This document shows, piece by piece, positions 1 to 64,000 of a stretch of 64,000 bases of DNA. The stretch's first letter is position 1, and each line of letters begins with the position of its first letter. The stretch is from Chloroflexota bacterium. GTDB lineage: Bacteria; Chloroflexota; Dehalococcoidia; GIF9; UBA5629. The translations under genes and the position numbers were made by a program. The notes beneath the pieces are model-generated. The model ran no database searches. It saw only the letters and a list, made by a program, of their open reading frames with translations, and was not told the origin of the DNA. The stretch is taken from assembly GCA_016865855.1 (NCBI GenBank), contig VGNX01000005.1, forward strand, positions 1 to 64,000. Reading direction: 5' to 3'.

Positions 1-2
1 AC

Positions 3-236
3 AACCTCGTCCTGATAGATATCAAGATGCCGGCCATGGATGGCGTGGAATTATACAGGCGTATTCAAAAGATAGCTAAATCATTAGCCCGGAGAGTAGT
101 CTTCATCACCGGCGATATTATGGGCGCAGATACAGAGAAGTTCCTCTCGGAGACTAAAGTTGCCCATATTGACAAGCCTTTTGATGCCGAGCAGCTAAGC
201 AGAGAGGTGCGGCGCGCTTTAACCGTAGTACGGTAG
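3..236 (+). CDS. Response regulator receiver domain, C-terminal part (5' truncated by window edge)
   Basis: The open frame enters from the left edge and stops at 234-236, so only about 77 residues are present. It carries the beta3 strand with the phospho-acceptor Asp (VLIDIKMPAMDG), the FITGD strand with the small hydroxyl residue, and the conserved Lys in the HIDKPF motif near the end. These are the hallmarks of a CheY-like receiver domain. It ends straight after the receiver fold (RRALTVVR), so the gene ends with this domain; the upstream part could be another domain, for example of a hybrid kinase, which cannot be seen. No obvious link to the glycosyltransferase genes downstream, which begin 250 bases later. 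Confidence 0.85.
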   Translation, partial: NLVLIDIKMPAMDGVELYRRIQKIAKSLARRVVFITGDIMGADTEKFLSETKVAHIDKPFDAEQLSREVRRALTVVR

Positions 237-486
237 GAGGCCACATCCCGCGGCACAGCAGACTGCCTTGCTCAACTTGTAAAGCATTTAACCCCATTGG
301 ACCAAGTCACAAGTTATAACTAGTTATAACTGCCTACAGTGAACGAAAGCCTGTATTGTTACTCAGCAACAGAGTTGTCCTCTCACCAAATATCTTCACA
401 TTGATAAACGGGGCAGGCAAAGGTAAAATGTTGTCTGCCTCTTAGTATTCAATGCTGAGTGATTTAACAAAGGGATGGCGAGTTGA

Positions 487-1737
487 ATGCGTGTCTGCTT
501 GATTAGCTACCGAAGCTATCGCTATTCCGGCGGACAGGGTATTTACCTTCGCTACCTGAGCCGTTCCCTCCGTGACCTCGGTCACGAGGTTGATGTGGTA
601 TCAGGGCCACCATATCCGGATTTGGACGACGGGATAAGGCTGATTAAATTGCCGAGCCTCGACCTGTATTCAATGTCATCCGTCCAGCGATTATTCATAG
701 ATCCACGTAAATTGAATACGTTCCCCAGTTTGGCCGAATGGCTCGGTACCATAAGCGGTTACTTTTCAGAACCCCTGGCCTTTGGCATGCGAGCGTATGA
801 TTTAATACGTAATAGTGAAAACAACAAATACGACATTGTTCATGACAATCAAACCCTCGCATATGGTGTACTCAAGATCCAGGAACTCGGGTACCCGGTC
901 GTTGAGACTATTCATCATCCTGTAACCATTGACCGTGATTTAGCCGTTAAGTCAGCAACATCCTTGAAAGATAAGCTGGGGCTGAGAAGGTGGTTTTCCT
1001 TTATCAACATGCAAATTAAAGTCGCTCGCAAGCTTCCCCATATCATTACAGTTTCTCAGACTGCCAGCCGACACATCACTGATACTTTCGGAATATCTGA
1101 AGACAAACTGCGGGTGATATACAATGGGATTGACACCGATATTTTCAGCCCTTCTCCTAAGGTGAACCGCCTAGGAAACAGGCTCCTGGTAGTAATAAGC
1201 AGAGACACGGCTGTTAAAGGGCTGAGATACATGCTGGAAGCATTGGCAATATTGCGGCAGAAGCACAATCTTGAACTAATAGTGGTGGCAAAAGAAACAG
1301 ATAATATCACAACACAGAAACTTATTAGTAATCTTGGTATAAGAGATTATGTAAAGTTTATTGATGAGATAGATACTGATGAACTTGTAAACCAGTACAG
1401 GTTAGCTAGCGTTGTAGTCATTCCATCAATATACGAGGGTTTCGGCTTACCCGCTGCTGAGGCCATGGCTTGCGGAGTTCCAGTAGTCTCCACAACTGCC
1501 GGGGCTTTGCCTGAGGTAGTAGGAGATGCCGGAATACTGGTGCCTTCTGCTGACACAAAGGCTTTAGCAGAAGCGATTTCGGCACTTGTGGTTAGCCCGA
1601 ATAAACGTAACCATCTCAGCAGAATTGGGCGCAAAAGGATCGTGCAAATGTTTAACTGGCGAAATACAGCCCAGCGCACTGTCGATGTCTACGCTGAGGC
1701 AATCGAATGCCAGAAATACTCAAATCGCACTGGATAG
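487..1737 (+). CDS. Glycosyltransferase family 4 (GT-B fold), copy 1
   Basis: 416 residues, the usual length for a GT4 retaining glycosyltransferase. The N-terminal Rossmann half starts with the SYRSYRYSGGQG loop, in which the glycines contact the acceptor side. The C-terminal half carries the GT4 signature EGFGLPAAEAMACG, an EX7E motif that binds the nucleotide-sugar donor, followed by the AGALPEVVGDAGILV strand-helix. No signal peptide or membrane span, so it should act at the cytoplasmic face of the membrane. The next gene is a close paralogue in tandem, and the bases upstream of both share CAAAGGTAAAATG. Expected role: adding a hexose to a surface glycan or glycolipid; donor and acceptor are unknown. 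Confidence 0.88.
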   Translation: MRVCLISYRSYRYSGGQGIYLRYLSRSLRDLGHEVDVVSGPPYPDLDDGIRLIKLPSLDLYSMSSVQRLFIDPRKLNTFPSLAEWLGTISGYFSEPLAFGMRAYDLIRNSENNKYDIVHDNQTLAYGVLKIQELGYPVVETIHHPVTIDRDLAVKSATSLKDKLGLRRWFSFINMQIKVARKLPHIITVSQTASRHITDTFGISEDKLRVIYNGIDTDIFSPSPKVNRLGNRLLVVISRDTAVKGLRYMLEALAILRQKHNLELIVVAKETDNITTQKLISNLGIRDYVKFIDEIDTDELVNQYRLASVVVIPSIYEGFGLPAAEAMACGVPVVSTTAGALPEVVGDAGILVPSADTKALAEAISALVVSPNKRNHLSRIGRKRIVQMFNWRNTAQRTVDVYAEAIECQKYSNRTG

Positions 1738-1880
1738 TTATGCTTATTTGAATCCCTAAAAAAATTTTTCGCCCGCTATTTCCTACTAAACCTATTGATA
1801 TATCTATTAAACAAAGGTAAAATGGTTCGGGGCTTTTGTGCTTTTTGGTCTAAGTACCTGACGTTTGGGCGGATTATCAA

Positions 1881-3131
1881 GTGCGTATATGTTTGCTTAG
1901 TTATAGATGCTATCGCTATTCCGGCGGGCAAGGTATTTATATCCGCTACTTAAGCCGTTCCCTTCGCGAGCTCGGCCACGATGTTGAAGTAATATCAGGA
2001 CCGCCATATCCAGAGCTGGATAATGGGATAAAGCTCATTAAGCTGCCCAGCCTCGATCTATACTCTCTGCCGGAAAGGCAACGCTTCCTTATAAATCCTC
2101 GAAAAGTGAATTCGCTGCCCAATTTCATTGAATGGCTCGGCGTCTGTTGTGGGTTTCTCACCGAGCCATTGACTTTCGGCATGCGCGCCTACAGTTTCCT
2201 GCACAGCAATAATCGGTATAAAAAATATGATGTTATTCACGACAATCAAAGTCTGTCATACAGCATCCTGAAAATAAAGGAGCTCGGTATCCCCGTGGTA
2301 ACAACCATTCATCATCCTATTACCATCGATCGAGACTTAGCCATCAAAGCAGCTAGGTCATTATGGCAAGAAATGGGCATCAGGAGATGGTATTCGTTCG
2401 CCAATATGCAACTTAACGTTGCCAAGAAGCTTTCACATTTTATTACCGGTTCACAGAATTCCTATCGTCAGATCATCGACATTTTCAAGTTGCCAAAAGA
2501 TAGCCTCCGAGTTATTTACGATGGAGTTGATAGCTCCGTCTTCACTCGGGTTCCTGAAGTTGGACGCTCAGAAAACCGCCTGCTCGTGATAAACAGCGGA
2601 GATACTCCTCTGAAGGGATTGAAATATTTGCTGGAAGCCGTTGCTGCTTTGCGCTCAGAACGGAAGATAGAGCTTGTGATAGTGGGAAAGCCAATGAAAA
2701 ATGGCTACACGCAAGGACTGGTTGACTGTTTAGGCATTGATGATTGTGTTACCCATGTTGGGCAGATAGATACAGCCGAGCTTGTTAACCAATATTCGCT
2801 GGCCACAATGGTAGTTGTGCCATCCGTTTACGAAGGCTTTGGGCTACCGGCTGCTGAAGCTATGTGCTGTAGCACTCCCGTAATTTCAACGACCGCTGGA
2901 GCTCTACCTGAGATTGTCGGCGATGCCGGCATACTGGTATCTCCAGCCGATACCAGAGCGCTGGTCGAGGCAATTGCCGGCCTGCTGGATAATCCGGACA
3001 GGCGTAGGCACCTCGGTGAAATAGGACGTAGACGAGTAATGGACATGTTTAACTGGAAAAACACCGCTAAAGAAACAGCCGACGTCTACAGGGAAGCTAT
3101 CGAGTACCAAAATGATTTTGAAGCACGATGA
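1881..3131 (+). CDS. Glycosyltransferase family 4 (GT-B fold), copy 2
   Basis: 416 residues, exactly the length of the preceding gene and similar along the whole chain (same SYRCYRYSGGQG N-terminus, IHHPITIDRDLA, and GT4 EX7E motif EGFGLPAAEAMCCS). This is a tandem duplication that has diverged. The start is a GTG at 1881, chosen because it aligns with the first codon of copy 1; no strong ribosome-binding site is visible. The stop overlaps the next open frame by four bases, although the likelier start of that gene lies 27 bases further on. Probable role: a second glycosyl transfer in the same glycan pathway. Which sugar it moves is not readable from sequence. Confidence 0.87.
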   Translation: MRICLLSYRCYRYSGGQGIYIRYLSRSLRELGHDVEVISGPPYPELDNGIKLIKLPSLDLYSLPERQRFLINPRKVNSLPNFIEWLGVCCGFLTEPLTFGMRAYSFLHSNNRYKKYDVIHDNQSLSYSILKIKELGIPVVTTIHHPITIDRDLAIKAARSLWQEMGIRRWYSFANMQLNVAKKLSHFITGSQNSYRQIIDIFKLPKDSLRVIYDGVDSSVFTRVPEVGRSENRLLVINSGDTPLKGLKYLLEAVAALRSERKIELVIVGKPMKNGYTQGLVDCLGIDDCVTHVGQIDTAELVNQYSLATMVVVPSVYEGFGLPAAEAMCCSTPVISTTAGALPEIVGDAGILVSPADTRALVEAIAGLLDNPDRRRHLGEIGRRRVMDMFNWKNTAKETADVYREAIEYQNDFEAR

Positions 3132-3157
3132 GATATTTGCCTAAGGAGCGGTTCAAA

Positions 3158-4192
3158 ATGAAACTGAAGCTCTATGATGATTTCATCTCGAAAAAATACC
3201 TTGACCCCACAGTCAATTCCATCGTTGCCATGCAACAGACAGACGGTTCAATCCCCTGGCTTCAAGGAGGTATTACAGACCCGTGGACTCACGTTGAAAA
3301 TGCTATGGCGATAGATATCGGCAATTGTCATGCCGAAGCCGAACGTGCCTATAACTGGCTCGCCGCCATTCAACTGGAGGACGGGAGCTGGTATGCTTCA
3401 TACAAAGACGGACAACCACTGGATACATCCAAACTCTCACATGTCATTTCTTATATCGCAGTAGGAGTCTGGCACCATTACCTGACAACCGGTGACTCTT
3501 CTTTTCTCAAAAAAATGTGGCCCACTGTCCGGACTGCAATCGACTTTGCATTAAACATGAGAGGGCCTAACGGTGAAATCTACTGGGCTAGAGACAGTGC
3601 CGGCATTATCTACCCGAACGCATTGATAAGCAGTTGTAGTTCGACCTACTTGAGCATCAAGAGCGCGCTTTCTGTTGCTTCAGTTTTAGGGGAAGAAAGA
3701 ACTGACTGGAGAGAGGCAAATGTCACTCTGGCAAAAGCAATTCAAAGAATGCCATGCCTGTTTGATTCACCCCAAGAAAACAAATCTACATTTGCCATGG
3801 ACTGGTATTATCCAGCAATGTGCTGTGTTATCAACGGTAACGAGGCAAGGCAGCGCCTGTTCAGTGGTTGGGATAAATTTGTTATCGACGGTCTGGGCTC
3901 ACTCTGTAGTTTAGAACAGGAATGGGTCACCGCTGCAGAGACGAGTGAGCTAGCCATTGCCCTGGCAGTTCACGGTGAATATGAACACTCAGCTACTGTC
4001 TTCAACTGGATTCACCAGATGCGTGATGATGACGGTGCTTACTGGTATGGCATGGCACTGCCAAAGAAAGAGATCTGGCCAGAAGAAAAGCCAACATGGA
4101 CATCAGCAGCAGTGGTGCTAGCAGCTGATATGCTCAGACCTATGTCTCCGACAAGCCTGCTTCTTGACCACCATGGGCAGATGACGCCGTAG
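3158..4192 (+). CDS. (alpha/alpha)6-barrel type protein, glycoside hydrolase / prenyltransferase-repeat-like
   Basis: About 344 residues. The frame is open from 3128, but I choose the ATG at 3158 because AAGGAG lies at 3143-3148. The protein is rich in Trp and has repeated helix-turn segments of the kind MQQTDGSIPW, IQLEDGSWYAS and MRDDDGAYWYG. The QxxDGSW-like pattern is typical of terpene-cyclase/prenyltransferase repeats and of (alpha/alpha)6 glycosidases. No signal peptide. It follows two GT4 genes and faces a methyltransferase gene, so a role in making or trimming a methylated glycan is plausible. The exact reaction is unknown. The last 75 bases overlap the 3' end of the convergent methyltransferase gene. 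Confidence 0.7.
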   Translation: MKLKLYDDFISKKYLDPTVNSIVAMQQTDGSIPWLQGGITDPWTHVENAMAIDIGNCHAEAERAYNWLAAIQLEDGSWYASYKDGQPLDTSKLSHVISYIAVGVWHHYLTTGDSSFLKKMWPTVRTAIDFALNMRGPNGEIYWARDSAGIIYPNALISSCSSTYLSIKSALSVASVLGEERTDWREANVTLAKAIQRMPCLFDSPQENKSTFAMDWYYPAMCCVINGNEARQRLFSGWDKFVIDGLGSLCSLEQEWVTAAETSELAIALAVHGEYEHSATVFNWIHQMRDDDGAYWYGMALPKKEIWPEEKPTWTSAAVVLAADMLRPMSPTSLLLDHHGQMTP

Positions 4193-4801
4193 CACCCCGA
4201 GTGTATTGGTCATTGGTAATGCCTCAAATAACCCTGAGGCTAGCACTTGCTTATAGACCTCGTAAGGAGCTTGACCGCCCTTAGACGGGTCTAAAAAGAT
4301 ATCGTGGAAGACGAGGAACCCGCCAGGAAGCAGATGGGGATGCCAGCACTGATAATCTGCCATAACTGTTTCATAGCTATGGCCACCATCTATGAAAACC
4401 AAGCCCAGGGGAGTAGCCCAATCTCGAGCTGCCACGTGTGATTTGGTAATCATAGGCACAACAACTTCTTCTAACCCGGCTTTTTGTATTGTATCTCTAA
4501 AGCACGGGAAACTATCAATTAGACCGGTTCTGCTATCTAAAAGGTCAGAATCAAAGTATGTTTGCCCCGGTTGCTGCTCTTCAGAACCTCGATGGTGGTC
4601 AATAGTAAAAAGCGTTCGCCCCTGTCTCTTGCAGGCTATGCCAAGATAGACTGTGGATTTTCCGCAAAAGCTTCCAATCTCAAGACATGGCCCAAGCGCA
4701 CACGCCTCTGAGGCTAATTCGAATAACCTCATCCCCTCCTCCTCATCAAGGAACCCCTTGACTTCTGAGATAAAAGACGGGATCAGCTTTTTAATTTTCA
4801 T
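4118..4801 (-). CDS. Class I SAM-dependent methyltransferase (Methyltransf_24-like)
   Basis: 227 residues. It has the SAM-binding glycine loop CLEIGSFCGKST near residue 40, an acidic residue ending strand beta2 (TIDHH), and the VFIDGGHSYE motif typical of the Methyltransf_24/CmcI-like group that methylates sugars or small natural products. The GGFLVFHD strand follows. Cytoplasmic, with no membrane segment. It lies convergent to the (alpha/alpha)6 protein and overlaps its end by 75 bases; the C-terminal tail in the overlap (after LGVLRRHLP) looks poorly conserved and may be a recent extension. Likely O-methylation of a sugar in the glycan made by the neighbouring GT4 enzymes (inference from position). 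Confidence 0.8.
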   Translation of the reverse strand: MKIKKLIPSFISEVKGFLDEEEGMRLFELASEACALGPCLEIGSFCGKSTVYLGIACKRQGRTLFTIDHHRGSEEQQPGQTYFDSDLLDSRTGLIDSFPCFRDTIQKAGLEEVVVPMITKSHVAARDWATPLGLVFIDGGHSYETVMADYQCWHPHLLPGGFLVFHDIFLDPSKGGQAPYEVYKQVLASGLFEALPMTNTLGVLRRHLPMVVKKQACRRHRSEHISC

Positions 4802-4988
4802 TTTAGCTTTTTATTCAGTATAGCACACTTCATGCGAACCCTACTGGTGGCTGGTAATCTCAAGCATAACAGTGTCCCCCGATGTGCGGGGCAAGCACAG
4901 AGCTTAATGCTGCGGTCTCAGTTTGTGATATACTAATGCCCACCCTCTATCATCTGCCAGTAACTGGAAATCTCACCGTGCCGTTTAA

Positions 4989-5609
4989 GTGCTAAATTTC
5001 AAAAGTTTCATACTTTCAGTATTGACAGAACTTACAAAAGCTGGTAAAGTTGATTCTGTCATGCTGGAGACAACGGTGGATGAAACTGAACGCCAGATAA
5101 TGCTAAAACGGCTGGTTGAAGATGTGGGTATAATCTTCGAAGACATGGCCTTGCCCCGTATGGCAGGGCGCATGCTAGGGTGGCTGTTAATATGCGATCC
5201 GCCGCACCAGTCGTCTGCCGAGCTTTGCGCAGCTATCGGGGGCAGCAAGGGATCCATCAGTTCTATGGCGCGGCTGCTTATTCAGGCTGGACTGGTGGAA
5301 CGGATGGGCGTCCCGGGAGACCGTATCATCTACTACCGCATCAAGCCCGGCGCCTGGTTTGAGCTGATGAGAAATAGAATAGCCCACCTCACAGTTATGC
5401 GCCGTCTGGCTGAGAGAGGGCTGGAGCTGATGGCAGGCCTGGATGCCCAGACTAAGAACCGCCTTGAGGAAATTCATGATTTCTATGCCTTTTTCGAACA
5501 GGAAATGCCGTTGCTGCTGGAGCGCTGGCAGCGGCAACGCAACGAAGCCGGGCTAAACCGGGAATCAACTCAAACCGAACTACAGGAGACAGGGAGTGAG
5601 CTTAAATGA
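4989..5609 (+). CDS. GbsR/MarR-like winged-helix regulator
   Basis: 206 residues from a GTG start at 4989; an ATG at 5061 (MLETTVDETERQ) is a possible shorter start. The centre has a winged-helix fold, with helix MAGRMLGWLLICDPPHQSSAEL, recognition helix GGSKGSISSMARLLIQAGLVE and wing GVPGDRIIYYRI. This layout matches the GbsR subgroup of MarR-type regulators, followed by a helical C-terminal dimerisation tail. Its stop overlaps the start of the adaptor gene (ATGA), so it is the first gene of a four-gene operon with a MacAB-like exporter and probably represses that operon, perhaps in response to the exported compound. The ligand is unknown. Confidence 0.8.
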   Translation: MLNFKSFILSVLTELTKAGKVDSVMLETTVDETERQIMLKRLVEDVGIIFEDMALPRMAGRMLGWLLICDPPHQSSAELCAAIGGSKGSISSMARLLIQAGLVERMGVPGDRIIYYRIKPGAWFELMRNRIAHLTVMRRLAERGLELMAGLDAQTKNRLEEIHDFYAFFEQEMPLLLERWQRQRNEAGLNRESTQTELQETGSELK

Positions 5610-7306
5610 AGAATATACTTGTCTTAGCGGTTACCATTTTGCTGGTCATCTCGACACTGGGTCTTGCCGGTTGCCGCGGTAATTCCCAGGAAAGCCCGCA
5701 GGTAGTGGAGGTGCAGCGGGGCGATATCATTATTACCGTCCCGGCTGACGGCACTCTGGACATGCCCCACGAGGTCAAGTTACGCTTTGGCACTCCAGGC
5801 ACAGTGAAACAAATATTCGTTGCCAAGGGGCAAAGAGTCACAGAGGGTACACTATTAGCCAAGCTGGATGACACGACTCAAAAGCTAGCCATAGCCTCAG
5901 CCCAGTATAATGTAGAATTAGCTATGAATGAACTGGTGGAAAAGATACACCCGGCGGTAATGGGCTACCCAAAAATGTATCCTGATACCAGCACTGTCCT
6001 TCGTGTGGAACAGGCTCAAGAGGAACTAGGGCGAGCACAAAAATTCCTCGAGCAAGGCAAATATCAAGAGGCTGCAGCTGAACTACGTCTTGCTAAGCAT
6101 GACCTTGAAGCAAGTTACAAAATGTTCAATGTTCCGGAAATAGCTATGTCTTTGCAGGGATATGATGAGTTCCTAGGTGCACCGGTCGACAACTATCCTG
6201 ATATCTCTAAGGCCATCAAGCTCCTAGAACAAGACCTGGCAAGATTGGCCGAAATACAAACGCTTATTGAGCAGGGTAGCTACGAGGATGGTAAGGCTAA
6301 ATTGAATACCGCCCAATACAAGTTGAATGAAACTCATCAGCTGGTCAAAAGCCTGAGTGGCAGGATAAGAGTATCACAAAGAATCGGCGAGTGCTGTCAA
6401 CAACAAGCAGGACAAAGTGCAGAGACGTCAACCGGATTGATGCCACTGCCCTACCCTGATACCTCAACTTCCCTCGCTTGGCTGAGGCAGGTTGAAGAAA
6501 CTCTACAAAAGATACAAGCGTGTAAAAAGGAGGAGAGTTGTGACGCACTGGAGCTGACCACACTGCTGCGCATGGCTCAGCATGATGTGGAAATGAGCCA
6601 GACAATACTCGAGGACAATGAACTGATTTTCAGGGGCGGCCTCAACCTGAAAGCTTTGAGGACTTATAACCTCAATCTGCAAATCGCCGAAGGAGACCTG
6701 AAGCGGTATAAGGAAGAGCTCATGAAAACAGAAATCCTGGCGCCTTTCGATGGCACCGTAGTTGATATCGGCGTGAAGGAAAATGACCAGCTTTCCTCTT
6801 TCGACTATTCGTCCAAGACCGCCGTTCACCTGGTTGACACCAGCACAGTTGAGATGGATGGGGTAGTGGATGAGATAGATATTTACAAAGTCAAAGTGGG
6901 CCAGAAAGCTATTGTAATCGTGGATGCCCTGCCCGATGTAGAGCTGAAAGGCAAGGTAACCTTCATCTCACCTTTTGGCACAAGGGAAACCGGCGTCGTC
7001 GAGTTCCCAGTTACTATTTTCCTGGAACCCACTGAAATAGAGCTTAAAGGAGGTTTAACCGCCACCGCTGATGTTATAGTCGAAGAACACAAAAACATCA
7101 TAATGGTACCTAACAGAGCGATTAAAGGCTCTCCGGGAGACTACTGGGTGGAAGTGGTGATAGATGAGAAGAAAGTGTCAACTGAAAAAAGACCGGTTGT
7201 CTTGGGTGCTCAGAACGACCAATTCAGCGAGGTAATCTCCGGGCTCAGTGAAGGGGAAAGGATTATTGTCGAGGCAACCCGCAGTCGAGTGCCTACATCC
7301 TTCTGA
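5606..7306 (+). CDS. MacA/HlyD-like exporter adaptor lipoprotein with an extended hairpin domain
   Basis: 566 residues, longer than the roughly 370-400 of usual MacA proteins. The N-terminus has a lipoprotein signal peptide ending in LAGC (lipidated Cys22). Next comes a biotinyl-lipoyl half-motif (GTPGTVKQIFVAKGQRV), then a long helical region of about residues 100-375, then the second lipoyl half (ILAPFDGTVVDIGVKENDQL) and a beta-barrel and membrane-proximal domain (residues 400-560). Within the helical region a unit beginning YPD(T/I)S recurs at about residues 125, 197 and 283. Role: periplasmic-side or extracytoplasmic partner of the ABC transporter encoded next. It shares ATGA with the regulator. 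No TolC-like gene is nearby. Confidence 0.88.
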   Translation: MKNILVLAVTILLVISTLGLAGCRGNSQESPQVVEVQRGDIIITVPADGTLDMPHEVKLRFGTPGTVKQIFVAKGQRVTEGTLLAKLDDTTQKLAIASAQYNVELAMNELVEKIHPAVMGYPKMYPDTSTVLRVEQAQEELGRAQKFLEQGKYQEAAAELRLAKHDLEASYKMFNVPEIAMSLQGYDEFLGAPVDNYPDISKAIKLLEQDLARLAEIQTLIEQGSYEDGKAKLNTAQYKLNETHQLVKSLSGRIRVSQRIGECCQQQAGQSAETSTGLMPLPYPDTSTSLAWLRQVEETLQKIQACKKEESCDALELTTLLRMAQHDVEMSQTILEDNELIFRGGLNLKALRTYNLNLQIAEGDLKRYKEELMKTEILAPFDGTVVDIGVKENDQLSSFDYSSKTAVHLVDTSTVEMDGVVDEIDIYKVKVGQKAIVIVDALPDVELKGKVTFISPFGTRETGVVEFPVTIFLEPTEIELKGGLTATADVIVEEHKNIIMVPNRAIKGSPGDYWVEVVIDEKKVSTEKRPVVLGAQNDQFSEVISGLSEGERIIVEATRSRVPTSF

Positions 7307-7358
7307 GAACAACCAGCGATTCAAATGATATAGCATTACTTTGCTACCTGTAACAGCA

Positions 7359-8027
7359 ATGATTGACCTGGAAAACATAGTAAAAATCTATAAGCTGGGA
7401 GACGTCGAGGTTACTGCCCTTGATGGAGTAACCTGTTGCATCGAGACAGGAGAGATGGTCTCGATTATGGGACCATCAGGCTCAGGAAAATCTACCTTAC
7501 TGAATCTCATCGGCTGTCTGGACAGACCAACTTCAGGAAGATACGAACTAGATGGCACAGACGTCAGCCGTTTAAATGATGACCAACTGGCTGAGATAAG
7601 GAATAAGAAAATAGGCTTCGTTTTTCAGTCTTTCAACCTGCTGCCACGAACCACAGCCGTAGCCAATGTAGAGTTACCGCTAGTCTATAGTGGTGCCAGT
7701 AATAAACGCCAGCGTGCTTTTGAAGCCCTAGAATCAGTGGGCATGGCCAATCGTGCCCACCACCGCCCTACTGAGATCTCCGGCGGCGAGCAGCAGCGGG
7801 TAGCTATGGCCCGAGCCTTAGTCAACAACCCATCCCTTATTCTAGGTGATGAACCCACCGGTAATCTGGATACACAGACAAGCAAAGGCATTATGCTGCT
7901 TTTGCAGCGACTCAATAGCCAGGGTATCACTATTGTCCTCGTCACCCACGAAGAGGACATCGCTGCCTACACACGGCGCACGATTTATCTTAGAGATGGT
8001 AAAATTGTTAGTGAGAGGAAAAGATGA
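7359..8027 (+). CDS. ABC transporter ATP-binding protein, MacB/LolD type
   Basis: About 222 residues from the ATG at 7359; the frame is open from a TTG at 7341, but MIDLENIVKIYK is the usual beginning of this family. It has Walker A GPSGSGKST, Q-loop FVFQSFNLLPR, signature ISGGEQQR, Walker B LILGDEPTGNLD and the switch His in VLVTHEE. The GEVTALDGV-like start and the NLLPRTTAVANVELPL segment are typical of the MacB/LolD/FtsE group that powers FtsX-type permeases. The stop overlaps the start of the permease gene (ATGA), which indicates translational coupling. It energises export by mechanotransmission together with the permease and the lipoprotein adaptor. Confidence 0.93.
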   Translation: MIDLENIVKIYKLGDVEVTALDGVTCCIETGEMVSIMGPSGSGKSTLLNLIGCLDRPTSGRYELDGTDVSRLNDDQLAEIRNKKIGFVFQSFNLLPRTTAVANVELPLVYSGASNKRQRAFEALESVGMANRAHHRPTEISGGEQQRVAMARALVNNPSLILGDEPTGNLDTQTSKGIMLLLQRLNSQGITIVLVTHEEDIAAYTRRTIYLRDGKIVSERKR

Positions 8028-9259
8028 ACCTCTGGGAAAGCATTATCAGTTCATGGCAAGTCCTACACACTAACAAGATGCGGTCTAGCCTGACCATACT
8101 TGGCATCGTAATCGGCGTCAGTGCCGTCGTCTTCCTGGTGTCCTTCGGCAGAGGGCATGAAGCCAACATTACTGGCATCTTTGAGAGCATGGGCGCTAAC
8201 GCCATCTACATCACCAGCGCAACAAGCATGACGCAAGGAATTTCTGGAGCCACAGCCAGTATCACTCTCGAAGATGCCGAGGCTCTAGCTAATCCCAACC
8301 GTGCCCCATCTGTAGCCTTGGTTGCCCCCATGACTGAAAAACTGGCCAAGGTCGTCTATGGCAATGAAAATGCTACCGTTAACATCATGGGTGCCACTCC
8401 CGACATTGCACAAATCATTAGCTACCCCGTAGCTGAAGGGGAGTTCATTTCTGAGCAGGATGTCAAGAGAGGAGCCAGAGTCGCCGTACTTGGGAGCAAG
8501 ACAGCCACGGACCTTTTCGGCACTGAAGACCCTATAGGTAAAACCATCAGGGTAAGCGGCACCCAGTTCGAGGTTATCGGTGTCCTCGAAAAGAAAGGCG
8601 GCTTCATAGGCTCCGCAGATGATTTCGTCCTCATCCCCCTGACCACAATGCAGTCGAGACTCCTGGGAGAGACATCTGCTAGGGGGCGGCCCATCCAGAC
8701 TATCGCTGTCAAAGCAGTGAGCACCGACCAAATAGATGCCGCCAAAGAGGAGGTTACCTCTATCCTGCGGCAGCGCCATAACATCAGAGAAGGAAAAGAT
8801 GACGATTTTACCATCATCGATATGCAAGAAATACTCAGCAGTATGCGTGAGGTGCTCGGCATAATGCAGGTATTCCTGGGCAGTGTTGGAGCTATTTCCC
8901 TCCTTGTCGGTGGCATCGGCATCATGAACATAATGCTGGTCTCAGTGACTGAACGCACACGGGAAATCGGCATCCGAAAAGCCGTGGGTGCCAAACGCCG
9001 GGATATTCTACGTCAGTTCCTGGTTGAGGCCTCAATGCTTAGTCTGACTGGTGGGATAATCGGCCTTACTATAGCTGCGCTGGGAACCTGGGCGATTACT
9101 GGCGTACAACTTGGACCGTACCCCGTCAAAGCCCCAATGTCACCTGACATCGTAATTATTGCCATCTCAGTGGCAGTCTTTGTAGGGCTAGCTTCTGGCA
9201 TTTACCCCGCCTACAGAGCTGCTGGACTTGACCCAATTGAATCACTACGCCATGAATAA
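8024..9259 (+). CDS. MacB/FtsX-type ABC transporter permease
   Basis: 411 residues with the MacB membrane plan: TM1 just after residue 20 (SSLTILGIVIGVSAVVFLV), a large extracytoplasmic MacB_PCD domain (about residues 45-270), then three TM segments (GSVGAISLLVGGIGIMNIML, LTGGIIGLTIAALGTW, IVIIAISVAVFVGLASGIYP). The cytoplasmic TERTREIGIRKAVGAKRRDI motif is diagnostic of the family, as is the PAYRAAGLDPIESLRHE end. It is the last gene of the regulator-adaptor-ATPase-permease operon and is followed by an inverted repeat. Likely function: export of a hydrophobic compound, peptide or lipoprotein-like cargo; no substrate is evident. Confidence 0.93.
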   Translation: MNLWESIISSWQVLHTNKMRSSLTILGIVIGVSAVVFLVSFGRGHEANITGIFESMGANAIYITSATSMTQGISGATASITLEDAEALANPNRAPSVALVAPMTEKLAKVVYGNENATVNIMGATPDIAQIISYPVAEGEFISEQDVKRGARVAVLGSKTATDLFGTEDPIGKTIRVSGTQFEVIGVLEKKGGFIGSADDFVLIPLTTMQSRLLGETSARGRPIQTIAVKAVSTDQIDAAKEEVTSILRQRHNIREGKDDDFTIIDMQEILSSMREVLGIMQVFLGSVGAISLLVGGIGIMNIMLVSVTERTREIGIRKAVGAKRRDILRQFLVEASMLSLTGGIIGLTIAALGTWAITGVQLGPYPVKAPMSPDIVIIAISVAVFVGLASGIYPAYRAAGLDPIESLRHE

Positions 9260-9324
9260 CGCTAACAAGACAATCGAGAACTTTCGATTGTTAACGTGAA
9301 CAAAGGTGGGGAGGACTGAAACTC

Positions 9325-9350
9325 CCGTTTAAAAACAGAGTTTTAAACGG
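9325..9350. terminator. 10-bp perfect inverted repeat between convergent genes
   Basis: CCGTTTAAAA at 9325-9334 and TTTTAAACGG at 9341-9350 are exact complements around a six-base loop. It sits between the ends of the exporter operon (9259) and folE (9361 on the minus strand). The arms contain runs of A and T that serve as a U-tract in either direction, so it may end both transcripts. A second, weaker stem (CAATCG / CGATTG) lies at about 9273-9290. Confidence 0.55.
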
Positions 9351-9360
9351 CTTAATAGCG

Positions 9361-9927
9361 CTACTTGCCTTGAACTAAAGACAGAAACTCAGCGCGCGTT
9401 GCCGCCCGAGTCCGAAAAAGCCCTCTAGTTGCCGAAGTGAGAACATTGCTTCCCGGCTTCTTGATGCCACGCATTGTCATACACAAATGCTCTGCTTGAA
9501 TGATCACAGCAACACCATCTGGCTGCACAGCCTCAAGAATAGCATCAGCAATCTGTGACGTCATCCTCTCCTGTAGCTGAGGACGCTTGGCGAATATCTC
9601 TACCACTCGCGCCAACTTGCTCACCCCAACAACTCGCCCCTCTTTATTAGGAATATAACCGACATGAGCCACACCATAAAACGGCAGGAGATGATGCTCA
9701 CACATAGAGTGAAAGGGAATATCCTTCAAAATCACCATTTCACGATGCCCCACTTCAAAACCTACAGTTAATTCTGCTTTGGCATCCATATCCAACCCGG
9801 AAAAAACCTCAGCATACATCTCAGCAATCCGCTGCGGTGTGCCCTGCAGCCCTTCCCTTCGAGGGTCATCGCCGATAGCTTCGATTATAGCCAATACCGC
9901 TGTTTCAATCTTAGATAGGTCAACCAC
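9361..9927 (-). CDS. folE: GTP cyclohydrolase I
   Basis: 188 residues, standard length. It converts GTP to 7,8-dihydroneopterin triphosphate at the head of folate (and queuosine/pterin) synthesis. The zinc-site motif [12 protein letters not shown], the [14 protein letters not shown] helix, the RPQLQERMT segment and the second zinc Cys in EHLCMTMRG are all present. It is the last gene of a minus-strand run (PPIase, homoserine dehydrogenase, threonine synthase, folE), 52 bases after thrC. Pathway links to threonine synthesis are not obvious, so grouping is probably a housekeeping cluster. High confidence. Confidence 0.97.
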
Positions 9928-9979
9928 TGCTGCCTCCTCTTTTGTTACTATCCGCTAGCGTCTTCTATAGGTATCACGG

Positions 9980-11032
9980 TCAAGCCCAACCTAAAGTTCG
10001 TTCAACTATCCTTACGTCGGCAGGCAACTCCGGGAATGGTTCAACAAACTTTGCCGGGAGGCTGGGGTCTTTTAGCCCGGTGCCAGTAATAATGCAGACC
10101 ACCTTTTTACCTGAAAGCTTCAGCCCTTGCCCAGCCATCTTAATGAGACCAGCCACAGAAGCTGCTGAGGCTGGCTCGCCGAAAACCCCTTCCTTCCTTG
10201 CCAAAAGCTTATAGGCAGCCAGAATCTCGTCATCGCTGACGCAGTCAATGACCCCACCTGATTGATCCCGAGCAGCTACTGCCCCTTGCCAGCTAGCCGG
10301 ATTACCAATTCGAATCGCCGTAGCCAAGGTTTTTGGCCTCTTGACAATTTTGCCCTTAACTATAGGCGCTGCCCCTTCGGCTTGAAAACCCATCATCTTA
10401 GGGGTTCGGCTTGCCTTGCCCGCCTGCTTATATTCGACAAAGCCCTTCCAATAGGCGGTGATATTTCCGGCATTGCCCACTGGGATAAAAAAGTAATCAG
10501 GCGCATCACCCAAATCGTCTACAATCTCAAAAGCTGCCGTCTTCTGACCTTCAATTCGGTACGGATTCAGCGAATTAACCAGCGTAACTGGGTGCTTTTG
10601 AACTAGGCTGCGAACTATTTGGAGAGCCTGGTCGAAATTGCCCTGTATAGCGATGATTTTAGCCCCGTAAGCAATAGCCTGAGCTAACTTCCCTAAAGCA
10701 ATCTTGCCTTTTGGTACAATAACGACAACATCAAGACCAAATCTAGCTCCATAAGCAGCGGCTGAAGCGCTGGTATTCCCAGTAGAAGCGCAAATCACAC
10801 AGCGACTGCCATCTTCCACTGCCTTGGCTATGGCTACAACCATGCCCCGGTCTTTAAAAGAGCCACTGGGATTACAGCCCTCAAGCTTAAAATAAAGCTC
10901 ACCGCAGCCAAGCTCCTTCTCTAAGGCAACGGACTTGACCAGAGGAGTATCTCCCTCACCCAGCGTTATCAGAGGAGTAGCCGGGGTAATCGGTAGAAAA
11001 TCACGGTATCTGATTAGAACACCCCGTCCCAT
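9980..11032 (-). CDS. thrC: Threonine synthase
   Basis: 350 residues, of the shorter (class II-like) threonine synthase type. This PLP enzyme converts O-phosphohomoserine to threonine. The PLP lysine is in [11 protein letters not shown], the phosphate-binding loop is seen at VGNAGN, and [17 protein letters not shown] is the substrate loop. It starts eight bases after the stop of the homoserine dehydrogenase gene, so the two are cotranscribed and cover adjacent steps (homoserine kinase is not in the window). Several family members are hard to tell from threonine dehydratase, but length and neighbour support ThrC. Confidence 0.95.
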
Positions 11033-11040
11033 TTTCTTTC

Positions 11041-12339
11041 CTAAGCCTCTACCCGAACAAAATTAGTGATTTCCTTGACTACAGCCAAACGCTCGGTTTT
11101 CTTAAGGGCCTGCTGGACTGCCTGCTCTTTAGCTGGATGAGTCATTATCACAATCTCAGCAATCTGAGTAGATGGGTCGGTCTCTTTCTGAATTACCGAG
11201 GAAATACTAATGGCGTGGTCACCCAATATTTTAGAGATTTGCGCCAAAACGCCTGCTTGGTCAGCAACGCTCATTCTCATATAATATCGAGTCTCTATCT
11301 CAGCCATAGGTTTAACAGTCCGTCCGCTTGCAAAAGGTAACCTTGGAATATCAGTCGTTCCACGGTTGATATTTTGAGCTATCTTGATAATATCGGAAAC
11401 GACTGCACTTGAAGTTGCTCTGGGGCCAGCTCCCTCACCATAGAAGATAACCTTCCCCACCAGGTCGCCTTCCACATGAATGGCGTTGTAAACGCCATCT
11501 ACCTTAGCCAGCAGAGAATCCTCGGGGATAAATACAGGATGAACACGAGCTTCAATAGAATCCCCAGATCGTTTGGCAATAGCCAGAAGCTTTATGGCAT
11601 AACCCAATTCCCGAGCATAGCGAAAATCACGAGCCTGGAGCCGTGAAATCCCCTCATGGTAAACATTCTCTGACCTAACTTCAGTGCCGAAAGCAATGGT
11701 TGTCAGGATAGCTAGCTTATAGGCAGCATCAACTCCTTCTATATCCTTGGCTGGATCAGCTTCAGCATAGCCTAACTCCTGAGCCTTTTTCAAAGCCACA
11801 GAAAAATCCAGCCCTTCCTTAGCCATTCGAGTCAAAATATAATTAGTTGTTCCATTAACAATTGCATAAATAGCTGAAATATCATTAGCCACCAGGTCTT
11901 CCTGAAACGGAGCAATTAGAGGTATACCACCGCCAACACTAGCCTCATAGCGAAGAGCCACTTGATGGTCTCGAGCTACAGTCAGAAGCTCGCTCCAGTG
12001 TTTGGACATAACCTCTTTATTAGCAGTAACAACATGCTTGCCGCGAGTTAGAGCCTCTCTTATATATTCGAAGGCAGGATGTTCACCACCGATAAGCTCC
12101 ACAACTATATCTACCTCAGGATGGCTCGCTAGCTCCTCAAACTGAGTAGCAAAAATACGATGCTCAATTCCCAATGAGCCGTGCTTAGCTGAGTCTTTCT
12201 CTAACACCTTCTTTATGACCAGTTTGCTGCCTGCTTCTCTAGTCAAAGTATCCATTTTGCCCATCAAGACCTTGGCCACGCCACCACCGATTACTCCCAA
12301 GCCCATCAAGCCGATACCAATGCTCTTCCTAGCCACCAT
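11041..12339 (-). CDS. hom: Homoserine dehydrogenase with ACT domain
   Basis: 432 residues. It reduces aspartate semialdehyde to homoserine with NAD(P)H. The N-terminal nucleotide fold has [16 protein letters not shown]; then [12 protein letters not shown] and the catalytic-domain signatures [11 protein letters not shown] and [10 protein letters not shown], with [21 protein letters not shown] carrying the substrate-binding acids. A C-terminal ACT domain (about residues 350-430, [20 protein letters not shown]) predicts feedback control by threonine. It is followed directly by thrC and preceded by the PPIase gene with a five-base gap. Confidence 0.96.
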
Positions 12340-12344
12340 AACGA

Positions 12345-13616
12345 TTACCCCCTGTTCTTAAGAACTCGAGCCACTGCCCAGGACTTTTGCTCTTCAGTCA
12401 AATACGTTTCTATCGAGTTCTTTTCGCTCTGCTCACTAAGCAAGTCTTCAAAAAGTTTCAATTTCAGCGCATTCCTAGTCTCATCCTCGAACGCCCGATT
12501 GTCATCTCTATCTACGACCTTGACCAGCCAATAACCTCCCTTAGTTCGAACAGAGTCATCAGCTGCTGGTTGGCTCACAACACCTGGTTCAAGCTGCAGA
12601 GCAAGTCCCAGAGCAACCCTGCTACTGATTCCACCTTGTTGACTCCAACCCAAATCTCCCCCCTGCTCCTTACTCGCTGAATGCTGGGAATATTCCTTAG
12701 CCAAAGTGCCAAAATCCTCACCAGCTTCCATCCTAGCTCTTATCTCTTCTGCCTCCCGTCGACTCCCTAACAGAATTCCTCTAGCATGACTACCCTTTTT
12801 CTCGTCCTTCTCAATCACTTCCACCAGCCAGTACCCTATTCCTTTGGTGACTGACCCATCATAACTCGGCTCGCTGAGCACTCCTGGCTCAAGGTTAAAA
12901 GGAATGTCTTTAAGTAATGAATCTCCTAAATCTCCCAGAAACACATAAGCAAAATCTTTAGGCAGCCAGCCTAAATCGCCGCCTTTCTCCTTAGTTGTTG
13001 CTTCCAGAGAGTATTCCTTCGCCAGAGCAGCAAAATCATCTCCAGCTTTCAGCCTATCTGTGACTGTCTTAGCTACCTCGTTGCTTTCCAAAAACATTGC
13101 TTGAACCTGCACCTGTTCACACTCAGTCGGCACTTTCGGGTCAAAGTAGCTTTGAAGTAGTCTAGCTGCCAGCAATCTAGAACTAATTGTGTCCCTGTAC
13201 ACCTTATCATAAGGGAGACCCAGACTTTTAAGCTCACTATTTACTTCATCTGCACTCACACCAAAACCGAGGCCTGCAGATACCTTCCTTATTACCTCAC
13301 CAGATTCGATGACTTTAATAAGCTCATCTGCCATAGCTGAGGTCGCAGTAGAATCCTTCCCTCGACTATAAAGTTCGAGCAACTTTATGTAATAATCCAT
13401 ATCAAAGACAGTACCATTTATTTTCACCACAGGCTGATGGAGCGGTTTAACTTGCTCATCGTAATATCCATAGCCAATATACCCCACAATCAAAGCAAAA
13501 AAGAGGATTCCAACAATGACTATGATACGCTGGATACGTTGCTGGCGCTGCCACTTAGATAACTGGCGCTTAGTAGGTGGCCGTTTCAATTCGGTTCTCT
13601 TCTGCTTCTTAGCCAA
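12345..13616 (-). CDS. Membrane-anchored parvulin-type peptidyl-prolyl isomerase with two rotamase domains
   Basis: 423 residues. A basic N-terminus (KKQKRTELKRPPTKRQ) precedes one TM helix at about residues 30-52, which anchors the protein with its bulk outside the cytoplasm. A SurA-N-like chaperone region follows, then two parvulin repeats, each with the AxxYSxxxxxxxxGGDLGW motif (about residues 195-215 and 310-330). This is the PrsA/SurA family that helps exported proteins fold. It is the first gene of the hom-thrC-folE run, five bases before hom. The coupling to amino acid genes looks positional rather than functional. Confidence 0.88.
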   Translation of the reverse strand: MAKKQKRTELKRPPTKRQLSKWQRQQRIQRIIVIVGILFFALIVGYIGYGYYDEQVKPLHQPVVKINGTVFDMDYYIKLLELYSRGKDSTATSAMADELIKVIESGEVIRKVSAGLGFGVSADEVNSELKSLGLPYDKVYRDTISSRLLAARLLQSYFDPKVPTECEQVQVQAMFLESNEVAKTVTDRLKAGDDFAALAKEYSLEATTKEKGGDLGWLPKDFAYVFLGDLGDSLLKDIPFNLEPGVLSEPSYDGSVTKGIGYWLVEVIEKDEKKGSHARGILLGSRREAEEIRARMEAGEDFGTLAKEYSQHSASKEQGGDLGWSQQGGISSRVALGLALQLEPGVVSQPAADDSVRTKGGYWLVKVVDRDDNRAFEDETRNALKLKLFEDLLSEQSEKNSIETYLTEEQKSWAVARVLKNRG

Positions 13617-13663
13617 AGTCCACGTCCCTTTCTTAGCTAAATGTAACTTGAGCGGAATTCACA

Positions 13664-13692
13664 TTGTCTGAATTAGCCACTTATGATAACAT
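13664..13692 (+). promoter_or_regulatory. Probable sigma70-type promoter for tRNA-Pro
   Basis: TTGTCT at 13664-13669 and TAACAT at 13687-13692 are separated by 17 bases and end about 20 bases before the tRNA. Both hexamers are imperfect, so this is a modest call supported mainly by position and spacing. Confidence 0.4.
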
Positions 13693-13711
13693 ATTGCCCA
13701 AGGCAAAGCCA

Positions 13712-13785
13712 CGGGGTGTAGCGCAGCCTGGTAGCGCACCTGAATGGGGTTCAGGTGGTCGCCGGTTCAAATCCGGCCACCCCGA
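13712..13785 (+). tRNA. tRNA-Pro (anticodon GGG)
   Basis: 74 bases folding as a full cloverleaf. The acceptor stem is CGGGGTG/CACCCCG, the D-stem GCGC/GCGC around AGCCTGGTA, the anticodon stem CCTGA/TCAGG with loop ATGGGGT (anticodon GGG, reading CCC and CCU), and the T-stem GCCGG/CCGGC with loop TTCAAAT. The discriminator base is A and the CCA end is not encoded (ATAC follows). No integrase or direct repeat of the 3' end is seen nearby, so there is no sign of its use as an attachment site. Confidence 0.96.
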
Positions 13786-13933
13786 TACCTACTTGTCCAA
13801 CATTAACTCTGGCGCACCAAGCAGTTTAAAAAATCCCGGATACCACTTAAAAGCAACGCTATCGTTTTCAGAAGACATGCCCTGGGCTGTAACAATGGCC
13901 AACTGAGTGATACAAGAGGACTAAGTCACTTCA

Positions 13934-14434
13934 TTACCGCAACTTAAATGATGAGATTATTGTAGAGAAAGGATAAGATTCATACCCAGCCTTGTCCGCT
14001 GCTGTGTCTACTTTGTAAAGGTGTGTCTCCGTCTGCTTGAAGTAGGCCTCTCCACGGAAGGTTTCATAGTAGTCCGTCTCATACTCGTAGAAAAGATACC
14101 AGTCCCAAAAGCCCTCCATCGGTCTATCTTCAAGTTTTATCACTTCACCCCAAGCTGTTCCCAGGGAAATAAGCCAGCGCTGGGCAGCTTCTCTAGCTGT
14201 CATGCCTTCTACGACATCTATCATGACTGAACCTCTGCGGGTCGGAGACGTTATGAGGCATTTTGTCCCGTCTTCAGACACCTCGACCTTCCAGGTGTAT
14301 GGATAGTTGATGGTATACCGCCCAGCTTCATTGGTATATGTTGTGTAACCCGTCTTACCACAAGCAACAAAAGGGCTAAACAGCAAGACAATAAGCCCTA
14401 GAATCAGAAACCAAAACCTTTTGTAGTTTATCAC
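13934..14434 (-). CDS. Lipoprotein with a PsbP/DcrB-like domain
   Basis: About 166 residues from a GTG at 14434, chosen because GAGGAGG stands five bases upstream; an upstream ATG at 14479 lacks such a site. The start VINYKRFWFLILGLIVLLF is a signal peptide ending in a Cys (FVACGK), so the mature protein should be lipid-anchored. The rest (YTNEAGRYTINYPYTWKVE to FSTIISSFKLR) has the layout of PsbP/DcrB-type domains: a YxIxYPxxW opening strand, a central antiparallel sheet and a closing SFKL strand. Similar modules recur in the transporter region (30.1 and 44.4 kb). Function unknown; isolated gene after the tRNA. Confidence 0.7.
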   Translation of the reverse strand: MINYKRFWFLILGLIVLLFSPFVACGKTGYTTYTNEAGRYTINYPYTWKVEVSEDGTKCLITSPTRRGSVMIDVVEGMTAREAAQRWLISLGTAWGEVIKLEDRPMEGFWDWYLFYEYETDYYETFRGEAYFKQTETHLYKVDTAADKAGYESYPFSTIISSFKLR

Positions 14435-14597
14435 TTGAGCCTCCTCATAAGGTGATTGCAAAATTTGCGTCGTAGTCATCCCCGCCGCAGAGCAAAGTGG
14501 AAATATCTACTCAGAAAATCAACATACCGTTATGCCTCTCGTGCTAATAGGCTCCAAGAATTATATAATTCTCTAATTAAATCAAAGGAGGCCACAG

Positions 14598-15398
14598 ATG
14601 TCAACCGTCCTATATTAGAAGAAAGGACACATCGCCTATGTAACCATCAATCGCCCCAAATTGATGAATTGTATCAATTCCGAGACATGGATGGCAATGA
14701 ACGAGATATGGCAAGATTTCAAAAAAAACCGAGCTCTATGTTGCCATATGAACCGGTGCTGGAAACAAACCATCTTGCGCTGGTTGGGATCTCAAAGAGA
14801 TGCTGAATGACCCTGCCTCCGTTCCATGGAAAACGATAGAGGAATCCAGAGAGCTTGCCTGGAATGGGCCCGGATTCGACGGTATCACCATGGGTATGGA
14901 ATTTTGGAAGCCAATCATCGCTGCCATCAACGGCTACTGTATTGCCGGCGGCAATGAAATCGCACTGCCTGTGATATCAGGATCGCCGCAGAACACGCTG
15001 AATTCGGCCACCAAGAGGTACGCTGGTGCATGATGCCCGGAGACGGCGGCTGCCAGAGATTACCCCGGGTGGTTGGCTTAGGCAGAGCATTGGAGCTAAT
15101 TCTCACCGGACAGAGAATCAGCGCCCAAGAGGCTTACCGCATAGGGCTGGTAAACAAGGTGGTGCCGGCTGAACGACTTATGTCTGAAGCCACTAAAGTA
15201 GCGGAGACAATTTGCCAACGTTCCCAACTCGCAGTGCAAGCCTGTAAAGAAGCTATCACCCGAGGCATCGGGACACCTCTGAGAGAAGGGCTAGCTTATG
15301 AGAACCTGCTGCTCCAGCAGCTGTTTACTACCGAGGACCGCTTAGAAGGCTCTAGAGCATCCGCCGAGAAGAGGGCACCACTCTGGAAAAACCGATGA
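14598..15398 (+). pseudogene. Decayed enoyl-CoA hydratase/isomerase
   Basis: A crotonase gene read in pieces. The ATG at 14598 has AAAGGAGG upstream, but the seventh codon is TAG, followed in the same frame by HIAYVTINRPK. The frame then shifts before WDLKEMLNDP, shifts again near 14970 (before CDIRIAAEHAEFGHQEV, read only in the third frame), and runs to the stop at 15396-15398 through LGRALELILTGQRISAQEA and LFTTEDRLEGSRASAEKR. All parts of the fold are recognisable in order (FDGITMGMEFWKPIIAAINGYCIAGGNE is the oxyanion-hole region), so decay is recent. One early stop plus at least two frameshifts argue against a single sequencing error. Confidence 0.85.
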
Positions 15399-15459
15399 AA
15401 AGTGGGATACTGTGCTGCACAGGTCTAATATTTAACATCGGGAGCGTCTGGGCACCTTC

Positions 15460-15936
15460 TCACATCAGTATAAAGTGCTGAATATCATGCATAGTTCCTG
15501 TTCGCTTCTTCCTGAATACTGCCTTTACCCTCATTCCAATAGCTATTTTCTTCTCATCAGTCTCATCAAGCCAATGCATCAAGCAAGTGTCTGCTCCATC
15601 TAGTCTGACATACACATCGGTATAAGGTACATTCACTGGCTTTCCATTGCTAGGATTAATGTAAGGTAGCTTTACTATGGTAAACATCTCAATCACACCC
15701 TCAGGTCCTACTTTTACCCATTCCTCCATCTTGGCAAAACAAGGCCCACATACCTCCCTTGGCGGGACATAAACTGTACCACAAGATGGACACTTGGTGG
15801 CATATATTTTCTTCTCATCCCGCAGCCCGCGGAAAAACCTGCTCCAGTAAGGGCCACAATGCCAATTATATGGTATCTCAGCTTCCCCGGAATCAATCTT
15901 AATAAGCTCAGTCATTTCACCACCTGTTTTTGCCAT
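15460..15936 (-). CDS. DUF35 OB-fold zinc-ribbon protein, partner of a thiolase-fold enzyme
   Basis: 158 residues. A helical N-terminus (WSRFFRGLRDEKKIYATKC) leads into a rubredoxin-like zinc ribbon with CPSC and CGPC pairs at about residues 49-67, then an OB-fold (EGVIEMFTIVKLPY onward). This is the DUF35 plan. In known systems (ChsH2 C-terminus with Ltp2 in steroid side-chain cleavage; acetoacetyl-CoA thiolase/HMGS complexes of archaea) DUF35 proteins bind thiolase-fold partners and hold the CoA substrate. It lies ten bases after the stop of a thiolase-fold gene, so they are cotranscribed and should form a complex. GGGAGGAG precedes the start. Confidence 0.88.
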   Translation of the reverse strand: MAKTGGEMTELIKIDSGEAEIPYNWHCGPYWSRFFRGLRDEKKIYATKCPSCGTVYVPPREVCGPCFAKMEEWVKVGPEGVIEMFTIVKLPYINPSNGKPVNVPYTDVYVRLDGADTCLMHWLDETDEKKIAIGMRVKAVFRKKRTGTMHDIQHFILM

Positions 15937-15946
15937 ATCTCCTCCC

Positions 15947-17104
15947 TTATGGTTTGGTATCTCTTAATATGGTTACATCAGACCAACTACAAGAGCCGAA
16001 AGCAGTGGCTAGAGCTGTCTTTACGTTAGGAACCTGTCTATCACCAGCCTTCCCCATAACCTGAAGAGCTGCCTCCCCGACCCTAATCATAGCCGTAGCC
16101 CCAATGGGATTGGTCGCAAGCGGTCCTCCAGACGGATTTATCGGAAGCTCTCCGTCCATATTGAAAACTCCCTTCCGTATCAGATTTGGTGCTTCACCCC
16201 GACCACACACCCAAAGAGATTCCATCCACTTAACTCCTGTTGTAGAAGCTGGTAAGTAAAGCTCCATGACATCAATCTCTTTCAGAGGGTTGGTGATGCC
16301 GGCTCTCTTGTAAGCCCTTTCTGAAGCTCTCTCTAAGGTGAACATCTCCTCCCTTTGAAACGGTTCGCCCATATATACAAAATCGCGACTACCGGCTATA
16401 GCATGTACCCAGGCCGGTTTAGGAGCAATCTTTTCCGCCTTCCCCTCACATGCATAGATAAGAGCGCAGGCGCCGTCTGACCTGGGGCACATATCCAGCA
16501 GTTTAATAGGATAACATAACATCGGGGATTTCATTACATCTTCTACGGTAATTTTCATTCGTAGATGTGCATAAGGGTTGTTTAGGGCGTTATTGTGGTC
16601 TCTAACAGATACCAGAGCAGCATCTTCTTCTGTGGCGCCGAATCGTTTCATGTAATTGGTATATTCCGCTGCTAGAGGTCCGATAGCTCCGGCAAAAAAA
16701 TCTCTCTCTATTAGTGGTTGGCAACAAGTAGTGATAGCTGCTGTAGTATCAGACTCAGAATTCCTTTCCCACCCAATAGCTAAAACTACGTCAAAAAACC
16801 CCGAAGCAATATGATAATAGCCCGCAGTTGCTATAGTCATACCACTGGTGCCCCCTGTGGTCAGCTTCATGATTGGCTTCATAAAGGCACCTGACCCATC
16901 CACACTCCACCCATCTACATAATTGATTGCCTCAAAGTGGTCCATGTTGCCAATAACAATAGCATCAATATCCTTTATGGTAAGGTTGGCATCTTCAAGA
17001 GCACTCATTACAGCTTCATTTATCAGCTCCTGACCGTTAACATCGTCCCTTTTGGCGCAATGATGAGTCTGCCCTATGCCTACAATAGCTGTCCTTCTCG
17101 CCAT
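15947..17104 (-). CDS. Thiolase-fold protein lacking the nucleophilic Cys (Ltp2-like)
   Basis: 385 residues with the SCP2-thiolase plan (IVGIGQTHHC start, VMSALEDANL, NPSGGPLATNPIGA near the end). The catalytic Cys expected in a VENACASG-like motif is absent: the matching stretch is LTTGGTSG, so the position is Gly85. The GHP motif with the second catalytic residue reads TNPIG instead. Thus it should not perform Claisen chemistry. The known family with this feature is the Ltp2 retro-aldolase of steroid degradation, which works with a DUF35 partner. A DUF35 gene follows ten bases downstream. Inference: aldol-type cleavage of a beta-hydroxyacyl-CoA, or an assembly partner of the next thiolase. 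Confidence 0.82.
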   Translation of the reverse strand: MARRTAIVGIGQTHHCAKRDDVNGQELINEAVMSALEDANLTIKDIDAIVIGNMDHFEAINYVDGWSVDGSGAFMKPIMKLTTGGTSGMTIATAGYYHIASGFFDVVLAIGWERNSESDTTAAITTCCQPLIERDFFAGAIGPLAAEYTNYMKRFGATEEDAALVSVRDHNNALNNPYAHLRMKITVEDVMKSPMLCYPIKLLDMCPRSDGACALIYACEGKAEKIAPKPAWVHAIAGSRDFVYMGEPFQREEMFTLERASERAYKRAGITNPLKEIDVMELYLPASTTGVKWMESLWVCGRGEAPNLIRKGVFNMDGELPINPSGGPLATNPIGATAMIRVGEAALQVMGKAGDRQVPNVKTALATAFGSCSWSDVTILRDTKP

Positions 17105-17120
17105 TTTTATGCCTCCCTGC

Positions 17121-18260
17121 TTACTTTTCGCTAGCTAATATCCATACACAATGTTGCTGAGCACATACACCATTAATCCCGTGGGCTAAGGCAACTTTTG
17201 CCCCGGGAACCTGTCGCTTTCCAGCTTCTCCCCTCAGTTGAAGCGCCGCTTCAGCAATTCTTGCCAGACCAGCAACAAGAACACTATGCGCTGATAGAAC
17301 TCCACCAGAAGGATTCACAGGAAGTTCACCTCCCATTTGGGTCTTGCCGCTTTCGATCAGCTTACCTCCATCTCCCTTGCCACAAAATCCCAGAGCCTCA
17401 TACCACATCAATTCCATATAAGAAAAAGCGTCATAGACCTCGGCGATATCTATCTCATGCGAGGGATTAGCGATACCCGCCATTTGATAAGCTTTTCGCG
17501 CCGCGCTCTCTAAAGCTGTGGAGTATGTTAAGTCTCTCTCCCCAAGCCGATAAGCATCGGTGCAATGTGCCACCCCTTTGACCCAGATAGGCTTCTTCGC
17601 CCATTTCTTAGCCTCCCCTTCAACAGCAAAGATAACAGCACAAGCACCGTCAGTAATAGGCGATGTGTCTAAAAGCTTGATAGGGTCTGCCAATTTAGGT
17701 GACTTCATGACATCTTCCACGGTAATGTCTAGAGGCAATTGAGTATACGGGTTGTTCCTGGCGTTCTTATGATTCTTGACCGAAACAAGGGCACACTGCT
17801 CCTCGGTAATCCCGAACCTTTTCATATATGCTCTTGCCTGCAGTGCTGAGGAAGAAATAGCATCAAGCCCTAAAGAACGCTCATAAATTGGGTCAAAAGC
17901 CGCATTAGAAATAATCCTCGGGTTCCCCTCTGAGACCTTAGAATGAGCTACCACCAGGGTGGTATTATATCCAGATAGGACACGCATAAGACCATAGAAA
18001 GCTCCGAAAGCTCCATCACACTCCACAGTAGATGCATCTTTGCCATGACATCCCGCAGCATCTGCGACTGCCATGCAAGAAATGGTTCGCCCGTCCCAAA
18101 AATCATTGGAAATGGTCACCACATTGTCAATATCCTTTATCTTCATTCCTGCGTCATCAAGTGCCCTACTGGTAGCTTCATAGACTAATTCAGCAAAGAT
18201 ACCATCTTTCTCTTTTTCATATTTCGTCTGTCCGATTCCAATTATAGCTGCTCGTTCCAT
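17121..18260 (-). CDS. Thiolase-fold protein lacking the nucleophilic Cys (Ltp2-like), second type
   Basis: 379 residues, same SCP2-thiolase plan (AAIIGIGQTKYEKEKDG start, MKRFGITEEQCALVSVKNH, NPSGGVLSAH). At the usual Cys position the sequence is VECDGAFG, placing Gly83 where the nucleophile should be; Cys81 is two residues early and does not fit the motif. The GHPxG motif is replaced by AHSVLVAG. The segment EVYDAFSYMELMWYEALGFC is rich in Tyr, as in Ltp2-like aldolases, where tyrosines do the acid-base work. It follows a DUF35 gene by 11 bases and precedes the other thiolase-fold gene by 16 bases. Likely a retro-aldolase subunit; substrate unknown. Confidence 0.82.
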   Translation of the reverse strand: MERAAIIGIGQTKYEKEKDGIFAELVYEATSRALDDAGMKIKDIDNVVTISNDFWDGRTISCMAVADAAGCHGKDASTVECDGAFGAFYGLMRVLSGYNTTLVVAHSKVSEGNPRIISNAAFDPIYERSLGLDAISSSALQARAYMKRFGITEEQCALVSVKNHKNARNNPYTQLPLDITVEDVMKSPKLADPIKLLDTSPITDGACAVIFAVEGEAKKWAKKPIWVKGVAHCTDAYRLGERDLTYSTALESAARKAYQMAGIANPSHEIDIAEVYDAFSYMELMWYEALGFCGKGDGGKLIESGKTQMGGELPVNPSGGVLSAHSVLVAGLARIAEAALQLRGEAGKRQVPGAKVALAHGINGVCAQQHCVWILASEK

Positions 18261-18271
18261 TTGCTTGCCCC

Positions 18272-18757
18272 CTAAACTGGTTTGAAATACTTGATATCCA
18301 GATAGTTTCCTTTCCTCTCTTCCCTGAATACCGCCTTCATTCTTAGCCCTTCTTTCAGTTGCGTTAAATCTGCTTCCCCAATAAGGTGAACCATTCCAGT
18401 ATCAGCCCCTTTTAGCTTGATGATACCGTAAGCCAAAGGTGTCTCCACAGGATGTATAGCAGGCTCACTATAACGCACAATCGTGAAAGTCTCCAATATA
18501 CCCTCATCGCCTAACTCTACCCACTCACTCATCTGGGCTAAGCACTGGTGACAAAGTTTCTTGGGAGGTACAAAGACCGTCTTGCATTCAGGACAGCGGA
18601 TCCCATAGATCCTCTTCTCATCTCGCAGGCCAATAAGGAACCTGCTTGCTATCTTGCCCGCTGCCCAAGTGTAAGGAACCTTAATCCTCCCCTTCTGAAT
18701 CAACATACCTTCTTTCTCAATAACCTCAAAAAGTACCTCTGGTTTCCCTTCCGGCAT
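18272..18757 (-). CDS. DUF35 OB-fold zinc-ribbon protein, first gene of the thiolase-fold operon
   Basis: 161 residues with the DUF35 layout: helical lead (TWAAGKIASRFLIGLRDEKRIYGIRC), zinc ribbon with CPEC and CHQC pairs at about residues 53-71, then the OB-fold (EGILETFTIVRYSEPAIHP to RMKAVFREERKGNYLDIKYF). It is clearly related to the DUF35 gene at the far end of the same operon, giving a symmetric order DUF35, thiolase-fold, thiolase-fold, DUF35. It is the promoter-proximal gene; a good minus-strand promoter lies about 110 bases upstream. Role: CoA-substrate-binding partner of one of the thiolase-fold proteins. Confidence 0.87.
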   Translation of the reverse strand: MPEGKPEVLFEVIEKEGMLIQKGRIKVPYTWAAGKIASRFLIGLRDEKRIYGIRCPECKTVFVPPKKLCHQCLAQMSEWVELGDEGILETFTIVRYSEPAIHPVETPLAYGIIKLKGADTGMVHLIGEADLTQLKEGLRMKAVFREERKGNYLDIKYFKPV

Positions 18758-18866
18758 CTTAACCCCCTATCTCATATTTGCATTTGGCGCTTGGCCATCA
18801 AATGCATTAGCATGCAAAGCTCATTTACTCCGAGCCTGCTTAACGAACTGCCTTAGCCAAGAAAGC

Positions 18867-18895
18867 ATTCTATCTACCTCCATTCTATTTGTCAA
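18867..18895 (-). promoter_or_regulatory. Promoter of the DUF35/thiolase-fold operon
   Basis: Read on the minus strand, TTGACA (18895-18890) and TAGAAT (18872-18867) are 17 bases apart, a near-consensus sigma70 promoter. It directs transcription toward the gene starting at 18757 with a leader of about 100 bases. The -35 sits only 34 bases from the -35 of the opposite promoter, so both operons share one control region. Confidence 0.65.
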
Positions 18896-18929
18896 ATTGG
18901 TGGTGTGCGGTGTCAAATCGACATACGTG

Positions 18930-18959
18930 TTGACAATCCTTAGGAAAGTAGAGTATATT
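18930..18959 (+). promoter_or_regulatory. Promoter of the acyl-CoA carboxylase operon
   Basis: TTGACA at 18930-18935 and TATATT at 18954-18959, spacing 18. It points to the biotin carboxylase gene with a leader of about 130 bases. Between the two divergent -35 boxes the octamer TGTCAAAT occurs twice in the same direction (18890 and 18911), 21 bases apart, i.e. two helical turns, which could be a regulator site. Confidence 0.65.
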
Positions 18960-19097
18960 TAACAGCCGGGGAAATCCCTGAGAAGCCAGCTTATTGACAT
19001 GCTGCCGAATTCTGGAACAACTTGTTCGCCAAGTCCTCCAAAGGCAGAGTTTGGATTACCATAGGAGCTAAGCCACCAAGTTTCAGTGAGTTCTCGC

Positions 19098-20444
19098 ATG
19101 CTCAAGTCTATATTAATCGCTAATCGCGGAGAAATCGCACGGCGGATAATCAGGACTGCCAAGCGATTAGGTATCCAGACCATAGCCATATATTCAGATA
19201 TAGACGAGATAGCCCTGTTCGTTCAGGATGCAGACAGAGCAGTAAAGGTTGGAAGTGCTAAACCCAAAGACAGCTATCTTAATATTGACAACATTACTGC
19301 AATAGCTAAAGAGTTAGGCGTAAGCGCCATCCATCCTGGATACGGCTTCTTAGCAGAAAGGTGGGAGTTCGCCCAAAGATGCGAAGAGGAGGGCTTAATA
19401 TTCATCGGACCAAAGTCTAATGTCATTAATAGTATGGGCGATAAAGCTCGCTCCCGTGAAATTGCCACAAGCTTGGGAATACCTACTCCACCAGGGAGCA
19501 GTATATTAAGCGGCGTTGAGGAGGCAAAAGACTGGGCAACCAAGCTCTCCTTTCCAGTTATTTTCAAGGCATCAGCTGGAGGTGGCGGCATAGGCATGAA
19601 AAAAGTGGAGAGTATGGAAGAAGTGGCAGAAGCCTTCGATGCCACTACAAATCGAGCTAAATTGGCTTTTGGTGATGACAGGGTTTACATCGAAAAGTAT
19701 CTAGAGTCGCCACATCATATAGAAATCCAAATACTGGGAGACAGCAAGGGCAATGTGGTTACTTTCCCGGAAAGAGAATGCTCGGTACAGAGACGACATC
19801 AAAAAGTGATTGAAGAGTCACCTTCCCCTTTCACCACGCCTGAGCTAAGACAAGGAATAAGGCAAGCAGCCAAACGGCTGGCTCAAGAGCTCGGCTACAC
19901 CAATGCTGGAACTGTAGAGTTCGTCGTTGACAAGCATAGGAATTTCTACTTCCTAGAAATAAACACCAGGCTTCAGGTGGAGCATCCGATCACGGAGATG
20001 ATCACTGGCTTTGACCTGGTTGAGGAACAAATCAGGATCGCCTCAGGCGAACCTCTATCCATTAAAGAAGATAACCTAAAATGGAATGGTTGGGCTATTG
20101 AAGCCCGTATCTATGCTGAGGATTCAGAGAATTTCTACCCATCTCCAGGCAAGATGATCTCTTACATAGAGCCCTCCGGTAAAGGAATACGAGTTGATTC
20201 TGGATACAGAGCCGGAGACACGATCAGTCAATTTTACGACCCCTTAATTGCCAAGTTAATCGTTTGGGGCGAAGACAGAGATAAAGCTATAATAAGGATG
20301 CAAAAAGCTCTGGATAATTATGAGATCACTGGCATTAAAAATAACATTCCTTTCTTGAAGAAAGCTTTTGATTCCGAAAAGTTTAAATCAGGAAACTATA
20401 ATACGCACTTCATATCGAGGTTAAAGGAGGGAAAAAATGGGTGA
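19098..20444 (+). CDS. Biotin carboxylase subunit of an acyl-CoA carboxylase
   Basis: About 448 residues. I take the ATG at 19098 (MLKSILIANRGEIARRI, the standard family start); a GTG at 19086 is possible. It carboxylates biotin with bicarbonate and ATP. ATP-grasp features are present: glycine-rich loop KASAGGGGIGMKKV, HIEIQILGDSKGNVV, ERECSVQRRHQKVIEE, and the active-site stretch FLEINTRLQVEHPITEM. The length matches free AccC-type subunits: there is no fused biotinyl domain. The carboxyltransferase starts within its last bases (8-base overlap) and a separate biotinyl carrier is encoded at 23711. Probably part of a propionyl-, methylcrotonyl- or related acyl-CoA carboxylase rather than fatty-acid synthesis. 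Confidence 0.93.
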   Translation: MLKSILIANRGEIARRIIRTAKRLGIQTIAIYSDIDEIALFVQDADRAVKVGSAKPKDSYLNIDNITAIAKELGVSAIHPGYGFLAERWEFAQRCEEEGLIFIGPKSNVINSMGDKARSREIATSLGIPTPPGSSILSGVEEAKDWATKLSFPVIFKASAGGGGIGMKKVESMEEVAEAFDATTNRAKLAFGDDRVYIEKYLESPHHIEIQILGDSKGNVVTFPERECSVQRRHQKVIEESPSPFTTPELRQGIRQAAKRLAQELGYTNAGTVEFVVDKHRNFYFLEINTRLQVEHPITEMITGFDLVEEQIRIASGEPLSIKEDNLKWNGWAIEARIYAEDSENFYPSPGKMISYIEPSGKGIRVDSGYRAGDTISQFYDPLIAKLIVWGEDRDKAIIRMQKALDNYEITGIKNNIPFLKKAFDSEKFKSGNYNTHFISRLKEGKNG

Positions 20445-22008
20445 CGTAATGAGGCAGGAAGTCAAGAAACTCTCAGACCTCCGTGAAGAAATCAAGAAGA
20501 TGGGGGGCGAAGAGGCTATCAAAAAACACCATGAGAGGGGAAAACTGACTGCTCGGGAGAGACTTGACCTTCTAATCGAAAAGGGGACATTTGTTGAAGT
20601 CGGCATGCTTGGTAGCGAGTTTGGTGTTGATAAGCTTGTCCCTGCTGATGGATGCATCACTGGCTATGGCAAGATAAATGACGGGGTTATCCTCAGAGAT
20701 GTAGCCGTGGCAGCCTACGATTTCACGGTCAGAGGCGGCTCCATGGCAATGGTCAACGAGACTAAGGTGAGCAGAATAAGAGAAATCGCTCTTAAGCAGA
20801 GAATCCCCATGATATGGCTGGGTGATTCAGGAGGTGCCCGGGTCAGTGGTGGAGGGCTCAGTGGCGAGAGGGTAGCATTGTTTGCTGAGTCCGGCTACCT
20901 CTTTAAAGAGGAATCGCTGATGTCAGGCATAATCCCGCAAATCGCGGCTATGATGGGGCCCGGATATGCTGGCACTGCTTACATACCTGGCCTCTCCGAT
21001 TTCGTGCCCATGGTTAAAGGGACAAGTTTTATGGGTCTAGGAGGCCCATCTCTGGTGGAAATGGTGATTCGAGAAAAACTCACCGAAGACCAGCTTGGAG
21101 GGTCAAAAGTCCACTGTGAAATGAGTGGCTGTGGCGACCTGGAAGTAGAGTCAGACGAAGAGTGTATTAAGGCAATAAAGCAATATCTCTCTTTCTTTCC
21201 ACAGAATTGCGACCACAAACCGCTCCGAAAGGAATGGACAGGAGACCCTGAAGCATTGATTTCCGACGGTATATTGAATGTTATTCCGGACAGTCCTCGA
21301 GAAGCTTACGACATGCACGACCTCATAAAATATATTGTGGACGACCGTTATTTCTTTGAAATGAAACCAAAATGGGGAAGGAATATTATTGTTGCGTTCG
21401 GGAGGATAGCTGGCTATTCGATTGGTATTGTGGCAAATAACCCCATGTTTTACGGTGGTGTCATTGACATAGATGCTGCTGATAAGGCAGCCCGTTTTAT
21501 CTGGCTCTGCGATGCTTTCAATATCCCGCTTCTTTTCCTTTCCGATGTCCCTGGCTTTATGGTCGGGTCCAAAGCCGAGAAATCAGGGATTATAAGACAC
21601 GGAGCCAAGATGATTCACGCCGTGGCTGAAGCTACGGTTCCCAAATTTACCCTAATCGTCAGAAAATCCTACGGCGCCGGCTATTACGCTATGTGCGGCC
21701 GGTCTTTTGACCCTGACCTGCTGATTGCCTACCCTGGCGCAGAGATATCAGTTATGGGCTCCGAGGGCATGGTATCCATTTTCGCCAGAAAACAGCTGGC
21801 CGAGGCTGAAAATCCACAGGAGATGGTTGAGCGGCTGGCCGACGAAATAAGACCGCAGATTAATATCTTTAAGACCGCTAAGTTTGGCATTGTTGATGAT
21901 GTTATTGATCCAAGAGAGACTAGAAAGGTCTTAATCAGAGCTCTTGAATTCACCAAGGATAAGAAGATATTCAGACATCCCAGAAAGCATGGCGTCTACC
22001 CCGTTTAA
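20437..22008 (+). CDS. Acyl-CoA carboxylase carboxyltransferase subunit (PccB/MccB type)
   Basis: 523 residues, the single-chain form with both halves of the carboxyltransferase. The N-terminal half has GKLTARERLDLLIEKGTF, then oxyanion glycines at WLGDSGGARVSGG; the C-terminal half has the GIVANNPMFYGGVIDIDAADKA motif, PGFMVGSKAEKSGIIRHGAKM and KSYGAGYYAMCGRSFDPDLL. It moves the carboxyl from biotin to an acyl-CoA. The start overlaps the biotin carboxylase stop by eight bases and has AAAGGAGG upstream. Given the neighbours (enoyl-CoA hydratase, three acyl-CoA dehydrogenases), a methylcrotonyl-CoA-like or geranyl-CoA-like substrate is possible, but propionyl-CoA cannot be excluded. Confidence 0.93.
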   Translation: MGDVMRQEVKKLSDLREEIKKMGGEEAIKKHHERGKLTARERLDLLIEKGTFVEVGMLGSEFGVDKLVPADGCITGYGKINDGVILRDVAVAAYDFTVRGGSMAMVNETKVSRIREIALKQRIPMIWLGDSGGARVSGGGLSGERVALFAESGYLFKEESLMSGIIPQIAAMMGPGYAGTAYIPGLSDFVPMVKGTSFMGLGGPSLVEMVIREKLTEDQLGGSKVHCEMSGCGDLEVESDEECIKAIKQYLSFFPQNCDHKPLRKEWTGDPEALISDGILNVIPDSPREAYDMHDLIKYIVDDRYFFEMKPKWGRNIIVAFGRIAGYSIGIVANNPMFYGGVIDIDAADKAARFIWLCDAFNIPLLFLSDVPGFMVGSKAEKSGIIRHGAKMIHAVAEATVPKFTLIVRKSYGAGYYAMCGRSFDPDLLIAYPGAEISVMGSEGMVSIFARKQLAEAENPQEMVERLADEIRPQINIFKTAKFGIVDDVIDPRETRKVLIRALEFTKDKKIFRHPRKHGVYPV

Positions 22009-22019
22009 GGAGGCCTCGA

Positions 22020-22805
22020 ATGTACCAGACTATAACAATCGAAGTAAAAGACAAAGTGGCCACAATCACGCTATCCCGAGAAGAGAGGAGAAATGCCATC
22101 TCACCAACAATGATGACTGAACTTCTTGACGCCATAAAGAAATATGACGATGACCCAAACGTGCTCGCTATCGTGCTAACTGGAGCCGGCAGCAAAGTTT
22201 TTTGCGCCGGGGCTGATTTTGGAGAGTCTATGGGTGCCACAGCAAGCTTCCTTGAGCGCCATGAAGAGCAAAGGAAGTTCGCTGAGCTTTTCAAAATAAT
22301 TAAGGGATTGAAGAAACCTTTGCTCGGCCGGATTAACGGTCATGCTCTGGGCGGCGGACTTGGTCTGGCTTGTGCTTGTGACATAGTAATTGCGGCTGAC
22401 GACTGCCGCTTTGGCACACCGGAAATAAACGTTGGGCTGTTCCCCTACGTGATTATGGCAACCTTGCTTCGGTTCACTTCAGCCCCAAAACGGCTACTAG
22501 AAATGATGCTAACCGGTGAAAGAGTTGATGCCAAAGAAGCACAACAACTCGGCCTGGTGAATTATGCTGTACCCAGAGAGCAACTCGATGCAAAAGTTGA
22601 CGAAATCACTAAAAAAATAGTCAACAAAAGCCCGGCTATCCTGAGACTTGGCAGAAGGGCTTTTTATACCATGCGAGATATGGAATATGAAAAGGCGCTA
22701 GAATATTTGGCGTCCATGCTGGCAATCAATACTATGGCTGAAGACGTAGCTGAGGGCATCGCTGCCTTTCTTGAGAAGCGGGAACCAGTATGGAAAGGAA
22801 AATGA
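22020..22805 (+). CDS. Enoyl-CoA hydratase/isomerase family protein
   Basis: 261 residues, complete crotonase fold. The first oxyanion-hole segment is GSKVFCAGADFGES, the second is GRINGHALGGGLGLACACDIVIA, and the catalytic Glu is present in FGTPEINVGLFP. The C-terminal helices end in the usual KREPVW. AAGGAGG lies seven bases before the ATG. It sits between the carboxylase and a BKACE gene, so it should hydrate (or lyse) the carboxylated enoyl-CoA, as methylglutaconyl-CoA hydratase does after MCC in leucine breakdown; that pairing is an inference. Unlike the decayed homologue at 14.6 kb, it is intact. Confidence 0.92.
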   Translation: MYQTITIEVKDKVATITLSREERRNAISPTMMTELLDAIKKYDDDPNVLAIVLTGAGSKVFCAGADFGESMGATASFLERHEEQRKFAELFKIIKGLKKPLLGRINGHALGGGLGLACACDIVIAADDCRFGTPEINVGLFPYVIMATLLRFTSAPKRLLEMMLTGERVDAKEAQQLGLVNYAVPREQLDAKVDEITKKIVNKSPAILRLGRRAFYTMRDMEYEKALEYLASMLAINTMAEDVAEGIAAFLEKREPVWKGK

Positions 22806-22820
22806 AAGAGAGGAACAACC

Positions 22821-23690
22821 ATGAGTTTAGAAGATAAAGTAGTAATAACTGCCGCCTTGACCGGAGTCGCAGCCAACAGAGACCAATGTAAATGGATCCC
22901 TTATACCCCCCAAGAGATCGGTGAAGAAGCGCTAAATGCATACAATGCAGGAGCTTCAATAGTACATATCCATGGTAGGGAATATGATGGCAGACCATCC
23001 TGGAGGGTGGAGATTTTTCGAGAGATTATGCAGGAGGTCAGGAAAAGGTGCCCTATCATAATAAACTTTTCCACTGGGGCTGTGGGCGTAGATAAGGATA
23101 CAAGAATGGCTCATATTCGTGAACTGAAACCGGAAATTGCGGCGTTAAACATGGGGACAATGAATTATGCCAAATATAGCCAAAGACGTAAAAACTTCGT
23201 CTTCTCCGTGGTTTTCCAGAATCCGTTTGATGATATAATGTTCTTTTTGGATACCATGAACCAAAATGGCGTGAAGCCAGAATGCGAATGCTTCGACCTC
23301 GGGCATTTAGAGAGTATTTTCCCGTTAATGGATATGGGATTGCTTAAGAATTTTCAAGTAAGCCTGATTATGGGAGTGGTCGGTGGCATGGCTGCCACGG
23401 CTAGAAATCTGGCTCACCTGGCCACTGTGGTTCCTTCCGGTATAGCCTGGCAAGTCATCGGTATCAGCCAAGACCAGTGGCTCTTAATAGCTACAGCTTT
23501 GGCTCTGGGCGGGAATGTCAGAGTTGGTCTCGAAGATAACTTCTATCTATCGCCTGACGAGATGGCACAAGGGAACGGGCCGCTGGTAGAAAAAGCAGTA
23601 CGAATGGCGCGAGACATCGGCAGAGAACCAGCAACGGCGGAGGAAGCTAAGATCATTCTAGGGTTGGCTGAAACAAAGGGCAAAGATTAA
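22821..23690 (+). CDS. Beta-keto acid cleavage enzyme (BKACE, DUF849), copy 1
   Basis: 289 residues with the TIM-barrel of the BKACE family, whose founding member Kce cleaves 3-keto-5-aminohexanoate with acetyl-CoA to give acetoacetate and a new acyl-CoA. The zinc ligands HxH are visible in SIVHIHGREYDG, and a conserved acid in RVGLEDNFYLS. IINFSTGAVG and ECFDLGHLESI are family segments. The residues after HIHG differ from those of the second BKACE in this window (HIHVRNPETG), so substrate side chains likely differ. It lies 15 bases after the hydratase and 20 before the biotinyl carrier. Predicted to cleave a beta-keto acid from the pathway of this operon. Confidence 0.88.
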   Translation: MSLEDKVVITAALTGVAANRDQCKWIPYTPQEIGEEALNAYNAGASIVHIHGREYDGRPSWRVEIFREIMQEVRKRCPIIINFSTGAVGVDKDTRMAHIRELKPEIAALNMGTMNYAKYSQRRKNFVFSVVFQNPFDDIMFFLDTMNQNGVKPECECFDLGHLESIFPLMDMGLLKNFQVSLIMGVVGGMAATARNLAHLATVVPSGIAWQVIGISQDQWLLIATALALGGNVRVGLEDNFYLSPDEMAQGNGPLVEKAVRMARDIGREPATAEEAKIILGLAETKGKD

Positions 23691-23710
23691 GTAACTGAGT
23701 TAAGCCAGCC

Positions 23711-23926
23711 ATGACAGAAGTACTTTCACCTATTACAGGCAGTGTCTGGAAGATTGTGGTAGAAGTCGGTGCGGTAATCAGTGAGAGCGAAACTATTGTC
23801 ATCTTGGAATCTATGAAAATGGAAATCAGAGTAAAGTCACCCCATAATGGGAAAGTGGTGGAAATCAGAGTAAAAGAAGGTGACTCCATTTTAGAAGATG
23901 ATGTTATCGCCATCATCGAGCAGTGA
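23711..23926 (+). CDS. Biotinyl carrier domain protein (free BCCP)
   Basis: Only 71 residues: a bare biotinyl/lipoyl domain. The attachment motif ESMKME holds Lys36, and the flanking hairpins (SPITGSVWKIVVEVG, SPHNGKVVEIRVKEGD) complete the flattened barrel. It lacks the long N-terminal part of AccB. It lies 20 bases after the BKACE gene in the carboxylase operon, so it is the carrier for the AccC-type and PccB-type subunits encoded 1.7-3.5 kb upstream, giving a three-part enzyme. No ribosome-binding site stronger than AAGCCAG is visible. Confidence 0.92.
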   Translation: MTEVLSPITGSVWKIVVEVGAVISESETIVILESMKMEIRVKSPHNGKVVEIRVKEGDSILEDDVIAIIEQ

Positions 23927-23959
23927 TTGCCTTAATTTCGAGCTCGGAGGGTAAATAGT

Positions 23960-25150
23960 ATGGACTTTAGATTTACCGAAGAAGAGGTATCATTTAGGGA
24001 AGAGGTTCGCCAATGGCTTAAGCAAGAGATTCCGCAGAGGTGGACTGAACTTGATCCTGGGATTTGGGAAGAAACTGAGGAGTCTTGGGCACTTTCACGA
24101 CAGTTCCAGCGCAAACTGGGGCAGAAGGGTTGGCTGACACCAGCATATCCTAAGGATTACGGCGGCTTGGAATTAAGCCACATGAAACGGCTCATTCTTG
24201 CCGAAGAATTGGCTTACAATAGAGCACCGATAAGCATAGAGGTAGAAATCACAGTAAACTGGGTGGCTCCCACCATCATCCTCTTTGGAACTGAGAAGCA
24301 AAAGGAAGACTATGTAACTAGGGTGGCAAAGGGTGATATAATCTTCTGCCTCGGCTATAGTGAACCAAATGCTGGCTCAGACCTTGCCGCGCTTCAGACA
24401 CGCGCTGTAGAAGTTGGCGACGAATATGTGATTAACGGCCAGAAAACATGGTGCAGTTACGGCCACCTCGCTGACTATTGCTGGCTCGCTGCCAGAACCG
24501 ACCCTGATGTTCCCAAGCATAAGGGAGTCAGCATGTTCGTCGTCGACATGAAGACACCAGGAATTACCGTACGCCCTCTGATAAACGTCCTGAATCGCCA
24601 CTCTTTTAACGAAGTTTTCTTCGATGATGTACGTATCCCCAAGGAAAACCTGGTAGGGCAGAAAAACAATGGTTGGTACCAACTGGTGATCGCCCTAGAC
24701 TTTGAACGCTCCTCCATTGGTGGGCCTGCTGCAAACCAACGGCTCATCGAAGAATTAGTCCACTACGCCAAAGAAACCAAGCGAAATGGAGAGCCCCTTG
24801 CCGATGACCCGCTGATCAGGAATGAGCTGGCAAATGTAGCAGTGGAGAATGAAGTTGCTCGCATGGTCTGCTATCGCATCGCCTGGATGTACAGCAAGGG
24901 GCTTCACCCCAGCTATGAGTCTTCTATGTCAATGGTTTTTGCCAGCGAAGTACTTAGACACATGGCTAACGTAGGAATGCGCATTCTGGGGCACTATGGG
25001 GAATTGGACAGGGATTCTAAATGGACTATCATGAACGCAAGGATAATGCGAATGTGTTTAAGCTCGCTCTCCATAGGCGTCGGTGGCGGCTCAAACGAGA
25101 TTCAACGCAACATTATCGCTATGAGAGGATTAGGATTGCCACGCCAGTGA
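23960..25150 (+). CDS. Acyl-CoA dehydrogenase, catalytic-type (base at Glu249)
   Basis: 396 residues. FAD/substrate motifs: YSEPNAGSDLAALQTRA and INGQKTWCSYGHLADY in the beta-domain, GGGSNEIQRNIIAMRGLGLP at the end. The Glu that precedes GT in medium-chain enzymes is absent (GVGGGSNEI), but Glu249 in ALDFER stands where isovaleryl-CoA dehydrogenase has its base. It is therefore likely catalytic. It is the first of three dehydrogenase genes in tandem (gaps 47 and 48 bases) at the end of the carboxylase operon. Probably forms a heteromer with the short non-catalytic type at 26443, as in actinobacterial steroid acyl-CoA dehydrogenases. Confidence 0.92.
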   Translation: MDFRFTEEEVSFREEVRQWLKQEIPQRWTELDPGIWEETEESWALSRQFQRKLGQKGWLTPAYPKDYGGLELSHMKRLILAEELAYNRAPISIEVEITVNWVAPTIILFGTEKQKEDYVTRVAKGDIIFCLGYSEPNAGSDLAALQTRAVEVGDEYVINGQKTWCSYGHLADYCWLAARTDPDVPKHKGVSMFVVDMKTPGITVRPLINVLNRHSFNEVFFDDVRIPKENLVGQKNNGWYQLVIALDFERSSIGGPAANQRLIEELVHYAKETKRNGEPLADDPLIRNELANVAVENEVARMVCYRIAWMYSKGLHPSYESSMSMVFASEVLRHMANVGMRILGHYGELDRDSKWTIMNARIMRMCLSSLSIGVGGGSNEIQRNIIAMRGLGLPRQ

Positions 25151-25197
25151 GTTTTGCCAAATCTGAGTTTAAACAAAGTTTTTAAGAAGGGAAAGTT

Positions 25198-26394
25198 ATG
25201 GATTTCAGATTTAGCGAAAAAGAAGAGGCTTTTCGAAGAGAGGTCGAGGATTTCATAAAGAAGGAACTTCCTGCTGACTGGACTGAGAAGAATATCTATT
25301 GGCCTGGAGGATACGGCACTTTGGCAGAATTCGAAGTGGTCAACCCACAAATCGAACGATTCAGACGTGGTTTAGCTGAAAAGGGCTGGCTTACCATCTC
25401 ATGGCCCAAAGAATATGGTGGAGCCGGACGGACCAACATTGAGCAGGCCATCTTCCACGAACGTATAAGTTACTACAGGGCACCTGCTGGAGAAGTGGCT
25501 ACGGAAATCGGCGGCCCCACTATTATGCTCTTTGGCAGCGAGGAAATGAGAAGGGAATGGCTACCTAGGATAGCCAAAGGGGAAACAAGGTTCTGGCTGG
25601 CCTACAGCGAACCCAATGCTGGCTCCGACCTTGCCTCCCTACAGACCAGAGCAGTAGATGATGGCGATGACCTTATTATCAATGGCCAGAAAACTTGGAG
25701 CACCGCTGCCCACGTGTCACATTATGCCTGGATGGTCGTCAGGACAGACCCCACTGCCCCACCACATAAAGGCATTACGCTACTCATTGTAGATAATAAC
25801 TCACCAGGTGTTACCATTCGCCCCTTGATAAACATCTGTGGCTTCCATTCGTTCAACGAAGTTTTTTTCGATAATGTACGGGTTCCTAAGAAGAACATCG
25901 TCGGCGAGAGAAACAAAGGCTGGTACTATCTGATGGTAGCCCTAGACTTCGAGAGGCTTGTGATCCCCATGGGGGGCTTCAGGCGAACCTTCGAAGAAAT
26001 AACCCAATATGCCAAAGAGACAAAACACAATGGTCAGCCTCTAAGCCATGAGCCTTTAATAAGGAATAAACTAGCTGAGATAGCAATCCAAATTGAAGTA
26101 GCTTACATGTTCTTCTGGCAAACAGCCTGGATGCTCGATAAAGGGCTTGTCCCGAATATCGAGGCATCAGTGCTGAAGCTGGTTACCACCGAGCTAAGCC
26201 AGAAGCTGGCCAATGCCGGGATGCAGGTTATGGGACATTATGGTCAACTGGAAAGGAATTCCAAGTGGTCACCTTTGAGAGGAAGAGTTTCCGCTGGCTA
26301 CTTAGATTGCATCTCTGCTCTCGTTGGTGCCGGCACTTCTGAAATTCAGCGCAACATCATCGCTATGAGAGGACTTGGGTTGCCCCGGGGATAG
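25198..26394 (+). CDS. Acyl-CoA dehydrogenase, catalytic-type (base at Glu252)
   Basis: 398 residues and clearly a paralogue of the preceding gene (MDFRFSEKEEAFRREVEDF start, YSEPNAGSDLASLQTRA, GTSEIQRNIIAMRGLGLPRG end). The base position of isovaleryl-CoA dehydrogenase is filled by Glu252 in ALDFERL, while the medium-chain position has Ala (VGAGTSEI). AAGAAGGG precedes the ATG. Together with the flanking genes it forms a set of two catalytic-type and one partner-type dehydrogenase subunits. It would introduce an alpha,beta double bond in a CoA thioester; electron acceptor is presumably an ETF, not encoded in the window. Confidence 0.92.
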   Translation: MDFRFSEKEEAFRREVEDFIKKELPADWTEKNIYWPGGYGTLAEFEVVNPQIERFRRGLAEKGWLTISWPKEYGGAGRTNIEQAIFHERISYYRAPAGEVATEIGGPTIMLFGSEEMRREWLPRIAKGETRFWLAYSEPNAGSDLASLQTRAVDDGDDLIINGQKTWSTAAHVSHYAWMVVRTDPTAPPHKGITLLIVDNNSPGVTIRPLINICGFHSFNEVFFDNVRVPKKNIVGERNKGWYYLMVALDFERLVIPMGGFRRTFEEITQYAKETKHNGQPLSHEPLIRNKLAEIAIQIEVAYMFFWQTAWMLDKGLVPNIEASVLKLVTTELSQKLANAGMQVMGHYGQLERNSKWSPLRGRVSAGYLDCISALVGAGTSEIQRNIIAMRGLGLPRG

Positions 26395-26442
26395 ATAAGC
26401 CTGAAGAAGATTATGTAAACCTGTATAGATAGGAGGAATAAA

Positions 26443-27576
26443 ATGGAACTTGGTCTGACTGAAGAACAGGAAATGCTGAAGACATCAGCCCGTGACTTTC
26501 TGGAAAAGGAATGCCCAAAACAACTGGTCAGGCAATTAGACGAGAGTGACAAGGGGTATTCCCCGGAACTATGGCGAAAGATGGCAGAACTAGGCTGGAT
26601 GGGGCTGGTATTTCCTGAGAAATATGGTGGCAGCGGTGGCAGCTTCCTGGACTTGATAGTCCTGCTTGAGGCGATGGGATACAACATCCTGCCTGGCCCA
26701 TTTCTTTCAACCGTAGTTCTCGGTGGCCTAACTATCTTAGCCGCCGGAAGTGAGGAACAAAAGAAGGAATTCCTGCCTAAAGTTGCCAATGGGGAGACGA
26801 TTCTCACCCTTGCATTAACTGAGCCCAGCGCTGACTATAACGCAGCATCAATTAAGACCAAGACTACAGCACGTAACGATGGATATGTTATCAATGGCAC
26901 CAAGCTTTTTGTCCCTGATGCTAACGTTGCCGACTACATATTATGTGTGGCTAGAACAAAAGAAGGGAAGAACCCAGAAGACGGAGTTGCCGTTTTCCTG
27001 GTCGATGCCAAAAGCCCGGGAGTCAAATGCACCCTCCTCAAAACCCTGGCTCGGGACAAACAATGTGAAATTATCTTCGACAATGTGACTGTACCAAAGA
27101 AGAACATACTGGGAAAGCCTGATCAAGGCTGGCCAATAGTGGAAGGGGCTATCCAGAAAGCAACAGTGGCAAAATGCGCTGAGATGGTCGGTGGCGCTCA
27201 AGCCGCGCTAGAGATGGCTGTCAGATATGCCAAGGAAAGAGTTCAGTTCGGCAGACCCATCGGCAGTTTCCAAGCCATCCAGCACTACTGTGCCAACATG
27301 GTAACAGATGTCGATGGTTCACGGTTCATTACCTATAAGGCAGCTTGGGAGGTAAGCGAGGGACTTCCAGCCACCATGGATGTGGCTATAGCTAAAGCCT
27401 GGATCAGCGAAGCCTATGGGCGAGTTACCCTCTTAGCACACCAGATATTCGGGGCCATTGGTTTTACCATGGACCACGATATCCACCTCTACTATAGGCG
27501 GGCGAAGGCTGGTGAGATAATGTTTGGCGATGGGGATTTCCAACGTGCTATCGTGGCCAGCGAGTTAGGACTCTAA
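26443..27576 (+). CDS. Acyl-CoA dehydrogenase, partner-type without a visible catalytic base
   Basis: 377 residues (MELGLTEEQEMLKTSARDF start). The acyl-CoA dehydrogenase fold is complete (GLVFPEKYGGSGGSF, YAKERVQFGRPIGSFQAIQH, FGAIGFTMDHDIHLYYRRAK), yet neither known base position holds Glu: the medium-chain site reads MFGDG and the isovaleryl site reads IQKATVAK. In heterotetrameric enzymes such as FadE28-FadE29, one subunit lacks the base. A very similar protein (46410, same START and HDIGLYYRR segments) is likewise paired with a catalytic-type neighbour. RBS AGGAGG before ATG. Predicted structural/FAD-completing subunit of one of the two preceding enzymes. Confidence 0.88.
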   Translation: MELGLTEEQEMLKTSARDFLEKECPKQLVRQLDESDKGYSPELWRKMAELGWMGLVFPEKYGGSGGSFLDLIVLLEAMGYNILPGPFLSTVVLGGLTILAAGSEEQKKEFLPKVANGETILTLALTEPSADYNAASIKTKTTARNDGYVINGTKLFVPDANVADYILCVARTKEGKNPEDGVAVFLVDAKSPGVKCTLLKTLARDKQCEIIFDNVTVPKKNILGKPDQGWPIVEGAIQKATVAKCAEMVGGAQAALEMAVRYAKERVQFGRPIGSFQAIQHYCANMVTDVDGSRFITYKAAWEVSEGLPATMDVAIAKAWISEAYGRVTLLAHQIFGAIGFTMDHDIHLYYRRAKAGEIMFGDGDFQRAIVASELGL

Positions 27577-27630
27577 TTTAACCTGTCATTGCGAGCAAAG
27601 TGTGGCAATCTCTGGGATTGGAAAGTCTAC

Positions 27631-27782
27631 AGGCTGTCCGAAAATGTAGTCCCGACCCTTTAGGGTCGGGCTCCCGAGGCTAAAGCCTCGGGGCTACATG
27701 TTTAATGTATATCACCAATGAGCTATAATTTTTCCCGCAACGTGGGAGAGACAGATTGCCAGTTAGAGTTTTCGGCCAGCCT
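27631..27782. mobile_element. MITE-like element, copy 1
   Basis: About 152 bases bounded by terminal inverted repeats AGGCTGTCCGAAAA (27631-27644) and TTTTCGGCCAGCCT (27769-27782), one mismatch. Inside are two hairpins, CCCGACCC/GGGTCGGG (27651-27670) and CCCGAGGC/GCCTCGGG (27673-27692). There is no coding capacity. A nearly identical copy lies in the opposite direction at 33898-34048. The right end is 11 bases from the stop of the BKACE gene. No clear target-site duplication is seen around this copy. No transposase with matching ends is in the window. Confidence 0.75.
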
Positions 27783-27792
27783 CTCTATTCTT

Positions 27793-28713
27793 TTACCAGT
27801 TTACTTTCTCCAGGCCTTTGAGCCCCAAAATCTGCCTGGCCTCATCGGGAGTAGCTGGCTCCAGTCCCAATTCCCGAGCTATGCGCACTATTTTCTCCAC
27901 CTGGTCGGCATTGCTCTTGGCCAAGACGCCTTTGCCTGCATACAAGCTATCCTCCATACCGACCCGTACATTACCACCCATAACCAGAGACATGGTACAC
28001 ATCGGCAACTGATGACGACCAGCAGCACATACTGACCAGACAAAATCGCCGACTGTCTCGCGAGCGCTGTTATACAAGAACAGCAAATTATTTGGTGATG
28101 CCGATATACTACCTAGAATACCCAGGACAAATTGAAGATAAACAGGTTTTTTAAGGTATCCCCTCTGCAGCATAAAGGCAACATTATTGATCATGCCGGC
28201 ATCGTATATTTCAAGCTCCGGTTTTGTCTCATTTTCGCTGAAAGCCTGGCTGAATTCGCGCAATGTCTTAAAAGTATTAGGGAAAATGAAATCCCAAGTG
28301 CTTTCCAAATATGCCTTCTCCCAGGGAAATTTGAACTCTCTAACCGCCTCTGCTATGGGAAACAGACCGAAATTGATCGAGCCGAAATTAAATGATGCTA
28401 GTTCTGGCTTAAAGGTTGTTACTGCTTTCACACGCTCCGCTGTGGTCATACCTACACCACCACCAGTGCTCAAGCAAAGAACCATATTGCACTTACTCTT
28501 TACCTTGGTTACCACCTCCCGGAATAACTCCATGTCAGAACTCGGCTGTCCGGTTTCCGGGTTGCGCACATGGATATGGGCTACAGCTCCACCAGCTTCA
28601 TACACTCTTACCGCCTCATCAGCGATCTGCTGAGGCGTTATCGGTAAATACGGAGACATACTGGGAACATGGATGCTACCAGTAATAGCCGCAGTAACTA
28701 TAACCTTATCCAT
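27793..28713 (-). CDS. Beta-keto acid cleavage enzyme (BKACE, DUF849), copy 2
   Basis: 306 residues. The zinc-binding HxH is in AVAHIHVRNPETGQPSSD, the usual BKACE form, and the acid in RVGMEDSLYAGKG. VLCLSTGGGVGMTTAERV and EIYDAGMINNVAFM are family segments. It opens with VIVTAAITGS, like copy 1 (VVITAALTGV), but the two differ around the substrate loop. It is the last gene of the minus-strand transporter run, 261 bases after livF and separated from it by dispersed repeats, so its expression may be independent. Expected reaction: beta-keto acid plus acetyl-CoA gives acetoacetate plus a shortened acyl-CoA. Confidence 0.9.
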   Translation of the reverse strand: MDKVIVTAAITGSIHVPSMSPYLPITPQQIADEAVRVYEAGGAVAHIHVRNPETGQPSSDMELFREVVTKVKSKCNMVLCLSTGGGVGMTTAERVKAVTTFKPELASFNFGSINFGLFPIAEAVREFKFPWEKAYLESTWDFIFPNTFKTLREFSQAFSENETKPELEIYDAGMINNVAFMLQRGYLKKPVYLQFVLGILGSISASPNNLLFLYNSARETVGDFVWSVCAAGRHQLPMCTMSLVMGGNVRVGMEDSLYAGKGVLAKSNADQVEKIVRIARELGLEPATPDEARQILGLKGLEKVNW

Positions 28714-28740
28714 AAATCTCTCCCCCTATCTTAATCCTTA

Positions 28741-28965
28741 ATATCATTGCGAGGAGCAGTTGTGGGGTATAGCCGAAGCAAACCCGAGACAAGATTCCTC
28801 GCTTACGCTCGGAACAAGCTCCGCAATCCCATGATAAGCATTAGATTGCTTCGCGGAGTTTATCCTGAGTAGATCCTTCGGTCACTTCGCTCTCTCAGGA
28901 TGACAAAAACGAAGGGCTCCCCCCGAATGACAGAAAGCGAAGGGCTCGCAATGACAGAAAAGTGT
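28741..28965. repeat. Dispersed intergenic repeat block (TCATTGCGAG family)
   Basis: Contains ATCATTGCGAGGAG, CTTCGGTCACTTCGCTCTCTCAGGATGAC and several GAATGACAGAAA / GCGAAGGGCTC units arranged as broken inverted repeats. Related units occur at 27583-27620, 42211-42335 and 47570-47640. Such non-coding repeats are common between genes of uncultured Chloroflexota and other lineages. No gene is seen in the block. Confidence 0.6.
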
Positions 28966-28974
28966 GCTGGCAAA

Positions 28975-29769
28975 TCACGCCAGCCACCGCTTCCGCCTCT
29001 TGTAGTGCTTCACCTCGCGGTAGCTTCTCCTTTGCCCCACTTTACTCAGCCCCAGGTAAAACTCCTTTATATCCTCATTGTCTCGTAGCTTCTCAGCCGG
29101 CCCATCCATAACCACTCTGCCATTTTCCATCACATAGCCGTAATCAGCTAGTTCTAGTGCTGCCTTGGCATTTTGCTCTACCAATAAAATGGATGTTTTC
29201 TCCTCAGTGTTGATTCTTTTTACTATATCGAAGATTTCTCTCACCAGTATTGGACTTAGTCCCAGAGACGGCTCATCTAGAAGCATTAGCTTCGGACGCG
29301 CCATGAGCCCCCGCCCCATCACCACCATCTGCCTCTCACCCCCGGAAAGGTAACCAGTTGTGGCATGGCGAAGGTCTTTAAGCTTCGGGAAATAGTCATA
29401 AACCATGTCCAAATCTTTACGTACTGCTGCAGCGTCGCTCCGGGTATATGCACCTACCTTCAAGTCCTCTTCCACGCTCAGGTGCCCAAACATAGGTCTC
29501 CCTTCCATAACCTGGACAATACCTAGCTTGACCACCTCTTCCGGAGGCATTTCGTCTATCCTTTTCCCGTCGAACTCGATGCTGCCGTCACTAACTTCGC
29601 CCTCCTCAGTGTAGAGCAATCCTGAAATTGCCTTTAGCGTGGTTGTTTTGCCGGCACCGTTAGCACCAAGCAAGCTCACTATCTTCCCTTCCGGCACTTC
29701 CAGAGATACCCCCTTCAGCACCAGTATAACATTGAGATAGATAACTTCAATATTGTTTAACCTTAACAT
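28975..29769 (-). CDS. Branched-chain-type ABC transporter ATPase, LivF family
   Basis: 264 residues. Walker A LGANGAGKTT, Q-loop QVMEGRPMFGHLSVEEDLKVG (LivF-like), signature LSGGERQM, Walker B LMLLDEPSLGLSP and switch LVEQNAKAAL. It belongs with the LivG-like gene at 38015, the permeases at 34077 and 35125 and the binding proteins at 31253 and 32539, all on the minus strand. A 375-base gap with repeats and hairpins separates it from the upstream lipoprotein gene. Its C-terminus is unusually basic (SYREVKHYKRRKRWLA) because it runs to the repeat block; this tail may be recent. Energises uptake together with LivG. Confidence 0.93.
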   Translation of the reverse strand: MLRLNNIEVIYLNVILVLKGVSLEVPEGKIVSLLGANGAGKTTTLKAISGLLYTEEGEVSDGSIEFDGKRIDEMPPEEVVKLGIVQVMEGRPMFGHLSVEEDLKVGAYTRSDAAAVRKDLDMVYDYFPKLKDLRHATTGYLSGGERQMVVMGRGLMARPKLMLLDEPSLGLSPILVREIFDIVKRINTEEKTSILLVEQNAKAALELADYGYVMENGRVVMDGPAEKLRDNEDIKEFYLGLSKVGQRRSYREVKHYKRRKRWLA

Positions 29770-29925
29770 GCTGTACCCCTTTTTATTATCGCTTCTATAT
29801 CAAGACAGGTTGTACCCTGTTGTTAGTATATCTCTCGATCATGCCATCACATCATTAACCGTTTTTATGCCTGTCAGCCCCCCATCAATCTTCGTGAAAC
29901 AGCCATAACAATTTATTGTCCGATG

Positions 29926-30025
29926 TAGTGCGACCCTTTAGGGTCAAATTCAGCGACACCACACATGTAGCCTCGACCCTTTAGGGTCGAGTTCAGCAAG
30001 GCTAAAGCCTCGCAGCTACACTAGT
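29926..30025. repeat. REP-like palindromes related to the interior of the MITE-like element
   Basis: Within the 375-base gap between livF and the lipoprotein gene, the sequence has GACCCTTTAGGGTC twice (about 29932-29945 and 29968-29981) and AGGCTAAAGCCTCG once (about 29999-30012), each followed or preceded by GTAGC. The same two palindromes in the same order form the core of the MITE-like elements, here without the terminal repeats. Likely a degenerate or ancestral form. Confidence 0.6.
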
Positions 30026-30061
30026 AGACACTCCCATCTACGCAAAATGCTGTATGTTCGC

Positions 30062-30111
30062 GGTGAAAAGGAGAAACCTCACCCTTCGGAAAGGCTTCTC
30101 CTTTCGTTACC
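30062..30111 (-). promoter_or_regulatory. Intercistronic stem-loop after the PsbP-like lipoprotein gene
   Basis: GGTGAAAAGGAGAAACCT and AGGCTTCTCCTTTCGTTACC pair with small mismatches, giving a long stem about 30 bases after the stop of the lipoprotein gene on the minus strand. There is no T-run on the downstream side, so it may stabilise the upstream mRNA or attenuate, rather than end transcription fully. Confidence 0.45.
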
Positions 30112-30144
30112 ACTGCGTAACTATTAACCCTTTATAAGCCCGTC

Positions 30145-31224
30145 CTACTTCTTTAATTCCAAAGTATGGACTATCTCCGAAAACAGGGCTTCTTTGTACG
30201 GGGCAAGCAGTTCAACGGTACCGACCGCGACCATGACCCACTTATTATCCTTCTTCACACCTAGTCCAAAACCTTTGCCATCAAACCCCTTCAGTTTCAC
30301 CGCAAATACTGCCGTAGAAGCTTTAGTGCCGTCCGCTAATGCCGACTCCTTCTCGGAGACAATCTTGAATTCTGTGCCACCTGCTGCCTCCAGCGATTTT
30401 TTGAGTACCTCAGCAAAGGTGGCAGCCTCCTCAGCGTCAACAAACAGAACAGGAACCATAGCCGGTGATGCAGCATAGAACACCAGAGTTTCAGACGGTT
30501 GCTTTGCCCAATCCTTAGGGTATTTGACAGAGAAGCCATATTCGGCATTGGCATATTCAGCAGCCTCAAACGTGAGCTTGCCTGGCTCGGCTGGCTTCTC
30601 TGCAGGCGGCGCCGGTGGTGGCGCTGGCGGTGCCACCAGCTCTAGCACCCACGTTGTGGTGGCAACGGCGCGGGGATCCTCACCCGCAGCCCTTAAAGTA
30701 TAGGTGCCATTCGGCAATGGGTTTCCCGGAATCAGCGTTTTGGGGTCTGGTGCAATTGACGGCGTAAATCCACCACGCAATAGGAAGCCTATGGTTGCCG
30801 TCCTTTCTAGCTTCGCTTCAAAGTTGCCCTCGGCATCAGAGGTGGCGAAGGCAATGCCAACAGCATCCTCGCCGCGCTCACGGTCAAGCCCTTTAATTTC
30901 AACATCGGGAGGCACAACCAGTTCCACGGTGATTACCTCGTTAGGCTGCCAGCCAGTTCCTGTAAATTTGACAGGTACAGCCAGCATAGCTAAGTGAGGC
31001 ACCGTTGCTGACATAGCCTCAGGAAGACCCAGAGCTTTGGCAATCGGCGGGAAGTACTTCTTCAACATTTCGAAGTCAATCTTCGCCGGCTCCACGGTTA
31101 GTGTCCCTGCCGGAGGCGGTGGCGGCGGTGGTGGCGGCGCCTTAGGGGCACAGCCGACTACCGGCAACACCAAAAGTGTCACCATCGCTACGATAATGAG
31201 CTTCTCAAAAATGGATGATTTCAT
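30145..31224 (-). CDS. Proline-rich lipoprotein with a C-terminal PsbP-like module
   Basis: 359 residues. Signal peptide with lipobox VVGC, then a Pro-only linker (PPPPPPPPPAG), an N-terminal domain of about residues 45-200 with beta-rich segments (VKFTGTGWQPNEVITVELV, PNGTYTLRAAGEDPRAVATTTW) that resembles an Ig-like/accessory fold, a second Pro-rich linker, and a C-terminal module (about 217-359, opening YGFSVKYPKDWAKQP and closing VHTLELKK). That module is closely similar to the C-terminal part of the binding protein at 44357. It follows two binding-protein genes by 28 bases. It may help present ligand to the Liv transporter at the cell surface (inference). Confidence 0.75.
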   Translation of the reverse strand: MKSSIFEKLIIVAMVTLLVLPVVGCAPKAPPPPPPPPPAGTLTVEPAKIDFEMLKKYFPPIAKALGLPEAMSATVPHLAMLAVPVKFTGTGWQPNEVITVELVVPPDVEIKGLDRERGEDAVGIAFATSDAEGNFEAKLERTATIGFLLRGGFTPSIAPDPKTLIPGNPLPNGTYTLRAAGEDPRAVATTTWVLELVAPPAPPPAPPAEKPAEPGKLTFEAAEYANAEYGFSVKYPKDWAKQPSETLVFYAASPAMVPVLFVDAEEAATFAEVLKKSLEAAGGTEFKIVSEKESALADGTKASTAVFAVKLKGFDGKGFGLGVKKDNKWVMVAVGTVELLAPYKEALFSEIVHTLELKK

Positions 31225-31252
31225 CCTCTACCTCCTTTCATTTTATTTATTT

Positions 31253-32512
31253 CTATTTGCTCCAATCATACAAAGCTACACAATCGGGGACTTTTCTCCA
31301 GCCACTAATAGGCACCTCTTTGCCATTCTTCACCTGGTAAAACTTGGTTTGATCGACACTTTGGCGGCTAGTAGGGCTGTATGCAATTGGCCCTGTTAGA
31401 CCATTCCCTAAATCCATGCCAGTAATTGCCTCCATACCTGCTTTCATAGCTTCACCATCCAGCTTATCATAGCCAACATTTTTGAGGGCTATCTCCAAAG
31501 CTTTTGCGAAGGTAAGTGGCCGTGTCAGACCAGCAACATAGATTGCTGCTGTCGCTTTACGGAACTCATCAACGCTTTTGCCATGATACTTCGGCACCAT
31601 ACGGACAGCCAGAGGATGTGACCAGGCTTCGTCACCACGGAGATAATAAGAATTCAGCCAGCACCCTTCTGTAGCCTCAGGATGCAGCTTGATGCCGACT
31701 GCCTCGGTGGGCCCCCAGTAACTGGTATCAATAAACTGAATCTTCTTGGTCAGACCTAGCTTATAGGCATCCCGTAAGACGTTGCTCGGTGTCGGGTCAA
31801 CGCCGGCGATAAGGATATAATCGGCATCACCCGCAGCCAGCCGTTGTAGCCAGACGGTATGTTCAGGAGCGCCTGTGGGGAAAAACTCCGGCGGCAGCAA
31901 CTTCACACCCAACTTCTCCACATATTCTTTGCCGCCACGCAGCAGCTCCCGGCCATAAGGATTGTCCCAGTTTATGTAGCCGACGGTAGGCATACCCGAC
32001 TTTCCCTTAGCCTTCCAGTCTTCCAAAAGAAAATCGATGCTAGCTCCAAAGGCATTCTGATAAGCAGCGCCTATGATGAATACCCAACCGAGACGAGCTT
32101 GAGGTTCACCATCACCTGTCACATTCTGCACCACTTTGTCTCTCGCAGTCATAGGCGTGATAGCTTTGCTAAGCGCTGTACTGATAGCCACCACCGTCAT
32201 GAGTTTGGGCTCAGTCCGGTATCTCTTATAAGCTGAGACGCCACGGGCGACATCGTAGCGAGTGTCAATGCTGATATAACTTATCTTCACTCCATCAACA
32301 CCACCCTTGGCGTTTATCTCCTTGAACATGTCCTCGGCAGCCATTGCGGCCGGCACATTGAGTCCAGCTATCGGCCCAGTGTAATCCGCCAGGTCTAAGA
32401 AGGTGACTATCTTTTCTTTTGGTGGTGCCGCAGGGGCACAGCCAACTACCGGCAGCACTAAAAGCGCCACCAAAACTACAATAACTATCCCCTCTAACCG
32501 AAGCAATCTCAC
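31253..32512 (-). CDS. Branched-chain-type ABC substrate-binding lipoprotein, tandem copy 2
   Basis: About 419 residues from the GTG at 32512, preceded by GGGAGG at six bases; the frame is open further up but lacks such a site and would overlap the gene upstream. Signal peptide with lipobox VVGC, then the type I periplasmic-binding fold (DYTGPIAGLNVPAAMAAEDMF, GVDGVKISYISIDTRYD, VGYINWDNPYGRELL). It is similar along its whole length to the preceding gene and ends in the same PDCVALYDWSK. Unlike LivJ/LivK the ligand is not obvious; the context of acyl-CoA synthetases and beta-oxidation suggests a hydrophobic carboxylic acid. Confidence 0.9.
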   Translation of the reverse strand: MRLLRLEGIVIVVLVALLVLPVVGCAPAAPPKEKIVTFLDLADYTGPIAGLNVPAAMAAEDMFKEINAKGGVDGVKISYISIDTRYDVARGVSAYKRYRTEPKLMTVVAISTALSKAITPMTARDKVVQNVTGDGEPQARLGWVFIIGAAYQNAFGASIDFLLEDWKAKGKSGMPTVGYINWDNPYGRELLRGGKEYVEKLGVKLLPPEFFPTGAPEHTVWLQRLAAGDADYILIAGVDPTPSNVLRDAYKLGLTKKIQFIDTSYWGPTEAVGIKLHPEATEGCWLNSYYLRGDEAWSHPLAVRMVPKYHGKSVDEFRKATAAIYVAGLTRPLTFAKALEIALKNVGYDKLDGEAMKAGMEAITGMDLGNGLTGPIAYSPTSRQSVDQTKFYQVKNGKEVPISGWRKVPDCVALYDWSK

Positions 32513-32538
32513 CACACACCTCCCTATGTCTCTTCCTA

Positions 32539-33807
32539 CTATTTGCTCCAATCATACAGGGCTACGCAATCGGGTACCTTCCTGAAGCCACTGATAGATA
32601 CCTCTTTGCCACCCTTCACGGCGTAGAACTTGGTCACATCGGTACCCTGGCGGTTGGTAGGAGTATAGGTGCAGGGTCCTACTAGACCCTGGCCCAGGTC
32701 CAGACCTGTTAGTGACTCGTAAGCCGTTTTCATAGCCTCGCCGTCAAGCTTCTCATAACCAACAGCCTTAAGAGCTCTCTTGGCGCCCTCCTGATAAACA
32801 AGCGCCCACACCATGCCAGTTACATAGTTCGACGGTGCATTCTTGCGGTATTCAGCAACGCTCATCCCGCGATATTTCGGCACCATGTAAGCAGACAGCG
32901 GATGATTCCAGCATTCATCACCACGGAGATAGTAGCTGTTCATCCAGCAGCCTTCGGTAGCTTCAGGATGAAGCTTAATGCCGACTGCCTCGGTAGGACC
33001 CCAGAAAGTAGAGTCAAGAAACTGAATTTTGTCCTTCAGCCCTAGCTTCATGGCATCACGCATAATGTTGCTCGGCGTCGGGTCAACGCCGCCTATCATG
33101 ATATAATTGGCACCACCCGCAGCAAGCCGTTGTAGCCAGACGGAGTGGTCGGGCGCGCCAGTGGGGAAGAACTCCGGCGGCAGCAACTGCACACCCAACT
33201 TCTCGGCATATTCTTTGCCGCCGCGCAGCGGCTCCCGGCCATAAGCGCTGTCCCAGCTCATGTAACCGATGATGGGCGACCCTGTCTTACCCTTAGCTTT
33301 CCAGTCTTCCAGGATGAAGTCAATGCTGGCCCCGAAGGCATTCTGGTAGCAGACTCCCCAGGGGAATACCCAACCTATGAAAGCCTGAGCCTCACCGTCA
33401 CCCGGGGCCAGCTGAACTACCTTATCTTTCATAGTCATCGGAAAGATAGCTTTGCCAAACGGTGTGCTGATAGCATTCACCACCAGAAGCTTGGGCTCGG
33501 TTCGGTATCTCTTATAAGCTGATACACCGCGGGCGGTATCATAGCGGGTGTCGACGAAAATGGCGTTCACCTTCACCCCATCAACACCACCCTTGGAGTT
33601 TATCTCCTTGAACATGTCCTCGCAGCCGGTATCAGCCGGAACATTAAGCCCAGCTATCGGTCCAGTATAATCGCCCAGACTCAGATAGCTGATTACCTTT
33701 TCTTTTGGTGCTGCTTTAGGAGCACATGCTGAGATTGCTGGTAACGCCAGCAATACTGATAGTAAAATAGCACCGAACAATAAATACTTTCCTTTGCTCA
33801 TTTTCAA
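32539..33807 (-). CDS. Branched-chain-type ABC substrate-binding lipoprotein, tandem copy 1
   Basis: 422 residues from a TTG at 33807, preceded by AAAGGAGGTG at a good distance; an ATG two codons later is the alternative. Signal peptide with lipobox AISAC, then type I periplasmic-binding lobes (SLGDYTGPIAGLNVPADTG, SKGGVDGVKVNAIFVDTRYD, PIIGYMSWDSAYGREPL) and the shared end PDCVALYDWSK. It lies downstream of livH and livM, from which it is separated by the MITE-like element, so the element has entered the transporter operon. The next copy begins 26 bases beyond its stop. Confidence 0.92.
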   Translation of the reverse strand: MKMSKGKYLLFGAILLSVLLALPAISACAPKAAPKEKVISYLSLGDYTGPIAGLNVPADTGCEDMFKEINSKGGVDGVKVNAIFVDTRYDTARGVSAYKRYRTEPKLLVVNAISTPFGKAIFPMTMKDKVVQLAPGDGEAQAFIGWVFPWGVCYQNAFGASIDFILEDWKAKGKTGSPIIGYMSWDSAYGREPLRGGKEYAEKLGVQLLPPEFFPTGAPDHSVWLQRLAAGGANYIMIGGVDPTPSNIMRDAMKLGLKDKIQFLDSTFWGPTEAVGIKLHPEATEGCWMNSYYLRGDECWNHPLSAYMVPKYRGMSVAEYRKNAPSNYVTGMVWALVYQEGAKRALKAVGYEKLDGEAMKTAYESLTGLDLGQGLVGPCTYTPTNRQGTDVTKFYAVKGGKEVSISGFRKVPDCVALYDWSK

Positions 33808-33897
33808 CCTTTCACCTCCTTTAAATAGTTCCCCGTTTTCTAGTTTTTTTCACACCTTGCCCATTATCACCTCCTCTATAAATTACTACCACCTTAG

Positions 33898-34048
33898 AGG
33901 CTGTCCGAAAACTCTAACTGTCAATCTGTCTCTCCCACTTTGTAGGAAAAATTATAACTCATTGGTGATACACATTAAACATGTAGCCCCGAGGCTTTAG
34001 CCTCGGGAGCCCGACCCTAAAGGGTCGGGACTACATTTTCGGACAGCT
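33898..34048. mobile_element. MITE-like element, copy 2 (inverted relative to copy 1)
   Basis: About 151 bases. The left end reads AGGCTGTCCGAAAA (33898-33911), the right end TTTTCGGACAGCT (34036-34048). On the reverse strand it matches copy 1 almost throughout, including both internal hairpins. ACCTTA occurs directly left (33891-33896) and right (34049-34054), a possible 6-base target-site duplication. It lies between livM and the first binding-protein gene of one operon. Non-coding. Confidence 0.78.
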
Positions 34049-34076
34049 ACCTTAACTAACATTAGCACACTGTACA

Positions 34077-35123
34077 TCAATAAGCAAACGGGAAAAGCCT
34101 GTAGGAAGCCTTGAAGATATTCCATCGGTGGGCCAATCCCCTGGGTTCGTAAATCAAAAAGAGGACAATTATAACGCCGAAAGCGCTGGCACCTAATGCC
34201 GCTGCCGGCGCAATGCCCATAGCTGGGAACCATCCAGTTAACGTCGGTGAGGCGAAGATAACCGCTTCAATTAGCAGGCTGATGAAAACGGTGCCGAAGA
34301 AGACCCCAGTTATAGTGCCTAGACCGCCGACAATGAGCATGCCGATGAAGAAAACGGCATCAGCCAGCGGGAACTGCTCCACGTGGACAAACATCATCCA
34401 ATGGGCAAACAACGAGCCGGCAATGCCGGCAAAAAAGCAGCCGATGAAGAAGCCAAGCAGCTTGTAATAGAACAGGTTAATCCCCATCACCGCCGCCGCC
34501 AGGTCATTGTCTCTGACAGCCACAAAAGCTCTGCCTATTCTAGACCTGGCTAGATTCTTGGCGAAATAGGTCATTAATAACATCACCGGCACGATGATAT
34601 AATACATCGTTTCATCGGTGTCGAATGCAAAACTACCGATCGTGGGCGCAGCCGCATGTAAACCAACAACCCCGCCGGTGATTTTTAGATGCAGTATCAG
34701 CCAGGCGACAATGTAGTGAATAGCTAAGGTGGCTAAAGCTAGATAGAAACCTTTAATCCTCAGGGCCGGGGTACCGCCGACAATGCCAAATACCCCAGCA
34801 ACTATGCCCGAGACCGGCAACGCCAGCCAGAACGGCCAACCGTAAGTGCTACTGAGAATAGCTGAAGTGAAAGCGCCTATTGCCATGAACGCCACCTGAC
34901 CAAATGAGATCAGCCCACAATAACCCATCATCAGCTGTAAGCCCATCACGGCAATTATGGTAATGGCCATCTTGTTGATTAAGCCTATGAAATAATGGGC
35001 ACCATAAAGTGGAAAAGTGAATAGTACTACAAGAGCTAGTATGGTAATAATCCATTGCAGCCTCGTCCTGATGACCGCCGTATCTCTGCCGTAATCTTGG
35101 TTGAAAGTACCACAGGGAAGCAT
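34077..35123 (-). CDS. Branched-chain-type ABC permease, LivM family
   Basis: 348 residues, mostly hydrophobic, with about eight to ten TM helices (e.g. WIITILALVVLFTFPLYG, MAITIIAVMGLQLMMGYCGL, FYYKLLGFFIGCFFAGIAGS). The LivM signature GYCGLISFGQVAFMAIGAF and the coupling-helix region VRDNDLAAAVMGIN, which contacts the ATPase, are clear. It begins two bases before the end of the livH gene in the transcript sense (gap of one base), so they are coupled. After its stop the MITE-like element separates it from the binding proteins. Confidence 0.92.
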   Translation of the reverse strand: MLPCGTFNQDYGRDTAVIRTRLQWIITILALVVLFTFPLYGAHYFIGLINKMAITIIAVMGLQLMMGYCGLISFGQVAFMAIGAFTSAILSSTYGWPFWLALPVSGIVAGVFGIVGGTPALRIKGFYLALATLAIHYIVAWLILHLKITGGVVGLHAAAPTIGSFAFDTDETMYYIIVPVMLLMTYFAKNLARSRIGRAFVAVRDNDLAAAVMGINLFYYKLLGFFIGCFFAGIAGSLFAHWMMFVHVEQFPLADAVFFIGMLIVGGLGTITGVFFGTVFISLLIEAVIFASPTLTGWFPAMGIAPAAALGASAFGVIIVLFLIYEPRGLAHRWNIFKASYRLFPFAY

Positions 35124-35124
35124 G

Positions 35125-36009
35125 TCACACCCTCTCTATTCTGACTAAGCCGAAGATTCCGTAGGGTCTAACTAAGAGAATGAGGAGAAGCAGGATATAA
35201 CCGGCTACCTCCATGATTCCTCCACCAACATACGGGTCTAAATAGCCAGCAGCCACATTTTCCACCAAACCGAGTATAAGTCCACCGACGAGTGCACCAG
35301 GCAAAGAGTCCAATCCACCTACCATGGCTACAACTAACCCTTTAAAGGCTACCATAGTCAACATAAAGCGTATATCGTAATACCTTGCCAGCATAACGCC
35401 GGCGACAACGGCTACCACCGCTGACAGAATCCAGACGAGGGAGAAAATCGTCCTGACATTAATGCCGGCACCCTGGGCTAGCTTATGGGATTCTGCCGTA
35501 GCTCGCATTCCAAGACCAACCTTGGTATACTTAAACAAGAGCACAGTCAACACGAACACCAGCAGGCAGATGCCGAGACTGGACAAACCACCTAAAGACA
35601 CCCTGGCCCCAGCAATGGTTATATTCCCGGCAGGCAAAAAGTCAGGAAATCCCCAGGCTTGCCCCTTTAGGATAAGTGCGAAAATCCCATCAAGAACCAT
35701 AAATACGGCAAAGGTCATAAGGAAACCAGAGAACAATGGTTGGCCAATTAGGGGCCGCAGGCAAAGGCGCTCAACCGCAAATCCGAGGACAGCACCGCAG
35801 GCCAGTCCTAGTAGTCCGGCCGCCCAAAGAGGCCATCCCAATAGCACATAGCCAGCATAGAAAAACAAAGCTCCGAAGGCCAGCAACTGCCCATGGGCTA
35901 GACTTACCACCTCCGTGGCTTTGCAGACGAGAACTATAGCCAGCGCTACCAGAGCGTAAAGCCCCCCGATAAGCAGCCCGTTGACACTCAGCTCCAGAAA
36001 AAACTGCAC
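35125..36009 (-). CDS. Branched-chain-type ABC permease, LivH family
   Basis: 294 residues with the LivH plan: VNGLLIGGLYALVALAIVLV start, VVSLAHGQLLAFGALFFY, coupling segment GLGMRATAESHKLAQGAGIN and FKGLVVAMVGGLDSLPGALVGGLILG near the end. About eight TM helices. It follows the acyl-CoA synthetase gene by 27 bases and is directly followed by livM. Together they form the membrane channel for the substrate delivered by the two binding proteins at 31-34 kb. Confidence 0.93.
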   Translation of the reverse strand: MQFFLELSVNGLLIGGLYALVALAIVLVCKATEVVSLAHGQLLAFGALFFYAGYVLLGWPLWAAGLLGLACGAVLGFAVERLCLRPLIGQPLFSGFLMTFAVFMVLDGIFALILKGQAWGFPDFLPAGNITIAGARVSLGGLSSLGICLLVFVLTVLLFKYTKVGLGMRATAESHKLAQGAGINVRTIFSLVWILSAVVAVVAGVMLARYYDIRFMLTMVAFKGLVVAMVGGLDSLPGALVGGLILGLVENVAAGYLDPYVGGGIMEVAGYILLLLILLVRPYGIFGLVRIERV

Positions 36010-36036
36010 TTTTTCCTCCTTAACCGTACCCTGCTT

Positions 36037-38001
36037 TTATTCAACAGCGTTAATTTTGACACTCGTCATCATTGTCCCTGTTCGACCATCGCGGTAAGTA
36101 ATGGGAGCCTCTACCTTCAACTCGTCTTTATCCCCGTAGAGCGCATCTATCAAGTAGCCATATCGCTCTTCAATAAAATCGCGCCGCAGCTTTCTGGTTC
36201 GAGTAAGTTCGGCATCATCAGCATCAAATTCCTTGTGTAAATTGACAAACCTCTTTATCCTCGTCCATTCAGGCAGGTGCCTATTCACTTTCCGTATCTC
36301 GCCTGTTACAAGCCCAATGACTTCCGGCTTCTGTGATAGGTCAGTAAACGTAGTGTAAGGGATTCGTTTGGCTTCAGCCCAGCGTCCTACATTATCTATG
36401 TCAACATTTATAATGGCGGTAACAAAATCTTTATCCTCGCTACCCACAATCAAGGCTCCCTTGATATAAGGGCTGAACCTCAGTCTAATTTCAGCAAACT
36501 GTGGCGAAAATTTGCGTCCACCTCTTAATTCCTTCAAGTGGTCCATTCTATCAATGCAGACAAGATGACCGTGCTCTTCGATGTGTCCAAAATCACCGCT
36601 AAGATACCAGTCGCCTAAGTATTTTTCTCGAGTAGCTTCTGGCTTCTTGTAATAGCCAGCGAAAAGCATCTCGCTCCTGACCAAAATTTCCCCATCTTCA
36701 GACAGCCGGCATTCATATCCAGGCATCAATGGGCCGCAGGTTTCTGGCCTGACATCATCATCAGGATGAATGGTGACCAGGCCCATTTCGGTGCTGCCAT
36801 AGAGCTGCTTGAGCTTCACTCCAAGAGCTTGGAAATAACGGAATATGTCTGGACTTATCGCCGACCCAGCACTATATGCAACCCTGACTTTTGATAGGCC
36901 AACTTTGTCCTTGAGAGCCCGAAACACCGTCAGGTTAGCAATGGAGTAAAGCGCCTGCCAGAACCAGTTGACTTTCTTTCCAGCCACTCGTAAGTCACCT
37001 ACTTTGTAACCTACCGGCAGGAAAACGTGATACAGTAATCTTCTTAATGGGCTGGTGTCTATTATCTTCGCCTGAATCAAACGGCTGACGCTTTCCCAGT
37101 TAGCCGGCCCCCAAAAAAGGACGCCTGGCCCGATCTCTCTGATGTTCTCCAAGACCGTCTCTGGCTCTTCAGGAAAGTTTATCTCCATGCCCGTAAGCAA
37201 ATTGGCACCTACCCCCAGCCCTTGCTCTGTAATCCAGGCTGGAGGTAAGAAGGAGACATACTGGTCATCCGGACTCCACTTATCTACAGAATTCCATGCC
37301 CGGTTGGTTAACTGCGACACCCTGTTTCTGAGCATGGCAGCTTTGGGCAAGCCAGTAGTGCCCGATGTATACATGAAAAGGGCTATATCGTCCCCGCTAG
37401 TTTTCTCGATATTCTCTTCAAATAGCCCAGGGCGAGTCTTTTCGTACTCCTTACCCAGCTCAATAACCTGGTCGAAGCTCATTAGAATCGGGTCAGCATA
37501 GTCACCGATAGGAGTTCCTTCAAATCCAAGTATTCCCTTAGGGTCCCAGAAAATGACCTTTTTTAGCAAAGGCAGTTCATCTTTAAGTGGTGGATGCTCT
37601 TTACCTTCCCTATCCTTGTACGGAATCAGAAACTTATCAACTTGCTCCTGGTCATGAGCTATCACAAACTTTGATTCGGAATTCTCAACATAGTATTTAA
37701 CCTCGGTAGGCAGGCAATCAACGAATATGCCGGTCACAACCGCACCAGCGGTCCCAGCAGCCAGCTCCGCCCAAAACCACTCAGGCTTATTCTCACCCAG
37801 AATTGCCACTTTGTCCCCCCGCTCCAGACCAAGGCTCATCAGACCAAGTGAAAAATACTTCACCTTTTCGTAGTAGTCTTCCCAGGTATATGACTGCCAG
37901 ATGCCACGGTCCTTCACCCGCATGGCTACCTTCTTATCACCCCATTTCACGTAGTTATATTTCAAATATTTAGCAGCACTGTCAAAAACTGGTACATCCA
38001 C
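36037..38001 (-). CDS. Long-chain-type acyl-CoA synthetase (AMP-forming)
   Basis: 654 residues, the length of FACS-type ligases. It activates a carboxylic acid to acyl-AMP and then acyl-CoA. Motifs: P-loop-like YTSGTTGLPKAA, the A5 motif YGSTEMG, the GDWYLSGDFG hinge-side Asp, and the LKELRGGRKFSPQ segment of the C-terminal lid. It sits inside the transporter run, 13 bases after the LivG gene and 27 before livH, which strongly couples uptake to CoA activation (inference). Chain length or ring type of the substrate is not readable. No membrane helix is obvious, though VNWFWQALYSIANLTVFRAL could associate with the membrane. Confidence 0.92.
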   Translation of the reverse strand: MDVPVFDSAAKYLKYNYVKWGDKKVAMRVKDRGIWQSYTWEDYYEKVKYFSLGLMSLGLERGDKVAILGENKPEWFWAELAAGTAGAVVTGIFVDCLPTEVKYYVENSESKFVIAHDQEQVDKFLIPYKDREGKEHPPLKDELPLLKKVIFWDPKGILGFEGTPIGDYADPILMSFDQVIELGKEYEKTRPGLFEENIEKTSGDDIALFMYTSGTTGLPKAAMLRNRVSQLTNRAWNSVDKWSPDDQYVSFLPPAWITEQGLGVGANLLTGMEINFPEEPETVLENIREIGPGVLFWGPANWESVSRLIQAKIIDTSPLRRLLYHVFLPVGYKVGDLRVAGKKVNWFWQALYSIANLTVFRALKDKVGLSKVRVAYSAGSAISPDIFRYFQALGVKLKQLYGSTEMGLVTIHPDDDVRPETCGPLMPGYECRLSEDGEILVRSEMLFAGYYKKPEATREKYLGDWYLSGDFGHIEEHGHLVCIDRMDHLKELRGGRKFSPQFAEIRLRFSPYIKGALIVGSEDKDFVTAIINVDIDNVGRWAEAKRIPYTTFTDLSQKPEVIGLVTGEIRKVNRHLPEWTRIKRFVNLHKEFDADDAELTRTRKLRRDFIEERYGYLIDALYGDKDELKVEAPITYRDGRTGTMMTSVKINAVE

Positions 38002-38014
38002 TTCTTACACCCTC

Positions 38015-38794
38015 CTATTCACCTAAGTAAGCCTTGATAACCGCGGGATTGCCTTTTATCTCATCTGGGCTGCCTTCAGCGATTTTATGCCCAAAATCAA
38101 GAACAACCACCCTGTCAGCAATATCCATAACTACTTCCATGTCATGCTCAATAAGGACAATAGGAATGCGTCTGAGTTCAATAGTGTCGATGATGAAGCG
38201 CGCCATATCCTCTTTCTCATCTATGTTCATTCCCGCCATAGGCTCATCGAGCAGAAGGAGCTTGGGCTCCAAAGCCAAAGCTCTACCTAACTCCACACGT
38301 TTACGCATCCCGTAAGGAAGAAGCCCCACCACCTTTTTCCTGATTGGTTCCATTTCCAGGAAGTCTATTATATCTTCGACTACCTTTCGATGCTCTATCT
38401 CCTCCCGATAGGCTGGTCCAAAATAGATAGCGCCAGCCAACGCCCCTTGCTTCATATGGATATGTCTGGCTGCCATGAGATTATCTAAAACAGTTAGGCC
38501 AGTATAAAGCTCGATATTCTGGAAAGTTCGAGAGATGCCAAGTTCAGCAATCTTGTGGGGTGCTAAACGGGTAATTCTTTTTCCGTCGAAATAAATATCG
38601 CCCTGTTGTGGGCGATAGAAACCATTTATACAGTTGAGGAGGCAGCTCTTTCCAGCACCATTCGGGCCTATAACAGCCAAGATCTCCGTCCCTCTGACCT
38701 CGATGTCCACACCATCCAAGGCACGGAGTTGGCCGAAATATAAACCGATGTTTTCAGCTTTTAGTTTAACTTCGTCCTGTGCCACCAAAACCAA
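38015..38794 (-). CDS. Branched-chain-type ABC transporter ATPase, LivG family
   Basis: 259 residues as drawn; the true start may be two or three codons later, where AGGAG gives better spacing. Walker A GPNGAGKS, Q-loop SRTFQNIELYTGLTVLDN (LivG-like), signature LPYGMRKR, Walker B LLLLDEPMAG and switch LIEHDMEVV. It leads the minus-strand operon (livG, acyl-CoA synthetase, livH, livM, binding proteins, lipoprotein, livF, BKACE). A minus-strand promoter lies about 50-80 bases upstream. Confidence 0.93.
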   Translation of the reverse strand: MVLVAQDEVKLKAENIGLYFGQLRALDGVDIEVRGTEILAVIGPNGAGKSCLLNCINGFYRPQQGDIYFDGKRITRLAPHKIAELGISRTFQNIELYTGLTVLDNLMAARHIHMKQGALAGAIYFGPAYREEIEHRKVVEDIIDFLEMEPIRKKVVGLLPYGMRKRVELGRALALEPKLLLLDEPMAGMNIDEKEDMARFIIDTIELRRIPIVLIEHDMEVVMDIADRVVVLDFGHKIAEGSPDEIKGNPAVIKAYLGE

Positions 38795-38846
38795 GCTCCT
38801 GAAGAAATCAGACCTCGAAGAAACCCCCTAACCCGTGACCACTGAC

Positions 38847-38875
38847 AATTTAAACAATTATACAACATTTGTCAA
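38847..38875 (-). promoter_or_regulatory. Promoter of the minus-strand liv operon
   Basis: On the minus strand, TTGACA (38875-38870) and TAAATT (38852-38847), spacing 17. A TATAAT also occurs only seven bases after the TTGACA, too close to be its partner. The divergent plus-strand promoter starts 38 bases away. Confidence 0.55.
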
Positions 38876-38913
38876 TAGTCTTATCGGAGATTGCTTGACT
38901 CTACCTAACCCCA

Positions 38914-38942
38914 TTGTCGAAACAAAAATCTTGTGCTATACT
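38914..38942 (+). promoter_or_regulatory. Promoter of the acyl-CoA synthetase/livGF operon
   Basis: TTGTCG at 38914-38919 and TATACT at 38937-38942 with 17 bases between; TG one base before the -10 box adds an extended -10. The GTG start at 38971 with AGAGGAGG upstream lies 29 bases after it, which rules out the longer frame that begins inside the -35 box. Confidence 0.6.
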
Positions 38943-38970
38943 GCCTCTAGCAAAAGAGGAGGTAACACAA

Positions 38971-40686
38971 GTGACAACTGACCCCAACAAAGCTATCTAC
39001 GAATCAAGACCATGGTTGAAGTTTTACCTCAAAGAGGTGCCACCAGATGTTAAAATCCCGGAAAAGTCCGCGGTCGAAACCTTTGATGAAGCCACGGATA
39101 CATGGAAGGATAGAACTGCCATAATATTCTACGGCAGGAAGATAAGTTACCGCGAGTTAAGAGACCACGTCGATAGATTTGCCACAGCTCTGCATGATTT
39201 AGGAGTCAAAAAAGGAGACCGGGTTGCTTTACTCCTACTGAACTCACCTCAGTTCATCATAGCCTATTTCGGAGCCCTCAAAGCCGGAGCCACTTTAACT
39301 GCAATTAGCCCTCTTTATGTCAGTCCTGAAATCAAACATCAAATTGAAGACAGTGGAGCCAGAATCATCGTCTGTCAGGATATTCTTTATGATAATGTTG
39401 AACGGGCAGGAGTCAAGCTAGATAGGGTCATATTGACCAGCATCACCGAATACCTGCCGGGGATGAAAAAGTTCATGGGTAGCAGTGTGCTCCGGGCTGT
39501 ATATCAAAAAATGGCAGCACCACCTGCCGAGCTCTTCGACAGAGAGGGATTCTATCAATTCCAGGACTTGATTAAGAACTATCCACCGAATCCACCGAAA
39601 ATCAAGTTCAACATTAAAGAGGACTTAGTAACCCTTCCCTACACTGGAGGGACGACCGGGCTGCCCAAAGGGGCTATGATAACACACTATAATCTCACCG
39701 CTGCTAGATATTTGGGCGAAAAGTTCTGGGGGGATGTTGTCCAAGAGGGCAAAGAGACCATACTAGCCTATTTACCTTTCTATCACATCTACGGTCAGGC
39801 GGTGGTTATGTTAGGAGGGCTATCGCAAGGCTATACCTTAGTAATATTTACTACCCCAGACCTTGACGACATCTTAAACGCTATGGAAAGTTACAAGGCA
39901 ACCATTTTCTACAGCGTTCCATCTTTGTATGAATACCTTAAAGATTATCACCGCACTGACAGAGTCAATTGGAAGCGCATCAAAGTTCTCGTCTCCGGCG
40001 CCGACGCACTTCTTGAGGATACCTCGGCAGGTTGGGAGAAACGGACTGGCGCTAAAATACACGAGGGTTGGGGGATGACTGAAACAAGCTCTGTGGGAAT
40101 AGTCAGCCCATACAGGAGACAAAAAGTCGGCTCTTTCGGCGTACCCCTACCTAACACCGTAGCTGGAATAGTCAACCCTGAAAGCACCAAATTTCTTCCC
40201 GTTGGCGAAATAGGCGAACTTGTAGTCAAAGGGCCACAGGTAGGCAAAGGATACTGGAAGAATCCGGAGGAAACCAAGAAAATGTTTGTGGATATCGACG
40301 GCGAAACCTGGCTTCGAACCGGCGACTTAGTCAGAATGGATGAAGACGGCTATTTCTTTTTCTACGATAGAAAGCGTGACATGATTAAGTATAAGGGTCT
40401 GGCTGTATTTGCTCGTGAAGTAGAGGAGGCATTAGCCAGCCATCCACAAGTCAAAGAAGCCGGCGTTATCGGAGTTCCAGACCCGGAAGTTGGAGAGAAA
40501 GTCAAAGCAATAGTTGTTCTTGAGACAGAAGCAAGAGGCAAAGTCTCAGAAGACGAGATTATGAAGTATTGCGCCGAAAGACTGGCTCATTATAAGTGTC
40601 CCAAAATCGTAGAGTTTAGAGGTGAAGTCCCCAAGACAGATGTTGGCAAGGTATCACGCCGTGAGCTGAGAGAGGAGGACCTATAA
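38971..40686 (+). CDS. AMP-dependent acyl-CoA synthetase
   Basis: 571 residues from the GTG at 38971 (AGAGGAGGT upstream). ATP-binding loop YTGGTTGLPKGAM, in which Gly replaces the usual Ser after YT; A5 motif GWGMTETS; hinge RTGDLVRMDEDGYFFFYDR; catalytic Lys in PKTDVGKVSRREL near the end. The hydrophobic-acid ligases of this family (4-coumarate/fatty-acid type) share this plan. It leads a plus-strand operon with a LivG and a LivF ATPase gene two bases and eight bases (overlap) away, so it mirrors the ligase in the divergent operon. Likely activates an acid brought in by the second transporter. Confidence 0.92.
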   Translation: MTTDPNKAIYESRPWLKFYLKEVPPDVKIPEKSAVETFDEATDTWKDRTAIIFYGRKISYRELRDHVDRFATALHDLGVKKGDRVALLLLNSPQFIIAYFGALKAGATLTAISPLYVSPEIKHQIEDSGARIIVCQDILYDNVERAGVKLDRVILTSITEYLPGMKKFMGSSVLRAVYQKMAAPPAELFDREGFYQFQDLIKNYPPNPPKIKFNIKEDLVTLPYTGGTTGLPKGAMITHYNLTAARYLGEKFWGDVVQEGKETILAYLPFYHIYGQAVVMLGGLSQGYTLVIFTTPDLDDILNAMESYKATIFYSVPSLYEYLKDYHRTDRVNWKRIKVLVSGADALLEDTSAGWEKRTGAKIHEGWGMTETSSVGIVSPYRRQKVGSFGVPLPNTVAGIVNPESTKFLPVGEIGELVVKGPQVGKGYWKNPEETKKMFVDIDGETWLRTGDLVRMDEDGYFFFYDRKRDMIKYKGLAVFAREVEEALASHPQVKEAGVIGVPDPEVGEKVKAIVVLETEARGKVSEDEIMKYCAERLAHYKCPKIVEFRGEVPKTDVGKVSRRELREEDL

Positions 40687-40687
40687 A

Positions 40688-41458
40688 ATGGCGTCGTTTT
40701 TCGAAGTTGAAAATCTAACCAAACGCTTCGGCGGGCTGGTTGCTGTCAACAATGTAAGCTTCAAAATAGAAAGGGATGAAATCGTTGGCCTGATTGGGCC
40801 AAACGGTTCCGGGAAGACCACCCTCATACGGTGCATACTCGGCATATTGAAGCCCGATTCCGGAAAAGTTAGATTTAATGGCAAAGACATAACCAAACGC
40901 CGACCGTGGGAGATAGTCCAAAGGGGCATAGTGGGGACTTTCCAGGTAGTCAAGCCCTTCCGACGTCTGCCTATTATTGCCAATGTCATGGTAGGTTGTC
41001 TCTGCCCACGGATAACCAAGCGAGGGGAATGGGTCAAAAGAGCCGAAGTAAAAGCGCGAGATGCCTTAGAGTTCGTGGGAATCGCTGACCGGGCTCTTGA
41101 ACCAGCTTCCATTCTGTCTCATGGTGATTTAAAACGGCTGGAAGTAGCCAGGGCAATTGCCACCGAACCAGAGCTGCTTATCCTCGACGAACCCTTCGGT
41201 GGACTGAATCCTGCAGAAACAGAGCTTGTAGCTAAATCAATGAAAAGATTGCACAAGGGCGGAAGATTTGGCAGACTTCATAGCGAAGGGCCGGCTATGC
41301 TTATCATAGAACACAAACTAAGTGAGCTCATGAAAATAATTGACAGGGTGATTGTAATTAACTTTGGCGAAATCATTGCTCAGGGCACACCTGAAGAAAT
41401 ATCCAAAAATAAGCAGGTGATTGAAGCCTATACAGGCAAGGAGGTGCTCATTGCTTGA
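40688..41458 (+). CDS. Branched-chain-type ABC transporter ATPase, LivG family (second system)
   Basis: 256 residues, two bases after the ligase stop. Walker A GPNGSGKTT, Q-loop VGTFQVVKPFRRLPIIANV, Walker B LLILDEPFGGLNP and switch LIIEHKLSEL. The signature is LSHGDLKR rather than LSGGQ, a LivG-type variant. A short extra stretch (HKGGRFGRLHSEGP) lies between Walker B and the switch. The LivF gene starts within its last eight bases. Works with the permeases on the opposite strand at 42.3-44.3 kb. Confidence 0.92.
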   Translation: MASFFEVENLTKRFGGLVAVNNVSFKIERDEIVGLIGPNGSGKTTLIRCILGILKPDSGKVRFNGKDITKRRPWEIVQRGIVGTFQVVKPFRRLPIIANVMVGCLCPRITKRGEWVKRAEVKARDALEFVGIADRALEPASILSHGDLKRLEVARAIATEPELLILDEPFGGLNPAETELVAKSMKRLHKGGRFGRLHSEGPAMLIIEHKLSELMKIIDRVIVINFGEIIAQGTPEEISKNKQVIEAYTGKEVLIA

Positions 41459-42200
41459 AGCAAAAAACGTAACTGTCTGCTACGATACAGCTATGGTTCT
41501 CGATGAAGCCAGCCTGACGGTTGAAAAAGGCGAGCTGGTCGGGCTCGTCGGCCCCAACGGTGCCGGAAAGACCACCCTGCTTCGGGCTATAGCCGGATTG
41601 ATAAACTGGGAGAAGGAGGTATTGAAGGGAACGAGACAGGCAGATATAACCTTTAAAGGCAACATAGAGTTCGAAGGCGAGAGGATTGAAAAGCTCTCCG
41701 CGTCTGAAATAGCTAAGAAAGGTTTATTGCTTTGTCCCGAGAGAGGTAGACCGTTTGCTGAAATGACAGTCAGAGATAATTTGCTGGCCGGAGCTTACCT
41801 GTGTAAGAATAAGAAAGAGGTTAACGAAGGTCTCACCAAGGTCTATGAACTGTTTCCAAGATTAAAAGAGAGGGAAAATCAAATATCTGGAACTTTATCC
41901 GGCGGTGAACGGCAGATGCTGGCTATTGGAAGGGCATTGATGCGTCACCCTAAGTTCATGCTGGTTGACGAACCATCAAGCGGGCTAGCGCCAAGGCTGA
42001 AAGAAGACCTGTTTAAACGTATAGAAGAGATTTATCACGAGCTAGGCGTTACCATACTTCTGGCGGAGCAAGATGTGAGCTTTGCCTTCGACCTGTCAGG
42101 AAGAAACTACGTTATGTCCCGAGGACATATCATCGCCCAGGGAACAGCTAAAGAATTACTACAAGACGAGACTATCAGAAAGACATATCTAGGCTTATAA
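41451..42200 (+). CDS. Branched-chain-type ABC transporter ATPase, LivF family (second system)
   Basis: About 249 residues from a TTG at 41451, preceded by AAGGAGG at six bases; this start overlaps the livG stop by eight bases and gives MLEAKNVTVCYD, a standard beginning. Walker A GPNGAGKTT, Q-loop LCPERGRPFAEMTVRDN (LivF-like), signature LSGGERQM, Walker B FMLVDEPSSGLAP, switch LLAEQDVSFA. An insertion of about a dozen residues (WEKEVLKGTRQAD) follows the Walker A helix. It converges on the permease gene livM and is separated from it by dispersed repeats. Confidence 0.92.
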   Translation: MLEAKNVTVCYDTAMVLDEASLTVEKGELVGLVGPNGAGKTTLLRAIAGLINWEKEVLKGTRQADITFKGNIEFEGERIEKLSASEIAKKGLLLCPERGRPFAEMTVRDNLLAGAYLCKNKKEVNEGLTKVYELFPRLKERENQISGTLSGGERQMLAIGRALMRHPKFMLVDEPSSGLAPRLKEDLFKRIEEIYHELGVTILLAEQDVSFAFDLSGRNYVMSRGHIIAQGTAKELLQDETIRKTYLGL

Positions 42201-42210
42201 CATAGTGTGA

Positions 42211-42335
42211 GAGTATTTACCTGTCATTGCGAGTCCTTCGATTTGTGTCATTCTGAGCCCTTCACTCTTTGTCATTCTGAGGGAACGAAGCGACCGAAGA
42301 ATCACATACAACTCAGGGTAGATTCCGCGAAGTAA
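42211..42335. repeat. Dispersed intergenic repeat block (TCATTGCGAG / TCATTCTGAG family)
   Basis: Holds TGTCATTGCGAG, then TGTCATTCTGAG twice, then GAACGAAGCGACCGAAGAATC. It fills the whole gap between the convergent livF and livM genes and has no coding frame. The paired GAG..CTT/GAAG..CTC pieces can fold in both directions and may act as a terminator for both operons. Confidence 0.6.
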
Positions 42336-42340
42336 TCTCC

Positions 42341-43399
42341 CTAGTACAGAGAAGCACCACAGGCTCTACAAGTACGGCGAAGCGCCACATTAGCTAACTT
42401 GCAACGCGGACATTGCCGCTCAATCTTATCCCGTATCCAGACGGCAACCCCTTCAGGCATGAAAAGCAGAATCAATATCACTATGGCACCCAAAATGAGA
42501 AACCGGAACTCAGGAATAACCCGCAAAATCTCCAAAAGAGGATAGAGGAAGTAAACCCCGACAACTGCACCGTAGATGCTGACAATGCCGCCGAAGACCG
42601 ACCATATTACCGCCTGAAAGGACAACATCAAGTCCAGGGTGGAGGGGCCGGCGATTCTCATGAAGTGCGCATAAAAGGCCCCGGCGATTCCAGCGAAGAA
42701 ACCACCCACGGCAAAAGCCAGCACCTTATATCTTATGGTGTTGATTCCAGTGGCACGAGCTGCAATCTCATCCTCACGGATGGCATGCAGAATAATACCT
42801 GTCCTGACAAGCCCGCTCCTGGCATCAGTGAGCTTCCACATTATAAACACTGACACGGTCATCACTATCACAGATATGTAATAGTCAGTTATCCGGGAAT
42901 CGGAAAGGCGAGTAAGTCCAGTGATACCATGCTCGCCGCCGGTAACATCGGGAAAAGCCTTGATGATTCCGAGCAGTATGAGAGGAAAGGCTAGCGTAAC
43001 CAGGGATAAGTAAGGCCCTCTCAGCCTTAAAGCCGGTATACATGTGAGTACCCCAGCCAAGACGGCGACAAGAGCCCCAATTGGTATCGTTGCCCAGGGC
43101 TGCAAACCAAGATACTTATTCAGCATTGCCGCAGTATAGGCGGCAACACCGAAAAACAGAGCATGCCCAAAATTTACCTGACCGGTATAGCCGGACAAAA
43201 AATCCCAGCTAACAGCGAAGATAACGAAGATATTGGAAAAGATCAGAATGCGAAGGGTATAAGGTTCTTGTGTTATTAGTGGTACAAGAAACAGCAACAA
43301 AAAGAAAATAAAAGCAATAAACCTCCCCGGAATCGCTAGCACATCCCCCTGGAAATCCCTAAGTAGCCGTCTTAACAATTTATAATCTCTCCTCCTCAA
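42341..43399 (-). CDS. LivM-family ABC permease with a C-terminal zinc ribbon
   Basis: 352 residues. The LivM core (VSWDFLSGYTGQVNFGHALFFGVAAY, GLVRTGIILHAIREDEIAARATGIN coupling helix, AGAFYAHFMRIAGPSTLDLMLSF) with about nine TM helices is followed by a short basic linker (WIRDKIERQ) and a tail with CPRC and CRAC pairs (Cys330, 333, 344, 347), i.e. a zinc ribbon facing the cytoplasm. This is not part of normal LivM proteins. The gene starts within the last 20 bases of livH. Partner ATPases are probably the plus-strand livG/livF. Confidence 0.9.
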   Translation of the reverse strand: MRRRDYKLLRRLLRDFQGDVLAIPGRFIAFIFFLLLFLVPLITQEPYTLRILIFSNIFVIFAVSWDFLSGYTGQVNFGHALFFGVAAYTAAMLNKYLGLQPWATIPIGALVAVLAGVLTCIPALRLRGPYLSLVTLAFPLILLGIIKAFPDVTGGEHGITGLTRLSDSRITDYYISVIVMTVSVFIMWKLTDARSGLVRTGIILHAIREDEIAARATGINTIRYKVLAFAVGGFFAGIAGAFYAHFMRIAGPSTLDLMLSFQAVIWSVFGGIVSIYGAVVGVYFLYPLLEILRVIPEFRFLILGAIVILILLFMPEGVAVWIRDKIERQCPRCKLANVALRRTCRACGASLY

Positions 43400-44252
43400 A
43401 AACTACGCCGTACAGACCTTCAGGCCTGACCACGAGCACTATCACCATAGCCAGCAGGGCGAATGCCAGCTTCAGGAAGGCACCAGCAGGAACTAAGAAG
43501 ACGACCAGTGTCTCAACCAATCCTATAATAAAAGCGCCGATAAAACTCCCTTTAATACTGCCCAATCCTCCCAATACAACAATGGCCATAATCATTACCA
43601 AGGGAGGCATCCACATATATGGGTGAACAACCCATAACGGTGCCACCACAATGCCAGCAACTGCCGCCAGGGCTGTGGCTACCCCCATGGTTATCAGCAG
43701 TATCGTGGATACGTTTATCCCCATCAGGTTGGCAATTTCGGCATCCTGGGCTGTAGCTCTGATGGCGATGCCCAGTTTTGTTCTTGACAGGAGTGCCCAT
43801 ACGCAAATAAGGACGATCAAGACTATGCCAAGCGACAGCAATTGTTGATAGGTAACTCTGACACCGAATATTTCCCAAAATCCAGAGATAAGAGTCGGTG
43901 ACTCGCGAAAGTGAGCGCCAAAGGCTAACAGCATAAACTCCTGGAAAACCATAGCTAAGGCAATGGTTATCAGCAAAACAGCTACAAGGTGCTCGCGCAC
44001 CCGGTTAACAAACAACCTGTAACTCAAGACTCCTACAAGGGTAACAACAACTATAGTTAGGATAATTGATGGAATAGGACCCAAACCGAACTGATAGCTC
44101 CAATAGAACATACCGTAGGCTGCCAGCATGAAAAAGGCAGTATGGGCCAGGTTTATCATGCGAGCTACACCGAAGATAAGAGAAAAACCCACGGCTAAGA
44201 GGGCATACACCCCTCCAGCCATCAATGCCTGAATTATAAATGCCTGAATCAT
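43380..44252 (-). CDS. Branched-chain-type ABC permease, LivH family (second system)
   Basis: 290 residues with LivH hallmarks: FIIQALMAGGVYALLAVGFSLIFG start, MINLAHTAFFMLAAYGMFYW, coupling segment GIAIRATAQDAEIANLMGIN, and GGLGSIKGSFIGAFIIGLVETL. About eight TM helices. It follows the fused binding protein gene by 104 bases containing a strong hairpin and overlaps livM by 20 bases. Confidence 0.93.
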   Translation of the reverse strand: MIQAFIIQALMAGGVYALLAVGFSLIFGVARMINLAHTAFFMLAAYGMFYWSYQFGLGPIPSIILTIVVVTLVGVLSYRLFVNRVREHLVAVLLITIALAMVFQEFMLLAFGAHFRESPTLISGFWEIFGVRVTYQQLLSLGIVLIVLICVWALLSRTKLGIAIRATAQDAEIANLMGINVSTILLITMGVATALAAVAGIVVAPLWVVHPYMWMPPLVMIMAIVVLGGLGSIKGSFIGAFIIGLVETLVVFLVPAGAFLKLAFALLAMVIVLVVRPEGLYGVVFEEERL

Positions 44253-44296
44253 AACTCTTCCAAACTTAGTATTTTAACGTCTTACCTTTTTATTTT

Positions 44297-44337
44297 ATGG
44301 TGCCCCCGGTTGACCTAATCAACCGTGGGGGCACCAT
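44297..44337 (-). promoter_or_regulatory. Strong intercistronic hairpin between binding-protein and livH genes
   Basis: ATGGTGCCCCC-GGTTGA and TCAACC-GT-GGGGGCACCAT pair over 17 bases with a two-base bulge and a five-base loop. On the minus strand it lies 20 bases after the binding-protein stop. No T-run follows, so partial termination or 3'-end protection is more likely than full termination; this would give more binding protein than permease. Confidence 0.6.
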
Positions 44338-44356
44338 ATAGGCTTACTACCCTTGG

Positions 44357-46180
44357 CTATTTACTGAATTGTAAAGTTTTGGCTATCTCCGAGAACTTGG
44401 CTTCATCGTAAGGAACAAGCAGCTCCACGGTGCCTACTGTAACTAGAATCCACTTGTTACCCTTCTGCACACCTAAGGCAAAACCCTTGGCTCCATATCC
44501 CTTTAATGTTCCTTCGAATACTGCCGTGGACGCTTTAGTACCGTCGGCTAAGGCACTTTCCTTCTCAGAAACAACTTTGAAACCTGTCCCACCAGCCCCC
44601 TCAATTGACTTTTTGAGTGCCTCAGCAAAAGTGGCAGCCTCTTTGGCATCGACAAACAGAACTGGAACCTGGGCCGGTGCCGCAGCATAAAACAGTAACG
44701 CGTCAGACGGTTGTTTTGCCCAATCCTTGGGGTATTTGACAGAGAAGCCCAAGTCGGCATTGGTATACTCAGCTGGTGTGAAAGAGAGCTGACCCGCTGC
44801 TGGTGGCGCTGCCGGCTTGGTTGGCTCAGCTGGCTTGGCGATTTTGAACTTAGCAGCTGCCTCCGGCGGTATCTTCAATGGGACTGTGCCCGGATACTCC
44901 ATCCTCCAGTCACCGTAGTCGTCAACTGCACCATATTCCTTCTTTGGCCAGACGCCCTTCAGCTGTCCATCCTGCCACTGGGTGCCAAGTCCCGTAAGAC
45001 GACCGGGACCATAGACCAGGTCGTGGGCACACTTCGGTGGACATGGTGATGAGCCTACCGGATAATATTCACTAACTCCAGCAGTGCCTTCGTATACCCG
45101 CTTTTCAATGACTGGAACAAGGGCATCCGAATCTAGCGTCCCCGCCTCTTCGATGTTTAGTTTCGCGGTGAGAAGCGCGTCATGGGTAGCCGCGGTATAT
45201 GTTGGAAACTCACCCGTACGTCTCTCGAACTCATCGAAGAAAGGTATAGTCTTCTCGGTTATGGCCACACCCTTAGCAAAGGTATTCAAGAAAATCTCGT
45301 AGTTACATTTGCCGCCGGTGGCTTCCCAGAAGCCCTTCTTCTGAGCCTCCACAATGATGCCCACTGAGACAACCGGTATCTTAAGTTCGCCGCGCTGCTT
45401 GGCATAGGTGACACCCACCGGGCCAGAGAACGTAGTAAAGATGATGTGAGGCTCTTTGGCAGCTATAGCTGTCAGCTCGGCAGTAACATCAGTAGCCGTG
45501 TCCGATGGCCGCCATACCCCAACAACTTCCATGCCCATCGCTGGTAGCCGTGCCTGGGCAATCGCTACCATCGCTTCGGTCCATTCCAGCTTTTCAGCGA
45601 TTATGGCAACCTTAGGCTTCTCTATGCCAAACTCCTGTTTCAAGACTCCAGCGACCATTGCTAGCATCTTGAAGTCGCTCGTAACCAAGAAGATCTCATT
45701 ATACGGGGTGACCTTGAAGAAGTACTTGTAGCGGTCATAATCATCAGTTACTCGCTTCTGGAGCGCTGCAGTGGCGGCGCCACAATTCAAGAAAATCTTC
45801 TTGTAGTCCATGGCCACGTCTGACATGGGAAACACGGCTTCTGTCCTGAAGCCGCCCATCAGAAGGTCTACCTTATCCACGGTTATGGCTCGTTCCACCG
45901 CAGATGCAGCCCCAGCGACATCGAGGATTTCATTGCTGTCAACCTTGATAAGCTTAATTTGGTATTGCTTCCCCCCCAGGTTTACTCCGCCAGCCTTATT
46001 GATTTCCTCGGCTGCCATTACAGCTCCCATCCAGTGGTGCTCGCCCTGCAGAAACTGCATTGGCCCGACCACAGCGACCTTAATAACGTTTTCCTCCACA
46101 GCTTTAGGAGCACAGGCAGGAAGAACCAACGCTATCAACAAAAGACAGGAAAAAGACAGGAAAAGAACTCTTTTCAACAC
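44357..46180 (-). CDS. ABC substrate-binding lipoprotein fused to a C-terminal PsbP-like module
   Basis: 607 residues, far longer than usual LivK-type proteins (about 400). Signal peptide with lipobox LPAC, then a type I periplasmic-binding domain (KVAVVGPMQFLQGEHHWMGA, INKAGGVNLGGKQYQIKLI, NTFAKGVAITEKTIPFFDEF) to about residue 445, a Pro/Ala linker (AKPAEPTKPAAPPAAG), and a module of about 140 residues opening GFSVKYPKDWAKQP. The module closely matches the end of the lipoprotein at 30145 but here is joined to the receptor. It carries its own promoter and leads livH and livM. Likely captures a hydrophobic acid for the second Liv system. Confidence 0.9.
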   Translation of the reverse strand: MLKRVLFLSFSCLLLIALVLPACAPKAVEENVIKVAVVGPMQFLQGEHHWMGAVMAAEEINKAGGVNLGGKQYQIKLIKVDSNEILDVAGAASAVERAITVDKVDLLMGGFRTEAVFPMSDVAMDYKKIFLNCGAATAALQKRVTDDYDRYKYFFKVTPYNEIFLVTSDFKMLAMVAGVLKQEFGIEKPKVAIIAEKLEWTEAMVAIAQARLPAMGMEVVGVWRPSDTATDVTAELTAIAAKEPHIIFTTFSGPVGVTYAKQRGELKIPVVSVGIIVEAQKKGFWEATGGKCNYEIFLNTFAKGVAITEKTIPFFDEFERRTGEFPTYTAATHDALLTAKLNIEEAGTLDSDALVPVIEKRVYEGTAGVSEYYPVGSSPCPPKCAHDLVYGPGRLTGLGTQWQDGQLKGVWPKKEYGAVDDYGDWRMEYPGTVPLKIPPEAAAKFKIAKPAEPTKPAAPPAAGQLSFTPAEYTNADLGFSVKYPKDWAKQPSDALLFYAAAPAQVPVLFVDAKEAATFAEALKKSIEGAGGTGFKVVSEKESALADGTKASTAVFEGTLKGYGAKGFALGVQKGNKWILVTVGTVELLVPYDEAKFSEIAKTLQFSK

Positions 46181-46368
46181 TATTAACCTCCTTCACAGTT
46201 TGTGTTGTACAACTTTCCTTGCTGGGAGGCACTTGACGACCACCAATTGCCCCCAGCATATTAACCTTTACAATCTCAATACTACCACCCCCTTCCACCA
46301 ATTTTTATTTGCGCACATATCGTGCCGGTTCATAACAAACTCAAGAGGAGGAGACAAAATCTCGAAGA

Positions 46369-46398
46369 ATCATAGCAAATTATACCACAACATGTCAA
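46369..46398 (-). promoter_or_regulatory. Promoter of the second liv operon
   Basis: On the minus strand, TTGACA (46398-46393) and TATGAT (46374-46369), spacing 18. The leader to the start at 46180 is about 180 bases and includes CTCCTCCTCTTGAG (around 46344-46357), which is complementary to the AAGGAGG ribosome-binding site of the gene and could mask it. Confidence 0.5.
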
Positions 46399-46409
46399 TA
46401 ACCTGAAGA

Positions 46410-47543
46410 TTAAAGTCCCAGCTCAATGGCTACCCTTTCTCGATGCAAGTCGATGTCACCAGCAGCAAACTCGGCTGCCCTGACACGCCGATAGTAAAGT
46501 CCTATGTCATGGTCCCAAGTAAAGCCGATAGCTCCGTGAGCAGTGATTCCGTCAATGCAAATCCTCTCATAAGCCTCGCTTGCCTTGGCTTTGGCTACGG
46601 AAATATACAGCTGAGACGGTTCGCCTTCGCTTATGCCACAGGCTGCCTGGTAAACAAGAAATTGAATTGCTTCCACATCTATAAGCATGTCAGCTAGTTT
46701 GTGCTGGACTGCCTGGAAAGAACCGATAGGTCGGTCGAACTGAATCCTCTCTTTGGCATAGGTGTTGGTCATATCGAGTACGGCCTGGCATGCTCCGGAA
46801 ATCTCGGCGCACTTCAAGACAGCTGCCCTTTGCAAGATGAAGTCCACTATTCTCCATCCATTGCCTACAGTTCCCAGGACATCACCTTTCGACACTTTGA
46901 CTTTATTGAAAACTATCTGGAACTGTCTATCACCCGCCATGGTAGGTATTCTCTCCATTTTCAGGGCTGGTGCTTCGGCATCGACTACGAACAGCGTGAC
47001 TCCCTCTTCCGGTGTTTTGCCTTTGCCTGTCCTAGCTGCCACGAGGAGGTAATTGGCTATGTGGGCGTCTGCAGCAAATATCTTCTCACCCTGGAGGACA
47101 TAGTTATCGCCCTCCGAACTGGCACTTAGGTTTATTTCTGAGGCCTTGTAGCTAGCCGATGGCTCAATCAAAGCCAAAGTCCAAATGGCTTCGCCCTTAG
47201 CTATTTGGGGCAAGAAATTAGATTTCTGCTCCTTAGTGCCGAACTCGAGAATGGGCAAAGCACAGAGGGCAATAGTGGAAAAGAAAGGTCCGGGCAGGAT
47301 ATTTCTCCCCATTTCCTCCATCAGGACAACCAGGTCTATGAAATTAGCATTTATGCCACCATACTCTTCCGAAAAGACGAGCCCCATCCACCCTAACTCT
47401 GCCATACTGCGCCACATCTGAGGGTCGTAACCCTTTTCATCCTTTTCCAGCTCTCTGACTTTGGATTTAGGACATTCTTTGGTCAGGAAATCCCTGGCCA
47501 TAGTCCGGAGCATCTCCTGCCCTTCCGTAAAACCAAAGTCCAT
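46410..47543 (-). CDS. Acyl-CoA dehydrogenase, partner-type without a visible catalytic base
   Basis: 377 residues from the ATG at 47543, chosen because AGGAGG precedes it; the frame is open 33 bases further up. MDFGFTEGQEMLRTMARDF and GWMGLVFSEEYGG are almost the same as in the protein at 26443. The medium-chain base position reads FAAGD and the isovaleryl position LQRAAVLK, so neither base is present. FDRPIGSFQAVQHKLADM and HDIGLYYRRVRA complete the fold. It directly follows a catalytic-type dehydrogenase gene, so the two should form a heteromeric enzyme like FadE28-FadE29. Last gene of the minus-strand beta-oxidation operon. Confidence 0.88.
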   Translation of the reverse strand: MDFGFTEGQEMLRTMARDFLTKECPKSKVRELEKDEKGYDPQMWRSMAELGWMGLVFSEEYGGINANFIDLVVLMEEMGRNILPGPFFSTIALCALPILEFGTKEQKSNFLPQIAKGEAIWTLALIEPSASYKASEINLSASSEGDNYVLQGEKIFAADAHIANYLLVAARTGKGKTPEEGVTLFVVDAEAPALKMERIPTMAGDRQFQIVFNKVKVSKGDVLGTVGNGWRIVDFILQRAAVLKCAEISGACQAVLDMTNTYAKERIQFDRPIGSFQAVQHKLADMLIDVEAIQFLVYQAACGISEGEPSQLYISVAKAKASEAYERICIDGITAHGAIGFTWDHDIGLYYRRVRAAEFAAGDIDLHRERVAIELGL

Positions 47544-47569
47544 GTCGCCTCCTAGAAAATCTACTCCTT

Positions 47570-47640
47570 TTGTCACCCTGAACGGAGTGAAGGGTCTAGA
47601 TTCTTCGCTTCGCTCAGAATGACAGGGGCATGTTGTTAAA
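47570..47640. repeat. Dispersed intergenic repeat (TCACCCTGAA / CAGAATGACA type)
   Basis: TGTCACCCTGAACGGAGTGA and TTCGCTTCGCTCAGAATGACA form a broken inverted repeat between the two dehydrogenase genes; the units match those at 28.8 and 42.2 kb. Confidence 0.55.
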
Positions 47641-47658
47641 CAATCTCTATAAAAGCCC

Positions 47659-48861
47659 TCAGTATGATTTGGGCAAACCTAATCTAAACTGAGCTATGAT
47701 GCTTTTCTCTACCTCGGCAGTACCAGCAGCGATCATGCTACCAGGGAAACCGAGATAAGCGCCCTGAATGTCTCCCCTGAGTCTGGCCCATTTTGAATCC
47801 GGATCAACTTGAGAGTAGATTCCCAAAATCTCCGCTCCGGAAGTGGCTACACGTCTAATCACGTCGTCGCCCATGATTTTGTTCCTCGAAGATTCGTAGG
47901 CGGGTATTGCACCCTGGGTTACCCTCCAAATAAACTGGTATGCAAACAGTTTTACTATCTCCACGTCTATAGCCATCTCAGCCAACTTGTGGCGAACAGC
48001 AGGAATTTGGTTCAGGAACTTACCTTCGTGCTGAGTCTCGTTGGTATACTTGACCAGGTCCTCCAACAATCTTCTGGAACTTCCATATGCCAGTGGTGCC
48101 ACACTACGTCTTTCGAATGCGAGCGCCTGCATCAGATGATACCATCCCCTATTCTCTTCACCGACCAGATTGGAAGCTGGAACTTTCACATTATCGAAAA
48201 ACACCTCATTAAAGTGATGCCGGCCATAGTAGTTCAATATGGGGTTAACTGTGACTCCTGGAGTTTCCATATCCACAATGAAGAGGCTGAGGCCGCGATG
48301 TTTCTTGCCGGCGGTGGAATCTGTTCTAGTCATAAGCCAGCACCATCGTGAATGCTGAGCTTTGCTGGTCCATACCTTCTGCCCATTAATAATGTAATAG
48401 TCTCCATCTCTTACAGCTCGGGTTTGCAGGTTAGCAAGATCAGAGCCGGCGTTGGGCTCACTATAGCCCGTGCACCAGACACCGTCTTTGTCTCCTGAAG
48501 CAATGAGTGGCAGGTATTTCTGCCTTTGCTCCTCAGTGCCGAACAGCATAAGACAGGGCCCAACCCACTGTGTTCCGCTTATACCCATCCACGCCCCCGG
48601 TATCCCCCAATAAGCTATCTCCATCTCATACACTGTTTGCTCCATAAGGGAAGCGCCCTGACCTCCATACTCCTTCGGCCAACTCATCACCAGCCATCCC
48701 TTCTGGGCTAGCTTCTTAGACATGGATATTTCAAATTCAAAATCTCTGAACTCCTGATCAATCAGATGGGCGCCAACAAAATCCTCAGGCAACTCTTTTT
48801 TGGCGAAATTGGCAATCTCTTCTACTAAAGTTTTCTCTTTCTCACTGAGTCTGAAATCCAT
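47659..48861 (-). CDS. Acyl-CoA dehydrogenase, catalytic-type (base at Glu250)
   Basis: 400 residues from the ATG at 48861 (GAGGAGG six bases upstream). YSEPNAGSDLANLQTRA and INGQKVWTSKAQHSRWCW form the FAD/substrate face. Glu250 in ALAFERRS matches the isovaleryl-CoA dehydrogenase base; the medium-chain position has no Glu (AAGTAEVEKSII). It resembles the two catalytic-type proteins at 24-26 kb. Paired with the following base-less subunit. It would dehydrogenate the CoA thioester at the start of each beta-oxidation cycle; a gap of 224 bases with no visible gene separates it from the SDR upstream. Confidence 0.92.
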   Translation of the reverse strand: MDFRLSEKEKTLVEEIANFAKKELPEDFVGAHLIDQEFRDFEFEISMSKKLAQKGWLVMSWPKEYGGQGASLMEQTVYEMEIAYWGIPGAWMGISGTQWVGPCLMLFGTEEQRQKYLPLIASGDKDGVWCTGYSEPNAGSDLANLQTRAVRDGDYYIINGQKVWTSKAQHSRWCWLMTRTDSTAGKKHRGLSLFIVDMETPGVTVNPILNYYGRHHFNEVFFDNVKVPASNLVGEENRGWYHLMQALAFERRSVAPLAYGSSRRLLEDLVKYTNETQHEGKFLNQIPAVRHKLAEMAIDVEIVKLFAYQFIWRVTQGAIPAYESSRNKIMGDDVIRRVATSGAEILGIYSQVDPDSKWARLRGDIQGAYLGFPGSMIAAGTAEVEKSIIAQFRLGLPKSY

Positions 48862-49085
48862 GCTCAGCCTCCTCAAACTTAGTCAGCTAGAGTGTAGCTC
48901 TATTTTTAGGTTGTCTGCGACAATAAACACGCAAATAAGCAAATCACTATTCGGTATCAGAGGTCAACCTGTGGGAAATAGCCGCTAATACAACTAAACA
49001 TCTACACAAACAGCGATGGAGCCAGTTCCCGTTTACGCAACTGGCAACCCAAGTTTAGCTATCAAGACTCAATATGCTTCTATTT

Positions 49086-50012
49086 TTACGGTTGTGGTGA
49101 TGCCGGATTTACCAGTCCTCTGGCCAGAGTTCTAGGCATGATATCAATCAGTTCGCTCACTGTCCAGATGCCATCCTTAATGATGCTGCTTCTCACCTCC
49201 GGCTCGGAGTAAATCCCTATTCGACCACCACCAACCCAGAATGTATAGCCGTTTATATTTGCTGCCTCGTCTGTAGCCAGGTATACAACCAGAGGTGCTA
49301 TCATCTCTGGGGTCATTTGTTCCACTTCATCTAAAGTTATGGAACCTGTTACAGGACGTAACCCTTGGGCCTTAGCCTTCTCCCAGGCAGCCTTCAGCTC
49401 TGGCGTCAGAGTCAACCTCGTCCCAGCATTAGGGCGGATGGCATTACAAGTTACGCCATATTTGCCCATGTCTCTAGCCACTGTCCTGGTGAAACCCACA
49501 ATTCCCTCTTTGGCAGCACTGTAGTTGGCCTGGCCCATGTTACCTAACCCGGCTGTAGATGAAGTATTTATTATTCTCCCACTTCTCTGCTGCCTGAAAC
49601 AGACACAAGCTGGCTTAGTACAATGGAAATGACCATATAAGTGGACCTTCATGACCAAGTCCCATTCCTCTTCGCTCATATTGAAAATCATGCGGTCTCT
49701 GAGGATGCCAGCATTGTTTACTAGAATGTCAATACGGCCAAAGTTATCGATGGCCGCTTTGATGATGTTTTCCCCACCTTCTGGAGTGGCTACTGAATCG
49801 TAATTGGCAATGGCCTCTCCACCCAGCTTCTTGATCTCCTGAACTACCTCTTCAGCCGGAGCTTTAGAGGTACCGGTGCCATCACCCGCCCCACCGAGGT
49901 CATTAACCACCACTTTCGCGCCCTCAGCGGCCAGGGCCAATGCCTCACCCCTCCCAATACCACGCCCAGCGCCGGTAACTACAGCTGCCTTTCCTTCCAG
50001 CCTCTTTGCCAT
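49086..50012 (-). CDS. Short-chain dehydrogenase, 17beta-HSD4/MFE-2-like (3R-hydroxyacyl-CoA dehydrogenase type)
   Basis: 308 residues. NAD-binding TGAGRGIGRGEA, NDLGG with the following Gly-rich stretch and EAIANYDSVATPEGG are typical of the dehydrogenase part of multifunctional enzyme type 2. NNAG and the catalytic Ser-Tyr-Lys (STAGLGNMGQANYSAAKEG) are present, and a C-terminal extension of about 60 residues (GYTFWVGGGRIGIYSEPEV) is also family-typical. With the MaoC-type hydratase genes of the same operon it makes up a split MFE-2: hydration to an R-hydroxyacyl-CoA and oxidation to a 3-ketoacyl-CoA. AAGGAGG precedes the start. Confidence 0.9.
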   Translation of the reverse strand: MAKRLEGKAAVVTGAGRGIGRGEALALAAEGAKVVVNDLGGAGDGTGTSKAPAEEVVQEIKKLGGEAIANYDSVATPEGGENIIKAAIDNFGRIDILVNNAGILRDRMIFNMSEEEWDLVMKVHLYGHFHCTKPACVCFRQQRSGRIINTSSTAGLGNMGQANYSAAKEGIVGFTRTVARDMGKYGVTCNAIRPNAGTRLTLTPELKAAWEKAKAQGLRPVTGSITLDEVEQMTPEMIAPLVVYLATDEAANINGYTFWVGGGRIGIYSEPEVRSSIIKDGIWTVSELIDIMPRTLARGLVNPASPQP

Positions 50013-50109
50013 TTTTAGGCCTCCTTAATTACTAATTATTGAGTTACCAACTGATGAGTAGCGCTTTGCCAACTAGCTCTCTATACACACTGAGCTAGAA
50101 CAGCAAAAT

Positions 50110-50889
50110 CTACATATACATTCCAGAAGAAACGTTCAGCGTCTGGCCGGTGATAAAGGCAGCATCGTCCGAAGCCAGGAACAGAACAGGTTTGGCAGCA
50201 TCTTCAGGCATCATCGGTTTAACTTGCAGTAGAACCATATCCCTCACCTTCTTGGGGATCCCCACCAGTTCACCACCTACTTCTTCCTGCTGCGCTTCCT
50301 TTTCTCTGGTCAACCGGGTATCAACGAACCCATAAGCGATGACATTGCAAGTAATCCCAAATCTTCCCCATTCCCTGGCTACCGTTTTGGTAAGCCCAAC
50401 GAGACCTGCTTTGGCGGCAGCATAGTTAATCTGCCCGACATTCCCCATCAGGCCAGCCACGGAGGCCACATTGATTATTCTGCCATTATGCCCTTCCTTC
50501 ATCACATATTTTGAAGCAGCCCTGATACAGTTAAATGTCCCTTTTAGACTAATATCAACACATAAGTCCCATTGGGCATCGGTCATTTTATATATCAGAG
50601 CATCCCGGGTAAGTCCAGCATTATTGACCAAAATATCGAGCTTGCCGAATTTTTCTGCTGCCATGTCCATCATCTTTTGGCAATCTTCCGGTTTCGTGAC
50701 ATCACCAGCACAAGTCTCAGCCTTACCACCAGCCGCTCTTATTTCCTTGACCACCTCCTTCAGCGGTGCTTCATCAATGTCACTCACCACAACAGCAGCA
50801 CCCTCCTTAGCAAACAACAGAGCATCCGCTCTGCCTATGCCTCGTGCTGCTCCAGTGATAACTGCTACTTTTCCATCCAACTTTCCCAT
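50110..50889 (-). CDS. Short-chain dehydrogenase/reductase, FabG-like
   Basis: 259 residues. Cofactor loop TGAARGIGRADA, NNAG motif, catalytic Ser and YxxxK (SVAGLMGNVGQINYAAAKAG) and the closing TGQTLNVSSGMYM are all standard SDR features. Asp in VVVSDIDEA after the second strand favours NAD(H). A stretch before the end (REKEAQQEEVGGELVGIPKKVRD) is slightly longer than in FabG. In this operon it probably oxidises a hydroxyl in the CoA substrate (ring or side chain) rather than making fatty acids. Cotranscribed with the other SDR, 97 bases apart. Confidence 0.9.
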   Translation of the reverse strand: MGKLDGKVAVITGAARGIGRADALLFAKEGAAVVVSDIDEAPLKEVVKEIRAAGGKAETCAGDVTKPEDCQKMMDMAAEKFGKLDILVNNAGLTRDALIYKMTDAQWDLCVDISLKGTFNCIRAASKYVMKEGHNGRIINVASVAGLMGNVGQINYAAAKAGLVGLTKTVAREWGRFGITCNVIAYGFVDTRLTREKEAQQEEVGGELVGIPKKVRDMVLLQVKPMMPEDAAKPVLFLASDDAAFITGQTLNVSSGMYM

Positions 50890-51001
50890 TGTATATACTT
50901 ACCTCCTTTATTTATTAGTTTGCTATTAACCCCACAAAACACAGTTTGTCCAGTGTTTCAGGGAAAAAACTTCCTGGAATATCCAGTTCAATAAACCTTG
51001 C

Positions 51002-51472
51002 TTACTTCTTGCCTCGTGACGGTAAGGCAATCAGAGCCGCTCCCGGAGTAGTTTTCTCACCCTTCCCATTCTCCACCCAAATCTCGCACTCAACAAGGTG
51101 CTCACCACCCTCCTCATATTTCTTGGTCACCTTGCCTTTACACCACCACGTTTCGCCATCATGTGGTTCTTCCATCGTTTTCATCTTCCGTGGGTAGTCC
51201 ATACCGCGGTACTGGCAGGACAACTTTTTGAGCACCCCCTGCTCACCAATGCAGTCAGTCATCAGGTGGCCTAACCAGGCGCGTTTAAGAGCACCATGCA
51301 CAATAGGAGCACCCACGCCCATAGCTTTGGCAAAATCGTCTTCGTAATGCAAGGGGTTAAAATCTCCCGAGGCTCCTGCCCACTGAACCAGCATTCTTGT
51401 TGTGGCAATTTTAGCCAATGGAGTTATTTGACTCCCTACTTCAACATCATCATAATAAACTTGTTTAGCCAT
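51002..51472 (-). CDS. MaoC-type (R)-enoyl-CoA hydratase subunit, catalytic half
   Basis: 156 residues, a single hot-dog domain. The hydratase-2 motif with the catalytic Asp and His is present in ASGDFNPLHYEDDFAKAMG, followed by PIVHGALKRAWLG. The partner encoded 17 bases upstream is the non-identical half (FAS1-type N-terminal MaoC domain). Heteromeric hydratases of this kind are known (HadAB, ChsH1-ChsH2). Predicted to hydrate the enoyl-CoA made by the acyl-CoA dehydrogenase pair of this operon. Confidence 0.87.
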   Translation of the reverse strand: MAKQVYYDDVEVGSQITPLAKIATTRMLVQWAGASGDFNPLHYEDDFAKAMGVGAPIVHGALKRAWLGHLMTDCIGEQGVLKKLSCQYRGMDYPRKMKTMEEPHDGETWWCKGKVTKKYEEGGEHLVECEIWVENGKGEKTTPGAALIALPSRGKK

Positions 51473-51489
51473 ATCTCCTCCTCAATTTC

Positions 51490-51963
51490 TTAGAATTGGA
51501 TGAATGTCGATCGGCCCTTGAGAGCCACTTTGCCTTTCTGATTCACAAAAGTGGTCTCGACCGTAGTGAACATAGTCTTGCCCATTCTCGTTTCTCGTTC
51601 AGTTATGCTAGCAATCTTGGCCGTAGCAGTTAGCACATCTCCAGCGCCGATAGGCTCGACGAATTCAAATTCAACACCGCCATCAAGCAATCGAGTCGGT
51701 GCTCCAGCCTTGATTAAGGAGTCAACTAATTTGAAGACAGAAATCCCACCTTTGATTGGCCACCCAATGAAGCCTGGAGGGCAAATCAGCCTGCCATATT
51801 TGTTTTTGCTGGCGTTCTCTATATCGTTGAATAAAGGATTGGGGTCGCCTATAGCCTGCGCATACCTTTGGATTGCCCCTTCTTCAACCTTGAAAGTAAT
51901 CGGCTCTCCAGAAACACCTATTAGTTTTTTCAACTCATCTGTAATTATAGACCCTTCAGCCAT
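51490..51963 (-). CDS. MaoC-type hydratase subunit, N-terminal-half type (FAS1_DH-like)
   Basis: 157 residues, hot-dog fold of the MaoC-dehydratase N-terminal family. It begins with ITFKVEEGAIQRYAQAIGDPNPLFND, has PPGFIGWPI in place of the catalytic-half signature and lacks the Asp-x-Asn-Pro-x-His active-site set. It would form the substrate-binding half of a heteromeric hydratase with the gene just downstream. A second family segment (VEFEFVEPIGAGDVLTATAKI) lies in the middle. It follows the thiolase gene by 29 bases, with AAGGAGG before the start. Confidence 0.85.
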   Translation of the reverse strand: MAEGSIITDELKKLIGVSGEPITFKVEEGAIQRYAQAIGDPNPLFNDIENASKNKYGRLICPPGFIGWPIKGGISVFKLVDSLIKAGAPTRLLDGGVEFEFVEPIGAGDVLTATAKIASITERETRMGKTMFTTVETTFVNQKGKVALKGRSTFIQF

Positions 51964-51992
51964 GCTTCAGCCTCCTTAAAGCTTATTTTTTA

Positions 51993-53195
51993 TCACAATC
52001 CTACTATAGCAACGCTGACTATATTCATAGCCGGGAAGCCACCCATATTATGAGTAAGACCCAGTTTGGGATTCTTTAGCTGGCGCTCTGGCATCTGAGC
52101 TTTGCCCTGCAACTGTTTGTACATCTCATATAACATCCTTAGACCAGAGGCACCAATAGGATGCCCAAAGCACTTCAATCCACCATCGGGCTGGATAGGT
52201 TGCTCGCCATCCAGATTGAAGCGGCCAGCCTCAATGTCCTCCTTAACCTTCCCCCTGGGGCTGAACTGCAAATCCTCCATAGTTACAGCCTCAGTGATGG
52301 AGAAACAGTCGTGTACCTCAGCCATACTTATCTCTTTGCGCGGATTCTTTACACCGGCCTCGTTATAAGCCAGAACCCCAGCACGGTACCCAGTCTCAAC
52401 ATGAGCACCGTCCCACTTCGTATACATCAACTCCTCACCTGAGCTCAAGGCGATCTGGAGCGCCTTGACATACACAGGGTCAGGCCTGAATTTCTTAGCC
52501 ATGTCAGCTCGAGTAACGATAGCTGCTGCCGAACCGTCACTGACTCCACAGCAGTCAAAAAGCCCCAGAGGCCAGGCAATGATAGGGGCGTTAACCACCT
52601 GCTCTTCAGTCACTTCGCGGCGCAAATGTGCCTTCGGGTTCCTAGACCCATTGTAATGGCTTTTGGATGACACTTTGGCCAGCATCCTTTTGCCCTCCTC
52701 CGGGCTGAGGCCGTAGACAGCAAAGTAGCGGGTAGCCATCATGGCAAAACTCCCGGGAGCGGTTAATTTGGGCATTATAAGTGCATTTTTTGTTCCCATA
52801 AGACCAGGACCACCAGGAAGCCCACCATATCCCGTATCTTTGAGTTTTTCTACGCCCAAAGCTAAAGCTATGTCATAAGCCCCTGAGGCCACCGCGTAAC
52901 ATGCACCCCTAAAAGCCTCTGTGGCAGTAGCACAGAAGTTTTCTACCCTAGTTACCGGGATAAAAGGTAACTTCAGCGCCAATGCCAATGATGTAGCCCC
53001 CTTCCCTACACTCTGCTCTTCAAAATGCACACCAAACCAGGCTGCATTGATATCTTTTTTCTCTATACCTGCGTCCTCGATACATTCTTGGAAGGCGTCG
53101 ACCATCAAATCCTCAGCGCCTTTATTCCACAACTCCCCAAACTTCGTACAACCCATCCCTATGATAGCTACCTTGTCTTTAATACCTTCTGCCAT
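51993..53195 (-). CDS. Thiolase (SCP2/SCPx type) with intact catalytic residues
   Basis: 400 residues. Unlike the two thiolase-fold proteins at 16-18 kb it keeps Cys88 in RVENFCATATEAF, the GHPIGASG motif with its His and the LTHNMGG segment. It would split 3-ketoacyl-CoA with CoA, the last step of beta-oxidation. Sterol-carrier-type thiolases act on branched or bulky acyl chains, which fits the MFE-2-like SDR and the MaoC pair around it. It sits 35 bases after the HMG-CoA-synthase-like gene. Confidence 0.92.
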   Translation of the reverse strand: MAEGIKDKVAIIGMGCTKFGELWNKGAEDLMVDAFQECIEDAGIEKKDINAAWFGVHFEEQSVGKGATSLALALKLPFIPVTRVENFCATATEAFRGACYAVASGAYDIALALGVEKLKDTGYGGLPGGPGLMGTKNALIMPKLTAPGSFAMMATRYFAVYGLSPEEGKRMLAKVSSKSHYNGSRNPKAHLRREVTEEQVVNAPIIAWPLGLFDCCGVSDGSAAAIVTRADMAKKFRPDPVYVKALQIALSSGEELMYTKWDGAHVETGYRAGVLAYNEAGVKNPRKEISMAEVHDCFSITEAVTMEDLQFSPRGKVKEDIEAGRFNLDGEQPIQPDGGLKCFGHPIGASGLRMLYEMYKQLQGKAQMPERQLKNPKLGLTHNMGGFPAMNIVSVAIVGL

Positions 53196-53230
53196 TTTTC
53201 TCCTCCGTAGTTTATTTTAAATTCGGTACT

Positions 53231-54673
53231 CTAGGCACGTATCGGCGTTGCCTTCCAAGCATAGCCATAAACACCAGTGGGTTCATCCACATATCTTCTG
53301 CGGAAGGCCATCTCCACCGGCATGCCCACTTTAACTGAATCAAGGTCACAGTCCGTAAAGTCAAACCAGAATCTGCCTCCTCCTTCAAAATCGACGAATC
53401 CGTAGATTGCCGGCGGGTCAATGCTGGCAGCCAAATTATCACCAGTATAGGTAAAAACGACACCCTTCTTGTCTGAAAAACGGTAGTCTTCCATCTGGTC
53501 AACGGCTCCACAATCAGGATTTACACACACTCTCTGGAACGGATATTGTGGCGTGCCACACTTTTTGCATTTCGAGCCACAAAGCGACAAAATTGCCTTC
53601 CGCTCTCTGAAAAGCGCGGACATCGGAGTGCGAAGACTCATTTCGCCACGCATGCCCATATCCATCGGAGCCAAATTGCGGAAGGCAAGATACTTCTCAT
53701 AGCTAGCGAGCTCCTTTTTTAAGGCCAAATGCTTTTTCACCCCACGCCTATCCCCAACCTTCTTGATGTTTTCAGTCACGTGGAAGAACAGAGCATCGCT
53801 ACCATTACCAAAGCTAGCGACCAAAATCTTGTCTCCAGGCTTGGCATCTTCAAGTGAAGCCACCAACATCATCAAAGGCGAAGCCGCCCCCGTATCTCCC
53901 ACCTTGTCGAGCAACGTATCCTGAATCTGACCCGGCTCAGCACCTAATCGTTTGAGTATGGCAGCATGTTCTCTAACATAAATACCCGGAAATATGATTT
54001 TGGCAAAGTCCTTGATGTTCAAATTATATTTCTTCAGCAGCCCGGAAATCGCTTCGGGTATCATTTTGGCATAACCTTCATCCCGAATAAATCTGTCTTC
54101 CCAGGCGTGTTCAAATTCTTCTGCACTTGTTTTCCAGCGGTCAGGGAAATCATAGGAAACAGAATAGGAACCCTCGAAAGTAGCAATCACCCCATCATCC
54201 GCCAGCAACAAGGCCGCCGCACCATCACCATACAGATGTTCCTGAGGGCCACCAGGCTTGCTTAACCGACAGTCAGAGGCACAGACCAGGATATTGCTTG
54301 AAGTGCCTCCCTTTACAGCATCAAAAGCAGAGACGAGAGCACTGGTACCTGCCTTGCTAGAGCCGATGAAGTCAGCAGTTCTCATATTGGACTGAAGGTC
54401 GAGAGCAACAGCTACTATTGCCGAATTTTGTCTCAGCATATACGGCTGACTGGTAGTAGCAAGATATAAGCCATCTATCTCTTCTCTTTTCAGGCCATTT
54501 ATGCAATCAATCCCGGCAGCCACCGCCATGCTGAGAGTATCCTCATCATGATTGGCAACTGACTTCTCACCCGGTGTGGGAAATGTACCCAGAAAACCTA
54601 CCGCTCCGAAGATAGTATTGTGGTTCATTCGATACCGTGGGATGTAAGCGCCGTATGATTTAATACCTACCAT
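53231..54673 (-). CDS. HMG-CoA-synthase-like protein fused to DUF35, catalytic residues missing
   Basis: 480 residues. Residues 1-310 have the HMG-CoA synthase/KAS-III-like thiolase fold (GIKSYGAYIPRYRMN start, GDGAAALLLADDG, GDTGAASPLMML). The C-terminal part is a DUF35 unit: zinc ribbon with Cys369, 372, 383, 388 and an OB-fold. Known synthases use Glu, Cys and His; here the Glu position of the SESxPY motif is Thr74 (ATTSQPY), and the Cys before KAGT is Ser106 (GSSKAGT). It is thus not an HMG-CoA synthase. By analogy with Ltp2-DUF35 it may cleave a hydroxyacyl-CoA or hold intermediates. It is the first gene of the beta-oxidation operon. Confidence 0.85.
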   Translation of the reverse strand: MVGIKSYGAYIPRYRMNHNTIFGAVGFLGTFPTPGEKSVANHDEDTLSMAVAAGIDCINGLKREEIDGLYLATTSQPYMLRQNSAIVAVALDLQSNMRTADFIGSSKAGTSALVSAFDAVKGGTSSNILVCASDCRLSKPGGPQEHLYGDGAAALLLADDGVIATFEGSYSVSYDFPDRWKTSAEEFEHAWEDRFIRDEGYAKMIPEAISGLLKKYNLNIKDFAKIIFPGIYVREHAAILKRLGAEPGQIQDTLLDKVGDTGAASPLMMLVASLEDAKPGDKILVASFGNGSDALFFHVTENIKKVGDRRGVKKHLALKKELASYEKYLAFRNLAPMDMGMRGEMSLRTPMSALFRERKAILSLCGSKCKKCGTPQYPFQRVCVNPDCGAVDQMEDYRFSDKKGVVFTYTGDNLAASIDPPAIYGFVDFEGGGRFWFDFTDCDLDSVKVGMPVEMAFRRRYVDEPTGVYGYAWKATPIRA

Positions 54674-54710
54674 TAACTAACCTCCTATGATAGCATTTTG
54701 GGCCGAATGG

Positions 54711-54739
54711 ACTATAACATAGACTTTATTCCCTGTCAA
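54711..54739 (-). promoter_or_regulatory. Promoter of the beta-oxidation operon
   Basis: On the minus strand, TTGACA (54739-54734) and TATAGT (54716-54711), spacing 17, about 40 bases before the start at 54673. A near-consensus promoter with a tandem repeat immediately upstream of the -35. Confidence 0.68.
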
Positions 54740-54742
54740 ACC

Positions 54743-54766
54743 TTGACCAATAGCTTGACCAATAGC
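54743..54766. promoter_or_regulatory. Two exact tandem copies of TTGACCAATAGC next to the -35 box
   Basis: TTGACCAATAGC occupies 54743-54754 and again 54755-54766, starting four bases upstream of the -35 of the minus-strand promoter. Repeats in this place, about one helical turn each, are typical of activator sites. The adjacent MarR-type regulator recognises a different-looking palindrome, so another protein may bind here. Confidence 0.5.
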
Positions 54767-54870
54767 TTTTCTGAAATAAATCGCACAAATTAAATTCCTT
54801 TCTTGCTGATATATACCACTAGTGAACATGGGGGTCGGTAAAAATAGAAAACAACGTTAGCCTGCGGTAC

Positions 54871-54899
54871 TTGACAAATAAGACCAATCATTTTACAAT
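54871..54899 (+). promoter_or_regulatory. Promoter of the MarR/Fe-S locus
   Basis: TTGACA at 54871-54876 and TACAAT at 54894-54899, spacing 17: a strong sigma70-type promoter. The last base of the -10 is also the first base of the palindromic operator, so a bound regulator would block RNA polymerase. Confidence 0.72.
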
Positions 54900-54921
54900 G
54901 TGCACAAAATAATTGTGCACA
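54899..54921. promoter_or_regulatory. Palindromic operator, probable MarR autoregulation site
   Basis: TGTGCACAA (54899-54907) and TTGTGCACA (54913-54921) are perfect inverted repeats around AATAA. It covers the predicted transcription start and ends 20 bases before the regulator's start codon. Length and symmetry are those of MarR-family operators. Confidence 0.7.
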
Positions 54922-54941
54922 AAGAAATAGGAGTAGCAAAC

Positions 54942-55364
54942 ATGTATGACGCCAGAAAGCATATCTGTTTCAACTTAGGTCGAGTTATGCGCCGTGTGTA
55001 CGACTACTACGAAAAGCGACTATCTCCATTCGGACTGACACCACCACAGTACTTTGTGTTCAACGCCTTATGGATGGGCGACGGCATCACCATCGGTGAG
55101 CTTGGAGACAGAGTCTCATTGGACAGCTCGACACTTACCGGCATTATCGACAGGATGGAGAAGAGCGGCTATGTGGAACGTAAGCCAAACCCCGACGACA
55201 GAAGGTCAGCATTAGTATTCCTTACCGAAAAGGCAAAAGAACTAGGATCTCGCATTTTGGAGTTCGCTGACGAGTTAGACACGACCTTAAAACAGCCATT
55301 CTCCAAAAAGGACATGGCTACCTTTGAAAAGGTTCTCAGAGCCCTAGGAGAGGCAAGCGCTTGA
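54942..55364 (+). CDS. MarR family transcriptional regulator
   Basis: 140 residues from the ATG at 54942 (GGAG upstream); an in-frame GTG at 54900 lies inside the operator and is rejected. The winged helix is complete: helix SPFGLTPPQYFVFNALW, GITIGELGDRVSLDSSTLTGIIDRMEKSG (recognition helix), and the wing DDRRSALVFLTEKA with the conserved DxRS motif. Terminal helices make the dimer. The gene lies divergent from the beta-oxidation operon and first in the plus-strand Fe-S locus. It likely represses itself and possibly both sides, releasing DNA on binding an aromatic or acyl ligand (inference). Confidence 0.92.
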   Translation: MYDARKHICFNLGRVMRRVYDYYEKRLSPFGLTPPQYFVFNALWMGDGITIGELGDRVSLDSSTLTGIIDRMEKSGYVERKPNPDDRRSALVFLTEKAKELGSRILEFADELDTTLKQPFSKKDMATFEKVLRALGEASA

Positions 55365-55399
55365 ACACAGAAGTAGGAAATGAATTGAGAAGGAGGACT

Positions 55400-56341
55400 A
55401 TGAAAAAAACTAAATTGTGCGAATTTTTAGGAATCGAGCACCCCATCATTCTGGGCGCAATGGGAGGTATCTCCACTGGCAAATTAGCCGCAGCTGTATC
55501 TAACGCAGGCGCCCTTGGTTCAGTAGCCACAGCCTTTATCTCCGTTGAAGAGGCTCGGCGTGAAATTCAAGAATGCAAACGCCTCACTGCTAAACCATTT
55601 GCGGTCAATTGCCCGCTTTTCAGGCCAGATGTCACTGAAATGCTGGATGCCATTGTGGAAGAGGGTGTCAGTATAATCTCCACATCAGCAGGCAGCCCAG
55701 ACAGATGGACAGAAAAAATCAAAGGCTCAGGAGCAAAATGGCTGCACGTGGTATCTAATGTAAGAGGCGCAGTAAGGGCAGCCGCTGCTGGAGTGGATGT
55801 AGTCATCGCTGAAGGTACCGAATCAGGGGGGATTGCCTCCAGAGACGAAATCACAACTATGGTGCTAATACCCCAGGTTGTAGACGCAGTGAAAGTGCCA
55901 GTCGTGGCAGCAGGCGGCATAGCTGATGCTCGAGGGTTTCTGGCTGCTTTGGCATTAGGAGCTCAGGGAGTTCAAATGGGTACTGCTTTTCTGGCTACCA
56001 AAGAATGCGACCGGGTAAGCGATACTTACAAACAAGTGCTGCTTAACGCCTCAGATATTGCTACTGGGCTAGCTACTCGTAAGGCATATCCTGTAAGGAT
56101 AATCAAGAACAAACTCTTCGACACCCTTCAGCACCTGGATGAAGAAGGCAAGTCACGGGAGGAGATACAAATGATGCTCGCTCCAAAGATGATGAACCTG
56201 TCCCAGGAGAACGACCCTGAGAACGGACTCTACGTTGCAGGACAGGTAGCAGGGCTGATCAATGAGATAAAGACGGTGAAGGAACTGATTGAAGGCATCG
56301 TCACAGAGTCTGAGAGGCTTTATCGTAGCCTGGCAGGTTAG
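55400..56341 (+). CDS. FMN-dependent nitronate monooxygenase / FabK-like oxidoreductase
   Basis: 313 residues from the ATG at 55400 with AAGGAGG six bases upstream. TIM-barrel of the 2-nitropropane dioxygenase family: HPIILGAMGGISTGKLAAAVSNAGALG start, flavin-phosphate segments EGTESGGI and AAGGIADARGFLAAL, and GAQGVQMGTAFLAT. Members include nitronate monooxygenases, FabK enoyl reductases and many uncharacterised enzymes beside acyl-CoA catabolism genes. Here the context (MarR, Fe-S proteins, acyl-CoA ligase) favours a reductase or dehydrogenase acting on a CoA thioester. Position 36 bases after the regulator suggests cotranscription. Confidence 0.88.
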   Translation: MKKTKLCEFLGIEHPIILGAMGGISTGKLAAAVSNAGALGSVATAFISVEEARREIQECKRLTAKPFAVNCPLFRPDVTEMLDAIVEEGVSIISTSAGSPDRWTEKIKGSGAKWLHVVSNVRGAVRAAAAGVDVVIAEGTESGGIASRDEITTMVLIPQVVDAVKVPVVAAGGIADARGFLAALALGAQGVQMGTAFLATKECDRVSDTYKQVLLNASDIATGLATRKAYPVRIIKNKLFDTLQHLDEEGKSREEIQMMLAPKMMNLSQENDPENGLYVAGQVAGLINEIKTVKELIEGIVTESERLYRSLAG

Positions 56342-56413
56342 ATCTCATGTAGAGCACAATGACGTGACCCCTATATACTATATATAAGGTAAAGAAAAAA
56401 GGAGGAAATTAAA

Positions 56414-57628
56414 ATGTCCAAGCCAAGAAAGCCAAAGAAGGAGATTACCGTAGCCGAGCAAGAAGTTTACCGACGTTTTATGGACTGGCTGAAGCAAACG
56501 TGGTACGGTCTGCCTGAGGCGGATGAACTCATGCCCTTAATTATAGCTACCTATACCCCAGAAGAGGCCTCCCTGCTAACTGGTATGCCCTTTTCGGGCA
56601 GAAATCTCGAGGAACTGGCTGAAATAAAACAGATGGACCCTGCCGAACTACGCAAACGGCTTGATGCGATGGCTAGAAAGGGCCTCGTCTTTCGCACCGT
56701 TAGAGGCGACACTGTCCGCTACAGCCTCAATGATTCAATGTTCGTGACTTTTCGGAGCACCTTCTGGCCCGGACGCACCAACGAGCGAAGCAAGGCTATC
56801 GCACCTGTTGCTAATCAATACTATTACCACGGTGCCTGGGACCAGTATAAGCACACACACCTGAAGGGCCTACGGGCATTGCCCATTACAGCGACGATAG
56901 AGGACACCCGCCAAATTTTGCCCTATGAAGAAGTGGTCAAGGTACTGAAGCAGCACGACTATTTTACTGTTTCCATCTGCCCATGCAAGCACCGCAAAAA
57001 CATCGACCCGAACTTTCCCAATTGTAAATATCCCACCGAGGTCTGCCTCCACTTTGGCAGGCTCGGCCACTATATTGTCGAAAATGGTTTAGGTCGTGAA
57101 ATCACCCGCCAGGAGACCGAGGAAATTCTGCGCCAGTGCGCTGAAGCCGGTTTGGTACACGGAGTCTCAAACATGCAGGAGGGGCCAGACACCATCTGCA
57201 ATTGCGACCCATGCTGCTGCATTATGCTCGAGGCGTTCCACAAACTGAAGCATGCAGAGGGTATGACCCCGTCCAACTACCGGGTCCGCACTAACCGTGA
57301 GACTTGCATTGGCTGCGGCCTCTGTGTCAAGCGGTGCCCCATGGAAGCGCTGCATCTCGAAGACTTACCAGAGGCCAAAGGCAGGATTACTGTGGTAGTC
57401 GAGACCGGAAGCAGCAAGAAAGAGCTGAAAAACAAAAGTGGCAAGGTGTCGGTGGCCAATACCGACATATGTATCGGATGTGGTGTTTGCGCCTACAAAT
57501 GCCCCACAAAGTCGCTGCTCCTTGAGCGTAGGGAGATTATCAAACATCCGCCGAAGGATGTGCGCGAATATATGACGTTACTCACAGCAGATTTTGCCGC
57601 TGCCCATGTCCAACGAGAAAGGGGGTAA
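56414..57628 (+). CDS. Winged-helix / Cys-rich / 2x[4Fe-4S] ferredoxin protein, paralogue 1
   Basis: 404 residues, uncharacterised. About residues 45-110 look like a winged helix (YTPEEASLLTGMPF, LRKRLDAMARKGLVF, RGDTVRYSLND). The middle has a Cys cluster CPCKH with further Cys in FPNCKYPTEVCLHFG (about 188-210) and CNCDPCCC (about 262-269). The C-terminus is a two-cluster ferredoxin, CIGCGLCVKRCP and CIGCGVCAYKCP (about 298-365). So it should bind at least two [4Fe-4S] clusters and perhaps a third metal centre. AAAGGAGG before the ATG. Two paralogues follow. Possible roles: electron carrier to a reductase, or a redox-sensing regulator; no function is known to me. Confidence 0.85.
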   Translation: MSKPRKPKKEITVAEQEVYRRFMDWLKQTWYGLPEADELMPLIIATYTPEEASLLTGMPFSGRNLEELAEIKQMDPAELRKRLDAMARKGLVFRTVRGDTVRYSLNDSMFVTFRSTFWPGRTNERSKAIAPVANQYYYHGAWDQYKHTHLKGLRALPITATIEDTRQILPYEEVVKVLKQHDYFTVSICPCKHRKNIDPNFPNCKYPTEVCLHFGRLGHYIVENGLGREITRQETEEILRQCAEAGLVHGVSNMQEGPDTICNCDPCCCIMLEAFHKLKHAEGMTPSNYRVRTNRETCIGCGLCVKRCPMEALHLEDLPEAKGRITVVVETGSSKKELKNKSGKVSVANTDICIGCGVCAYKCPTKSLLLERREIIKHPPKDVREYMTLLTADFAAAHVQRERG

Positions 57629-57729
57629 AGCATATATTTATGTATGTACGCTAGGTGAATAAAGCCTTACACCATTGATTTGAAGCTGACAAACCAAACA
57701 ATAATAACTAAATAAAGGAGGAAAATGAT

Positions 57730-58908
57730 ATGTCTGAGCAGGAGATTTACAAGCGTTTTATCGACTGGATGAAACAAACGTGGTACGGTCTGCCCGAGGC
57801 AGATGAAATGGAACCGTTCATCATGGCCCTCTACACACCTGAAGAGGCATCATTATTGACAGGCATGCCTTTTGGGGGTAAAAGTCTCTAGGAGCTTGCC
57901 CAGATGAAACAGACGGACCCCGCTCAGTTGAGCCAGCAATTAGATGCATTAGCCAAAAAAGGCTTCGTCTTCCGCGTTGTCAAAGGTGATACCGTGCGCT
58001 ACAGTCTAAACGATGCCTTTTTCACTCAGCGCACTACTTTCTGGCCCGGGCGCAAAGACGAGCGCAGCAAAACCCTGGCACCTCTGGCGAACCAATACTA
58101 TTATCACGGCTTCTTTGACCCGTATGCCGAGGTGAATACAAAAGGACTAAGGGCACTGCCCATCGAAGGCACCATCGAGGACACGCGGGAAATATTGCCC
58201 TACGAAGAAGTCACCAAAGTGCTGGATTCCCAAGATTATTTCACTGTCACAACCTGCCCTTGCAAACATCGAAAAAACCTCGACCCTGATTTTCCGAATT
58301 GCGAGCACCCAACTGAGGTTTGCCTGCACTTTGGCAGGCTTGGCCACTATATTGTCGAAAATGGTCTGGGACGTGAAATCACCCGTCGCGAAGCCGAAGA
58401 TATACTACACCAATGTGCTGAAGTAGGGCTAGTTCACGGAATAGCTAACCAGCAGGAAGGTGTAGATACCATCTGCAACTGCTGCAAATGCTGCTGCATA
58501 TGGTTCGAGGCATTCTACAAATTAAAACATTCTATGAGCATGAGTCCGTCAAACTACCACATCCGCATCAACTCGCAGACTTGCATCGGTTGCGGTTTAT
58601 GTGTCAAGCGCTGCCCCATGGAAGCATTGCATCTGGAGGATCTCCCAGAAGCCAAGGGCAGAGTTACCGTAGTGGCATCAGAGAAAGAGGGTAAGAAGGA
58701 GCTTAAGAACAAGATTGGCAAGGTATCGGTAGTCAACCCTGACTTCTGTATCGGCTGTGGCGTGTGCGCCTATAAATGCCAGACAAAGTCGCTCGTGCTG
58801 GAACGCCGTGAAGTTATCCAATATCCGCCGCAGACCGGACGTGACTATGTTATGCAGTTCATCGCTGAACGACAGGCTGCCCAAGCTCATCCTGAACAGC
58901 AGAGATAA
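57730..58908 (+). pseudogene. Winged-helix / Cys-rich / ferredoxin protein, paralogue 2, interrupted by an amber codon
   Basis: The ATG at 57730 has AAAGGAGG upstream and the frame matches paralogue 1 from its residue 15 on (QEIYKRFIDWMKQTWYGLP). Codon 54 is TAG (57889-57891), where paralogue 1 has a Glu codon (GRNLEELAEI versus GKSL-stop-ELAQM). The same frame then runs on without change to 58908, through FFTQRTTFWPGR, CPCKH, CNCCKCCC and both ferredoxin motifs. All Cys are kept. Reading could restart at the ATG at 57904, giving 334 residues without the first part of the winged helix. Either a fresh nonsense mutation, a sequencing error, or a true split; intact rest suggests it is recent. 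Confidence 0.75.
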
Positions 58909-58992
58909 CGTCAAGAGAGCAGAATGAAGGTGAACAAGGAGTAAATATAGCGGTACGATTAATAACAGAATAATGGATTAAGGAAGGCAAGG

Positions 58993-60051
58993 ATGAACAT
59001 AGATATTTATGAAAAACTAGCCAATGCTCTGGATTTACTGCCCACAGGTTATCCCCTGACCAAGTCAGGGACTGAGCTACAAATCCTTAGGAAACTATTT
59101 TCACCAGAAGAAGCGTCTGTAGCAAGCAACATGACCGGCACTAGTGAGACGGTAGAGACCATAGCAAAACGAGCCAGCCTCTCACAAGAAGAAGCTGAAC
59201 GAAGACTTGAGGCTATGCTACGCAGGGATATAATCTGGAGTTCTGCAAAGGATGGGGTGCGAAAATTCCGATTGGCTCCGTATGTAGTCGGTTTCTATGA
59301 ACAACAATCAGAGACACTAGACCATGAATTGGCTCACCTCTTCGAGCGCTACTGGATGGAAGGAGGTGGTGAAGGGATAATGCGCTATGGTCCCGATACA
59401 CACCGCGTCGACCCAGCACACCGAGCGCTTGAGAAAACCGAGGTAATCCTTCCCTACAATGATGTTAGAAAATTGATGTTGCAAGCAAAATCTTTCCAGG
59501 TACGCAACTGCATCTGCAGGAGACAGCAGGAGTTACTAGACGCTAAGAAATGCGATTTCCCGGTAAGAAACTGCCTTTCCTTCTTCCCGGTGGAACTGCC
59601 TGATGGACCGAACACCATCACACAGGAAGAAGCTCTCAAGCTGCTAGACGAAGCTGAAGAAATAGGCATGGTTCACTGCGTAGCCAATCAGCAAAATGGG
59701 CTTTACTGGGTATGCAACTGCTGCGGATGCTGCTGCGCTGTGCTAAGGGGAATCATCGAATTCGGCATCGAGAATTCGAGTGTGACGGCAAATTACTATG
59801 CAGTCATTGACCCCAAAATATGCAAGGGCTGTAGAACATGTGAGGACCGCTGCCACATGAATGCGGTCTCTGTAAACGATATATCAACAATTGACCGGGC
59901 AAAGTGCATCGGTTGTGGTGTCTGCGTCACCGGATGTCCCAACGAAGCTTTAAGTCTTGAGCTGAGACCTGATGCTGAAATAATAACCCCACCTGATAAC
60001 TACAAGGCATGGGAACAAGCACGGCTACACAATCGTGGACTACTGAAATAA
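58993..60051 (+). CDS. Winged-helix / Cys-rich / 2x[4Fe-4S] ferredoxin protein, paralogue 3 (divergent)
   Basis: 352 residues. Same plan as the two preceding genes but more distant: winged helix (FSPEEASVASNMTG, RLEAMLRRDIIWS), middle Cys set NCICRRQQEL with Cys in AKKCDFPVRNCLSFF and CNCCGCCC, and a terminal ferredoxin with CKGCRTCEDRCHMNA and CIGCGVCVTGCPNEA. In the first cluster His follows the last Cys instead of Pro. The spacing of the Cys set is retained, so the metal site seems essential. It is 85 bases after paralogue 2 and 12 before a QueG-like gene, with which it is likely cotranscribed. Confidence 0.85.
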   Translation: MNIDIYEKLANALDLLPTGYPLTKSGTELQILRKLFSPEEASVASNMTGTSETVETIAKRASLSQEEAERRLEAMLRRDIIWSSAKDGVRKFRLAPYVVGFYEQQSETLDHELAHLFERYWMEGGGEGIMRYGPDTHRVDPAHRALEKTEVILPYNDVRKLMLQAKSFQVRNCICRRQQELLDAKKCDFPVRNCLSFFPVELPDGPNTITQEEALKLLDEAEEIGMVHCVANQQNGLYWVCNCCGCCCAVLRGIIEFGIENSSVTANYYAVIDPKICKGCRTCEDRCHMNAVSVNDISTIDRAKCIGCGVCVTGCPNEALSLELRPDAEIITPPDNYKAWEQARLHNRGLLK

Positions 60052-60063
60052 GGTGAAACTGCT

Positions 60064-61197
60064 ATGTCACTAAGCGAAGACATAAAGGATTTTGCCCTGG
60101 ATTTGGGTTACAGTAAAGTTGGCATTACTACTGCAGAAAGTTTTCCTGACTATATCGCTGAACTCAACTCGCGACGTGACATGTACGGCTGGTACATCGA
60201 CAGCACCTTTCAGCCGCTCATAGGCGCTGACCCAAAGAGCGCCATGACAACGGCCAAATCCATCATCGCGCTAGTACTTGATATCTCCAAGGAGTCTTTT
60301 CCCGAAAAACTCCTGGGCAAGATAGGCCGTCATTACTTAGCAAGGTGCTATCTCACCCCACGCCACCGTATCAACGGGGCACGACGGCAGTTGATGCGGG
60401 AATTCCTGGAGGAAAATGGCTGTCACGTAGCCGAGCGTTTGGTCCTCCCAGAGCGGCTAGCTGCAGCCCGGGCTGGAATTGTCACCTATGGTAAAAATAC
60501 CTTCGTCTTCGCTGATGGTATAGGGTCATTCATCCTCATTACCGCATTTGTAGTCGATGTTGAACTTGACTACGATGAACCTACCCTAAAAGTCAAGTGC
60601 CCACCTAAATGCACTGCTTGCATCGAAGCCTGCCCCACGGGGTCACTCTACCAATCTATGAAGATGGACCCCCGCCGTTGCATCGCCTTCAATACCTTTA
60701 TGGCTCAAGATAATTACCCCGGAGGTGTCACCAGCTACATACCACCTGACATAAGGGAGAAGATGGGCACTTGGATTCACGGCTGCGATATCTGTCAAGA
60801 AGTATGCCCCCGAACCCAGAAGAGGTTAAAGGCAAAGCTGCCCCAGAACGAGTTTTTAGCCAAAATGGCGCAAGACTTTGAGCTCACCAGGCTTTTGAAC
60901 CTGACTGATGAGTACTACATCAAGAGAGTTCAACCGCTGATGTATAACTATATCAGGCACAAGAAATACTTCCAGAGAAACGCCGCAATTGCCCTGGGAA
61001 ATATTGGCGACCCCGCTTACATCCCTGACCTCGCCCAGGCGATACAGGATCCGGAAGAGCTAGTGCGCGGCTATGCTGCCTGGGCTCTGGGTAAAATCGG
61101 AGGCAACCAGGCAAGGCAGATACTGGAGGCCAGCCTGACACATGAAACATCCGAGTTTGCCAAGAAAGAAACTGAAGCCGCCCTGGCTGGTATCTAA
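60064..61197 (+). CDS. QueG-like Fe-S protein with HEAT repeats
   Basis: 377 residues. The order matches epoxyqueuosine reductase: cobalamin-site region (AARAGIVTYGKNTFVF), a first [4Fe-4S] set (KCPPKCTACIEACPTG), RRCIAFNTF and a second set (HGCDICQEVCPRT), then HEAT-like repeats (NAAIALGNIGDPAYIPDL, YAAWALGKIGGNQA). But the DSxPxxE stretch with the catalytic Asp of QueG reads ERLVLPERL, so that Asp seems missing. It may be a B12-binding reductase with a different job, related in fold to reductive dehalogenases. It follows the divergent ferredoxin-like gene by 12 bases. Confidence 0.85.
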   Translation: MSLSEDIKDFALDLGYSKVGITTAESFPDYIAELNSRRDMYGWYIDSTFQPLIGADPKSAMTTAKSIIALVLDISKESFPEKLLGKIGRHYLARCYLTPRHRINGARRQLMREFLEENGCHVAERLVLPERLAAARAGIVTYGKNTFVFADGIGSFILITAFVVDVELDYDEPTLKVKCPPKCTACIEACPTGSLYQSMKMDPRRCIAFNTFMAQDNYPGGVTSYIPPDIREKMGTWIHGCDICQEVCPRTQKRLKAKLPQNEFLAKMAQDFELTRLLNLTDEYYIKRVQPLMYNYIRHKKYFQRNAAIALGNIGDPAYIPDLAQAIQDPEELVRGYAAWALGKIGGNQARQILEASLTHETSEFAKKETEAALAGI

Positions 61198-61292
61198 GCC
61201 AGCGAGCTATCAAATTATCACTTGTGCGTTTCGACAGATGTGCTATCATAGGTGGCAGACCACGACCAGAGTCGTTCTGAAGGAGGTAGACA

Positions 61293-62186
61293 ATGGTTGT
61301 TACTAGCATTACTAGGCTGACACGTGAGATAAAGGAACTCGCGAGGGACAAAGGAGCTGAGATCTAGTCGGAATCGCACCGGTGAGCCGCTTTCAAGAAG
61401 CTCCAGAGAACCGCTACCCCAGGTTTTATATTCCACAAGCCCAAACTTGTAGTGGTGGTAGCTATGCGAGTGCCCCTGGGTATCTTACGCAGCGTAGCTC
61501 GCAGGAGGGAAGTTTATACATACCAAGGTTATGCATTGAAAACCATTAACACCGAACTTGACATGATAGCCTTCCAACTGGCCAATTTCATTGAGAGGCA
61601 GGGCTATGAAGCCTGCCCTATACCGGCTAATGCCCCCAGAGACCCCTTGTTCCGCTGAGGGATCAGCCATCGCCATGCTGCCGTGGCTGCTGGGATGGGC
61701 GAGTTGGGTCAACACCAACTCCTGCTCACCCCGGAACTAGGTGGCAGACAAAAACTGGTGAGCATCATCACTTATGCCCCTCTAGAGCCTGATCCGCTGG
61801 TCAAATACCAGATCTGTGACCACTGCAACATGTGTGTCAACATCTGCCCTACCCAGGCAATAGCCGCAGACAGATTTGATACCTTCCACATGGACGGGAT
61901 GGAATTGACAACTGGGCATTTGACTAAGTGGCGATGCATCTTCGGCTGCGGTGGTTTAGTCAGCAAGGGAACCTTCGCCATGACAGAATTCACCTTGCCG
62001 AAGAGCCGACCAAGCACCGAGGAGATGTTCAGTTACCTTGCCCGGAAACACCCAGCTCAGGCTTATTTAGAGCGCGAGGTCGGCGCACAGCCAGCCTGGT
62101 ACGCCAAATGCTATGCTGTCTGTGCCGTTCACCTCTACAAAAAGAAAGACGACAAGTCACTTTCCTCTGAAGAAAAAGACAATTAA
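61293..62186 (+). pseudogene. Second QueG-like Fe-S protein, disrupted
   Basis: The ATG at 61293 has AAGGAGG upstream and gives TSITRLTREIKELARDKGAE, then a stop. The natural continuation (DLVGIAPVSRFQEAPENRYP) is read one frame over from 61361, and the first frame resumes near 61450 with VVAMRVPLGILRS. A TGA at 61656-61658 then cuts the chain inside DPLFR-stop-GISHRHAAVAAGMGELGQ. The rest runs to 62186 and holds CDHCNMCVNICPT and a Cys-rich tail. Two compensating shifts plus a stop indicate a decayed gene, unless the assembly is poor here. It is of a different QueG-like subgroup from the intact neighbour. Confidence 0.75.
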
Positions 62187-62411
62187 ATTGCCTAACACAT
62201 CCCCAACTTCGTCCTGGGTGGCTAATCGTTCAACACCTCTCAAAGAACACCTTTCCCCCTCACTTGTAGGCAACAAAAGTTCCAGCAAAGTTACATGCAG
62301 GCTTGACAGTTAAAAGCCGCAAGCATACTATGAATCTCCAAAACAATTAAGGCCTGAAACAGCCTTATTGCCAGCTAAAAGTGTAAATGTGGACTTGAAG
62401 AAGGGAGAACC

Positions 62412-64000
62412 ATGAACATTGGCAGTCTCATCGAAGACAACATTAAGAGGTTCGGTGAATATGAAAGTGTCTACTTTGAAGGCAAATGGTATACCAACGC
62501 TGAGGCAAACCGCAACGCCAATCGACTGGGCAACGCGCTCAAAGCGCTCGGCATCAGCAAAGGGGATCGAGTAATAGTACAAATGCCCAATAGCCCTCCT
62601 GTATTTTCAGCCTTCCCGGCCATATATAAGATAGGTGGTATAGTCGTGCCACTGAATCCATTGCTGAGGCCCGACCAAGCCTCCTACATATACCGCGACT
62701 GCGGAGCAAAAGCTATCCTGACCAGTTCCGATTACCTGGGCTGGATCAAGGATGCACAGAGCCGTGCGCCAAGCTTGAAACACCTCATATTAACTGACCG
62801 AGACGATGTCCCTGACACCGTTTCCTATCGTGAACTATTGTCAAGCAGTTCAGATAAACTTGCAATAGAAGAGACCAACAATGATGACGTTGCCGCCCTA
62901 CTATATACCGCCGGTACCACAGGGCAGCCTAAAGGAGTAATGCACACCCACTATTCCCTCTACATCAATGCCTTGTCATTCTATGAATACATTATGGTTC
63001 ACCGCTCCGTGACATTGCGCTTGACTAGCCGCGCCCTAAACGCCAAAACACTCCAATCCAATGAAGTCACTCAACAAGTTTCTGGCATCAATCGAGCGAT
63101 GGTGAGCCTGGGTGTGCTGCCTCTATCGCACTCCTATGGCATCGCCTTCAGTAATACAGGTTCCTTCGTAGGCGGAAAGGCAGTCGTGCTGAAGTGGTGG
63201 AACGTTGAGGAGGCATTGAAGGCCATTCAAACTTTCCGGGTTAATCACATAGCGGCAGTTCCCACCATGTACATCCAGATGCTGGAGTTTCCCGACCTGG
63301 ACAAATACGACCTAAGTTCACTTGAAGAGTGTAACTCGGGTGGGGCAGCACTCCCTGTAGAAGTAGCCTTAAGGTGGAAACAAAAAGTAGGTGTCGATAT
63401 TAGAGAAGGTTGGGGCCTAACTGAATCGGGAGCCACTACCACAGGTCAGCCGGCTGACCTCTCCCCCAGATACGGCTCCGTTGGCAAATGCTTGCTTAAA
63501 TGCAATACCATAAAGGTTTTCGATGATAGTGGTCGCGAGCTTCCACCTGGGCAGCGAGGGGAAATCGTAGTCAAAGGCCCTACATTGATGAAAGGCTACT
63601 GGAATCTGCCTGAGGATACAGCGCAGACTATCAAGAACGGCTGGCTCCATACCGGCGACATAGGCTATGTGGATGAGGAAGGTTATCTTTACATCACCGA
63701 CCGCAAAAAGGATATAATCATTCGAGGAGGAGAGAATGTATCACCTAGAGAAGTGGAGGAGGTTCTTTATCAACATCCCAAAGTTGTCGAGGCAGGAGTT
63801 ATCGGCATACCTGATAAGGTCTATGGCGAAGAGATAAAAGCTTTCGTGGTTCTTAAACCAGGAGAGCAAGCCAGCGAAGAAGAAATAGTCGCCTTTTGCA
63901 AGGAACGCTTGCCCACCTTCAAGATACCGAAAAAAGTGCAATTTATAGAGTCATTGCCCAAGAACCTTTTGGGCAAGGTGCTAAGAGCAGAATTGCGCAA
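62412..64000 (+). CDS. AMP-dependent acyl-CoA ligase (3' end beyond the window)
   Basis: At least 529 residues from the ATG at 62412 (GAAGGGAG upstream); the frame is open to the right edge. ATP-binding loop YTAGTTGQPKGVM, A5 motif GWGLTESG, hinge HTGDIGYVDEEGYLYITDR, lid KDIIIRGGENVSPREVEE and the catalytic Lys in PKNLLGKVLRAEL at the very end, so only a few residues are missing. About 40 extra residues (HRSVTLRLTSRALNAK and beyond) stand between the ATP loop and the VLPLSHSYG motif. It is 226 bases after the decayed QueG-like gene; the gap shows nothing else. Third ligase in the window. Confidence 0.92.
   Translation, partial: MNIGSLIEDNIKRFGEYESVYFEGKWYTNAEANRNANRLGNALKALGISKGDRVIVQMPNSPPVFSAFPAIYKIGGIVVPLNPLLRPDQASYIYRDCGAKAILTSSDYLGWIKDAQSRAPSLKHLILTDRDDVPDTVSYRELLSSSSDKLAIEETNNDDVAALLYTAGTTGQPKGVMHTHYSLYINALSFYEYIMVHRSVTLRLTSRALNAKTLQSNEVTQQVSGINRAMVSLGVLPLSHSYGIAFSNTGSFVGGKAVVLKWWNVEEALKAIQTFRVNHIAAVPTMYIQMLEFPDLDKYDLSSLEECNSGGAALPVEVALRWKQKVGVDIREGWGLTESGATTTGQPADLSPRYGSVGKCLLKCNTIKVFDDSGRELPPGQRGEIVVKGPTLMKGYWNLPEDTAQTIKNGWLHTGDIGYVDEEGYLYITDRKKDIIIRGGENVSPREVEEVLYQHPKVVEAGVIGIPDKVYGEEIKAFVVLKPGEQASEEEIVAFCKERLPTFKIPKKVQFIESLPKNLLGKVLRAELR

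Follow-up and report, generated by a model that had tools for sequence, protein, structure and literature searches.

The window analysed here, a 64,000-nucleotide stretch of a Chloroflexota genome (contig 5 of an assembly of 2.0 Mb in 84 contigs, ~91% complete), carries three consecutive plus-strand genes whose products combine a winged helix, a cysteine-rich middle domain and two [4Fe-4S] motifs of the form CxxCxxCxxxC (Table 1). Within copy 1, the winged helix occupies residues ~39-106, the middle domain ~150-286 and the two [4Fe-4S] motifs 288-370. A first-pass annotation had proposed this architecture from the letters of the DNA, and it is confirmed by the open reading frames, by Pfam Fer4 matches above cut-off in a profile search of the copies, by an alignment of 122 family members and by the predicted fold. 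The set of cysteine motifs said to be common to the three copies is present as well: CPC and FPNC occur in copies 1 and 2, CIC and KKC in copy 3, and the CNCxxCCC cluster reads CNCDPCCC, CNCCKCCC and CNCCGCCC in the three copies. Copy 1, however, has lost one cysteine of the CNCC motif, with an aspartate at position 265.

Table 1. Genes and sequence features in and around the three-gene locus (window coordinates)
Feature	Position	Strand	Remarks
Divergent acyl-CoA operon	47659..54673	-	Acyl-CoA dehydrogenase, two SDRs, MaoC and FAS1-like dehydratases, thiolase, ketoacyl-synthase/OB-fold protein
Divergent sigma-70-like promoter	54739-54711	-	Promoter scan
Sigma-70-like promoter of MarR operon, TTGACA-17-TACAAT	54871..54899	+	11/12 positions match
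Candidate MarR operator, ATGTGCACAA-AATAA-TTGTGCACAA	54898..54922	.	Overlaps start of MarR transcript, directly behind -10 box
MarR-family regulator	54942..55364	+	140 aa; PF01047 61 bits, cut-off 24.6
FabK/nitronate-monooxygenase-like FMN oxidoreductase	55400..56341	+	PF03060 227 bits; ORF from 55361, likely start ATG 55400
Family copy 1	56414..57628	+	404 aa; intact
Family copy 2	57730..58908	+	TAG 57889-57891 inside winged helix; translation could restart at ATG 57904
Family copy 3	58993..60051	+	352 aa; intact; nine of nine middle-domain Cys present
QueG-like protein	60064..61197	+	Two [4Fe-4S] motifs and HEAT repeats; TIGR00276 168 bits, below cut-off 200
Pseudogene of second QueG/reductive-dehalogenase-like protein	61293..62186	+	Two frameshifts and one stop
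AMP-forming acyl-CoA ligase	62412..64000	+	PF00501 290 bits; adjoins family gene in L051 and L052

Gene limits, paralogs and neighbours

The gene limits given in the first-pass annotation hold for copies 1 and 3 but not for copy 2, which the open reading frame list had placed at 57904-58908. Its true start is the upstream ATG behind a perfect AGGAGG, and the frame that follows is open to its end apart from a single TAG, at a site where copy 1 has GAG. Translation starting at 57904, behind AGGAG, could yield a protein in which the winged helix lacks its first half. A pyrrolysine reading of the TAG was rejected: no PylS above cut-off was found in the ~91% complete host genome, which gave only weak aminoacyl-tRNA-synthetase-like matches. 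The codon is therefore either a true nonsense mutation or an error of assembly. An in-frame TGA in the family paralog on contig 9 was dismissed, the stop lying 5′ of the start codon.

One might regard copies 1-3 as partly decaying relics with little function in this host, given the nonsense codon in copy 2, the cysteine lost from copy 1 and the broken second QueG-like gene downstream. Several lines of evidence make this highly improbable. Across all copies dN/dS is ~0.07-0.13, and the value for copy 2 against its paralog and orthologs (~0.07-0.09) indicates purifying selection. Copies 1 and 2 both retain an intact Shine-Dalgarno site, the candidate operator of the MarR operon is conserved, and the stop in copy 2 could be a MAG sequence error.

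Copies 1 and 2 are 71% identical, dS between them is saturated, and they fall into separate groups (copy 1 with G083 and G072, copy 2 with G020), which argues against a fresh tandem duplication; on their sequence divergence, the two are old paralogs. Copy 3 is only ~26% identical to copy 1, and its ortholog in G020, 73% identical, adjoins a gene of the copy-2 type. The three tandem copies initially reported are thus real in the host genome but do not form a conserved unit: a single copy is found in G003, G015, G012, G083 and G072, a pair of the copy-2 and copy-3 types in G020, and the three-copy state in the host genome only. In a comparison with G003, a member of the same genus, dS is 0.3-0.8 for the flanking genes (MarR, FabK-like, thiolase and QueG-like) but ~1.9 for the family genes, so that the latter look to have been exchanged or differentially lost within an otherwise conserved cassette. 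Several further family members lie elsewhere in the host genome, on contigs 2, 9, 20, 50 and 56.

Profile searches recovered the neighbours named in the first-pass annotation, namely a MarR regulator, an FMN oxidoreductase, a QueG-like protein and a divergent acyl-CoA operon, but the second QueG-like gene proved to be broken; its counterparts are intact in L051 (293 aa) and in G003. The MarR gene starts at ATG 54942 rather than at the listed GTG 54900, which is too early; relatives begin at MYDARKH. Its neighbour, the FMN oxidoreductase, is similar over its whole length to FabK and nitronate monooxygenase, with FabK as its best PDB matches, but scores 298 bits against the FabK model TIGR03151 (cut-off 453), which marks it as a paralog. 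Similarly, the QueG-like protein, which resembles QueG and reductive dehalogenases, aligns end to end with QueG 5d08, including the eight cluster cysteines, but falls below the QueG cut-off. In an alignment with B. subtilis QueG, it differs in the segment around the active-site aspartate (Asp-130 in S. thermophilus QueG, PMC4646009), part of which is missing.

An undescribed cysteine-rich domain in a widespread family

Proteins of this family are common across anaerobes, including Chloroflexota, Desulfobacterota, Firmicutes and Asgard archaea. Matches at E <= 1e-20 were found in 47 of 100 related genomes, and a named genome collection holds at least 446 candidate loci encoding relatives. We examined the best 80 of these 446; they include loci from Chloroflexota, Deltaproteobacteria, Syntrophomonas, Desulfosporosinus, Clostridium and Paenibacillus, and among archaea from Loki-, Thor- and Jordarchaeota. 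Family genes number in the hundreds across strict anaerobes, many genomes having numerous copies, but only three of 72,556 plasmid records, from Acetoanaerobium and Cetobacterium, contain a match. The annotated relatives that we found bear only names such as '4Fe-4S binding protein'.

From the alignment of 122 members, we determined which cysteines are retained. Thirteen are absolutely invariant, of which six (C189, C191, C211, C262, C264 and C269) lie in the middle domain and seven are ferredoxin cysteines; the eighth ferredoxin cysteine, C353, is present in 121. Three further middle-domain cysteines are nearly invariant (C204 in 116, C265 in 118 and C267 in 113 members), and G246, N253 and N263 are each retained in 117-118. 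This conserved set of cysteines is far above chance expectation.

AlphaFold2, run without cofactors, gives a confident model of copy 1 (pLDDT 94, pTM 0.91), in which a winged helix is followed by a middle domain of the alpha/beta type and by a ferredoxin domain of the 2[4Fe-4S] type. In a Foldseek search, the whole model matched ferredoxins and winged helices of the ArsR type, but no match reached E <= 0.001. Modelled alone, the middle domain has a pLDDT of 84, and its fold search gave nothing meaningful (best E 1.5 in the PDB and 0.25 among viral proteins). Likewise, no Pfam or NCBIfam model scored above chance across 105 middle domains, which gave isolated single-member matches only, and PDB sequences gave no meaningful match; hits to designed PPR repeats were dismissed, as one helix was matched repeatedly. 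The first-pass annotation, which knew of no described function for this architecture, was thus upheld for the middle part at the level of profiles, PDB sequences and fold. A profile search with the whole family alignment matched the ferredoxin part only.

The terminal domain resembles known proteins. With 2[4Fe-4S] ferredoxins and polyferredoxins of the Fer4 type (FwdF, MvhB, the C terminus of HdrA, RnfB), the family shares two CxxCxxCxxxC motifs and a C-terminal ferredoxin fold, but those proteins have neither the winged helix nor the CxC...CNCCxCCC domain, and the match to them is limited to residues ~288-370. Among families with unusual clusters, no CCG model of the HdrB-type noncubane kind appeared in the Pfam matches of the three copies and 105 middle domains, nor did these match the double-cubane family (BcrB/BcrC and HgdB type; 2-hydroxyglutaryl-CoA dehydratase D-component) in Pfam or NCBIfam. 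The literature that we searched held no description of the family, the middle domain or the domain combination. The modules at both ends are known; neither the middle domain nor its combination with them is described in the libraries and literature searched.

The libraries searched thus offer neither a model nor a solved structure nor a name for a conserved cysteine-rich domain of a hundreds-strong anaerobe family. Should it hold an unusual cluster, it would represent one more of the few known ways of supplying very low-potential electrons. In its broadest form, which we regard as doubtful, the middle domain (CxC-x12-C-x6-C ... CNCCxCCC) would be a new metal-cluster fold, with a noncubane or double cluster beside the two [4Fe-4S] clusters, and the family would serve generally, in anaerobic bacteria and Asgard archaea alike, to activate FMN, corrinoid, Mo/W and perhaps Ni enzymes or to inject low-potential electrons into them.

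A candidate MarR operator at family genes

The promoter of the MarR operon overlaps a candidate operator with the pattern of a double palindrome, WTGTGCACAA-N5-WTGTGCACAA. This promoter and the divergent one are the joint-best matches of our promoter scan, whose total number of matches was not above that in shuffles. The operator is retained 5′ of MarR in four relatives, with TTGTATACAA-type variants more distantly. In the 2.0-Mb host genome, exact copies of TTGTGCACAA occur only twice, at the MarR promoter and ahead of the contig-50 family gene. The latter site lies 40 nt upstream of the gene, behind promoter-like sequence, and is paired with another site, degenerate in sequence, at the same spacing of 15 bp.

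Because some loci had been collected via the operator pattern, enrichment of sites upstream of the fetched genes is biased, and we relied on a genome-wide search of 20 genomes, allowing up to three mismatches and using a reversed pattern as control, as the unbiased measure. All five sites with at most two mismatches lie upstream of a MarR or family gene, and the reversed-pattern control was nearly empty. In G003 and G012 this site recurs at the ortholog of the distant family gene, and in G014 a site falls between divergently oriented MarR and family genes. Several three-mismatch sites elsewhere in these genomes look like chance occurrences. Given this putative operator at the MarR promoter and at distant family genes, including those of relatives, at least some family genes very probably belong to the MarR regulon.

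Membership in this regulon explains the co-regulation and argues against the family acting as its own regulator. The first-pass annotation had suggested either electron carriage or redox-responsive regulation; in the latter case, the winged helix would bind DNA while the Fe-S and cysteine-rich domains sense redox state, iron or another metal. Residues ~39-106 do resemble ArsR/SmtB/MarR-type winged helices in fold (3cuo, SmtB, NolR and HlyU), as seen by Foldseek in the predicted structure, and the winged helix is retained in 121 of 122 members. In the family, however, it is fused to Fe-S domains, no Pfam HTH model reaches cut-off on the copies, and no Rrf2/IscR, FNR or WhiB model is among their Pfam matches. 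Furthermore, the operon encodes a separate MarR, whose candidate operator is conserved both there and at a distant family gene, which makes the family look like a regulatory target; shorter sister proteins (271-295 aa) keep the six-cysteine core and the ferredoxins without any winged helix; and copy 2 is interrupted inside this very domain. Together, these findings weaken the regulator reading, which we consider improbable. Charge does not discriminate here: the recognition helix of the family is neutral on average, but true MarRs are near neutral too, by rough numbers for the winged-helix domain.

Recurring partners and a possible role in electron transfer

The first-pass annotation had placed the family between an FMN oxidoreductase and QueG-like proteins, under a MarR regulator, and genes for all three do recur beside it in other genera and in deltaproteobacterial contigs. 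The cassette MarR-[FabK-like]-family-QueG-like is found within the genus and family of the host; G003, G015 and G012 preserve the arrangement of the window, G020, G083 and G072 have a reduced version of it, and the acyl-CoA operon is likewise divergent in L051, L052 and L055. Contigs L070 and L076 carry MarR-QueG-like-NMO-family clusters, and a Desulfosporosinus locus (L082) has a MarR-nitroreductase-OYE-family cluster. Among the loci listed from the named set, four QueG-like genes lie within 1.5 kb of a family gene and none farther off. Several of the neighbours that share the orientation of the family gene are redox enzymes (OYE, molybdopterin, NMO and nitroreductase). Since the neighbouring flavoproteins vary by lineage, no single fixed partner is established, and the majority of family genes lie outside recognised partner clusters. 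The conserved regulon and recurring partners nonetheless offer a concrete route to the function of the family.

Electron transfer is, we infer, the most economical account of these observations and the best-supported of the functions proposed for the family. We put at about an even chance that copies 1-3 are electron-transfer proteins under MarR control that serve reductases of the FMN and corrinoid types in the anaerobic metabolism of acyl-CoA compounds. The observations behind this proposal are the family itself, its invariant cysteines, the neighbours, the promoter with its double palindrome and their recurrence in relatives; the metal content, the direction of electron flow, the MarR ligand, direct binding by MarR and the function assigned to the winged helix are put forward conditionally. 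The three products would be soluble carriers, each with two ferredoxin-type [4Fe-4S] clusters and, in the separate cysteine-rich domain, probably a further metal centre. Low-potential electrons would move, in one direction or the other, between these carriers and dedicated reductases of the flavin and corrinoid types, which in the window would be the FabK/NMO-like protein and the QueG/RdhA-like protein or proteins. The ferredoxin domains may link to a general reductant, with the cysteine-rich domain adding a specific centre and the partner enzymes spending the electrons in acyl-CoA metabolism; the winged helix would probably be a docking or dimerisation module. On sensing a metabolite, which may be an acid or a CoA thioester, MarR would release the operon together with at least one distant family gene, such that carrier and reductases would be made at the same time, whenever the cell requires the acyl-CoA pathway.

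Two observations sit uneasily with plain electron transfer. A ferredoxin-type carrier has no obvious need for a winged helix or an extra domain of six to nine cysteines. In addition, HypB directly adjoins the family gene at eight loci of another subfamily, on the same strand and in two cases together with HypA, which points to maturation of metal centres. The cysteine-rich domain might accordingly bind or insert a metal centre in neighbouring enzymes, or reactivate their corrinoid cofactors. The QueG/RdhA-like partners are compatible with such a maturation or reductive-activation factor, as are a CooC/ArsA-like ATPase adjoining one paralog in the host genome and a MinD-like ATPase near another. 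The HypAB-linked genes nevertheless belong to a different subfamily, that of the window is without an NTPase partner, and ordinary ferredoxin domains suit electron transfer. We therefore consider maturation rather unlikely for copies 1-3, while the HypAB link may leave room for such a role in part of the family.

Divergence within the window cassette

Compared with the same-genus relative, the family genes (winged helix, Cys-rich middle domain and two [4Fe-4S] motifs) at 56414-58908 have a dS of ~1.9 vs 0.3-0.8 for the flanking genes, a difference that points to exchange of genes within the cassette. The nonsense codon of copy 2 (57889-57904 stretch) sits within an AGGAG sequence preceding ATG 57904, from which translation could therefore restart. 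The second QueG/reductive-dehalogenase-like protein is encoded by a pseudogene, with an unbroken counterpart in the relative's version of the cassette (L051).

Regulator start and the contig 50 gene

The MarR gene starts at ATG 54942; the start in the ORF list, GTG 54900, falls within the candidate operator and was rejected. A MarR-type candidate double operator also lies immediately upstream of the distant family gene on contig 50 (L018), whose ortholog in the same-genus relative (L157) is followed by an acyl-CoA ligase.

Neighbors of other family genes

Two own-genome paralog loci (L019, L020) adjoin CooC/ArsA- or MinD-like ATPases, as well as a shorter sister family (278 aa) that lacks the winged helix and has a smaller set of Cys. 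At L074 and L080 (Dehalococcoidia, Syntrophothermus), family genes are adjoined by HypB and HypA. HypB adjoins family genes at eight loci in total, and this HypB/HypA adjacency raises a possible link to nickel-enzyme maturation. Downstream of the family gene in a Desulfosudis oleivorans MAG (L097) comes a protein of 243 aa that partially resembles the acetyl-CoA synthase beta subunit (CdhC).

Coordinates of the genes and loci discussed
Feature	Contig or locus	Position	Remark
MarR gene	window	54942-55364	
Second QueG/reductive-dehalogenase-like protein, pseudogene	window	61293-62186	two frameshifts, one stop
Unbroken counterpart	L051	5679-6560	293 aa
Distant family gene	L018	11167-12268	
Paralogs	L019	5775-9763	
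Paralogs	L020	6024-9197	
HypB/HypA neighborhood	L074	3858-5993	
HypB/HypA neighborhood	L080	10019-12278	
CdhC-like neighborhood	L097	9180-12810
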